Origin: Bacteroidales bacterium
Lineage (GTDB): Bacteria > Bacteroidota > Bacteroidia > Bacteroidales > P3
Length of the DNA stretch: 37,505 nucleotides
Reading direction: 5' to 3'
Assembly: GCA_017479705.1 (NCBI GenBank)
Contig: JAFVCA010000022.1
Location: 1-37,505, forward strand
Numbering within the stretch: position 1 is the stretch's first letter; every line of letters begins with the position of its first letter. A model generated the notes under the pieces. That model worked only from the letters and a program-made list of their open reading frames with translations. It was not told where the DNA came from and ran no database searches. The translations under genes were made by a program, and so were the position numbers. Positions 1 to 37,505 of the stretch are shown here, piece by piece.

Positions 1-4
1 ATTA

Positions 5-12
5 CAAAGATA
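5..12 (-). promoter_or_regulatory. Possible Bacteroidetes -7 element reading off the left edge
   Basis: The plus strand reads CAAAGATA, the exact complement of TATCTTTG, which matches the Bacteroidetes housekeeping -7 consensus TAnnTTTG. It would direct transcription leftward out of the window. No -33 element was established. Confidence 0.35.
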
Positions 13-331
13 CGAAGATTCCTCCAGTTATTCTATATTTAAAACGTTAATAATCAATAAAATGTATTAATATTTCTGGCGTTTTTTCCCCCCGTCAAAA
101 TAACCACATCGTTACAACTTATTTTTTAATCATCACTAAAATCAACAAAACAGTACTGAGTATCGGATATTTTTCGTGCTTTTGCAAAAAGTTCTGAAGG
201 TATTGCCGTTAAAAATATGGGATAAAAAACTGATTTTGTTCCACAATTGTACCAAAAAATGGAAAATTCTGATAACCAGTACTGATTATATAAGAGGAGG
301 TCAAGTAAACACTTCACAAAATAATAAGGAA

Positions 332-365
332 AGAGGTGTAACCCATCTGATTGCACCTCTTTTTG
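332..365 (+). terminator. Rho-independent-like hairpin upstream of the TA pair
   Basis: AGAGGTG (332-338) pairs perfectly with CACCTCT (354-360) around a 15-nt loop and is followed by a run of T. It may end a transcript arriving from the left, or act as an attenuator ahead of the toxin-antitoxin operon, which starts 62 nt downstream. Confidence 0.55.
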
Positions 366-427
366 CTTTATTATACAATAAAACCGTTTTGCTTACGTTA
401 CATCAACATAAATCGATACATAAAGAC

Positions 428-631
428 ATGGCGACAATTACATTAGAATACGACGGACGCAACATTGCAATCAAGCAGCTGATTCAGGTGCTGTTTACTT
501 TGGGCGCGAAAGAGGCCTCCCCCGACACCAAGGCAGAGCAGACTAAGATGGTGAAGGAAAGCCTTTCTACTGCGTTCGATGAGTTGCATGCTGGCAAAGC
601 CCGTAAAAACGCAAGAAACCTCTTCTCATAA
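428..631 (+). CDS. Putative antitoxin of a type II toxin-antitoxin pair
   Basis: A 67-residue protein starting MATITLEYDGRN. The size, the beta-strand-like N-terminus with an EYDxRN motif, the predicted helix after it and the basic C-terminus fit small Bacteroidetes antitoxins found beside RelE/ParE toxins. The in-frame ORF extends upstream to 176, but that extension is low-complexity and crosses a terminator-like hairpin, so ATG 428 is chosen. The stop codon overlaps the toxin start (TAATG, one-base overlap), which implies translational coupling. By analogy with characterised pairs it would bind and neutralise the downstream toxin and may repress its own promoter; neither can be shown here. 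No DNA-binding motif was recognised with certainty. Confidence 0.7.
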   Translation: MATITLEYDGRNIAIKQLIQVLFTLGAKEASPDTKAEQTKMVKESLSTAFDELHAGKARKNARNLFS

Positions 632-1017
632 TGGTCACGTTTGAATACTTGCCCGAATTCGAGCGGCGTGCCAAGGCATTGGCCAAGAAGTACCGCTCGT
701 TTGTTGACGACTATAACACCTTCCTCGACGAATTGGAGCGTAACCCGTTCGGTGGTACACTGCTTGGCAACAACACCTACAAGCACCGCATGGCCATCGC
801 CTCAAAAGGCAAAGGCAAAAGCGGTGGTGCGAGGGTAATAACCTACAATGTCCAGCAGTCCGAGAACGATGTCACCATCACGCTAATGTCCATTTATGAC
901 AAGACCGAAATCAGCAATGTGTCCGACTCCTATCTCCGTCAGTTAGTAAAAGAGATTGAAAACAAAAATCTACCAGCGTTTTCGCCGCAGGGAAAGGGCA
1001 ATGATTCAAAACGATAG
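631..1017 (+). CDS. RelE/ParE-superfamily toxin
   Basis: A 128-residue basic protein. The features FEYLPEFERRAKALAKKY near the N-terminus, a central ELERNPFGG turn, a KHRMAIASKGKGKSGGARVI strand segment and a VTITLMSIYDKTE strand match the RelE/ParE fold (RelE/HigB-like mRNA interferases or ParE gyrase inhibitors). The final 20 residues are a polar tail that may be dispensable. The gene directly overlaps the antitoxin gene and is followed by a strong terminator at 1144-1182, so the pair forms a self-contained two-gene operon. Family assignment is fairly secure; whether the target is ribosome-bound mRNA or gyrase cannot be decided. Confidence 0.8.
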   Translation: MVTFEYLPEFERRAKALAKKYRSFVDDYNTFLDELERNPFGGTLLGNNTYKHRMAIASKGKGKSGGARVITYNVQQSENDVTITLMSIYDKTEISNVSDSYLRQLVKEIENKNLPAFSPQGKGNDSKR

Positions 1018-1143
1018 GTATGACAACATGTCTCTTTTACAGCGGAATTAACAGACCAGCATGAGCTTGGTAGCGAGGACAAAGCCTGCTGGCACGTCGA
1101 TAGCGAATGGAGTATCCTATTGACACGCAAATGAAATCATCCA

Positions 1144-1182
1144 CAGAAGTGCATCCTGATACAGGTTGCGCTTCTGCTTTTT
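1144..1182 (+). terminator. Rho-independent terminator of the TA operon
   Basis: A 9-bp stem, CAGAAGTGC (1144-1152) with GCGCTTCTG (1168-1176), has one G-T wobble, a 15-nt loop and a CTTTTT tail. It lies 127 nt after the toxin stop codon. Confidence 0.75.
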
Positions 1183-1294
1183 AGCTATTAGCGATTTGGA
1201 TTGAAAAAGAGGTACAATCATGAAATGTGTACTGAGGAAACGACATTATGGCCAACTGACATAAGGTGGGTCCTATAAATTCTGCCTATATGTC

Positions 1295-1395
1295 GCGTCC
1301 TTTCGGGACGCAGTCCCCTGATATATGATTGTCACGGCACTGCGCCTTCGGTTTGTACCGTGTTATTAATCTCACCCCTTTGGGGTGATTTATAG
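1295..1395. repeat. REP-like cluster of short hairpins
   Basis: Perfect small hairpins occur at 1295-1311 (GCGTCC/GGACGC) and 1372-1388 (TCACCCC/GGGGTGA), with a weaker one (CACGG/CCGTG) between them. The second is followed by TTTATAG. A related unit, TTTATAG followed by a CCCTTTGGGG hairpin core, recurs at 34484-34510, so this looks like a dispersed intergenic repeat family. No REP-associated transposase is present in the window. Confidence 0.5.
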
Positions 1396-1574
1396 AATTC
1401 CCCTTCGGCGTTTTTTGGCATTGCTATTTGGCGAAAGTGCCTCCGATGTGCTACGGGCGGATATGGTGGGTTTGATTGTTGGGGCGGTCATGATGTTGTG
1501 TGCCGATATGGGTATATTTGCGCATTGTCGCGTTTCGAATGATTATGTGGAGCCGCGACGTAGAAATATGGTAG

Positions 1575-1582
1575 TATCTTTG
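1575..1582 (+). promoter_or_regulatory. -7 promoter element (TATCTTTG)
   Basis: Exact match to the Bacteroidetes TAnnTTTG element, followed by CA as is typical. It lies 256 nt upstream of the GNAT gene. With the hairpin at 1710-1735 it brackets a stretch with no ORF. No good TTG was seen at the expected -33 distance. Confidence 0.5.
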
Positions 1583-1589
1583 CAACCGA

Positions 1590-1736
1590 GAAATTTGGGT
1601 TGGAGGAAGGGTGAGGTCTTTGACATATTGATATTAAGGAAAATGTGAGTACTTCGAATCCCTTAAATCCCAAGTGTTGCGCTGAGCAGAAAAACGTCTA
1701 TAAGTTATGCTCTTTAGCCAAGAGGTTGCTTTTTTG
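1590..1736 (+). ncRNA. Candidate small RNA or long leader
   Basis: A stretch of about 147 nt between a perfect -7 element and a hairpin followed by six T residues, with no ORF of note. It could be a free-standing small RNA or the leader of the GNAT gene. I recognise no known RNA family in it; the call rests only on the flanking signals, and the terminator stem is just 5 bp. Confidence 0.3.
1710..1735 (+). terminator. Weak terminator-like hairpin
   Basis: CTCTT (1710-1714) and AAGAG (1720-1724) form a 5-bp stem with a 5-nt loop; six T residues follow at 1730-1735. The stem is short, so termination may be partial. Confidence 0.35.
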
Positions 1737-1838
1737 TTATGGTGGGTAATAATTGCGGGCAATCTGCGTTCTTGCTACCGCTGTGAGGGGAATTTGAAGT
1801 TGTGACGAGAACTATATGGTAAACAAAAATAATGAAAT

Positions 1839-2291
1839 ATGGAATTGATGATTAATGCGATTGATGTAAATCATTTGAAGGAATATGGAAGGATTTATGC
1901 TGCGGCTTTCTCTGGGGAGCCGTGGCATGACGTTTGGAAAGAAGAGGATGCTGTTATCCACGTCGGGGAGCTGATGGAGTGCCCCCAGTCATACGGCTTG
2001 GAGTGTGTGGTGAACGGTGAAGTGGCGGGCTTTTTGTTGGGGACCTCGATGCTTTTCCACTATGGCAGGACATTTGAGATTAACGACTTGGCTGTTGAGC
2101 CTAAGTTTCAAGGGCAGGGCATAGCCTCCCGCTTGATGGATAGGGCAATGGCAGACCTGAAGCAGATGGGGATAGTGGGTGTGCATCTGATAACGGCAGC
2201 GGACGGGTGGTTGAAAGAGTTTTACAAGAGGTATGGTTTCGAAAGAGAGGAGCGGGTGGTGTTGATGGGGATGGAGATGGGTGAAAATTGA
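1839..2291 (+). CDS. GNAT-family N-acetyltransferase
   Basis: A 150-residue protein of the GCN5-related acetyltransferase fold, which transfers an acetyl group from acetyl-CoA to an amine. Motif A, the acetyl-CoA pyrophosphate-binding loop, is seen as VEPKFQGQGIASRLM near residues 86-100 (Q-x-x-G-x-G/A type). It is preceded by the INDLAV strand and followed by a motif B-like segment ending in FYKRYGFE, the usual GNAT C-terminal signature. The substrate cannot be told. ATG 1839 is used; an in-frame ATG nine bases on is an alternative. The gene stands alone, and its stop codon lies inside the left arm of a 23-bp inverted repeat that probably serves as its terminator. Confidence 0.88.
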   Translation: MELMINAIDVNHLKEYGRIYAAAFSGEPWHDVWKEEDAVIHVGELMECPQSYGLECVVNGEVAGFLLGTSMLFHYGRTFEINDLAVEPKFQGQGIASRLMDRAMADLKQMGIVGVHLITAADGWLKEFYKRYGFEREERVVLMGMEMGEN

Positions 2292-2347
2292 AAAGTGAAA
2301 ATTGAAATTAGAGCGTGAGCCGTGTTTCAATTTTCACTTTTCAATTT
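2285..2347. terminator. 23-bp perfect inverted repeat at the end of the GNAT gene
   Basis: The arms at 2285-2307 and 2325-2347 are perfect reverse complements around a 17-nt loop. They are AT-rich, with aattgaaaag/cttttcaatt cores. The left arm includes the last codons of the acetyltransferase. It is most simply a terminator. A degenerate relative with AATTGAAAGG arms occurs at 35661-35707, so it may also belong to a dispersed repeat family. Confidence 0.6.
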
Positions 2348-2379
2348 GGTTATATTCTGATAGCTTGCTTAGCAATCAA

Positions 2380-2422
2380 AAAAAGGAACCGCAGAGCCCT
2401 CCCCTATGGAAGGGGGCAGGGG
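2380..2422 (-). terminator. Probable terminator of the PAP2 phosphatase gene
   Basis: Read on the minus strand just after the phosphatase stop codon, a GC-rich hairpin (core CCCCT/AGGGG at 2401-2415) is followed by a long T-rich tract (the plus strand shows a run of A around 2380). Confidence 0.5.
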
Positions 2423-4048
2423 TTAAAAGACCGTTTTCAGGCTGCAGAAATTGTCGCGGCCTGTGAATGTGGCTACGTAGACACCGTGGGGCAGTGAACC
2501 CATGGTGAAGTTGATGGGAGTGTTGCCTGAGATGGATTGGGAGCTGATGAGGCGGCCGTCGACGGCATAGAGGTTAAGAATGCCGCTGATGGGTTGCGAT
2601 CCGTTGCCAGTGTTCGTGGTGAGCGTGATGTTGTTGCCGTCCCTGCGGAGGGTGATGTTGTCACTGTCATTGGCAGGGGCAATGCTGGTGTAGCCACGCA
2701 GGGTGGCATATTCAGCCCGTGCGCTGTCGAGGAGCGTCTGGAATCGGGGTTCGCGTTGCAGCCGGATGAGGGTGTATGTGGCTACGAGGCGTGCAGCCTG
2801 CACGTCGGAAGCCCAATGGTAGCCCGCAATCACGCGGCTGCGGCCATACTCAAAACCGCGACGTAGCACGGAGTTCATGCTGTCCGGGGTTAGTTCGACC
2901 ATGGCCATGGCCAGTCCCCATCCGAAGGTGGAGTGGGAAGAAGGATAGGAAGTGGTGAGGACGTGGGATTCCTCTTCCTCTGGAATCAGAGTGGGCTCAT
3001 CCAACTGCACGTAGGGGCGGCGGCGGAAAGCCGTATTTTTGAGGTTGGAAGCCTCGTTTTTGAGAGCCGTTCTGACATATTTGAGATAGGCGGTGATGTG
3101 AGGGGCATTGGTAGTGTCCAGTTGCATGTTCAGGCAGCTGGAGAACTGGGTGAGGAAATGATGCACTTTGCTGCCCGCATCGGTTTTGGCCTGCTCGCCA
3201 CGGGGCGTGTTGCGTTCGCCTTTGGCAAGCCAGTGGGCTGCCACATCGCCCTGGAAGCGGAAGCAAGCCGTGTCGACAGGGGCAGGCAGAATGCGGCGGC
3301 CGTTGGGGAAGCCGACGTTCTGGGGTGTGGAACCGTGCCAAAGCAGGAATTCGGCGCGTGCGGCAGCAAGGTCGGCACGGTATTCGGGAATCGTCTGTAC
3401 ACGTGCCACACAAGCCGAGGCGGCCAGACGGGCAGCGTCCACGTCGCTCTGCCAGTGGGCACCCACAATCACGCGGCTTTCGCCATACTCCCATCCGCGG
3501 CGCAGAATAGTGTCCTGCAGTTCAGGAGCCATCTGGGCCAACATAAGGGCCGTAGTCCAACCCAACGAAGTGTGACCAGAAGGGTAGGAGCCATTGCCGC
3601 GCAAGTTCTCCTCATTGTCAAAAGCGCCCGCCACATGTTCGTTCATCCGGGCGAAGGGGCGACGGCGCATATACTTGCGTTTCGCCTTGCGGACGGCCTG
3701 GGCGGCGGCTCTTTCTCCGCGCACAATAAGGCGATAGATGGCTGGAGTGGTCTCCTTGCTCACCAGGAAGCCCAAAGCCTCGCTGTAGATGCCGCACATG
3801 CGGTCGACGCTGTACATGGACTCCCAGCTGGCTTGCTGTCCGCGCGGGGTGTGGCGCACGGATTTGCCCCAAAGCCACTGCTGGAAATCGTCGATAAATA
3901 GCTGGTTGTTGGTGTCAGGCGGAGCGGGCAGATAGATGCCGGCATCCGGCAGGTCCTCAATGTTGCAATAAGCGTTCGAGTCAACATCCTGCCCTTTAGC
4001 CATAACGGCAAACAGGCAGACGGTAAGAATCAATAAATGTTTTTTCAT
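2423..4048 (-). CDS. Secreted acid phosphatase with two PAP2 domains and a T9SS-like C-terminal domain
   Basis: A 541-residue exported protein. ATG 4048 is chosen because it starts a typical signal peptide (MKKHLLILTVCLFAVMAKGQ); the frame is open further upstream but without sense. Two full PAP2 phosphatase signatures K-x6-RP / PSGH / SR-x5-H-x3-D are visible: the first near residues 122-212 (PSGH at 156-159), the second near 341-425 with PSSH at 379-382. PAP2 enzymes hydrolyse phosphomonoesters through a phospho-histidine; the relatives are class A non-specific acid phosphatases. The last ~85 residues look like a type IX secretion sorting domain (LYAVDGRLI, LPHGVYVATF), implying export across the outer membrane. 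It is monocistronic, with a likely terminator at 2380-2422. The gap of about 195 bp before it shows no clear promoter. Confidence 0.88.
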   Translation of the reverse strand: MKKHLLILTVCLFAVMAKGQDVDSNAYCNIEDLPDAGIYLPAPPDTNNQLFIDDFQQWLWGKSVRHTPRGQQASWESMYSVDRMCGIYSEALGFLVSKETTPAIYRLIVRGERAAAQAVRKAKRKYMRRRPFARMNEHVAGAFDNEENLRGNGSYPSGHTSLGWTTALMLAQMAPELQDTILRRGWEYGESRVIVGAHWQSDVDAARLAASACVARVQTIPEYRADLAAARAEFLLWHGSTPQNVGFPNGRRILPAPVDTACFRFQGDVAAHWLAKGERNTPRGEQAKTDAGSKVHHFLTQFSSCLNMQLDTTNAPHITAYLKYVRTALKNEASNLKNTAFRRRPYVQLDEPTLIPEEEESHVLTTSYPSSHSTFGWGLAMAMVELTPDSMNSVLRRGFEYGRSRVIAGYHWASDVQAARLVATYTLIRLQREPRFQTLLDSARAEYATLRGYTSIAPANDSDNITLRRDGNNITLTTNTGNGSQPISGILNLYAVDGRLISSQSISGNTPINFTMGSLPHGVYVATFTGRDNFCSLKTVF

Positions 4049-4243
4049 GTTTATAGTATTAATTGATGAATGAGTAAATGTGTTTCTGAAAGTGTAATAC
4101 ACCAATTGATTGGCAGATTAATGTATTTGTACGTTGTGGCTAACGCTCCATTACGGCATTTATTGCATAGGGATGAAAACAAATTGCTGTTATCTTCAGT
4201 AATTACCCGTGTCCAGAATGCTTTACGACAATGGCAAAAAGCG

Positions 4244-7111
4244 TTATTCCAAGGTGGAATGGAGATGGTGCTTGCCGCTCCCGAGAGTCTGCTTTTGATA
4301 TCCTTTTGCTGTGGGTAGCCAGACTTCGGCAGTGGTGTTGGCGGGGATTAATATATCCCATTCAAAACGGTCTCCGTTCCGTCTCCAGTTGCTTTTTATA
4401 AGTCCAGATACCGATTGGTAGGAGCATTCCACATGGTTCAGGCCGTCGATAGGGTGGGGCTTTAGAAGCGTCATGCTATAGCCGGGTTCCAAAGGCCTGA
4501 TGCCTCCAAGGTATTCGTAGTACCAGATGATGAGGTCGCCGAGGAGCATGACATGGTTTCCTGAGTTCATGGCGGGGTCGGCCGTGTTGCCGTTCCAGAG
4601 TTCCCAGATGGTTGTGGCTCCGTGTTTCACCATGTAGCCCCAGCTGGGATAAGTGGTGTCTGTGGCTATCCGCAAGGCGAGGTCTCCGCGCCCCTGTTCA
4701 GTGAGGGTGCGCAGGAGTTGCTGAATGCCTACCACGCCGGTGGAGACATGGCCGCCAAAGTCGTTCACGGTCTTGTCGACGATGTTGTCGAGAACCCTCT
4801 CTTCAAGACGGTTGGGCACCATGCCGAAAGCCAGCGGCAGGATGTTGGCGGTGACGGTGTTGTTGCCATAGCACCCAGTGAGGGTGTCGAGGTGGCGGCG
4901 GTTGTAGGCTTCGGTCACACAATCGAACTCGTTTTGGAAGAAAAGTGCGTCGTCATCTTTGTTGAGCCAGATGGCGAATCCCTGCATTATTTGGCAAAGA
5001 TGGCAATAGAACGGTGTAGAGATGTTGGCTGGCCCTGTCATGCGGTTGGTGTCGCGGGTGTGTATAAGATCAAGTCTTTCGGGTGGCACGCACCAGTCGC
5101 CATAGGTGTCACGGATAAGTATGCCCTCCTTGAGGTAGTACTTTTTCATGTGGAGCATCCAGCGCTTCATGGCTTCATAGTGTTTCTTTATGGGTTCGAT
5201 GTCGCCGAAACGGGAATAGAGCATGTCGGTCACGGTGATGAACGCTCCCGGCCAGGTCATGTTGTCGGTATAGTTGCGCCAATAGGCAGGGGCTACATCG
5301 GACAGGGCACCATTCTCGAACTGACCGTCCTCCATGTCTTGCAGCCATTTGGTGTAAAGGTGATGGTTGTCGAAAATGTAGCTTTCGCCATAGCAGCCTG
5401 TGGTGCGGTCGCCGGTCCACCCCATGCGCTCGTCACGCTGGGGACAGTCGGTAGGCATGTTGCGGTAATTGCTGCGGATGCCCCAGTAGGCGTTACGGTA
5501 TACGGCATTGATTATTTCGCTTGAGGTCTTGAATGAGCCTGTTGTATGCATGGCATCGTAGAGGACGAGGCCAGTAAAGTCCTGCACAGTAGGGCGACAC
5601 CCTTTGGGAAGGCCAGAGATTTCGACATAACGGAAACCATGGTAGACGAATGAGGGATGCCATGGGAGTTCTCTTGCTGCCACGGCAATATAACGGTCAG
5701 TACATTCGGCACTGCGGAGATTGGCGGTGTAGAGGGTGCTATCGGGATTGAGTGTTTCGGCGTAGCGGAGTGTAATGGTGTCACGGCCTTCTTTTTTGCG
5801 GGATAGGAGGGATGAGAGGTTTGCGATTTCGACAACACCAACCATATTTTGCCCCATATCGATAATCCATTTGTCGCCTTTAGGAAAGATGGCAACGGGC
5901 TTCAGTCTTTCCTGCACCTTGATGTTTGGGTTGGGTTGGGGACTGAGGAGCTGCATGGGGTTCGGCTGTTGGTAGTCGGCGGGCAGTGGGCTGCCAGTGA
6001 TGACGGGATATTCTCGGGAGACCCGATGGCGGGGGTTGTAAATGTCTTCGTGATACATGTTTTGACGGTCGTAGTTGTCGACCGCTGGGAGCCAGAGGCT
6101 GTCGTTGTAGTTTGCATGGAGCCACGGACCCAGGGAGAGGTCATGATGCTCGTCGAAGGTCTCGCCGTCGAATTCGTTACTCTTGCGAATGGGGCCAAGG
6201 TTGGTAATCTTCCAACTGCCATCGCTAATAATGGTGTCTGTGGTACCGTTAAGGTACGTCACTTCCAGTTGCATCAGCAGTTGAGGCATGCCGTAATGCA
6301 CGGAGTGGTTGATGCCACACCATTCCAAGTAGTCAGTGTCATGACGCACGGCAGTGAAGCGACCAGGAGCGAGAATCACTCCTATTGCATTCCTCACAGA
6401 ATCGCCGGAGGATTCTCCTGTGGGGCTGCCACTAACGTACAACAAATCGGTAACGTCGTAGGCGTTGAAGTAGATGCGGCGAGTATAGTCGCTGAGTGCG
6501 GGTTTGAGCAATTCGTCCGGAGCCACTTCCAGACCATTGATATAGGCAGAGTATACACCCAACCCGCTGATATAAAGTCTTGCTTTGGCTATATCCTTCC
6601 GCAGGGAAAACTCCTTGCGTAGGTAGCGTGCGGCAACAACGGTGTGGCCGTTGAGGTTGTCATCCTCAAAGTCTCGCCCAATCCAATGCGCGTGCCAGTC
6701 GTCAGGTGACAGCAAATTGATTTCGAACCGTTGCACCTTGCTCTCAATGGTTCTCTTTTTGTTGTGGATACCATAAGTGACGGTGGTGTATACTTTCCAC
6801 CAGCAGCAGTCACGGCTCTTCAAGGGCTTGCCATTGTATGGGATATAGAGCATCCTGTTGGAGGCGACAGTCCTTGTGTCCCACAGGTCGCCAATGCCTT
6901 TGGTGGCGTTCTCTTTTGTGGAGGCCACAATGATGCGGTAGTCGGTCTGGACCACGTTGTTCTCTTCAGACTCATAGCACCAGCTGAACCTCGGTTCGCT
7001 TGTGGCCAAAGGGATTGAACCGTCTTGCATTTCGACAGTTGGGTTGGCCAGTTGTATCTTGCATCCGCAGGATGCCAACAATAGGGTAAGAATGGGGATA
7101 AGGTATTTCAT
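4244..7111 (-). CDS. GH78 alpha-L-rhamnosidase (lipoprotein)
   Basis: A 955-residue protein with a lipoprotein signal peptide (LLLASCGC, lipidation Cys near residue 15), so it probably sits on the outer membrane or in the periplasm. It has the GH78 layout: N-terminal beta-sandwich domains including the rhamnosidase N domain (YLRKEFSL, ARLYISGLGVYSAYINGLEV), the (alpha/alpha)6 catalytic domain and a C-terminal beta domain. The catalytic-domain signature CPQRDERMGWTGD carries the candidate general acid Glu561 and Asp568; the second catalytic Glu is in TTIWELW (Glu837). GH78 inverting enzymes release terminal alpha-L-rhamnose from rhamnogalacturonan side chains, glycosides or flavonoids. The start codon overlaps the stop of the upstream GH78 gene by four bases (ATGA), so the two are translationally coupled. 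Confidence 0.93.
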   Translation of the reverse strand: MKYLIPILTLLLASCGCKIQLANPTVEMQDGSIPLATSEPRFSWCYESEENNVVQTDYRIIVASTKENATKGIGDLWDTRTVASNRMLYIPYNGKPLKSRDCCWWKVYTTVTYGIHNKKRTIESKVQRFEINLLSPDDWHAHWIGRDFEDDNLNGHTVVAARYLRKEFSLRKDIAKARLYISGLGVYSAYINGLEVAPDELLKPALSDYTRRIYFNAYDVTDLLYVSGSPTGESSGDSVRNAIGVILAPGRFTAVRHDTDYLEWCGINHSVHYGMPQLLMQLEVTYLNGTTDTIISDGSWKITNLGPIRKSNEFDGETFDEHHDLSLGPWLHANYNDSLWLPAVDNYDRQNMYHEDIYNPRHRVSREYPVITGSPLPADYQQPNPMQLLSPQPNPNIKVQERLKPVAIFPKGDKWIIDMGQNMVGVVEIANLSSLLSRKKEGRDTITLRYAETLNPDSTLYTANLRSAECTDRYIAVAARELPWHPSFVYHGFRYVEISGLPKGCRPTVQDFTGLVLYDAMHTTGSFKTSSEIINAVYRNAYWGIRSNYRNMPTDCPQRDERMGWTGDRTTGCYGESYIFDNHHLYTKWLQDMEDGQFENGALSDVAPAYWRNYTDNMTWPGAFITVTDMLYSRFGDIEPIKKHYEAMKRWMLHMKKYYLKEGILIRDTYGDWCVPPERLDLIHTRDTNRMTGPANISTPFYCHLCQIMQGFAIWLNKDDDALFFQNEFDCVTEAYNRRHLDTLTGCYGNNTVTANILPLAFGMVPNRLEERVLDNIVDKTVNDFGGHVSTGVVGIQQLLRTLTEQGRGDLALRIATDTTYPSWGYMVKHGATTIWELWNGNTADPAMNSGNHVMLLGDLIIWYYEYLGGIRPLEPGYSMTLLKPHPIDGLNHVECSYQSVSGLIKSNWRRNGDRFEWDILIPANTTAEVWLPTAKGYQKQTLGSGKHHLHSTLE

Positions 7112-9699
7112 AACTCAATAACATGTTTTCCACTCGTTAGGTGCAATTCCTTTTGTGTGCCGGGAAACACTGTGGCGGTGGAGCCTTGTGGGATTTGGAC
7201 TTTCAGATTCCCATTGTTTATTTCCACGTAGATGGTGCCGTATGGGGTGGGTTTAGAAGCTTTGACCCACGAGATGCCTTCTATGGGCTGAGGGTCGATG
7301 AAGAAATGCTTGAACCCTGGAGCCTCTGGGTCGGGACGGATGCCAGCAACGGCTTGGTAGAACCAGATGCCGATGCCGTTGTAGCAGTTGTGGACGCGGC
7401 TGCGGTCCTCCTTGCCATCGCGGCCACAGTCCCACGACTCCCAGGAGGTTGTGGCTCCTTGGTTAATCATGTTGAGATAGCCGGGGTAGTTCGGTTGGCG
7501 CAATATGGTGGCCATCAGGTTGGATTGCCTTTCGCGGATGCACCATTCGGTGAAAAGGGGTACGCCCATTAGCCCGACAGCGATATGGTCGTTGTATTTG
7601 CTGTGGATGTCCGTTAGTAGATGCTCTTTGACGGAATGCGCGGTGGTGCTGTCGGGTGGGATTCCTTGAAGCAGGGCGTAGCATTGGTCAAGAGGTGTAC
7701 CGTTGGCATAGCTGCTGGTAGAGGGATGGTAATAAGTACGGTGGATGTCGGCAACCAGCCGTTTGCGCCAGTCGGCATACATGCGGACGTCGTCCGTGTG
7801 GCCTTCCAGTGTGGCCATGCATACCATGTCGGCAAGACATTCGGCAATAAAACAATTGCTCACAAACAGGGCTGATTCGCCCGTGACGTCCACCCCGTCG
7901 GGTGCTACCCAGTCGCCGAGAAACCACATGCGACCATCGTCTGGCCAGGGTTGCAACAGGCCGTCGGGGCTGTATCGACGCACGTATTCGAGCCATCGTT
8001 TCATTTCATCATAGTGGCGGTCCACCAATGTTCTGTCGCCGTAGTTGAGGTATGTGCGCCAGGGCGCCTTGACGATGAATCCGCTCCAGTATGGGCCTCC
8101 GCCTGTGGGGAATGCGGGTGCTACGTAGGGCAGTGAGCCGACACTGTCCATTGCGTCGCTCCACGCTGTGAGCCAGTTGCGGTAGGTGTCACGCACATCC
8201 CATAGTGTTTGCAGCGTCATGGTGGATGAGTTCCCGTCGCCCCCGTAGCCCATCCGTTCCAGATGTGGGCAATCCACCATGTAGCCATTGAGGGTGAGGC
8301 AGCAGAGGGTGTATTTCACCATGTCGTGTATCGCATTGAACCGGGGGTCAGAACATTCAAAGGTGGCGCCACCATTCGGGTCGACGGCGCTGATTTGCAG
8401 GGCACGGATCCGATGGGTGTCAACGGCCGTCCCTTTGATGTGTACATAACGGAATGAGTGGGTGTGGAATCGATTGGTGAAAAACTCGTCACCACAGCCA
8501 AGGGCTATGTAGGTGTCGGTCTCGGTGTGGGGTGGCTTGGCATCGGCATGATCTAAATATTCCATGCTTATTTCCGTCCCCCATTTGGGCGAGGGGAACG
8601 CGGCCTGGAACCATCCCGTCAATACGCGGCCAAAGTCAATACAGGTGGTTCCGTCAGATAATACATGTATGGATGCGGGTTTTAGTGTGTCGATGATGCG
8701 ATTGCCTTCGAACGCTTGGGGCGTAGCGGTCATGCCCGCAATGGGGATAGCTGAGGCTCGTTGCCAGTCGGGGAGTTGGCGGAAGTCACAGCGTTCGCCG
8801 CCGAAGTGCAGGGGCTGCCAGGTGCCGGTATAGCTGAAACCGTTAGGAGTGGCTGTCCAACTGGTGTCTGTTTGGGCAAGCGTGTGCCAATTGCCGTTGG
8901 TCAGTTGCACTATCTCGGCCTTGACTGCTGCCGGTTGGTGATATACACGGCCCCATCCTTGGCCAAGCGAAATCGTCATTTCGTTATTGCCGGGGTGGAT
9001 GTAGGGCGTGATGTCGTAGGTGACAATGAGTGACCGTCGGTCCAACTGCGACACGGCTGGCTGCATCACACGGTTGCCCACCTGCATTCCGTTTACAAAG
9101 AGCTGGTGGTAGCCCACGGAGTTGATGTAGGCAAATGTTGTCCCGGGGGTATCGGTGGTGAATGTAGTGTTGAGTAGTGCTGTCTGCACGGGCAGACCGT
9201 CGCGGACACAACCGATGTATTCGCCGCGGATGCCGTCCAACGGCCCCACGGCAAAACGGGCTGAGGGGCTCCAGGCCGAGGGAGTGCCCGTCTCGTCCCA
9301 TGTGCGCACCCGCCAATAGCATAGCTGTCTTGGCTCCAAGGGCATACCTTGGTAAGGGACGCCGACTTGTTGCGACGATGGCACCTTGCTGCTGTGCCAC
9401 AGGTCGGCATGGCTAAGGGTCGGAGAACCTCCGCTGGTGATAAAAAGGGTACTGTCCGTAGCCACCTCTATTTCGTAGGCCGTTTGGGTTTGGCCATTGT
9501 GCTGAAGGGAGTTTTTCCAGTCAAAGGTGGGACAGGGCGAGTCGACGCCTAAGGGTGAGGGCAGCCCGCAGCAACGCAGGTCGTACACCTGCGCGGTGCA
9601 GGTGGCGGTGGGGGCTGCCACGTATGCCGCAAGGGCAAGGAGGACCCTTAGCAGCAGCCCTCGGCGGGACGGGGTGCGAGATTCGGATTCCATCGTCAT
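7108..9699 (-). CDS. GH78 alpha-L-rhamnosidase
   Basis: An 863-residue second GH78 enzyme, clearly diverged from its downstream neighbour. The ORF is open to 9870, but ATG 9699 (or 9693) begins a plausible export signal (RRGLLLRVLLALAAYVAAP) and lies 20 bp after the C45 gene stop; the earlier start would overlap that gene. The catalytic signature is CPHLERMGYGGD, with candidate general acid Glu481 and Asp488, spaced exactly as in the partner. The second catalytic Glu is in TTSWESW (Glu754). The N-terminal beta domains (FAYINSVGYHQLFVNGMQVG) match the family. The Tyr-Gly for Trp-Thr change beside the acid suggests a different linkage or aglycone preference. It is the middle gene of a three-gene operon. 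Confidence 0.92.
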   Translation of the reverse strand: MTMESESRTPSRRGLLLRVLLALAAYVAAPTATCTAQVYDLRCCGLPSPLGVDSPCPTFDWKNSLQHNGQTQTAYEIEVATDSTLFITSGGSPTLSHADLWHSSKVPSSQQVGVPYQGMPLEPRQLCYWRVRTWDETGTPSAWSPSARFAVGPLDGIRGEYIGCVRDGLPVQTALLNTTFTTDTPGTTFAYINSVGYHQLFVNGMQVGNRVMQPAVSQLDRRSLIVTYDITPYIHPGNNEMTISLGQGWGRVYHQPAAVKAEIVQLTNGNWHTLAQTDTSWTATPNGFSYTGTWQPLHFGGERCDFRQLPDWQRASAIPIAGMTATPQAFEGNRIIDTLKPASIHVLSDGTTCIDFGRVLTGWFQAAFPSPKWGTEISMEYLDHADAKPPHTETDTYIALGCGDEFFTNRFHTHSFRYVHIKGTAVDTHRIRALQISAVDPNGGATFECSDPRFNAIHDMVKYTLCCLTLNGYMVDCPHLERMGYGGDGNSSTMTLQTLWDVRDTYRNWLTAWSDAMDSVGSLPYVAPAFPTGGGPYWSGFIVKAPWRTYLNYGDRTLVDRHYDEMKRWLEYVRRYSPDGLLQPWPDDGRMWFLGDWVAPDGVDVTGESALFVSNCFIAECLADMVCMATLEGHTDDVRMYADWRKRLVADIHRTYYHPSTSSYANGTPLDQCYALLQGIPPDSTTAHSVKEHLLTDIHSKYNDHIAVGLMGVPLFTEWCIRERQSNLMATILRQPNYPGYLNMINQGATTSWESWDCGRDGKEDRSRVHNCYNGIGIWFYQAVAGIRPDPEAPGFKHFFIDPQPIEGISWVKASKPTPYGTIYVEINNGNLKVQIPQGSTATVFPGTQKELHLTSGKHVIEL

Positions 9700-9719
9700 G
9701 CGGACAGGGAGGAGGAGTG

Positions 9720-10871
9720 TCACAGCGCGAAGTGATAGACCGTGTCGTATTGGTTCCAGGGGCGAAGGGCGAGGGTAAGGGCTTTTTGGTCGTAGACGTT
9801 GGAGTATTGGGTTACCTCCACTTTGCCGTTGGGGAGTACCAGATGTTCCCAGTGCACGAGGCCTAAGCACTCGAACATCTCGGCGGTGCTCAGCACCCCG
9901 TCACGCCCGTTTAAGTACTCGTCCGCCACGGCATACCGCCACCAGCTGCGGCTGCCGGGGTTGCCTACGGTTGAGTCGGGCTCGGCGGTGCGGAATTTGG
10001 GTGACAGCAGGTGGTTGGTCACCAAATGGTAATTCATCGAGTCGGGCTTGTGTAGCACCATGGTCTTCCAGCCGTCTTCTTTGTCGAATTCAATAATTGC
10101 GCAGTGCCCCTGCGCGTCGGCCACCATGTAGTGGTATCCCGAACCCACGATGGAGTCGTGTCTGAGGTCGACGGTGGCAAGGAGATTCAATGCCTCCTCA
10201 ACGGTGGAGCAGCGGTCTAACCACAGCCGCATGATGACGCTGGTACCCACGCTGTGTTTGCCCGTCTGTTGGTTGGCGGGCTGGTGGTGCAAGGCCATGA
10301 TGGAGGTGCAGAGGCCTTTCTCATTGATGCCGTCGACGGGGGCATATATGGAGGCTAAGCACATCACTTTTTTGAAGAATTTGGTTGGCAGTTCATCTAA
10401 GCTGAAGCCGAAGTGCGACATGTCGCTTACCGCCAAGGAGGCATAACCGTTGGCGGGGTGTGAGAGGGTCACGAGGGTGGGATTGGCGAAATAGTCATAG
10501 TTGCGGCCGTAGAGATAGCCGTCGGCTGTGGCGTTCTTGGCCTGTAGACTGGTGCAGTTGAAGGTGCGCAGTTTCCCGTTCTCGTCGGCCACCTGGGCAC
10601 TCTTCACCTTGATGGGGAGCCCCTTGCCGATTTTGCGGATGACGTATTGCAGTATTTCGGGGTTTTGGTCGACGTCCTTGGCTATTACGTCGTCAAGGTC
10701 ATAGTCTGCCTTGTACTCCATAACATAGAGATAAGGGTTGTCGCCCACTTGGTGCAGGGTCGCCACGGTGCGGATTTCGCGTCCCCACAGGCACCAAACA
10801 GCAATGGCCAAAATTGCGATGACTCCTGCAATAATCAGGATGATTTTTCTTGCGGTTGAATGTTTTTCCAT
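9720..10871 (-). CDS. Membrane-anchored C45 / choloylglycine-hydrolase-like amide hydrolase
   Basis: A 383-residue protein with one N-terminal membrane segment (residues ~9-29) and no obvious cleavage site, so the catalytic domain is probably periplasmic. The Ntn-hydrolase features NCTSLQAKN (Cys106 as candidate nucleophile), GRNYDY and the GINEKGLCTSIM strand match linear amide C-N hydrolases of the C45/acyl-CoA:6-aminopenicillanate acyltransferase and choloylglycine hydrolase group. A central STVEEALNLL helix and a HYMVADAQGHCAIIEF segment are also typical. The substrate is unknown; bile salts, N-acyl amino acids or penicillin-like amides are possible. It heads the operon with the two GH78 genes (20-bp gap). 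Only about 50 bp separate it from hsdR, and no promoter was recognised there. Confidence 0.82.
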   Translation of the reverse strand: MEKHSTARKIILIIAGVIAILAIAVWCLWGREIRTVATLHQVGDNPYLYVMEYKADYDLDDVIAKDVDQNPEILQYVIRKIGKGLPIKVKSAQVADENGKLRTFNCTSLQAKNATADGYLYGRNYDYFANPTLVTLSHPANGYASLAVSDMSHFGFSLDELPTKFFKKVMCLASIYAPVDGINEKGLCTSIMALHHQPANQQTGKHSVGTSVIMRLWLDRCSTVEEALNLLATVDLRHDSIVGSGYHYMVADAQGHCAIIEFDKEDGWKTMVLHKPDSMNYHLVTNHLLSPKFRTAEPDSTVGNPGSRSWWRYAVADEYLNGRDGVLSTAEMFECLGLVHWEHLVLPNGKVEVTQYSNVYDQKALTLALRPWNQYDTVYHFAL

Positions 10872-10923
10872 GATAGAAAATGTTTTGTGATTAATAATGG
10901 ATTATTTATTCCTAACTTTTTAT

Positions 10924-13900
10924 TTACCTGAGATAATCTTGGTTACCCAACATTCTTTTCAGTAAGTTGATAAAATCGTTCCTGAAACCATCGTTCTGAT
11001 GGTATTCCTTGTATAGCGACATATCGCCCCGGCGTGCTTGTCGCACTTTGCGGTCAACGATTCTGTTGAAGATGAAGTCGGCTGATTGTTGGTCTGAATT
11101 GCCCACCACAAGGTTTTTATACTCATCGTCTTCTACGATAGCCTTGGTGATGCTGATGAGTTTTGACTTCTGGTCGTCAGGTGTGGCATTCCACCCTTTA
11201 AACCATCTCTCGTTGAAGTCGCGTAATATGGCATCTAATGTTTCTTTTCCCTCTTCTTCCATGATCCCGGCATTAACCATCACTGCCTTGTTAGGGTCTA
11301 CTATGCTTTCGCCAGCATCCAGTTGGATGGTCTCGTTGAGCGAGGTACGCCGCAATCCGTAGGTGTTGAGGTCAACCGAGTCAAGCAAGTCTTTCAATTC
11401 GTCGTTGGCGGCATTCGGCACTACCAACTGAGGAATCAGAAAACGCAAAAACCAGAAGAGTTTCTCCCAGTCCTTCACCTCATAGCTCATAATGGCGGCG
11501 GCGCGTGAATAGACTTTGACAAACTGCTTGCATTTCATCTTGAAATCGGCCTTGCCGTTCTCGCCCCATTCTATTTCATGGTTGAATCGTTCGGCTGCCG
11601 AGTCGATAATAGGTGCCCACTTGTCGGCTTCTGCACCATGGATGTATAGGTTGATGAAGGTATCCACATCCTCCATCTCGAACACATCAAAACCGAGCAA
11701 TGTAGTCTTCAACTCATGCAGTATATTGACATCAGTAGCTTCCGACAAGGTGGTCGAAGTATAGAACGGGTCAAAGGCATTCTTAATGTCGTCGGTAGTG
11801 TTGTAGAAGTCGAGCACAAACAGGTCTTCGCTCAATTTGCCCAGTTCTGGAGCCGCACGATTGAGTCTTGACAATGCCTGAACCGCCAGCACCCCGTCCA
11901 GCGGTTTGTCGATATACATCGCACACAGCTTGGGCTGGTCAAACCCCGTCAGGTATTTGTTGGCAACCACAAGTATGCGGTATTCGTCTGTGTCAAACAT
12001 CTCGGCTGTCTTCGATTCGGGAAATCCGTTCAACCCTGCCTCGGTATAAATATTATTATTGAAGGAAAAACCTTCGGCAGCCTTTGGAATATCATTCTCC
12101 TCGTATTCCTCATTGGTTGAGAGTCGTTTCTCCCCCGAAAAAGCTATCAAGACCTTGAATGGCATCCGTTTTCCCTCTATCAATCTGCGCAACACTAAAT
12201 AATAACGTATGGCGCATTCGATGTCCTTAGTCACCACCATGGCTTTCGCCTTGCCTTTCAGCTTGTGGTTGCGGAATATCTTGGCATCGAAATGGTCAAG
12301 CATCACCTCAGCCTTGGCTTCGATGGTTCTTGGGTTTCGTTCCACGGTGCGGCGTAGCAGCTTTTGCGCTTTCTCGTTGTTGTATTCAGGATTATCTTCT
12401 ATGCTCTTGGTCAGTTCGTAGTAGCTGCGATAGGTGGTATAGTTGGTCAGCACGTCAAGGATAAAACCCTCCTCTATGGCCTGTTTCATGCTGTAAAGAT
12501 GAAAGGGATGATACTGTCCATCGGCATCCTTGCTGCCGAAGCGTTCCAGCGTCTCTTTCTTCGGTGTGGCGGTGAAGGCGAAGTACGAGCAGTTGCTGCT
12601 CATCTTTCGGTCACGCATCAGCTTTTCCAACAGGGCATCGGTGTCGCTGCCGTCGGCATCCGGGTCTTTCTGCACGGTGGCGTTGAGCTTGTTAGCGGCA
12701 ATGCCCGACTGCGAGCTGTGTGCCTCGTCTATTACGATGGCGAAGTTGTGACTGCTCACGTCGTTGATGCTGTCGCAGATGTAGGGGAACTTCTGTATGG
12801 TGGTGATGATGATCCGTTTTCCCTGTTCTATGGCAGTCTTCAGTCCCTTTGAACTGTCGGCATGTGCCACCGTCTTTTGGCTTTGACCGAAGGCTTTGAT
12901 GTTGTCTGTGATTTGCTTGTCGAGCAGACGGCGGTCAGTTACTACGATTACCGAGTCGAAGATCACCTTGTCCAATGCTCTGGCGCGCACGGCATCCATC
13001 GTCGCTGGACAGGTCTTGAGCAGTTTGTAAGCCAGCCAAGTCAGCGAGTTCGACTTACCCGAGCCCGCCGAGTGTTGTATTAGATAGGTCTTCCCAATGC
13101 CCGCACAGGCTACGTCCTTTTCCAATTGTGTCACCACATCCAGCTGGTGGTAGCGGGGGAAAATCAATTTCTTGGCATTCTTCATCACATGTGCCACCTT
13201 ATTCTGCGTTTTGGCCTCGCCATAGTCAAACAGCACATAGTTCATGATGATGTCGGCCACCGTGTCCCGCTGTAGAATCTGTTCCCACATGTAGGCAGTC
13301 TTGTAACCCCCGTTCTCGTTCACAGGGTTACCTGCTCCCTGTCCGTTGGCTAATCCCTTGTTGAAGGGCATAAAGTAAGTTTTTTCAAGGTTAAGGCGGG
13401 TGGTGAAATACACCTCGTCCTTGTCCATTGTGAAGTGCGCCAAACAGCGGCCGAAGTTCAGCAAGGTTTCTTTAGGGTTGCGTTCCATGGATTTATATTG
13501 TTTCTGTCCGTCGTAGCGGGCGGTCTGGTGCGTCCATGGGCTCTTCAGTTCAAAGGTGAACAGAGGCAGCCCGTTCACATATAACACTATGTCTATCTCC
13601 AATCCTGGGTTGGCAACCGAGAAGGTCTGCTGTCGAGTAATCGAGAACTGGTTCTGTGCATATTTGGCTTTCGACAGGTCGCTGTCGGCAGCAGAGGGCT
13701 TGGGATAGAACAACGACAACTTCATCGCTTGCAACTCCACGGGATGCCGCAACACATGTATCACACCAAAAGTAGTGATGTCCTTTGAAATCTGTCTCGA
13801 TACATCACCCATTAAATCCGGCCCCACATATTTGTTCAGCTCTTCTTGTTGTGTCGTTTTCAGAAACGACCACAGCCGCCGCAGGTCTAATGCCAGCCGC

Positions 13901-14064
13901 TTGTCGAAGTCCTTCGGCTGTCCCCAATAGTATTGTCCCTCGCTAGGCACTTGCGCATCAATATCGGTTAAGCCCAAATCCTGACGCTCCTCAATGGTAC
14001 TGCCCACCAGTGCCCGCTCTATCAAGGCCTCAAAAGCCTGCTCGTTGGTCTTGCTTGTGTTCAT
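10924..14064 (-). CDS. hsdR: Type I restriction enzyme, R (endonuclease/translocase) subunit
   Basis: A 1046-residue HsdR. It cuts unmethylated DNA after ATP-driven translocation, in complex with HsdM and HsdS. The N-terminal PD-(D/E)xK nuclease shows EIDIV (Asp158) and FELK (Glu172, Lys174). The SF2 motor follows, with Walker A HSAGSGKS (about 331-338), the DEAH box VIDEAHSSQSG, FAFTATP (motif III) and a later TGFDQPKL helicase motif. ATG 14064 is chosen: it overlaps the stop of the upstream AlbA_2 gene as ATGA, and an earlier start would run into that gene. The first 22 bases are duplicated exactly at 15721-15742, upstream of the AlbA_2 gene. All motifs look intact, so the enzyme is probably active. 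Confidence 0.95.
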   Translation of the reverse strand: MNTSKTNEQAFEALIERALVGSTIEERQDLGLTDIDAQVPSEGQYYWGQPKDFDKRLALDLRRLWSFLKTTQQEELNKYVGPDLMGDVSRQISKDITTFGVIHVLRHPVELQAMKLSLFYPKPSAADSDLSKAKYAQNQFSITRQQTFSVANPGLEIDIVLYVNGLPLFTFELKSPWTHQTARYDGQKQYKSMERNPKETLLNFGRCLAHFTMDKDEVYFTTRLNLEKTYFMPFNKGLANGQGAGNPVNENGGYKTAYMWEQILQRDTVADIIMNYVLFDYGEAKTQNKVAHVMKNAKKLIFPRYHQLDVVTQLEKDVACAGIGKTYLIQHSAGSGKSNSLTWLAYKLLKTCPATMDAVRARALDKVIFDSVIVVTDRRLLDKQITDNIKAFGQSQKTVAHADSSKGLKTAIEQGKRIIITTIQKFPYICDSINDVSSHNFAIVIDEAHSSQSGIAANKLNATVQKDPDADGSDTDALLEKLMRDRKMSSNCSYFAFTATPKKETLERFGSKDADGQYHPFHLYSMKQAIEEGFILDVLTNYTTYRSYYELTKSIEDNPEYNNEKAQKLLRRTVERNPRTIEAKAEVMLDHFDAKIFRNHKLKGKAKAMVVTKDIECAIRYYLVLRRLIEGKRMPFKVLIAFSGEKRLSTNEEYEENDIPKAAEGFSFNNNIYTEAGLNGFPESKTAEMFDTDEYRILVVANKYLTGFDQPKLCAMYIDKPLDGVLAVQALSRLNRAAPELGKLSEDLFVLDFYNTTDDIKNAFDPFYTSTTLSEATDVNILHELKTTLLGFDVFEMEDVDTFINLYIHGAEADKWAPIIDSAAERFNHEIEWGENGKADFKMKCKQFVKVYSRAAAIMSYEVKDWEKLFWFLRFLIPQLVVPNAANDELKDLLDSVDLNTYGLRRTSLNETIQLDAGESIVDPNKAVMVNAGIMEEEGKETLDAILRDFNERWFKGWNATPDDQKSKLISITKAIVEDDEYKNLVVGNSDQQSADFIFNRIVDRKVRQARRGDMSLYKEYHQNDGFRNDFINLLKRMLGNQDYLR
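14043..14064. repeat. 22-bp direct repeat, copy in the hsdR start
   Basis: The first seven codons of hsdR (MNTSKTN plus one base) are identical to 15721-15742. The two copies lie in the same orientation and bracket the AlbA_2 gene. Confidence 0.9.
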
Positions 14065-15683
14065 ATCTCTTTGTTTTGACTTACAGCCACATATTTCTGG
14101 TTGCGGTTTTTTGGTTGATCGGGAATAGTCATCTGTAGTCTTCCTGATCTTATTAAGGGCACAATGTATAGACGCCAAAAGGTATTTTTACTCTTCAATC
14201 CCACATGATTCATTATCTCTGTTTTGGAGCGAGGCATCTTGCAATATTCAATTATAGATTCTTCTCTCCGTTTTCTTATTTCGTTTCTTTCACCCTTTTT
14301 GCCGTTTCTTTCACCCTTTTTGTTTTTTCTTTCACCCTGCTTGTCGTTATTTCTTTCACTCTTTTTGCCGTTTCTTTCACCCTGTTCAACGTCGTTTCTT
14401 TCACCCTTTTTGTCGTTTCTTTCACCCTGTTCAACGTCGTTTCTTTCACCAGTTTCATTTTCGGATACTTCATCTGGATACCACAGCGACACATCTCCGG
14501 AGATGGGTGTCACTACCTCGAAGACGGTAATCAGATTCACATTAAACAGCGTTCCCACATTTCCATTCTCTTCAAGCAGTGCCGAAACACGGCTGATGCC
14601 TCGGTTGAACATATTGACATACCCTAAGTTTCTCAACGCTTCAGCAATAACGGGGTTGCGGTAGTCGTTCACATGTGGAAAGTTTTCTGGTCGGGCTTTC
14701 CCATACAAGCCGCCGGCATTCATAATTTCCACTCGGCCACGGTACTCATAATATCTAATAGGTGTATTGGCTTGGTAGTCGCGGTGCATTACGGCATTGA
14801 GCAGCAGTTCTCGTAGCGCATCTTTCGGATAGCTTATTGTCTGTTTCTCACGGAAGGCGGTAATGGGTACAGGTCGTGTTGTCACTACGGAGTTCTCCGT
14901 AAATACATCCAACTTAGGAAGCATCTCTACCAGACCACCAGAAAAGACCCGCTCGTTGATAATCGTGGCGGCACGGTCTCTTCCGTCGAACTTCACGTAT
15001 TGAACGTATGCCCCCGGGAGGAAATGTCGTGGATTTTTACCAAAGAGTATCACGGCGGCATTGGTGGGGCGGTCATTCTCCAAGTCATACAAACTGAGAG
15101 AGGCCAGTTGCTCCTTAATGTCTCGACGGTCTTCCGCCAAAGCCGCTGCATCCACGGCATGAGGCAGATAGTCTTTGCGGATGATGTCGACATCAATGTC
15201 CTCTAATCTTGCCCGCCAGCAGGGTAGCACATCAAAGGTGGCCATATTGGCTGTGCGGCGTTCCGTCAGGATGCGTTCCTCGTCTTCAGACGCAATGTCT
15301 CGGCGTGGCCCAATGCGTACAAACACGCGCCCTTTGTATCGTACTGGCGGGTGCAGAGACGGCTGTACTTCAACCACAAGCAAGTCGCCTTCAGGAAAGG
15401 TCAGTTTGTCAACCGACATGGTGGGGATAGGCAGGATATTGCCGTCGGAACGGATGGCAGATATTTTTTTTAACAAGTTGTCGCCCACAGCCAAGCCTGA
15501 CAGCTGGCCGTCGTCGGTGGCCCCTATCAGAAGATATCCATTCTGTCTGCTGTTTGGCAAGTCGTTACTAAAAGCACAAATAGCTTCGCAAAACTTGTCC
15601 ATATTGGTGGTCGAGATTGTCCTCTCTACTCGGAAACTCTCTGTGCTATGCAGCAATGCTAATGCTTCTTCTTTGTCTATCAT
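14061..15683 (-). CDS. AlbA_2/Schlafen-type ATP-binding regulator with a tandem-repeat linker
   Basis: A 540-residue protein found inside the type I R-M operon. Residues ~15-140 form an AlbA_2 (Schlafen AAA_4) domain: ESFRVERTIS, NGYLLIGATDDGQLSGL, VRYKGRVFVRIGPR. Residues ~285-370 resemble a GHKL-like ATP-binding domain (LRELLLNAVMHRDY, MNAGGLYG, NRGISRV), as in proteins often mislabelled RecG-like. Residues ~411-468 are eight GERN repeats in alternating 7- and 8-residue units, very charged. The C-terminus (SKTEIMNHVGLKSKNTFWRLYIVPLI) is a winged helix. Its role is unproven; regulation of the R-M system or a separate anti-phage activity is plausible. The stop codon overlaps the hsdR start. 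The gene is bracketed by 22-bp direct repeats, suggesting insertion as a cassette. Confidence 0.88.
   Translation of the reverse strand: MIDKEEALALLHSTESFRVERTISTTNMDKFCEAICAFSNDLPNSRQNGYLLIGATDDGQLSGLAVGDNLLKKISAIRSDGNILPIPTMSVDKLTFPEGDLLVVEVQPSLHPPVRYKGRVFVRIGPRRDIASEDEERILTERRTANMATFDVLPCWRARLEDIDVDIIRKDYLPHAVDAAALAEDRRDIKEQLASLSLYDLENDRPTNAAVILFGKNPRHFLPGAYVQYVKFDGRDRAATIINERVFSGGLVEMLPKLDVFTENSVVTTRPVPITAFREKQTISYPKDALRELLLNAVMHRDYQANTPIRYYEYRGRVEIMNAGGLYGKARPENFPHVNDYRNPVIAEALRNLGYVNMFNRGISRVSALLEENGNVGTLFNVNLITVFEVVTPISGDVSLWYPDEVSENETGERNDVEQGERNDKKGERNDVEQGERNGKKSERNNDKQGERKNKKGERNGKKGERNEIRKRREESIIEYCKMPRSKTEIMNHVGLKSKNTFWRLYIVPLIRSGRLQMTIPDQPKNRNQKYVAVSQNKEI
14280..14452 (-). repeat. 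In-frame minisatellite in the AlbA_2 gene
   Basis: Tandem units of 21 and 24 bp encode GERNGKK- and GERNDVEQ-type heptads and octads, eight copies with point differences. All units are multiples of three, so gain or loss changes linker length without shifting the frame. The last nearly identical units are the most likely to slip. Confidence 0.85.
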
Positions 15684-15697
15684 ATTCTACGCTGTTA

Positions 15698-15742
15698 TTT
15701 ACCCATGAAACAAGGGCTAACGTTGGTCTTGCTTGTGTTCAT
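15698..15742 (-). pseudogene. Remnant of the hsdR 5' end
   Basis: On the minus strand between hsdS and the AlbA_2 gene, an ATG at 15742 opens MNTSKTN, identical in DNA to the hsdR start, then diverges (VSPCFMGK) and stops after 15 codons. It looks like the stub of hsdR left when the AlbA_2 cassette entered, or a captured copy. The short peptide might still be translated and couple hsdS to the next gene. Confidence 0.6.
15721..15742. repeat. 22-bp direct repeat, copy upstream of the AlbA_2 gene
   Basis: Exact copy of 14043-14064 in the same orientation. The few bases upstream of the ATG are also partly alike. Recombination between the two copies would delete 1678 bp and restore hsdR directly behind hsdS. 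Confidence 0.9.
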
Positions 15743-15796
15743 TTCTGTTGGTTTGTCGTCTTTGATGACTCGGTAATCCTTCGGCGATGGTTTGGA

Positions 15797-17086
15797 TTAT
15801 CTCACTTTTACTTTGCCAGTTACTACTTCGTTTATTATTATCTGTTTGCGTTCTTGGAGGAGGACAATCTTTTGCTCAATTACACTTATTTCATGATTGA
15901 TGCTTGACATTTGTCTGTTTAGATATTCCACAATTCTATGTTGTTCTGTTAATGTGGGCAATGCAATATACAATCGTTTAAGTGAACTTGGATATATATG
16001 AACAATTATTTCTCCTTTTGACTCTTTATATCGATAGTCTTTTGCATCTTGGCTATTTAATGCGTATGAAATAAAGGTATTATTGCAATTATTCGTTCTC
16101 AGCAAAATGACATCACCACCTATATAGGCTTCATCGCCTTTATATACGACAGTTTTTCCAATATCTTCTTTTGTTTCCCCAGACCCTGTCATAATGATGT
16201 CATCATTGTAAATCCGGACAGATTCTTTGGCTGTTTTCTTGGACACAAAATGTTGGATGTTTTTAGCAATGATATTGTATTTTGTGTATATATCACCATA
16301 TAGAATAGCCTCCTTCCCATATTCAGTTAAACTATCTCGAGAGATATTGCCACCTTTGGAAAAAGACCCGAGAGATCCCAATCTACGTACTTCCCAGTGG
16401 GTGGGGATGTTGCCGAGCCAGTCGATGCCGGAGGGTTTCATTTTGGCGGTGGGGTCGAGGCCTTTGGTGACGGCGTTGTTGATGATGATTTGCTTGCGTT
16501 CGTTTAATAATTCTATCATCTTTTGCTGCTGCGCAATCGCCGCATCTATCTTTGACGTGACTTTATCAAGATAGGCGACAATGGCATTTTGCTCTCTTCT
16601 AGATGGTAGTGGCAAGTATAATTCTTTAAAGTCATTAAAACGGAAGTCTGTAGACCTTTCTCGTATCCCTTTCGCTAACGATAGGATAAAACCATTGCGT
16701 GCTAAACATCGTAATAATAGGCAATAGTAGTATTGGTTGACTTCATCACTTTTAGGAGTACAACAAGAGTATACAGGAGTGGCTTTCCCATCGGAATCTG
16801 ACACTCCAATAGAACCAGCAAAAGCATCCATATTGTGAATCACCAAATCCCCTTTCCGTACTCCTTGATAACCTATTTCTTTCAGCGAATTTGTAAATCC
16901 CTCTATTCGTCTATTTTTTCTAAGTGTTACTTGTCCATCACGAAAGCAGGTAACAATCTCATCATCTGGCCTTGTTGGTCTGTACTCTTCATTAAATAGA
17001 TACTTTGCTTTCCGAATCTTCCATTCTTTTGGTAGTCTCGGAAGAAAATATACGCTGCTGTCTTTATATTCGCTGTACCGTTCCAT
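15797..17086 (-). CDS. hsdS: Type I restriction enzyme, S (specificity) subunit
   Basis: A 429-residue HsdS, which recognises the bipartite DNA target for both methylation and cleavage. Two target-recognition domains (about residues 1-150 and 215-370) are each followed by a conserved coiled-coil spacer: the first reads AIVAYLDKVTSKIDAAIAQQ ending in LNERKQIIIN, the second RIVEYLNRQMSSINHEI ending in LQERKQIIIN. The two halves form the usual pseudo-symmetric repeat. The start is three bases after the fic stop codon. The recognition-domain DNA is visibly more AT-rich than the spacer around 16390-16500, as expected if specificity domains were swapped in by recombination. No second or silent hsdS is in the window. 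Confidence 0.93.
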   Translation of the reverse strand: MERYSEYKDSSVYFLPRLPKEWKIRKAKYLFNEEYRPTRPDDEIVTCFRDGQVTLRKNRRIEGFTNSLKEIGYQGVRKGDLVIHNMDAFAGSIGVSDSDGKATPVYSCCTPKSDEVNQYYYCLLLRCLARNGFILSLAKGIRERSTDFRFNDFKELYLPLPSRREQNAIVAYLDKVTSKIDAAIAQQQKMIELLNERKQIIINNAVTKGLDPTAKMKPSGIDWLGNIPTHWEVRRLGSLGSFSKGGNISRDSLTEYGKEAILYGDIYTKYNIIAKNIQHFVSKKTAKESVRIYNDDIIMTGSGETKEDIGKTVVYKGDEAYIGGDVILLRTNNCNNTFISYALNSQDAKDYRYKESKGEIIVHIYPSSLKRLYIALPTLTEQHRIVEYLNRQMSSINHEISVIEQKIVLLQERKQIIINEVVTGKVKVR

Positions 17087-17089
17087 AAA

Positions 17090-18154
17090 CTATTCCTTAT
17101 TAATGACCCATAGACCGCTTTTGCGACTTCCTTGACGGCTAATAACTCCTAAATCCCGAAGGCGTTTTATTTGCTTTTCAACTCCACGAAGACTTATACC
17201 TATCTGTTCGGCAATATCTTGTGCGGTGACTGAAGGATCGGCATGGAGCAACAACAGGATTCTCTTTTCATTTATACCGAACTTTATACCGAACTTTATA
17301 CCGAACTTATCACCGAATCTTATACCGAACTCTTCGTCGATAGTTGATATTGTCTCTTGATTTGTATTAGAAATAGGTTCGCCCTGATGGTCTTTTAGCG
17401 TCTTATGTATTTCATTCAACATGAAATCTATAAAAGGTCCGGACTGCCCCATGTTGGAACTGGCGGCGATGGCATCGTAATAGGCTTGCTGATTGGCATA
17501 TATCATGTTTTCTACTGGAAGATGCTCGAAGAGGGGATGAAGTTTGCCAAGTATCAGCGACTGCCACAGACGGCCCATGCGCCCATTGCCATCAATGAAC
17601 GGATGGATAAATTCAAACTCGAAATGGAATACACATGAGCGGATAAGCAGATGGTCTTTGGAATATTTGAGCCAATGAAACAAATCACTCATCAGAAGTG
17701 GCACTCTGTCGGCTGGTGGTGCCAGATGTACCAGCCCCCTTTCGCCGAATACGCCCACACCACCGCGACGGTAACAGCCAGCATCGTCAACCAAAGCCTG
17801 CATCATCACTCCATGCGCTTTCAAGAGGTCTTTTTCGCTAAAAGCGTCGAGCGTAGAGTATAGTTCGTATGTCTTGATAGCATTCTTTACTTCCTGTATT
17901 TGTCGAAGCGGTGCCACGATGGTTTTTCCATTGATGATGTCTCCCACCTCGTCTTCGGAAAGGGTGTTGCCTTCGATTGCCAAAGAGGAGTGGATGGTCT
18001 TAATGCGGTTGGCTTTGCGCAGACGAAGGCCGTCTTCCTGTTCCAGACGAATAGCATAACGTTCAACCTGTCTAGAAATTTCAGCTATGAGATTGATGGC
18101 TTCGGCACTCACTGTGAACGGCGGGGTATATGTGGGTTCGGTTTTCTTTGCCAT
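17090..18154 (-). CDS. Fic-family protein with N-terminal inhibitory motif and winged-helix C-terminus
   Basis: A 354-residue Fic protein. The catalytic motif HPFIDGNGRMGR (residues 184-195) is complete, so it should transfer AMP or another NMP from a nucleotide to a protein hydroxyl group. An autoinhibitory S/T-x-x-x-E-G/N motif is seen at Ser57-Glu61-Gly62 (SSLAIEGN), which marks a class II Fic protein with self-inhibition. Residues 276-295 are a tandem FGIK-type tetrapeptide repeat, followed by a winged helix (VTAQDIAEQIGISLRGVEKQIKRL). ATG 18154 is chosen; it lies four bases after the hsdM stop, and the longer ORF would overlap hsdM. The gene is tightly packed between hsdM and hsdS, suggesting a role in controlling the R-M complex, but no target is known. 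Confidence 0.92.
   Translation of the reverse strand: MAKKTEPTYTPPFTVSAEAINLIAEISRQVERYAIRLEQEDGLRLRKANRIKTIHSSLAIEGNTLSEDEVGDIINGKTIVAPLRQIQEVKNAIKTYELYSTLDAFSEKDLLKAHGVMMQALVDDAGCYRRGGVGVFGERGLVHLAPPADRVPLLMSDLFHWLKYSKDHLLIRSCVFHFEFEFIHPFIDGNGRMGRLWQSLILGKLHPLFEHLPVENMIYANQQAYYDAIAASSNMGQSGPFIDFMLNEIHKTLKDHQGEPISNTNQETISTIDEEFGIRFGDKFGIKFGIKFGINEKRILLLLHADPSVTAQDIAEQIGISLRGVEKQIKRLRDLGVISRQGSRKSGLWVINKE
17270..17329 (-). repeat. In-frame 12-bp tandem repeat in the fic gene
   Basis: Five 12-bp units encode FGIR, FGDK, FGIK, FGIK, FGIN between the Fic domain and the winged helix. The two central units are identical in protein and nearly so in DNA. Unit changes would keep the frame. Confidence 0.8.
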
Positions 18155-18158
18155 AATG

Positions 18159-20471
18159 CTATACGGTTTCAAACAATGACTGGATAAATCCTTGGCTTTG
18201 GCGGTCGAGTTCGAGGATGTCGCGCTCGTTTTCTTCGAGGGTGCGCAGGGGTGTCGGCTTGTAGAAGTATTTGTTGAATGAGATTTCGCAGCCAATCTTA
18301 GTAGGAGGCAGGTTGATCCACGCATCCGCCACGTAGGGGCGCACCTCGCGGAGGAAGTACTGGTAGATGTCCTCCTTGACGGGAATCTTCTCGGTGTCGC
18401 GCAGGTCGCTGTCGGTCTCGTACTCTACCCACACGCCTTTCTTCACAGGGTAGAAACCGTAGTCGCCCAGCCGTTCCCGTGCGATGCCATACACTTCGGT
18501 CAGCTCTTCAATCTCTTTGCTTGTGGCTTTGTGTTCTTTCTTCACCACCGGGGCGGCGTCGGGGTCGGGTTCCGACATGGCGCGGGCGATGGTCTTGAGG
18601 GTAGCTGCGTAGATGTCGAGTTTCTGCTGTTTGGCGGCGTCGGACAGTTGGTGGTAAAAGATGTTGTAGTCCATATAGACCTCTGTGCCGACAGTCCGCA
18701 ACAGGCTTTGTGCTGCCTGTTTTAGTGCCTGCCGGGCGTTCCAGTCTTTGGTGGAGATGAGCTTTGCCAGCTTTTTGTCGGTCAGCTTGATGTCGTTGTC
18801 GTTCAGATACTCCTTGATGGCGGGCAGTTCGTTGTCCAAGCCTTTGAAGACCCGCTCTCCGTAGGTTTGGTAGAGCCATCGCGATAGCTCCGCCTCGCCT
18901 TTGTCAAACAGCAGTTCGTCGACTTTCAGTGCGTTCATCTGGCAGCGCAGCCGCAGGGGTCGCTCGATGGTGACATTGTAATAGCGGAAGTCGTCGCCGT
19001 CGAATATCTTGGAAGCTATCTTATCGTTCTCCACCTCAACGAAATCCATGTAGGTCTTCACAATGAGGTCACGGTATTCGGGGGTGATGGTGCAGTTGCG
19101 CGAACCTTGGTTCTTGCGCAGTTTCTCGAATGCCCGTGAGGCATCGATAAGCTGCACCTTGCCTTGGCGGGTAGCGGGCTTTTTGTTGGTGAGCAGCCAC
19201 ACGTAGGTGGTGATGCCAGTATTGTAGAAAATATTGTTGGGCAGCTGTACGATGGCGTCGATCAGGTCATTCTCAACCATATAGCGGCGGATATTGCTCT
19301 CGCCGCTGCCGGCATCGCCGGTGAAGAGCGACGAGCCGTTGTGGATGGAGGCAACACGGCTGCCCTGCGGCTGTTGGTCGAGGGGTTTCATCTTGTCAAT
19401 CTCCTCAAGCATGAAGAGCAGTTGTCCGTCGGAGGTGCGGGGAGTGCAGTCGAGCACCTCCTCGTCACCCGCGTAGTTGGTCAGCGGCAGCTCAAAGCGC
19501 GAGTCGAGCAGGGTCTTCTCGTGATATATCTTCTCCTTGTCGGTCTTCCACGACTTACCGTAAGGCGGATTGGTGAGCTGGAATCCGAAAGACTGACCGC
19601 GGAAGTGGTCGTCGGTGATGGTGTTGCCGCGGTGCATGCCGTCGGGGTTGACACCCTTGATGATGAGGTCGGACTTGCAGATGGCGTAGGTCTCGGGGTT
19701 GATTTCCGTGCCGGATAGCAGGATAGCATTACTGCGCACCCCAAGGTCGAGTAGGTACTCGCGTCCTTCGGTGAGCATGCCACCGCTGCCTTCGGCAGGG
19801 TCGTGTAGGGTGATGACTTTGGGTAGATTGTCCTTGACAGGGTGGAAGACCAGATGTGCCAGCAACGAGATGGTATCGCGCGGGGTGAAGTGTTCGCCCG
19901 CCTCCTCGTTGTTTTCCTCGTTGAAGCGGCGCAACAATTCCTCAAATACTGTGCCCATGTCGATATTGGTTAGGGCGGGCAGCGGGAGACCGTCGGGGTC
20001 GCGCGCCTCCTTGTCGGTGAGGTTGATGTGCGGGTCGGTGATTTTCTCAATCATCGAGAGCAAGCGGTCGTTGTCGGCCAGCTTGCGGGCCTTGGTGTAA
20101 TACTCGAAATTCCGTAACACGTCGCGCACATTCTCGCTGTAGCCGTTGAGGTATTCGACGAAGTTGTCGTAGAGTAGGTCGTTGTTGTCAGAGGCTTGCG
20201 ACTTCAATCGATTGAGCGTCCACTTGCTGGTGTTGAAATAGCTGAGGCCAGTGATGTCCTTTAGCACGCCCTCGTCAATGTTATTGATTCCGGTCTCTTG
20301 TATCTCCTCCTCCACTTCCTGCTTAGTAGGTTCGAGCAACGCATCCAAACGACGCAACACCACCATGGGGAGGATAACATCGCGGTATTGTCCACGTAGG
20401 AATACATCGCGCAATACATCGTCGGCAATCGACCAAATAAAAGATATTATGTGAGAGTGGGCAGTGTCCAT
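18159..20471 (-). CDS. hsdM: Type I restriction enzyme, M (adenine N6-methyltransferase) subunit
   Basis: A 770-residue HsdM, which transfers a methyl group from S-adenosylmethionine to adenine in the target site chosen by HsdS. The N-terminal helical domain covers about residues 1-150 (IISFIWSIADDVLRDVF, DVILPMVVLRRLDALL). AGEHFTPRDTISLLAHLV follows. Motif I is DPAEGSGGM (224-232), and the catalytic motif IV is NPPYG (301-305). It is longer than classical HsdM (about 500 residues): a C-terminal ~250-residue extension with helical, charged segments is of the kind seen in many Bacteroidetes enzymes. It is the first gene of the five-gene operon. No perfect promoter was found; a 7/8 match to the -7 element lies at 20513-20520 on the minus strand. 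Confidence 0.95.
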   Translation of the reverse strand: MDTAHSHIISFIWSIADDVLRDVFLRGQYRDVILPMVVLRRLDALLEPTKQEVEEEIQETGINNIDEGVLKDITGLSYFNTSKWTLNRLKSQASDNNDLLYDNFVEYLNGYSENVRDVLRNFEYYTKARKLADNDRLLSMIEKITDPHINLTDKEARDPDGLPLPALTNIDMGTVFEELLRRFNEENNEEAGEHFTPRDTISLLAHLVFHPVKDNLPKVITLHDPAEGSGGMLTEGREYLLDLGVRSNAILLSGTEINPETYAICKSDLIIKGVNPDGMHRGNTITDDHFRGQSFGFQLTNPPYGKSWKTDKEKIYHEKTLLDSRFELPLTNYAGDEEVLDCTPRTSDGQLLFMLEEIDKMKPLDQQPQGSRVASIHNGSSLFTGDAGSGESNIRRYMVENDLIDAIVQLPNNIFYNTGITTYVWLLTNKKPATRQGKVQLIDASRAFEKLRKNQGSRNCTITPEYRDLIVKTYMDFVEVENDKIASKIFDGDDFRYYNVTIERPLRLRCQMNALKVDELLFDKGEAELSRWLYQTYGERVFKGLDNELPAIKEYLNDNDIKLTDKKLAKLISTKDWNARQALKQAAQSLLRTVGTEVYMDYNIFYHQLSDAAKQQKLDIYAATLKTIARAMSEPDPDAAPVVKKEHKATSKEIEELTEVYGIARERLGDYGFYPVKKGVWVEYETDSDLRDTEKIPVKEDIYQYFLREVRPYVADAWINLPPTKIGCEISFNKYFYKPTPLRTLEENERDILELDRQSQGFIQSLFETV

Positions 20472-20597
20472 GAAACATTATTTAGTTGTAATATGGTAAC
20501 GGATAAACGATTCAAATATTGTGTATTTGTACTTGTTTGGATGGGATTTGTATGCGAGTATACTGCGGGAGGATTATGCACAATAGCAGGTGTTGGT

Positions 20598-22967
20598 CTA
20601 CCGGGCGCGGAGGCTGATGGCGAAGCCGCCGCAGGGGGCCATGCGGAGTTTCAGCTTGCTCCGGGCGGTCACTTTTTTGGTGGTGATGGTGTAGGACTTG
20701 GGGTTGTAGCCCTCGCCGGTCAGTCCGGTAGCATCTTTGCCGTCGGTGTAGATGATGGCATCGTAGGTCACTCCGGGTTTCAGGAAGTCTAACCGCACTG
20801 TCACCTCGCGGGCGTTCTCGTCGGTCACGCCTCCCACATACCACACGTCGCGTGCCGTGGCGTTCTTCATGTCGTCAGCGGTGGCCTCTTCGGGCAGTGC
20901 ATAGACATATCTGGCCACGCTGGACAGCATGTCCTTCTTGCCGTCGGGCAGCGAAGCCATGCCCGCGGCAGCTTTGTTCAGGGTGGAGGTCTTCGGATGG
21001 CGTGCGGTGACGATGTAGGCTCCCGGCTCCGCCATCAGGTAGAGGCTGGTGTCCCAGTCCACGGCCACGTCTTTGATGAATTGGAAGGCGTCCATGTAGG
21101 GCTCGTAGTGCTCTGGGAAGTCGGCTGCCATCTGCAGGGGTGAGTAGAATGTCACATACAGGCCCAGCTGGTTGCAGATGGTGTGTTTCATCTGGTTGCC
21201 TTTGCCCCAGCTGATGATGTTGCCCATGTCGGTCTCAAAGATGCCGGGGGTGTAGTCCATGGGGCCTCCTTGCAGCCGGGTGAAGGGCAGGATGGTGGTG
21301 TGGCCGGGACGTATGCCGCCGCGGAACTCAGTGCCCATGGCGCTCTCGTTGCCTATCATGTTGGGCCATGTGCGGCACAGGCCGGTGGGGCGTACAGCCT
21401 CGTGGGCGTTGACCATGATGTGCCGTTTGGCCGCCTCCACCACTGCGCGGTGGTAGTGGTTGATGATGGGCTGGCTGTAGTGGTGTTCGCCGTGGGGCAC
21501 AATCTTGCCCACGTAGCCACTCTTCACCGCATCGTACCCGTACTGGTTCATCATCCGGTAGGCGGTGTCCATCCACCGCTCATAGTTGCTCACGGATGAC
21601 GAACTTTCGTGGTGCATGATTAGCCGGATGCCCTTCTCGTGGGCGTAGCGGTTCAGTGCGGGCAGGTCGAAGTCGGGGTAGGGGGTCACAAAGTCGAATA
21701 CAAAGTCCTTTTCCTTGCCGTACCAGTCTTCCCAGCCGATGTTCCAGCCTTCAATGAGGAGGGCGTCAAAGCCGTGCTTGGCGGCAAAGTCTATATAGCG
21801 GCGCACGTTCTCGTTGTTGGCGGCATGGCGGCCGTGAGGCTTGGCCTTTGTCCAGTCCGTGGCGTAGCCTTGCAGCGAGGGCGGCACGCTGGGGTTGCCC
21901 GGCAGCCGCACCGATGAGAAATCGTTGGTGTAGCTCCAGCAGTTTTTGTCGCTAATCATCTCCCACCACACTCCCATATATTTCACCGGGTGAATCCAGC
22001 TTACATCTTTCAGTGCGCAGGGCTCGTTCAAGTTCAGTATCAAGCGCGAGCGCAGCACGTCCGTGGCCTTCTCGCACACCTGCACCGTGCGCCAGGGGGT
22101 GACGCAAGGGGTCTGCAAACGGGCACCGTATCCAGTCGCGTCGGGAGTCAGCCATATACTGAAGGTCATCGTCTTGTCTTCCAGGTCAAGATTGGCGGTA
22201 GGGTAGTCCAGCACTGCCGCCTCATGGATGTTGATGTACAGGCCGTCGTCCGTCTTCATCTGCAAGGCAGTCTGTACCCCCGTTTCCGAAAAGCTCTTCC
22301 ACGGCCATCCTCCGCCCACCTGTGCTCCGGCGTGGAGGCTGCGAATCTCGCTCAGTCGTGATTCGGTGTAGTTGAACTCCTGCGTGTCGTAATCGCCCGG
22401 AATCCACCATGCCAGATGGTCTCCCGCCATGGCAAACTCCGTCAACTCCTCCTTCACCCAGAAATATACCAACGCATTGCTGACGGGCTCGCTGCCGTCA
22501 GTGGGTGTCGTGGCCAAGGGGAACTCATAGCGGAACCCCAACCCGTCGTCATACAGGCGGAACCGTATGGTCATCAGTGTGGGCCGACTCTTGGTGGAAC
22601 CGTCCATGCTCTCCACTTTTCCGGCAGGTTGCTCTAATCGTACCACCAGTTCATTGTAATGATTGCGGATGTGGGCCTCCTCGCCCCACACAGGCTGCCA
22701 CACCTCGTCGAAGGTGGTGCGTTCCGAATCGCGCAGCACAAAGGCATGGTCCAAGTCGTCCCGCCATTCCAGCGTAAAGCCCATGCGCGACTTCTCCACC
22801 ACGGGCTTCCCGTCGCGGCTCAGCCAGTAGTAGGGCCTTCCGTCCTCAACGCAGAAGGTCAATTCCAGCATTCCGTTGGGGCTTTTCAGGGTCAATTTGT
22901 CAGCCCCGCGCACGGCGGACGCCACGCATACCATCAAGCACAAAAAGATAAAACAGCGTATTTTCAT
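20598..22967 (-). CDS. GH97 inverting alpha-glucosidase (SusB-like)
   Basis: A 789-residue exported enzyme with signal peptide MKIRCFIFLCLMVCVASAVRG. The N-terminal beta-sandwich, (beta/alpha)8 barrel and C-terminal beta domain of GH97 can be followed. Glu454 (MHHE), Glu523 (NAHE) and Glu547 (GTEF) match the SusB residues 439, 508 and 532 with a constant offset of 15, and GNES supplies the calcium-ligand Glu541. These Glu residues mark the inverting alpha-glucosidase branch, as opposed to the retaining alpha-galactosidases of the family, which use Asp. It would release glucose from starch-like or other alpha-glucosides in the periplasm. A matching -33/-7 promoter lies upstream, divergent from that of the TPR gene. 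No susC/susD pair is in the window. Confidence 0.94.
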   Translation of the reverse strand: MKIRCFIFLCLMVCVASAVRGADKLTLKSPNGMLELTFCVEDGRPYYWLSRDGKPVVEKSRMGFTLEWRDDLDHAFVLRDSERTTFDEVWQPVWGEEAHIRNHYNELVVRLEQPAGKVESMDGSTKSRPTLMTIRFRLYDDGLGFRYEFPLATTPTDGSEPVSNALVYFWVKEELTEFAMAGDHLAWWIPGDYDTQEFNYTESRLSEIRSLHAGAQVGGGWPWKSFSETGVQTALQMKTDDGLYINIHEAAVLDYPTANLDLEDKTMTFSIWLTPDATGYGARLQTPCVTPWRTVQVCEKATDVLRSRLILNLNEPCALKDVSWIHPVKYMGVWWEMISDKNCWSYTNDFSSVRLPGNPSVPPSLQGYATDWTKAKPHGRHAANNENVRRYIDFAAKHGFDALLIEGWNIGWEDWYGKEKDFVFDFVTPYPDFDLPALNRYAHEKGIRLIMHHESSSSVSNYERWMDTAYRMMNQYGYDAVKSGYVGKIVPHGEHHYSQPIINHYHRAVVEAAKRHIMVNAHEAVRPTGLCRTWPNMIGNESAMGTEFRGGIRPGHTTILPFTRLQGGPMDYTPGIFETDMGNIISWGKGNQMKHTICNQLGLYVTFYSPLQMAADFPEHYEPYMDAFQFIKDVAVDWDTSLYLMAEPGAYIVTARHPKTSTLNKAAAGMASLPDGKKDMLSSVARYVYALPEEATADDMKNATARDVWYVGGVTDENAREVTVRLDFLKPGVTYDAIIYTDGKDATGLTGEGYNPKSYTITTKKVTARSKLKLRMAPCGGFAISLRAR

Positions 22968-23005
22968 GATGTTATGTAATTTTAGTTATACTTGTTTGAC
23001 GGTTG

Positions 23006-23036
23006 CAAATATACGATTTATTCTCCACACAGCCAA
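23006..23036 (-). promoter_or_regulatory. Bacteroidetes promoter of the GH97 gene
   Basis: On the minus strand, TTGG (23033-23036) is followed after 19 nt by TATATTTG (23006-23013), a full match to the -33/-7 consensus with ideal spacing. The -7 element lies 38 bp before the GH97 start. Confidence 0.8.
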
Positions 23037-23098
23037 TATTTTTTGAGTTAAAAATGTCTCTTGGGGATTATTTTTGCTGCTGATTGTTTTTTTATTCG

Positions 23099-23106
23099 TA
23101 TCTTTG
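23099..23106 (+). promoter_or_regulatory. Bacteroidetes -7 element of the TPR gene
   Basis: TATCTTTG followed by CA, 25 bp upstream of ATG 23132. TTTG at 23073-23076 could be the -33 element, though the 22-nt spacing is slightly long. It is divergent from the GH97 promoter. Confidence 0.7.
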
Positions 23107-23131
23107 CACAATAATTACAACATCCATCACT

Positions 23132-24373
23132 ATGAAGAAGATAGTCCTCTCAGTTGCCGTCGCTGTGTTGATGCTCACGCACTTGGCTTGTGCGCAGACT
23201 GAAACCTCTGTGTTGCGGCGGGCCGACCAAATGATAGAGCAGCGTCTCTACGCCTCGGCATACGACCTGCTCGAACAGTTCGATCCCACCAACGACCGTC
23301 CGGCGGTGTTGTTGAAAAAGGAACACGTTGTGCTCGACTATTTTGCTCAGAGCATGAACCATCAGGCCTTCTGTTTGCAGGACCTGAAACCTGGTGAAAA
23401 TCTGGACAGCATCCGCGCTAATTTTGAGACGGGCAACATCTTCTTCTTCATGGCCGACAGTCTGCTGCAACGCCTCCTTGCCCGCACCCCTGCCGATTGC
23501 GCGCTCCTCTGTGGCTACACCCATTACTACCATGCCTTGCTCTACGACTATGGCACCGATTTCTGGATGGAGCATCTCGACTCCCTTCCGCTCACCCTGT
23601 TGCGCAGGGCCTCGGCGGTGGAATGCGGCTGCCCCGATGCGGCCTACCAAGTGGGTCTCTATTGCAACATGATGGTGGGGATGTACAATGTTGGGGAGGA
23701 TGCTGACCTGATGGAGGACAGTGCCGCCTTCTACTATCGGCGGGCGCTGGCCATTGCCGACACCCATTGCCATGCCCACTTCAACCTCGGGGCAGTGCTG
23801 TTCAACAAGGGTGGCTATGCCGAGGCAGTGAACCATTTCCGTTCTGCCTATCGTGGCTACACCTCGCCCGTCATGCGTGCCGACGCCGCTCGCGCCTTGG
23901 GCATCATCTTCACCGACCATCTCAACCTGCCGGACAGTGCCCGCCGCTACCTCGATGCAGCCCATCACCTGCTCCCGGACGACTTCGAGAATGCCGTCAA
24001 CCTCCTTTCGTTCCGTCTGCAGAATCATGAGAGCAACGTCGATGCTCTCCTCGGCGAATGCTGGACCAACGCTTTAGAAGGGGAACAGAGTTTCAACGAC
24101 ACCAAATTCTTGGTCAACCTCTTCCTCTCCAACAATGCGGCCGACCTCATCGAGTCCTTTTTGCAACGCAAGGCAGCCCAGTCCGCCTCGGCATACGAGC
24201 AGGGGCTCTGCCATTTTCTGCAAGGCATGTACCTCCACTCCGAACCCGCCCAAGCGGCAAGCGACTTTGAAACGGCATATCAACTTTTTGCCGACGACGG
24301 TGCTCCGGACGACTTCCTCGCCCAACTCCGCCAGATGATCGACGAACTCAAGAATCCAACCCAAGACAAATAG
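23132..24373 (+). CDS. Secreted TPR-containing protein
   Basis: A 413-residue exported protein. ATG 23132 is chosen because it starts a signal peptide (MKKIVLSVAVAVLMLTHLACAQ) just after a promoter element; the in-frame ATG at 23084 lies upstream of the -7 element. The Cys before AQ could make it a lipoprotein. Helical pairs through the mature protein resemble tetratricopeptide repeats, clearest in AHFNLGAVLFNKGGYAEAVNHFRSAY and the segment after it (ADAARALGIIF...SARRYLDAAHHLLPDD). TPR proteins are scaffolds for protein binding; the partner here is unknown. A short GC hairpin (24386-24399) without a T tract separates it from the next gene, which may be co-transcribed. Confidence 0.8.
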   Translation: MKKIVLSVAVAVLMLTHLACAQTETSVLRRADQMIEQRLYASAYDLLEQFDPTNDRPAVLLKKEHVVLDYFAQSMNHQAFCLQDLKPGENLDSIRANFETGNIFFFMADSLLQRLLARTPADCALLCGYTHYYHALLYDYGTDFWMEHLDSLPLTLLRRASAVECGCPDAAYQVGLYCNMMVGMYNVGEDADLMEDSAAFYYRRALAIADTHCHAHFNLGAVLFNKGGYAEAVNHFRSAYRGYTSPVMRADAARALGIIFTDHLNLPDSARRYLDAAHHLLPDDFENAVNLLSFRLQNHESNVDALLGECWTNALEGEQSFNDTKFLVNLFLSNNAADLIESFLQRKAAQSASAYEQGLCHFLQGMYLHSEPAQAASDFETAYQLFADDGAPDDFLAQLRQMIDELKNPTQDK

Positions 24374-24425
24374 ATAGTTACAACCGGCGGCCCGCCGCCC
24401 ATTAAATCATTAATACATAATCACT

Positions 24426-25364
24426 ATGAAAAAGTATACACACGCCTGGCTGGCCTTCATGGCCATCAAACGACTCCAGTATGCCGACATTCCCGAAGAG
24501 CTTCAGGAAGACGCCAAAAGCCTTGTCAAATGGTTTCATGACTACCGCGACTTCGTCATCGAAGGCTCCTGGTACCCCGATGAGGTCTTCAAGGACATGG
24601 CCACCAGCCACATCATCAAGTACCGTCCCGCCACCGGCGACACCGAGCAGAAGTTCAAGAAGCTGCCCAAGACCATGAAACTCTACACCCTGGGGCAGAA
24701 ATCGCCGCTCTACAAGAAGCCCTTCGTCATCGAAAGCGGCAACTGCGCCGACCGTTGCGAGTCCATTGCCCACAGCATCATTGACAACTTCAAGATTCTC
24801 CGCATGGAGGACCGCGGCTGTCCCCTTGCCACCACCGGCAACCACATTGCCATGCGCTTCTTCATTCTCAGCCACTACATTGCCGACTGCCACATGCCGC
24901 TGCATTGCGACTGCCGCTCCTTCTCCTCCGGAGCCAACATACATGGTTTCATCGAGTCCGAGTGGGACAAGCAGGTGCGCAAGTCCTACGACATCGACAT
25001 CCCCAACAATCGCTTTTTCTACGACCCCACGGGCTATCCGCTGCAAGCCAAACCCACCCCGCTCATACAGGCGGTGGAGGAGGACATCGTGGCTCGCGAA
25101 TATCTCCACCCTTGGGGCACAGGCAACAACAACACGTGGGACTACATCAGCGCCATCTCCGAATACTCCTACCTCATGGCCTACAAACTCCTCCCTGCCG
25201 AACTGGACGAGAAGACCCTCACCAAGAACGACTATAAGGCCACCGAGGCATACGCCAAGCTCGAAGAGTACAGCCGCTACATCCTCTGCGACGCTGTCGA
25301 CTCCATCGCCCGCGTGTGGCTCCATGTTTGGGCCCGCTATCGCAGCTGGGCAGCCGGCCGTTAA
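24426..25364 (+). CDS. Zinc-dependent phospholipase C / S1-P1 nuclease-like protein
   Basis: A 312-residue, mostly helical protein. Likely trinuclear zinc ligands are visible: the N-terminal THAWLAFMAIKRL segment (like the SHLW start of Bacillus Zn-phospholipase C), Asp in GSWYPDE, NHIAMRFFILSHYIADCHMP with its His and Asp residues, the PLHC that follows, and HGFIESEWD. This H-x3-D-x-H-x-PLH pattern is shared by Zn-phospholipase C and S1/P1 nucleases, so the substrate may be a phospholipid or nucleic acid. Unlike most family members it has no signal peptide from this start, and no better upstream start is seen. It lies 52 bp after the TPR gene in the same direction. Confidence 0.72.
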   Translation: MKKYTHAWLAFMAIKRLQYADIPEELQEDAKSLVKWFHDYRDFVIEGSWYPDEVFKDMATSHIIKYRPATGDTEQKFKKLPKTMKLYTLGQKSPLYKKPFVIESGNCADRCESIAHSIIDNFKILRMEDRGCPLATTGNHIAMRFFILSHYIADCHMPLHCDCRSFSSGANIHGFIESEWDKQVRKSYDIDIPNNRFFYDPTGYPLQAKPTPLIQAVEEDIVAREYLHPWGTGNNNTWDYISAISEYSYLMAYKLLPAELDEKTLTKNDYKATEAYAKLEEYSRYILCDAVDSIARVWLHVWARYRSWAAGR

Positions 25365-25447
25365 TAGTTCGGCTCCCGTCTACCCGACGCGGCATCCTTC
25401 TCCAGGCTTCGCTCCATCAACGTGTCTACTACCCTCGTTCACTATTC

Positions 25448-25472
25448 GTTCAATATTGATTCAATATTGAAC
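25448..25472. repeat. 25-bp perfect palindrome between convergent genes
   Basis: GTTCAATATTGA and its exact reverse complement are separated by one T. It lies between the convergent Zn-PLC-like and C69 genes and is AT-rich. It could be a bidirectional termination structure or a protein-binding site; no T tract directly follows. Confidence 0.6.
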
Positions 25473-25531
25473 GATTATAGAACGAGCATTCAACGGACGT
25501 TTAAGGATTGGAGGAAGAGCCTGTTTGGCAA

Positions 25532-27235
25532 TCACCGCTCGCGGCGGTGGATGATTTGGTAGAGGCGGTAGCGGCTGCCGGTGGCGGGGCCGATGGCGTC
25601 GATGAATTGTTGATTGTAGCCGGGGGTGTCGTAGCCCCAGCGTTGGAACTGGCCGTTCTCGTCCACCCGACGCACCACTTGGTCATTGTATTTGACGATG
25701 AGGTATTTGGCCAAGCGGTCCCAACGGCTCATCATGCGCTCGGTGTATGCTATGCTTTTGCGGTTGAGGAAGGCACTCCGGTCGTCCGGTGTCATGCCCT
25801 GCAGGGCGGCGAGGACGCTGTCTTGGTCGGCGTGGTAGTAGTCCTCCAATTCGCGCTGGGCTTGGCGCAGGTCGCCAATCATCATGCTGTAGCGCGGGTA
25901 GACCATGTTGGCCACCCAGTTGTTCATCCAGAAAGCGGACTGGAAGGAAAACTCGTTGCGGGGATTGTTCTCGGCACGGAACGGATCCGGCACCTGGGTG
26001 ATGCAGCAGTAGAGGGGCACGTAGGCCACCATGTTGGCATCGTCGCAATTGAACCAGGTGACGCCGCCCACGTCGTCGGGCAGCCAGGAACGCATCTGGC
26101 AGGTCATGGTGAAACCGCTCTGTTGGGTGGCAATGGGGCGTTCGCGGAAGTAGGGGGTGCTGTCGGAGGCTTTGAACTGCATGGGCAGCGGGCGGATGGG
26201 CATGCCCCATGGGCCGGCGGTCATGTCGGCGGTCATGTCTAAGGGTGTGCCTTCAAAGTGGTCGCGCATGTCAGCCTGCAAGTCGCGGAGGGTGAGGGGA
26301 CGGTCTGGCTTGATCCAGAGGGGCAGGTGGTCGCACTTGTCAAATTGGCCGTTGATGTAGGGCAGGTAGCGGTCCATAATGTTGGGGCTGCAGTGGTGGC
26401 GGAAGAAGCTCCACACGCGGGCATCGGCGTAGCGGACATTCTCGAAGTCGATGGGGCAGTAGGCGTCGCGGAAGGAGAAGGCTGTGTCCGGGCCTTGGAA
26501 ATAGCCCTTCTCGCGGGCGAAGGCGATGACATCGGCGGAATAGACGCATTCCACTTCGGGACGGTTGATATGCTTAAGATTTTTGCTGCTGATGCTGCGG
26601 TAGGAGCGTTTCTGCTGGAGCGGGAACTGGCGGATGCGGCTGAGGTTGGCGTGGGCGCAGATGCAGTCGTCGGGGATGCGGAGGGCTACCCACACGGCCC
26701 CCTGGCGGTTGGGACCTTTGCCGATGATTTCCATAATCCAAGCCTCGTTGGGGTCGCAGATGGTGATGGTCTCGCCGCTGCTGTTGTAGCCGTATTGCTC
26801 AACAAGGGAGGCCATGCAGCTGATGGCCTGACGGGCGGTGGAGGAGCGCTGGAGGGCAAGGCGCATAAGGCTGAAATAGTCCAAAAGGCCGTCGGGATTG
26901 ACCAGTTCCAAGCGTCCGTCGAAGGTGGTCTCGACAATGGTTACTTGGTTTTCGTTCATCAAGCCTACCACGTTGCGCGTGTAGTCCACTTGCGTTACAA
27001 AACGGTCGGGATGCTGGGGTCCCCAGCCGTGGATGGCAATCTGTTCGCCGGGGAGGTGGCGGCCGGCAGGGCTGTAGAACAGGGAGCCGGAAAAACCGAA
27101 ACCGTCGCAGTTGTAGGTGCACATGACGCTGCCGTCGGCTGAAGCCCGTTTGCCTACAATGAGATTGGTGCAGGCAAATGACGGGAAGAGGAATGCGGCA
27201 AGGAGGACAAGGGTGATGGACGATTTTTTGTACAT
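25532..27235 (-). CDS. C69-family peptidase (dipeptidase A/U34-like), exported
   Basis: A 567-residue Ntn-type cysteine peptidase. ATG 27235 begins a signal peptide (MYKKSSITLVLLAAFLFPSF), and the mature protein would start at or near ACTNLIVGKRASADGS, so Cys22 becomes the N-terminal nucleophile, as in C69 dipeptidases and secreted Bacteroidetes homologues. Other family features include NENQVTIVETTFDGR, GYNSSGETITICDPNEAWIMEIIGKG and the WVALRIPDDCICAHANLSRI strand pair. It would cleave short peptides in the periplasm. The preceding ORF extension to 27319 overlaps the upstream gene and is proline-rich without sense. It is the last gene of the PLD/CDP-alcohol operon, 19 bp after its neighbour. 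Confidence 0.9.
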   Translation of the reverse strand: MYKKSSITLVLLAAFLFPSFACTNLIVGKRASADGSVMCTYNCDGFGFSGSLFYSPAGRHLPGEQIAIHGWGPQHPDRFVTQVDYTRNVVGLMNENQVTIVETTFDGRLELVNPDGLLDYFSLMRLALQRSSTARQAISCMASLVEQYGYNSSGETITICDPNEAWIMEIIGKGPNRQGAVWVALRIPDDCICAHANLSRIRQFPLQQKRSYRSISSKNLKHINRPEVECVYSADVIAFAREKGYFQGPDTAFSFRDAYCPIDFENVRYADARVWSFFRHHCSPNIMDRYLPYINGQFDKCDHLPLWIKPDRPLTLRDLQADMRDHFEGTPLDMTADMTAGPWGMPIRPLPMQFKASDSTPYFRERPIATQQSGFTMTCQMRSWLPDDVGGVTWFNCDDANMVAYVPLYCCITQVPDPFRAENNPRNEFSFQSAFWMNNWVANMVYPRYSMMIGDLRQAQRELEDYYHADQDSVLAALQGMTPDDRSAFLNRKSIAYTERMMSRWDRLAKYLIVKYNDQVVRRVDENGQFQRWGYDTPGYNQQFIDAIGPATGSRYRLYQIIHRRER

Positions 27236-27254
27236 GGATGGTGCAGGGGGGTGG

Positions 27255-27968
27255 TTAATGGGTGTCTGTGGGACGTTGGCGGGGCTTTGGGGGGTCGATG
27301 GCGGCGTATTTGCGGGCATCGGAGATGGTGGTGACGATGTAGATAAGGGTCATGATGACGATGATGGCAACGGCAACGTAGTCAAGGATGCGCATGGTGA
27401 CGGGGTGGCCAAGGAGGGTGTAGGTGTGACAAAGGGCTGTGAGGGCGGGGATGGCGATGAGGAGGGTGTTGGCGATGATGATGATGAGGCGGAACTCGGT
27501 GGGGCCAAGTTTGATATAGGTGAGGCGGAACTCGCCTTTGAGATGGGCGTTGATGCTTACGTTGATGGTGAGTACAAGGTAGATGGCGTAGGCTATGAGG
27601 GCAAATTCGAGATGGAGGAAAGGGGAGAGTCCGGCACCGATGAACATGAGCCCCTCATTGATGCAGTCGACGGTGTGGTCGACATAGTAGCCGTAGATGG
27701 GCCGCTGGCAGTTGTGGACGCGGGCCAAGGTGCCGTCGAGAGAGTCGCCATACCAGTTGATGACCATGCCGAGTGAGCTGAGCCAGAGCCACTGAATGCT
27801 GTAGTTGGAAAGGATGAAACCGATGGCAACAATGAGAGCGCCAAGGGTTCCCACGGCGGTGAGCATGTCCGACGTGACCCAGCTGGGTTGCCGTTTGGCG
27901 AGCCATACGAGGGCTTTCTTTTCAAGGGAGTTGATGATGGAGGTTTGGATGCGTTGTGCTTGATTCAT
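27255..27968 (-). CDS. CDP-alcohol phosphatidyltransferase family protein
   Basis: A 237-residue integral membrane enzyme with about six hydrophobic segments. The active-site signature DSLDGTLAR is followed by GYYVDHTVD and matches D-x2-DG-x2-AR-x(8)-G-x3-D-x3-D, except that the spacer is nine residues. Such enzymes move a phosphatidyl or similar group from a CDP-alcohol to an acceptor alcohol (serine, glycerol phosphate, inositol phosphate). The acceptor cannot be read from the sequence. It lies 30 bp behind a cardiolipin-synthase-like gene and 19 bp before the C69 peptidase, so the three are probably one transcript, with the first two in phospholipid synthesis. Confidence 0.88.
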   Translation of the reverse strand: MNQAQRIQTSIINSLEKKALVWLAKRQPSWVTSDMLTAVGTLGALIVAIGFILSNYSIQWLWLSSLGMVINWYGDSLDGTLARVHNCQRPIYGYYVDHTVDCINEGLMFIGAGLSPFLHLEFALIAYAIYLVLTINVSINAHLKGEFRLTYIKLGPTEFRLIIIIANTLLIAIPALTALCHTYTLLGHPVTMRILDYVAVAIIVIMTLIYIVTTISDARKYAAIDPPKPRQRPTDTH

Positions 27969-27998
27969 GATGGGTTTATGGGGGATTATGAGGGGTGG

Positions 27999-29237
27999 TT
28001 ATAACTGCGAGGAGATGAGGCGTGCGGTGCGTTCAAAGACTTTTTTGTGGAGGGGACGCCGCCGCCACTGGGTAAGGTTTATGTATTCGGAATCGGCCTC
28101 GTCGGCAAGGAATTGCTGCTTGATTTGGTAGGCGAAGTCGCGGTTGTAGACGTATGCTCCAATTTCGAGGTCGAGAATGTAGCTGCGTTTGTCGATGTTG
28201 GTGGAGCCCACGTGGGCAACCGTGTCGTCGGTGACGATGGTCTTGGAGTGCAGGTAGCCTTTGTTGAAAAGACCTATCCTGACACCCGCTTTGAGGGCTT
28301 CCGCCACGTAGGACAGGGAGGCAGGGAGGACAAACAGGCCGCGGTCGCTGCTGGCAGGGATGAGCAGGCGGACGTCGACACCCCGGCGGGCAGCAGCGCA
28401 GAGGGCATGCATCACCTCTGGGGTGGGGATGAAATAGGGCGACTCGAAATAGATGTAGTCCTTGCTCTGGTCAAGAAGCTGGACGGTGCGGTGCATAATG
28501 GTGGGACCGTCGCCAATGGGGCCGGAGGTGAGAATATCGATGTGTCGGTCGCCAATGGGGCTGACGACGGGGAAATACTGCTGATGGGCGAGCAATTGCG
28601 ACGAGGCGTGGCACCAGTCGGCAAGGAACGCCTGTTGCAGCTGGGCTGTGGCAGGGCCGTCGATGCGCAGTTGGGTGTCGCACCACGGACCCCAGTCAAG
28701 GCCCTCCAAATAACGCTGGGCAATGTTCATGCCGCCAATATAGCCCACGCGACCGTCGATTACCACCACTTTGCGGTGGTTGCGGTAATTGTCCTTTTTG
28801 CGGAGGAAAGGGAGGTGGGTGCGGCCAAAGCCGAGGGTCTGCACCCCGTGTTGAGACAGGATGTCATAGTACCACTGATTTCTCAGGTTGATGATGTGGT
28901 CGTACATGAGGCGTACCTCCACGCCTTGGGATGCTTTCTGCATCAGGGCGTTGCCGATGCGCTGGCAGACATAGTCCGTCTCGTATTTGAAGAATTGCAG
29001 GTGTATGTGGTTCTGGGCGCCGGCTATGTCGCGCAGCATATCGTCCAGCATGGGGTTGAAGTCGGTGTAGAGGACGGTGGCATTGCCGTCGGAAGAGTTT
29101 TCTGGCATCTTGTCACAAAGAGCCTTCTTCTGCTTGGAATCAAGCAGGGGCTTGACGGAAGGACGGCTGATCAGCCATGCCAGCCACAAAGCCACAGCGA
29201 GCATGGTAGATGTGACGGTGATACCAATAGGGTTCAT
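27999..29237 (-). CDS. Cardiolipin synthase-like phospholipase D family protein
   Basis: A 412-residue PLD-superfamily enzyme. ATG 29237 gives one N-terminal membrane segment (MNPIGITVTSTMLAVALWLAWL). Both HKD motifs are intact: NHRKVVVIDGRVGYIGG in the middle and LHSKTIVTDDTVAHVGSTNID near the C-terminus. This two-HKD layout with YFESPYFIPTPEV between fits bacterial cardiolipin synthases, which join two phosphatidylglycerol molecules or use a phosphatidyl donor. It is shorter than typical ClsA (about 480) because it has a single membrane anchor. A strong terminator (29256-29285) sits just upstream, leaving almost no room for an independent promoter. Confidence 0.9.
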   Translation of the reverse strand: MNPIGITVTSTMLAVALWLAWLISRPSVKPLLDSKQKKALCDKMPENSSDGNATVLYTDFNPMLDDMLRDIAGAQNHIHLQFFKYETDYVCQRIGNALMQKASQGVEVRLMYDHIINLRNQWYYDILSQHGVQTLGFGRTHLPFLRKKDNYRNHRKVVVIDGRVGYIGGMNIAQRYLEGLDWGPWCDTQLRIDGPATAQLQQAFLADWCHASSQLLAHQQYFPVVSPIGDRHIDILTSGPIGDGPTIMHRTVQLLDQSKDYIYFESPYFIPTPEVMHALCAAARRGVDVRLLIPASSDRGLFVLPASLSYVAEALKAGVRIGLFNKGYLHSKTIVTDDTVAHVGSTNIDKRSYILDLEIGAYVYNRDFAYQIKQQFLADEADSEYINLTQWRRRPLHKKVFERTARLISSQL

Positions 29238-29255
29238 TGAAGTTGTTTTTTTCTG

Positions 29256-29285
29256 AAAAAAGGGGGCTGTAAGCAATCAGCCCCC
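29256..29285 (-). terminator. Strong rho-independent terminator after the C1B peptidase
   Basis: On the minus strand, GGGGGCTG (29278-29285) and CAGCCCCC (29262-29269) form an 8-bp perfect GC-rich stem with an 8-nt loop, followed by TTTTTT (29261-29256). It ends 18 bp before the PLD gene start. Confidence 0.88.
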
Positions 29286-29320
29286 ACCGTATTAAAAACC
29301 AAAAAAATGTATAAACGGTC

Positions 29321-30538
29321 TTACTTGATGCCAAGTTTCTTCTTGATGTCCTTGGGGAGGGCGTCCTTGTGGACAATGATGTTCATGGTCTTGTAGCGTA
29401 CAAAAGCCTTGGAAGCGTAGAACATGCCGTGGTAGTCGCCATAGTCGCCCCAGCTGTTCTTGACCATGTAGTACTCGTTGCCCATCTGGTCCTTGGCGGT
29501 GCCGTAGATCAGCATGCCGTGGTCGTCAGTGGTTTCGCGGTTGTCGTAGGCTATCTGGCGTTCCTCCTGGCTTACCCAGCGCTGGGGAGTGGGGTGCTTG
29601 GCGGCTTCGTCCTGCATCTGCTTGGCGCTCATGCCGGTCCAGTGGGCCATATCGCTGCCCATGATGCTCTTGGTCTCCGTGGCGGGAAGCACACAGAACC
29701 CCTTGCGGGTGCCCATGCGGAAACCCTGTTCGCTCACGTCGCTGCCCCAGGCAACGGGATAGCCGTTGGCGATGGCGTTGTCGAAAATCTGCATCATCTC
29801 ATCTATGGGCACGTTGTAGCACTGGGCGTGACGCCAGTTGTCCTGGATTTCGAGGGGGAACTGCTCGTAGAAAGGATGGTGTGTGTAAGAAGTGATGCTC
29901 ACGTAGTCGCTGGGGTTCAGCCCTAAGCTCTCGTAGAAACTTTTGGGAGTGTACTGCTTGCCGTTGTAGGTGAATTTCTCAGGCAGCTGGCCCAGATAGA
30001 CGGCGTGGGCGGCGCGGATGGCCTTCATGCAGAGCAGCTGGCCGTCCTTGTCGTGCTGGAGTTTCTTCAGTTTGTCGCTCTTGGCAATGGCGGCAACCAT
30101 GGCGTCGGTCACGGCGCTGAGCTCAGTGTGGTCGGAGAGGGTGTCACCGTATTCAACACCGGGGCGCATCACCTCTTCGGGGACAAGACCGAAAGTCTTC
30201 ATGCCATAAATGACATCGTAGAAGGAGCCACCCTGGCTGAAACTGACGTCGCCGCTGGTGCGGATGGCGGCCATGGCGCGGTCGTTGTAGGTGTTCTCAA
30301 CGATGTACATCTCACTGAAGTCGTAGGTACCTTTGTTCATGCGGAGCAGTTCGGCCTCGATGAAAGCCAGGCCGCTGTAGCACCAGCAAGTACCTGCGCG
30401 GTGCTGATTTTTGACTGATGTGACGGGGAGCTCTTTGACGACTGTGAACTTGTAGCCTTCGTCATCCTTTTGTTCTGTCTGGGCGAAAGCTGTGGCGCAC
30501 AATGCAATAGCGCCGATAACTAACAATGCTTTTTTCAT
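29321..30538 (-). CDS. Exported C1B cysteine peptidase (aminopeptidase C/bleomycin hydrolase-like)
   Basis: A 405-residue papain-fold peptidase with a signal peptide (MKKALLVIGAIALCATAFAQ), for which ATG 30538 is chosen over the upstream in-frame start. The catalytic triad is readable: Cys51 in HRAGTCWCYSG, His in DDHGMLIYG and Asn in VKNSWGDYG. Family members without a signal are cytosolic aminopeptidases that form hexamers; this one would act in the periplasm or outside, as in several Bacteroidetes paralogues. A TATCTTTG promoter element lies about 45 bp upstream and a strong terminator directly follows, so it is mainly a single-gene transcript. Confidence 0.9.
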   Translation of the reverse strand: MKKALLVIGAIALCATAFAQTEQKDDEGYKFTVVKELPVTSVKNQHRAGTCWCYSGLAFIEAELLRMNKGTYDFSEMYIVENTYNDRAMAAIRTSGDVSFSQGGSFYDVIYGMKTFGLVPEEVMRPGVEYGDTLSDHTELSAVTDAMVAAIAKSDKLKKLQHDKDGQLLCMKAIRAAHAVYLGQLPEKFTYNGKQYTPKSFYESLGLNPSDYVSITSYTHHPFYEQFPLEIQDNWRHAQCYNVPIDEMMQIFDNAIANGYPVAWGSDVSEQGFRMGTRKGFCVLPATETKSIMGSDMAHWTGMSAKQMQDEAAKHPTPQRWVSQEERQIAYDNRETTDDHGMLIYGTAKDQMGNEYYMVKNSWGDYGDYHGMFYASKAFVRYKTMNIIVHKDALPKDIKKKLGIK

Positions 30539-30583
30539 CTTTTGATAATGTTGTATTGAATTTATTGTATTTTTTTCACGCTG

Positions 30584-30591
30584 CAAAGATA
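30584..30591 (-). promoter_or_regulatory. -7 element of the C1B peptidase gene
   Basis: The minus strand reads TATCTTTG followed by CA, a full match to TAnnTTTG, 46 bp before the start codon. A TTTG occurs only about 13 nt further upstream, closer than usual for a -33 element. Confidence 0.65.
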
Positions 30592-30673
30592 CGAATTTTT
30601 TTTCAAATAGTAGAAGTGCGTGCTTTTTTTGCCGCTCCCAATACTAAAAAAAACGTTGGGTCGTTATCATTGC

Positions 30674-31258
30674 ATGAGCAAAAAACACGACAAAAAGCCG
30701 GAAGAAATACCCTGTCTTGAGGGCTATCAGGCAGAAAAAAGAACCATCAGCATAGTGGCTGCCAACCTCTGGGCAATAGGGGTGGCATTGGCGTTAGTGA
30801 TGATTGGAATGCTTCTCCTGCTTTTGTGCTATCCTGTCGGAGATGGGACAATGTGGCTGTTCGGCTCCAGCATGCTCCTGTTGGCCTGTCTGATTGCCAT
30901 TGTTGTTCACGAGTTGATTCACGGCCTCACGTGGATGGCGGTCACGCACAGCAGCTTCAAGCACCTAACCTTCGGTCTTATGTCTGGCGCTGTATATTGT
31001 CACATTGATGTCCCGATGACCAAGCGTGCATACTGTTGTGGAGCCTTGATGCCACTGCTTTTGCTGGGTGTGGTGCCATATATTGTTTCCTTGATTGTTG
31101 GCAACCTATGGGTTATGCTCTTTGGGGCCACGATGATTGGTGCGGCTATGGGCGATGTGTTGATTGTGTGGGCTATCCGCAAAGAAAGTCCCGACACCAT
31201 GGTCTACGACCACCCCTCCGAGCCGGGATGCTTGCTCTACCATCTTCAAGCAGAGTGA
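30674..31258 (+). CDS. DUF3267-like membrane zincin
   Basis: A 194-residue membrane protein with four to five hydrophobic segments. HELIHG sits at the end of a membrane helix and resembles the HExxH zinc motif of membrane metallopeptidase-like DUF3267 proteins. MSGAVYCHIDVPMTKRAYCCGALMPLLLLG follows and fits the second conserved block of that family. The start ATG 30674 gives a hydrophilic N-terminus; the ORF extends further without a better start. A C-terminal MVYDHPSEPGCLLY segment is also typical. Peptidase activity has not been shown for the family as far as I know. It stands alone, divergent from the C1B peptidase gene. Confidence 0.75.
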   Translation: MSKKHDKKPEEIPCLEGYQAEKRTISIVAANLWAIGVALALVMIGMLLLLLCYPVGDGTMWLFGSSMLLLACLIAIVVHELIHGLTWMAVTHSSFKHLTFGLMSGAVYCHIDVPMTKRAYCCGALMPLLLLGVVPYIVSLIVGNLWVMLFGATMIGAAMGDVLIVWAIRKESPDTMVYDHPSEPGCLLYHLQAE

Positions 31259-31382
31259 TGGCCGAAGTGCCTGTGCAGTCCCCTTTCCAAACATTATATT
31301 TCGTTTTTTTACCTGTGGAGATGTTATGTTTTGCTTTCACGCCACGTCTAATGGGGGGTAGAAAGTAACACAAAGGACCCTC

Positions 31383-31859
31383 ATGGAATCGACCGAACGG
31401 CAGTTCATGGATCTCATCCACCGCAACCGCGACATGATTTGGCGGGTGTGCAGCGGTTTCCGCCTGAGCGAGGCTTGGACCACAGAGGATGCCTTCCACG
31501 AAGTACTCTGTGCCTTGTGGATAGGTTTTCAGAGTTTCGATGGCCGCAGCTCAGAGCGTACATGGATCTACAGGGTGGCTGTGAACACCATGATTTCCAT
31601 CTACAGAAAGATGGGCAACCAGCCCACCTGTAGAGCGGAACCTGACGACAAATCCGTCTCCCCCTATGAGTCTATCGACCTCAACGATTTGATAGCATTG
31701 TTGGATTCGCTCCCCGAACCCGACCGCACCATTGTCAATGCCCATGCACAAGGCTATTCGCATGCCGAGATAGCACAGATTACGGGCCTTTCCGTAGCCG
31801 CTGTGGGCATGAGGCTCTCGCGTGCGTTGCGTAAACTAAGAAAACAATACAACCAATAA
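31383..31859 (+). CDS. ECF-type sigma-70 family factor
   Basis: A 158-residue sigma factor with only regions 2 and 4. Region 2 covers about residues 14-77 (DMIWRVCSGFRLSEAWTTEDAFHEVL, then SERTWIYRVAVNTMISIYRK) and binds core polymerase and the -10 element. Region 4 covers about residues 108-156, with the helix-turn-helix YSHAEIAQITGLSVAAVGMRLSRAL for the -35 element. It is followed after two bases by a small membrane protein gene, probably its anti-sigma partner, and then by a lipoprotein and a TlpA-like gene. ECF factors usually activate their own operon; no autoregulatory promoter was recognised in the 120 bp upstream. Confidence 0.92.
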   Translation: MESTERQFMDLIHRNRDMIWRVCSGFRLSEAWTTEDAFHEVLCALWIGFQSFDGRSSERTWIYRVAVNTMISIYRKMGNQPTCRAEPDDKSVSPYESIDLNDLIALLDSLPEPDRTIVNAHAQGYSHAEIAQITGLSVAAVGMRLSRALRKLRKQYNQ

Positions 31860-31861
31860 TT

Positions 31862-32281
31862 ATGCGCGATTTTGACCAACAATTAAAAGAGTACGGGTGT
31901 CGGATGAACAATATTCGTTACCCCCATAGCGATGCCGAGCTGGACTGGGAACTGCACAAAGTAATCTGGCACACTCCCCTCAGCAAGCAACCGCCGATTG
32001 TCCAACCATCGCGGCTGGGGAAATGGGTTGCCATTGCCGCTGCCATACTGCCGTTCGCAATCCTTCTCCCGCTGATTGTGCTGCGCAACAGCCCGTCAAA
32101 CGCATCAGTTACCGAGCTGGTAGAAGTGGATGGAATCCATTTCAAATATGCTTGCAACAACGGCTGCTCGCCTGAGATGACTACCGCCATGTTGAACCAC
32201 ATAATAGCAAATACCCATGAGACAATTAGTGATAATTTCCATGCTGCTGCTTGCGGTGGCAGCGTCCTGTCAGCGCGATAA
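31862..32281 (+). CDS. Small membrane protein, probable anti-sigma factor
   Basis: A 139-residue protein with one membrane segment (GKWVAIAAAILPFAILLPLIVL, about residues 56-77). The N-terminal half is polar and cytoplasmic, as expected of a protein that binds a sigma factor, with a WELHKVIW segment. It lacks an obvious zinc-binding HxxxCxxC motif. No family was recognised; the role is inferred from position directly behind the sigma gene. The last 22 codons overlap the start of the next gene by 65 bp in another frame, which is unusual and may point to a frameshift or an extended C-terminus. Confidence 0.6.
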   Translation: MRDFDQQLKEYGCRMNNIRYPHSDAELDWELHKVIWHTPLSKQPPIVQPSRLGKWVAIAAAILPFAILLPLIVLRNSPSNASVTELVEVDGIHFKYACNNGCSPEMTTAMLNHIIANTHETISDNFHAAACGGSVLSAR

Positions 32282-32834
32282 CACAGACTCCGTGGCATTA
32301 AGTGCCGCCGAAACGGTCTACCGCCAATATGCCAACCGCACCAATTTGACGGTGTCCATAGTGGGAGAATACCCATCACGGGGGGACACCATCAATGCCG
32401 TCATGCTTCAAGCCAGCGACCCCGATGTGTGGGATGCCCTGTTGTGCGAATTCCACCTGCCCACCTCTCCCGATGGGCAGAGCAGGGTCACATCCGCAGT
32501 GGCGACCCGTTTTACCCTTGACACCGCTGTCTGCCCCTTTCCGCCCGGCCTTGCCCGCAGTCTGCCGTCCCTCCCGCCGGACTCGTTCCGCTGCACATGC
32601 AGCCAAACCGTGGTCAACAGCCAGCGTTGGGAGAATGGAGTCAAGGTGTTCGACTCCACATCCGTCACCACTGAGCTGCCTTCAGCCCTCGACATGCGGC
32701 TGACGAGCGTGACTCTCGCTGACGGAAAGTCGGGCTATGTCATCTTCACCGACAGCGACGAAATGGCTCTTTGGCTCTTCTTCTATGGTGGTGACAATCA
32801 GTATCGTGTAATTATGAACCGCCTTGATAAATAG
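32217..32834 (+). CDS. Lipoprotein of unknown function in the sigma operon
   Basis: A 205-residue protein with a clear lipoprotein signal (MRQLVIISMLLLAVAASC, Cys18). The mature part shows no recognised domain; it has beta-strand-like segments (LTVSIVGEY, SVTLADGKSGYVIFTDSDEMALWLFFYGGDNQY) and a Cys pair in CTCS. This start is chosen because the signal peptide leaves little doubt, although it overlaps the previous gene by 65 bp. It is followed by the TlpA-like gene after seven bases, so it is probably a target or sensor of the sigma/anti-sigma system. Confidence 0.72.
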   Translation: MRQLVIISMLLLAVAASCQRDNTDSVALSAAETVYRQYANRTNLTVSIVGEYPSRGDTINAVMLQASDPDVWDALLCEFHLPTSPDGQSRVTSAVATRFTLDTAVCPFPPGLARSLPSLPPDSFRCTCSQTVVNSQRWENGVKVFDSTSVTTELPSALDMRLTSVTLADGKSGYVIFTDSDEMALWLFFYGGDNQYRVIMNRLDK

Positions 32835-32841
32835 CATAGTT

Positions 32842-34149
32842 ATGAAAATAGTCCCTGTACACAGCAGCGTGTTCCTGTCAACGGTAAAGCCCGTTCAGAA
32901 AGCCATCGGCCTTCATTTGACCCTCTTGTTCTTCCTTCTTGCCCCGCTTACGGAAGCCCGTGCCCAGAACGCGGCCCAGCGCTTCTACAAGGACACCCTC
33001 CTGCCCGCTCTGAGGGTTCAGCGCAACCGCAATTTCACCGTCAAGGTCTATGACCGGTTTGTCGGCGACAGCCTTCTGCCGCCGTCGGAACCCCGGCTCA
33101 GCTGTTTCCGACACTATTACGTCAGTGACAAGAGCATGGCTTTTGAAACCGACTCCGCCATGATTGGCTTCAACCGCAACCTCTACTACGACAAGAAACG
33201 GCTGAGACTCACGGATTCCTTCGAGGGCTATGTGGTGGATGGCGTAGAGGTGCCGGACAGCAACCGTCTGCCTTTTGACGGGTTCCAATTCTGTTTCTAC
33301 CAGATGGTCAACCACCACGAAACATACTACTCCATGCTTCTGCGCTCGTTCATGCCACAACCTTACCTGTGGGGATTCAGGCAAAAGAGCGACACCGTGG
33401 TTGATGGACGCAAATGTTATATTCTGCGTGGGACAAAGGCGGACCGCTTCACGGTCGACACCGTCACCGGGGAACGCACGCCCGTAGTGACCAAGTATGT
33501 ATGGTTCTGCGATGCTCACAATGCCGAAATTTTCCGCATAGACGTGGCTGTCAGCAACCCCGGCCTTCACAAGACCATCCTCATCTCCGACTATTCTTAC
33601 GACAACCGTGACGCATACGTCGACAGCCTCTTTTTCGCCAACCCGGACATCGGTAGCATGAAACATTTTGATTGTAGCCAGTCGCTCCCGCCCAGCCTGA
33701 TAGACATGAATGAGGGCACTCTGGCCATGGGCGATAGCCTGTTTGACCATCCCATCGTCTCGCTCGACGGTGACACCACCACCCTCAACCAACAGCAGGG
33801 ATGGGTGCTGCTGGACCTCTGGACCATCCGCTGCAAACCCTGCATGGAGCTGCCCCGTGCCCTTGCGCGGGAGCAGGAAGAATCGGGACGCCGCCTCATG
33901 GAACAGGCGGGCATCAAGATTATGTACGTCAATGCAACGGCGCGCCCCACTGGCAAGATGCGCCAGCATGTGGCGCAGTGGGGCTGTGAAGACATCACCT
34001 ACGCCTGTGAAGGCCTCCTGTCTTTGATGAAGGAAAGCTCGGTGCCGCAACTCTACCTCATCTCGCCGGACAAGCAGATTGTTTGGCATTCCGACTCATT
34101 CCCCTCAAGCCAGCAGATAGTGGACATCCTGCGCCGGTCGCAGCCGTAA
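32842..34149 (+). CDS. Exported protein with C-terminal thioredoxin-like (TlpA-type) domain
   Basis: A 435-residue exported protein. The ATG at 32842 is used; an in-frame TTG 18 bases upstream overlaps the previous gene. A hydrophobic N-terminal segment (LHLTLLFFLLAPLTEARAQ) acts as a signal peptide. The N-terminal ~280 residues, rich in beta strands, have no recognised family. The C-terminal ~120 residues are a thioredoxin fold with active-site WTIRCKPCMELPRA (CxxC) and the cis-proline region SSVPQLYLI. It probably handles disulfide or redox chemistry of envelope proteins. As the last gene of the ECF operon it suggests that the regulon answers to envelope redox stress. The downstream region carries only small hairpins. 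Confidence 0.85.
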   Translation: MKIVPVHSSVFLSTVKPVQKAIGLHLTLLFFLLAPLTEARAQNAAQRFYKDTLLPALRVQRNRNFTVKVYDRFVGDSLLPPSEPRLSCFRHYYVSDKSMAFETDSAMIGFNRNLYYDKKRLRLTDSFEGYVVDGVEVPDSNRLPFDGFQFCFYQMVNHHETYYSMLLRSFMPQPYLWGFRQKSDTVVDGRKCYILRGTKADRFTVDTVTGERTPVVTKYVWFCDAHNAEIFRIDVAVSNPGLHKTILISDYSYDNRDAYVDSLFFANPDIGSMKHFDCSQSLPPSLIDMNEGTLAMGDSLFDHPIVSLDGDTTTLNQQQGWVLLDLWTIRCKPCMELPRALAREQEESGRRLMEQAGIKIMYVNATARPTGKMRQHVAQWGCEDITYACEGLLSLMKESSVPQLYLISPDKQIVWHSDSFPSSQQIVDILRRSQP

Positions 34150-34483
34150 CGCTGCGTGGCAATCGCTCCCCCTATGGCATCCGGCCTTTCGTGCCGTGTT
34201 TCCCCGGCTCATACGGGTTGCCGCCTGTTGGGCGGCTGTAGCGGCAGCCAAGCATGCCGCCTTGACGCGACATTACATCCACTTGATATATTTCCTGCTT
34301 TATTTCCATGATTATTCTGTTTTCTTTCTGACCGGGAAACAAAGCAGGGGTGAAATAGAAACTGTGGGCCGTCAAAAGGGCGGGGGCAGGGGCGAACACC
34401 CTCCTTCTGCATTTTGACTCGTTGTGACAGGAGGCGGTATCTCGGATGTGTGAATGCTAAGGGCAGGTTCTTTCTGTGTGGCA

Positions 34484-34510
34484 TTTATAGTCTCGTCCCT
34501 TTGGGGTCGC
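34484..34510. repeat. REP-like hairpin unit related to 1372-1395
   Basis: TTTATAG followed by a CCCTTTGGGG core, matching the elements of the 1295-1395 cluster. It supports a dispersed family of small palindromes. Confidence 0.4.
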
Positions 34511-34545
34511 ACTTGTTTTTTTCTTATTAGTTCAAAAAAAAGTTG

Positions 34546-34553
34546 TATTTTTG
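34546..34553 (+). promoter_or_regulatory. -7 element upstream of the FGE-like gene
   Basis: TATTTTTG preceded by an A-tract and GTTG. The 25 bases at 34531-34555 are identical to 35706-35730 upstream of the AlkZ-related gene. It lies about 207 bp before the FGE-like start, giving a long leader. Confidence 0.7.
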
Positions 34554-34565
34554 CAGTTGCAAAAG

Positions 34566-34622
34566 ATGAAAAGAATTATGTACAAAGAATGTGCGTCCAA
34601 CCCAGTCTGGACCAGTGAATGA
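34566..34622 (+). CDS. Possible 18-residue leader peptide
   Basis: ATG 34566 opens MKRIMYKECASNPVWTSE and stops at 34622, beginning about 12 bp after the -7 element. It could be a regulatory leader peptide, the stub of an older gene, or chance. No recognised family. Confidence 0.25.
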   Translation: MKRIMYKECASNPVWTSE

Positions 34623-34760
34623 GTTGCGCATACAGCATCATTGCAAGGGCATGCCGGGGAGGAAGAGTGGCTCCGCATTCAGTGCCAATCGTTCCATGCA
34701 GCCAGCGAGCCAATGGCTGCTCAACAGTTGCTCCCGACACGAAGCAGGGATAGGTAAACA

Positions 34761-35558
34761 ATGAAAAAAGGATTAGCAATTGCCACGGTCTTGTTGGCTG
34801 CTATGCTCCCGGCGTTGGCTCAGAATCAGCCGAACGATGTCAGAACGTTCACCGTGAAAGGCGTTTCATTCAAAATGGTGTACGTCAATGGCGGCACATT
34901 CTCGATGGGTGCCACCAAAGAGCAGGGCATAGACTCTTGGGATGACGAGAAACCAGCACACAAGGTGACGGTGGACGGTTTCTACATGGCTGAAACCGAG
35001 GTGACCCAGGGCTTGTGGAAAGCTGTGATGGGTGCTGAACCCGTCCGCTACGGCGGGTGGACCGAAAATTATGGAGCGGGCAACGACTACCCGGCGTACC
35101 GCGTCAGCTACAACGATGTGATGATTTTCATCGAGAAACTAAACAGCATGTCGAAAAATAAGTTCCGACTGCCCACCGAGGCAGAATGGGAGTATGCGGC
35201 GCGGGGAGGCGACAGGAGCAAAGGCTACCGCTACAGCGGCAGCAACAACCTGGACGACGTGGCATGGTACTCTGTCAACAGCGACGACAAAACCCACCCC
35301 GTAAAAGGGAAGAAGCCAAACGAGCTGGGTCTGTACGACATGAGCGGCAATGTGTGGGAGTGGTGCAGCGATTTTTACGGCCCCTATAGTGACTATGACC
35401 AGACCAACCCCAAAGGCCCCGATGTGGGGACCGACCATGTGGGGCGCGGCGGCAGCTGGTACAACAACAGAAGGGACTGCCGTGTGACGTATCGACATTA
35501 CGGCACACCCAAGGACTGGGCCAATATTCTCGGCTTCCGGCTGGTGCTTTGTCCATAA
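34761..35558 (+). CDS. Secreted FGE/SUMF1-fold protein (formylglycine-generating enzyme family)
   Basis: A 265-residue exported protein with signal peptide MKKGLAIATVLLAAMLPALAQ. The FGE-sulfatase fold is unmistakable: VNGGTFSMGATKEQG, ETEVTQGLWKAVMG, FRLPTEAEWEYAARGG, ELGLYDMSGNVWEWCSDFYG and GRGGSWYNNRRDCR, ending in LGFRLV. True sulfatase-activating enzymes carry two catalytic Cys residues five apart in the last block; here only the first (Cys240) is present and the second position is Arg. It is therefore more likely a non-catalytic ligand-binding or structural member, common in Bacteroidetes, than a sulfatase activator. Expression would come from the promoter at 34546 through a long leader. 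Confidence 0.88.
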   Translation: MKKGLAIATVLLAAMLPALAQNQPNDVRTFTVKGVSFKMVYVNGGTFSMGATKEQGIDSWDDEKPAHKVTVDGFYMAETEVTQGLWKAVMGAEPVRYGGWTENYGAGNDYPAYRVSYNDVMIFIEKLNSMSKNKFRLPTEAEWEYAARGGDRSKGYRYSGSNNLDDVAWYSVNSDDKTHPVKGKKPNELGLYDMSGNVWEWCSDFYGPYSDYDQTNPKGPDVGTDHVGRGGSWYNNRRDCRVTYRHYGTPKDWANILGFRLVLCP

Positions 35559-35660
35559 GGTTCAAAGACCGTGATAAATGTATGCAGGATCGTCCACAGC
35601 GGGAGATCCTGCATTTCTCTTGTTGTGTAAACTGCTGCAAGGGGAAGGCTGTAAGTCGAC

Positions 35661-35707
35661 AATTGAAAGGCAGTGCCCATGCCCACTTCACTTTTCACCT
35701 TTCAATT
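35661..35707. repeat. Inverted repeat related to the 2285-2347 element
   Basis: AATTGAAAGG (35661-35670) pairs with CCTTTCAATT (35698-35707). It contains a cacttttcacctttcaatt run close to the right arm of the element behind the GNAT gene. It probably terminates transcription from the FGE-like gene and ends directly at the next promoter. Confidence 0.5.
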
Positions 35708-35720
35708 CAAAAAAAAGTTG

Positions 35721-35728
35721 TATTTTTG
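35721..35728 (+). promoter_or_regulatory. -7 element of the AlkZ-related gene
   Basis: TATTTTTG in a 25-bp block identical to that at 34531-34555, ending 20 bp before ATG 35749. This decides the start codon: the longer ORF from 35578 would begin upstream of the promoter. Confidence 0.75.
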
Positions 35729-35748
35729 CAATCTGGATTGAAGAATTG

Positions 35749-36492
35749 ATGTCTGCAATGAACACTATGTTAGAATATTTCCAGAACAGGCAGTTGAAAA
35801 ACGGCAAGCCACGGCATGAGATTCATTCGTGTCCGGAGCTGACGGAGTGTATCGGGGCGGTGGGTTTCCTGCCGCTATTGGAGAGCGGTATTCCTGGCTT
35901 CAGCGCGGATGCGTTGATGGCCGAGGAGTGCCGCTACAGGGTGCTGCCGGATGGCAGTTGGGAATGGCCGCTGTGGAAATGGAAAGGCCCCGTCATCAGC
36001 GAGGGAAACTGCGTGTACGGCAAGTTTTTTGCAGGCAAAGCGGGTTTTGTGAGCCTTGACTGGTGGCCGGACTTGTGTAACTGGCGCCGCAGTGTCTACC
36101 CCTTAGATGCCGAGAAGGACGATGCCGGTGCAGTGGCAGAGATTATCCTCGACACGCTGCGGGAGCATGGCAGCATGGTGAGCCGCGACTTGCGGGCGGC
36201 CTGTGGCCTGGTAGGGCCGAAGATGCGCAGCCTGTTCGATGGGTATGTGACACGTTTGCAGATGGCGTGCCGTATTGTGACGGAGGATTTTGTCTATCCC
36301 CGCGACAAGCATGGGCGCGAGTACGGCTGGGGTCTCTCATTGCTCACCACGCCTGAACGGTTGCTCGGAGGGGAATCCCTGTCGGTGCTAAAGGGGCGCA
36401 CACCTGAGGAGTCGCACCGCCGGATGAAAGAGCATCTGCAACGACTGCTGCCAGATGCGACGGAGAAACAAATTCTTAAGATATTGAAGTAA
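35749..36492 (+). CDS. AlkZ-related winged-helix protein
   Basis: A 247-residue cytoplasmic protein, rich in Trp near the middle (WEWPLWKWKG, LDWWPDLCNW). ILDTLREHGSMVSRDLRAACGL followed by MRSLFDGYVTRLQMACRIV looks like a winged-helix segment, and the whole resembles small AlkZ-related proteins of Bacteroidetes (relatives of the AlkZ/YcaQ DNA glycosylase fold, which unhook crosslinked or alkylated bases). I did not identify the QxQ catalytic motif of AlkZ, so DNA repair activity is uncertain. The first 45 residues contain the CPELTECIGAVGFLPLL block typical of this group as I recall it. Single gene with its own promoter. Confidence 0.6.
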   Translation: MSAMNTMLEYFQNRQLKNGKPRHEIHSCPELTECIGAVGFLPLLESGIPGFSADALMAEECRYRVLPDGSWEWPLWKWKGPVISEGNCVYGKFFAGKAGFVSLDWWPDLCNWRRSVYPLDAEKDDAGAVAEIILDTLREHGSMVSRDLRAACGLVGPKMRSLFDGYVTRLQMACRIVTEDFVYPRDKHGREYGWGLSLLTTPERLLGGESLSVLKGRTPEESHRRMKEHLQRLLPDATEKQILKILK

Positions 36493-36574
36493 TGGGAGTG
36501 GGTGAAAGAAAAAAAACTGGACAGTGTAAGATTTGGACTGTGTGTGCGACTACAGGTAAAAAACTTGTGATTTT

Positions 36575-37369
36575 ATGTACGGAAAAAGATTCATGAAAAG
36601 ATTTGCTGTTGCTGCCGTCGCTTTGTTGTGCTTGTCGGCAGTGGGTTGTTTCCAAAGCCGGCATTCGATTGTCCGTGTCTGTTACCCCTCTGAGAAACTG
36701 CTGCGTGAGGCTCCGACCAAGTATGCCGACCATACGCCCGTGACAGCGGCGGAGTTGCGCCATGCCTTGTTGGACGACACAACGCATTACAAGATTCTTG
36801 TGGTGTACAGCTATTGCTGTTCGGGATGTGGCGAGGCTATGCGGGATACATACATGCCATTGATGAACAGCCTTGACACCTCGCGTTGCCGCATGCTGTT
36901 TGTCCTTGACGATTGCGGCTCTCTGCCGTGGAATGCCGACTACCTGAACCGCTACGGCATTACGACACGCTATTATATGCGCGATACTGACAGCCTTTTC
37001 TTGGACTACAGGGACGGCAAGGCCACTAACTATCAGAACTGGACCAATATAGCCAACTATATCACCCAGCCTCGACGTGCCTTCGAATACTGCCAGTATG
37101 CGCCGCTCACCCTCATTGTCAGTCCCGACGGGCGTGTGAAGCAAGAGTATTGGCAGTTTGACGACCTCGGTTTCCTCACTGCCTACGACGTGCAGGATAT
37201 GGTGCACCGTGACTCCCTCAGCGTATACGACATCAATTTCGACCGCATCGATACTGTGCGCCGTAATTATGTATTGGGTGTAGACGACATGCCTGTGGCG
37301 GACACAATGTCGTTTCGCAGTTATAGTCTGCGTCACAAATACTGTACACCCGACGGACGCTGTTTTTAA
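36575..37369 (+). CDS. Lipoprotein with thioredoxin-like CxxC motif
   Basis: A 264-residue protein with a lipoprotein signal ending LSAVGC (Cys25). An in-frame ATG at 36593 (MKRFAVAAVA) is an equally good start and would give 258 residues. The segment KILVVYSYCCSGCGEAMRD has a hydrophobic strand running into a CxxC-like motif, and a later PLTLIVSPDGRVKQEYW strand fits a thioredoxin-like fold. No specific family was recognised. It might share an envelope redox role with the TlpA-like protein at 32842, but it is separated from that operon by two other transcripts. Confidence 0.7.
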   Translation: MYGKRFMKRFAVAAVALLCLSAVGCFQSRHSIVRVCYPSEKLLREAPTKYADHTPVTAAELRHALLDDTTHYKILVVYSYCCSGCGEAMRDTYMPLMNSLDTSRCRMLFVLDDCGSLPWNADYLNRYGITTRYYMRDTDSLFLDYRDGKATNYQNWTNIANYITQPRRAFEYCQYAPLTLIVSPDGRVKQEYWQFDDLGFLTAYDVQDMVHRDSLSVYDINFDRIDTVRRNYVLGVDDMPVADTMSFRSYSLRHKYCTPDGRCF

Positions 37370-37388
37370 GTAATGATTAAAAAATAAC

Positions 37389-37505
37389 ATGATACGATAC
37401 AGAAGGAGATATGAGGTAGTTCCAATTGTGGAGAGAAGTGTCGAAGACGGCCTGTCTCTCGAGTCTGTCGAGGAAAGACCCATGCACCTTCCTTTTTGTT
37501 TCATA
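37389..37505 (+). CDS. Possible 5' end of a gene cut by the window edge
   Basis: An ATG at 37389 opens a frame (MIRYRRRYEVVPIVERS...) that stays open for 39 codons to the end of the window. The start is basic and without a signal peptide. It lies 20 bp after the lipoprotein gene. Nothing is recognised; it may be chance. Confidence 0.3.
   Translation, partial: MIRYRRRYEVVPIVERSVEDGLSLESVEERPMHLPFCFI

Follow-up and report, generated by a model that had tools for sequence, protein, structure and literature searches.

The window (the whole stretch of DNA that was analysed, 37,505 nucleotides from a Bacteroidales bacterium) contains a type I R-M operon located entirely on the (−) strand, in the order hsdM, fic, hsdS, stub, accessory gene and hsdR. 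The reading frames of hsdM, hsdS and hsdR are open and encode the expected domains. The features of this locus are as follows:

18159..20471, (−) strand: hsdM, with N6_Mtase and HsdM_N domains (Pfam)
17090..18154, (−) strand: fic accessory gene between hsdM and hsdS, with a Fic domain and a winged helix
15797..17086, (−) strand: hsdS, with a Methylase_S domain
15695..15742, (−) strand: hsdR-head stub encoding MNTSKTNVSPCFMGK*, putatively a displaced former hsdR start
15721..15742, (−) strand: upstream copy of the 22-bp direct repeat
14065..15720, (−) strand: segment flanked by the repeats, 1656 bp long, or 1678 bp when one copy is included
14061..15683, (−) strand: accessory gene with SLFN_AlbA_2, HATPase_c_4 and Fic-like_C domains, its stop overlapping the hsdR start
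14043..14064, (−) strand: downstream copy of the 22-bp repeat, corresponding to hsdR bases 1-22
10924..14064, (−) strand: hsdR, with HSDR_N, SWI2_SNF2 and T1R_D3-like domains

The start of the fic gene was inferred at codon 58 of a long ORF, and the gene matches the PADLOC SoFic model (E = 3.8e-42). The accessory gene located between hsdS and hsdR encodes three domains detectable with Pfam, SLFN_AlbA_2 (E = 2.5e-15), HATPase_c_4 (2.9e-10) and Fic-like_C (4.7e-12). It is a member of the SLFN_AlbA_2 family (57.5 bits for a Pfam cut-off of 25.3), and its sole PADLOC matches at E ≤ 1e-5 are to parts of the pAgo and Aga models. From these domains, it would be expected to encode a regulator or effector tied to the R-M system. 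As an ORF between hsdS and hsdR in an otherwise intact operon, it falls into the rlo class; the terms rlo and mlo designate R-linked and M-linked ORFs in the hsd loci of Campylobacter jejuni (PMC5183652, citing Miller et al. 2005). Among the AlbA_2 relatives retrieved from the family, that of genome G030 is the closest (72% over residues 1-440). It lies directly behind two genes read by eye as a methylase gene and an S-like gene of another R-M island.

An hsdR start repeated upstream of the accessory gene

A preliminary description of this DNA reported that the first 22 bases of hsdR are repeated upstream of the accessory gene. These bases (14043-14064) indeed recur at 15721-15742 with 22/22 identity, in the same orientation and at a spacing of 1678, and the similarity extends to 31/34. 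When up to 3 mismatches are allowed, the 22-mer matches the window at just these two places (mean of 0.00 in 100 shuffles), and no exact copy beyond these two was found in the genome of origin (74.7% complete). The upstream copy opens the stub MNTSKTNVSPCFMGK*, which has, as also described, 15 codons and a stop (15742..15695). This stub begins 54 bases after the hsdS stop and ends 11 bases before the AlbA_2 start codon, and the AlbA_2 stop and the hsdR start codon overlap in the sequence ATGA (14061-14064). The calculation that recombination between the two copies would remove 1678 bp was correct, and hsdR would then be placed 54 bp behind hsdS. The ancestral order proposed in that description, M-fic-S-R, is compatible with the locus. 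The further proposal that the accessory gene may be reversibly lost did not gain support, no deletion form being present in an exact-pattern scan of viral contigs; the genome sets contain one genome per species.

A misjoin at a short repeat might be suspected in an incomplete draft assembly such as this one (53 contigs, 74.7% complete), but the hsdR frame is intact, the genes are tightly packed and stubs are present in eight other assemblies (see below), so that an assembly artefact appears extremely improbable. The 22/22 identity alone cannot separate import of DNA from duplication, and searches for a donor or an empty site corresponding to the window locus retrieved none. A foreign 5′ tract in the window hsdR was also considered and rejected: the first 50 codons are 57-65% identical to those of orthologs, not clearly below the rest of the gene (the profile was computed with four orthologs; L112, whose frame is interrupted near the start, gave mostly unusable columns).

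Stubs of hsdR in other type I R-M loci

We compared hsdR codons 1-21 and the 75 bases around the hsdR start with the upstream region of each locus. For the family of the window hsdR, 54 loci were available including the window, and the rate was counted on the 53 others. Stubs precede other cargo in three of these 53 loci: L114 (encoding MNKSQTNEQALNTFKNKK*, with an exact match of 20 bp), L166 (42 bp exact) and L182, in which no exact match of 12 bp is present and the stub was recognized by a peptide score of 44 for a shuffled maximum of 28. A further stub locus, L205, was met in a search of the L166 genome's family and was kept apart from the rates, as its sampling was not independent. Another one, L069, met by chance, belongs to a second, distantly related HsdR family and carries a stub before a BRO-N gene. 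Using the HsdR of L069 as query, 27 of 324 genomes gave a match and 25 loci were fetched, G230 and G308 being left out. Stubs were detected in 3 of 24 loci of this second family, L263 (20 bp exact), L269 (decayed) and L281 (35 bp exact); these 24 loci were not selected for cargo and several have little upstream sequence. The window and L069 (picked or met via their stubs) were excluded from these rates along with L205, and L085 (contig ending 130 bp upstream) and L285 (upstream sequence absent) lay outside the scan. Three borderline peptide scores were not counted (29 for a shuffled maximum of 27 in L084, 24 for 23 in L169 and 41 for 39 in L286). No stub was found in 6.5 kb of each of 14 plasmid and E. 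coli loci. Five of these 14 are E. coli loci of a single kind, and two (L119 and L120) were already counted in the 53. The stub scar may be less common beyond the sampled phylum; the rates themselves are based on a few dozen loci, the majority of which belong to one phylum.

In total, nine stubs are known, including that of the window, and all nine have kept their start codon. This conservation, and the position of the window stub 11 bases ahead of the AlbA_2 start, could point to a functional leader, a short ORF that sets the translation of AlbA_2 or hsdR through coupling. Such a role is very improbable, considering that stubs are rare and found at different cargo, that their distance to the next gene varies and that some of them are decayed or frameshifted.

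Each stub was also compared with the working hsdR start of the same locus. The two heads differ in six of the nine stubs and the extent of similarity differs in all of them. The codons preceding the shared core are different in L114, L166, L205 and L069, and stub and working start differ at many bases in L182 and L269; the two are identical over 22 bp in the window, 20 bp in L263 and 35 bp in L281. These last three loci, with their identical copies, speak against reading the repeats as scars, since they also fit a simple tandem duplication, produced by unequal crossing over in one genome with no imported DNA. This process brings no new gene, however, and predicts identical alleles, a prediction contradicted by L114, L166, L205 and L069; furthermore, in the pair of E. 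coli plasmids described below, cargo and a divergent hsdR head arrived together. We consider tandem duplication quite unlikely.

Several loci bear on the alleles involved and on the order of events. The L205 stub shares 94-95% identity with both the stub and the hsdR head of L166, and matches the hsdR head of L165 at 100% over 37 bases; the working hsdR of L205 is only 78% identical to that of L166, although hsdM is 95% identical. Between L165 and L166, hsdR is 90% identical from base 16 on and hsdM 92%, whereas the first hsdR codons and the cargo differ. The L114 stub shares bases of its start codon with the stop of the DUF262 gene before it, as expected of a former working start. The stub starts 3 bases behind the preceding gene in L205 and 21 bases behind it in L166. 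The stubs of L114, L205 and L166 thus have other cargo upstream of them, and the cargo adjoining hsdR should be the newest in these three loci.

The hsdS-hsdR interval as a cargo site

The preliminary description placed the entry of the accessory gene at the hsdR start. This agrees with the distribution of cargo in relatives, in which orthologous hsdR genes stand behind other genes, as well as with the stubs found elsewhere before other cargo. In a set of 190 genomes of the family, the window hsdR orthologs outside the own genome are those of G067, G066 and G156 (73-75% identical), and orthologs from the same order are present in G388 (75%) and G550 (68%); none of the five shows the AlbA_2 gene before hsdR. 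The hsdR of G067 is preceded by fic and other genes, and G066, which has only 130 bp upstream of hsdR, is identical to G067 over the 60 compared, except for one base. The cargo consists of AAA-type ATPases in G156 and G388 and of SIR2 in G550. In more distant relatives, hsdS and hsdR can be separated by about 10 bp or less (L115, L116 and L118), and in others they lie kilobases apart, with GmrSD-type genes, AAA ATPases, RhuM, YhcG-type nucleases, M78 with DUF4411, a YoeB-like toxin domain and others in between. Genes combining AlbA_2 and HATPase_c_4 also occur in this interval in distant relatives (L160, L173 and L174). The hsdS-hsdR interval is therefore a general cargo site, holding unrelated cargo or none. 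The gap exceeds 150 bp in 39 of the 53 relatives (four of these 39, L172, L175, L177 and L191, without an ORF of at least 70 aa). In most occupied loci the cargo stop closely adjoins the hsdR start, and most loci with cargo have no stub.

The possibility that AlbA_2 genes are specially mobile was rejected. Bracketing repeats of at least 18 bp were found at 4 of 59 AlbA_2 relatives (L016, L035, L046 and L047, judging from repeat lengths) and at 5 of 453 other ORFs of the same loci. The repeats of L046 and L047 look like a single event and that of L016 is intergenic and palindrome-like, so there is no clear enrichment at AlbA_2 genes. Two of the five bracketed control ORFs are themselves associated with gene-start stubs, of a NUDIX gene in L055 and of hsdR in L069. 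In L055, the NUDIX gene start is stranded before an AAA_14/DUF4143 gene and behind vsr, with a repeat of 54 bp; it is a scar of the same kind at a non-hsdR gene.

A control based on exact matches of at least 14 bp was used to determine which sequence is repeated in the interval, comparing the S-R gap, where it exceeds 150 bp (41 loci), with about 700 bp of hsdR in 40 of them and with 3 kb in 11. The first 63 hsdR bases gave matches of 20 bp (L114), 22 bp (window) and 42 bp (L166), the stubs of L182 and L205 being too diverged for this control. Beyond these bases, the available hsdR sequence gave two isolated 14-mers and no repeat of at least 15 bp. The end of hsdS is repeated in none of 40 S-R gaps, and in 31 M-S gaps matches to the hsdS start were obtained in L169 alone (two, read as intergenic repeats), so that hsdS was rejected as an anchor. 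On the other side of the operon, among the 31 M-S gaps, cargo is followed by a repeat of the hsdM tail in L087 (49 bp) and, weakly, in L178 (21 bp). Two further hsdM-end matches, in L169, are situated behind the gene.

The arrival of cargo together with an hsdR head can be observed in two E. coli plasmids, pLAO4 (L119) and pCUVET18-789.1 (L196), whose sequences share 99.3% identity as far as the hsdM end and 99.7% from hsdR base 153 onwards. Between these stretches, pCUVET18-789.1 carries hsdS, a DUF4268 gene and hsdR. In pLAO4, a partly different hsdS is followed by a truncated DUF4268 gene whose start is 95% identical, then by two DUF262 genes and a divergent version of the first 152 hsdR bases, 3514 bp replacing 781 bp as measured from the alignment ends. 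Thus, the two plasmids differ by import, and cargo and divergent hsdR head arrived together in pLAO4. Since identity drops to 95% over the end of hsdS and the start of DUF4268, the two plasmids may have carried different alleles beforehand. The left join lies in a resident cargo gene and not in hsdR, so the pair illustrates the route and not the formation of a stub.

When the pLAO4 hsdR was compared with 5426 E. coli genomes, 58 matched, the alignment covering 80% or more of the query in 56. Among the 40 matches listed, 38 begin at query base 251, past the divergent stretch, and the other two are partial, one of them being a disrupted remnant. In four of the 38 that were opened, DUF4268 precedes hsdR (frameshifted in one). 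Searches for the source of the pLAO4 insert found none. Cargo of the same families was also examined as a candidate donor, comparing a Meiothermus AAA gene adjoining DUF4276 and hsdR, and the DUF262 pairs of pLAO4, with the cargo of L166 and L114. These candidates were rejected, the arrangement being alike and the identity 26-29%, which does not show a donor; between the DUF4276 proteins, no significant match was obtained.

Proposed entry of accessory genes by recombination at hsdR

The 22-bp repeat of the window is probably a recombination scar, left where an accessory gene entered by one-sided recombination anchored in hsdR, the stub being the displaced former start. Cargo lying directly before hsdR would travel among type I R-M operons on fragments that include the 5′ end of the donor hsdR. 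On the right side, this 5′ end would serve as homologous anchor, and on the left side, the fragment would be joined without long homology, either in the first codons of the resident hsdR or in older cargo. With a left join inside hsdR, a short stub of the old start would persist ahead of the new cargo, itself followed by the new hsdR start. The stop of the last cargo gene, overlapping or near the hsdR start, would travel along, such that the operon stays working and hsdR is still translated.

The preliminary description viewed the segment as an inserted cassette that may be reversibly lost; entry at the hsdR start is supported here and reversible loss is not. A dedicated cassette of this type would be inserted at the hsdR start by a recombinase acting in trans, with a target duplication or att core and possible re-excision, and the window repeat, exact and beginning at the start codon, is what it would produce. 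The single gene of the window segment encodes no transposase or recombinase domain detectable with Pfam and no terminal inverted repeats of at least 7 bp were found at the segment ends, so that the segment lacks the two hallmarks of a transposon, although a transposase could be supplied in trans. Across loci there is no identical target duplication of fixed length: the exact repeats measure 20, 22, 23, 35 or 42 bp and the copies differ in sequence in six of nine cases, those of the window, taken by themselves, being identical. The cargo families are moreover unrelated. The lack of recombinase domain and of inverted repeats at the ends, together with the different alleles and lengths, makes a transposon or site-specific element unlikely. 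Given that six of nine stub pairs differ in sequence, that all of them differ in extent and that the window segment has no end inverted repeats of at least 7 bp, a scar is a better interpretation of the repeat than the termini of a mobile element.

The claim that no mobility mechanism has been described for such genes was too strong, since two suitable routes are documented (PMC3240628). In homology-facilitated illegitimate recombination (HFIR), linear DNA with one homologous end produces an insertion and a deletion, mostly with 3-10 bp of microhomology (PMC3240628). pLAO4 looks like a product of this process: judging from the alignment ends, it appears to have one homologous and one illegitimate end, with 781 bp of resident DNA replaced. 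HFIR is a laboratory description, and no pre-insertion form of the window locus was found. In the second route, linear DNA is ligated to a circle and integrates by a single crossover, so that part of the target gene is duplicated on either side of the insert; in the E. coli assay used there, this outcome was about 10 times commoner than HFIR (PMC3240628). This is the closest match to the anatomy of the window, in which the shared segment is directly duplicated around the insert (22 bp exact), and the window looks like a product of circularisation and single crossover. Unlike after a plain single crossover, several relatives have a working hsdR start, or a whole hsdR, of another allele, requiring replacement as well. 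Scar formation through hsdR-anchored recombination would have operated likewise in the window, by one-sided illegitimate joining or by circularisation and single crossover.

It is conceivable, as a tentative extension, that type I R-M operons behave as homology-driven loading docks for defence genes, with the conserved hsdR head and the hsdM tail as shared anchors. Operons would exchange cargo that brings a built-in hsdR start, with the newest cargo beside hsdR and stubs that record successive arrivals, as in L114, L166 and L205.

Cargo linked to R or M has been described before, as have the two recombination routes. For the C. jejuni rlo and mlo, the available text describes their presence and contains no scar or entry route (PMC5183652); in the loci studied here, entry on the R side is marked by hsdR-head stubs and on the M side by hsdM-tail repeats (L087, and weakly L178). 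In EPEC, darTG2 is located between hsdS and hsdR, at a site called a potential recombination hotspot (PMC12255303), and prrC is embedded in the EcoprrI type I R-M operon (PMC3874165). These are likewise embedded defence genes, for which the available portions of both papers describe no scar or anchor (PMC12255303, PMC3874165). No description of hsdR-head scars was met in the titles and abstract openings of the literature searched, which covered neither subscription papers nor preprints and is weak evidence of absence.

Defence genes nested in R-M operons are known, and their entry route is unstated in the available text of that literature. If the stubs are entry scars, this route becomes testable from sequence alone, as the site of entry, the order of arrivals and the use of the hsdR 5′ end as anchor could be read directly in the operons. 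Such scars would also explain why the first hsdR codons of L165 and L166 differ while the remainder of hsdR is 90% identical.

Repeats flanking accessory genes at other gene boundaries

Several loci present repeats on both sides of an accessory gene, at positions other than an hsdR start:

L055, 12798-12850 and 14162-14214: repeat of the NUDIX gene start
L046, 9933-9951 and 11516-11534: 19-bp repeat, near the helicase start
L047, 9932-9950 and 11531-11549: 19-bp repeat, near the helicase start
L035, 9615-9696 and 11463-11544: repeat of the ileS-like 3′ end, 82 bp exact, longer if mismatches are allowed
L036, 3850-3908 and 5705-5763: repeat of the ileS-like 3′ end, 59 bp exact, longer if mismatches are allowed
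L087, 763-811 and 2634-2682: repeat of the hsdM 3′ end, 49 bp

In L055, an AAA_14/DUF4143 gene lies between vsr and the NUDIX gene and is preceded by a copy of the NUDIX start. This repeat appears to be a scar of the same kind as the hsdR stub (the leftover copy of the hsdR start upstream of an accessory gene), located outside type I R-M systems. In L046 and L047, an AlbA_2 gene precedes a PIF1-like helicase gene and is framed by the 19-bp repeat. In L035 and L036, a relative of the AlbA_2 gene sits behind a putative ileS gene, and a second copy of the 3′ end of this ileS-like gene, together with its downstream sequence, is present behind the AlbA_2 gene; this arrangement would be the mirror image of the start-type scar, placed at a gene end. 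In the type I R-M locus L087, the copy of the hsdM 3′ end sits behind the accessory genes within the hsdM-hsdS interval. One gene of this operon was identified as YhcG (Pfam) and two others look similar by eye.

Accessory genes and linkers in hsdR operons

In L281, three genes are located upstream of the hsdR stub, in the interval from 4105 to 1250 bases before hsdR. Judged by eye, one is AlbA_2-like, another would encode a small membrane protein, and the third is a putative nucleotide-cyclase-like gene, presumably Pycsar-like. L169, which carries a relative of the window hsdR, encodes a short protein directly in front of hsdR:

L169, 11758-12060: ORF of 100 aa with a Fic-like_C domain and no other domain

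Its stop overlaps the hsdR start, and the protein shares 50% identity with the end of the accessory protein of L114, a locus with an hsdR stub. This ORF may be a truncated remnant.

In the window, 21- and 24-base in-frame tandem repeats of the AlbA_2 gene (14282-14472) encode a GERN-type linker preceding the C-terminal domain; TGQA and GGQI linkers occupy a comparable position in L114 and L269 (another stub locus), respectively. The fic gene contains 12-base tandem repeats (17271-17330) encoding an FGIK-type linker, which precedes the winged helix and resembles the AlbA_2 linker in its design.

N-terminal region of a second HsdR family

For the distantly related HsdR of L069, the match begins only at about residue 240-255 in 20 of the 27 relatives, and the first ~15 residues are again similar in those relatives whose loci were fetched. 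In these relatives, the N-terminal part between residues ~15 and ~240-255 has either diverged or been exchanged.
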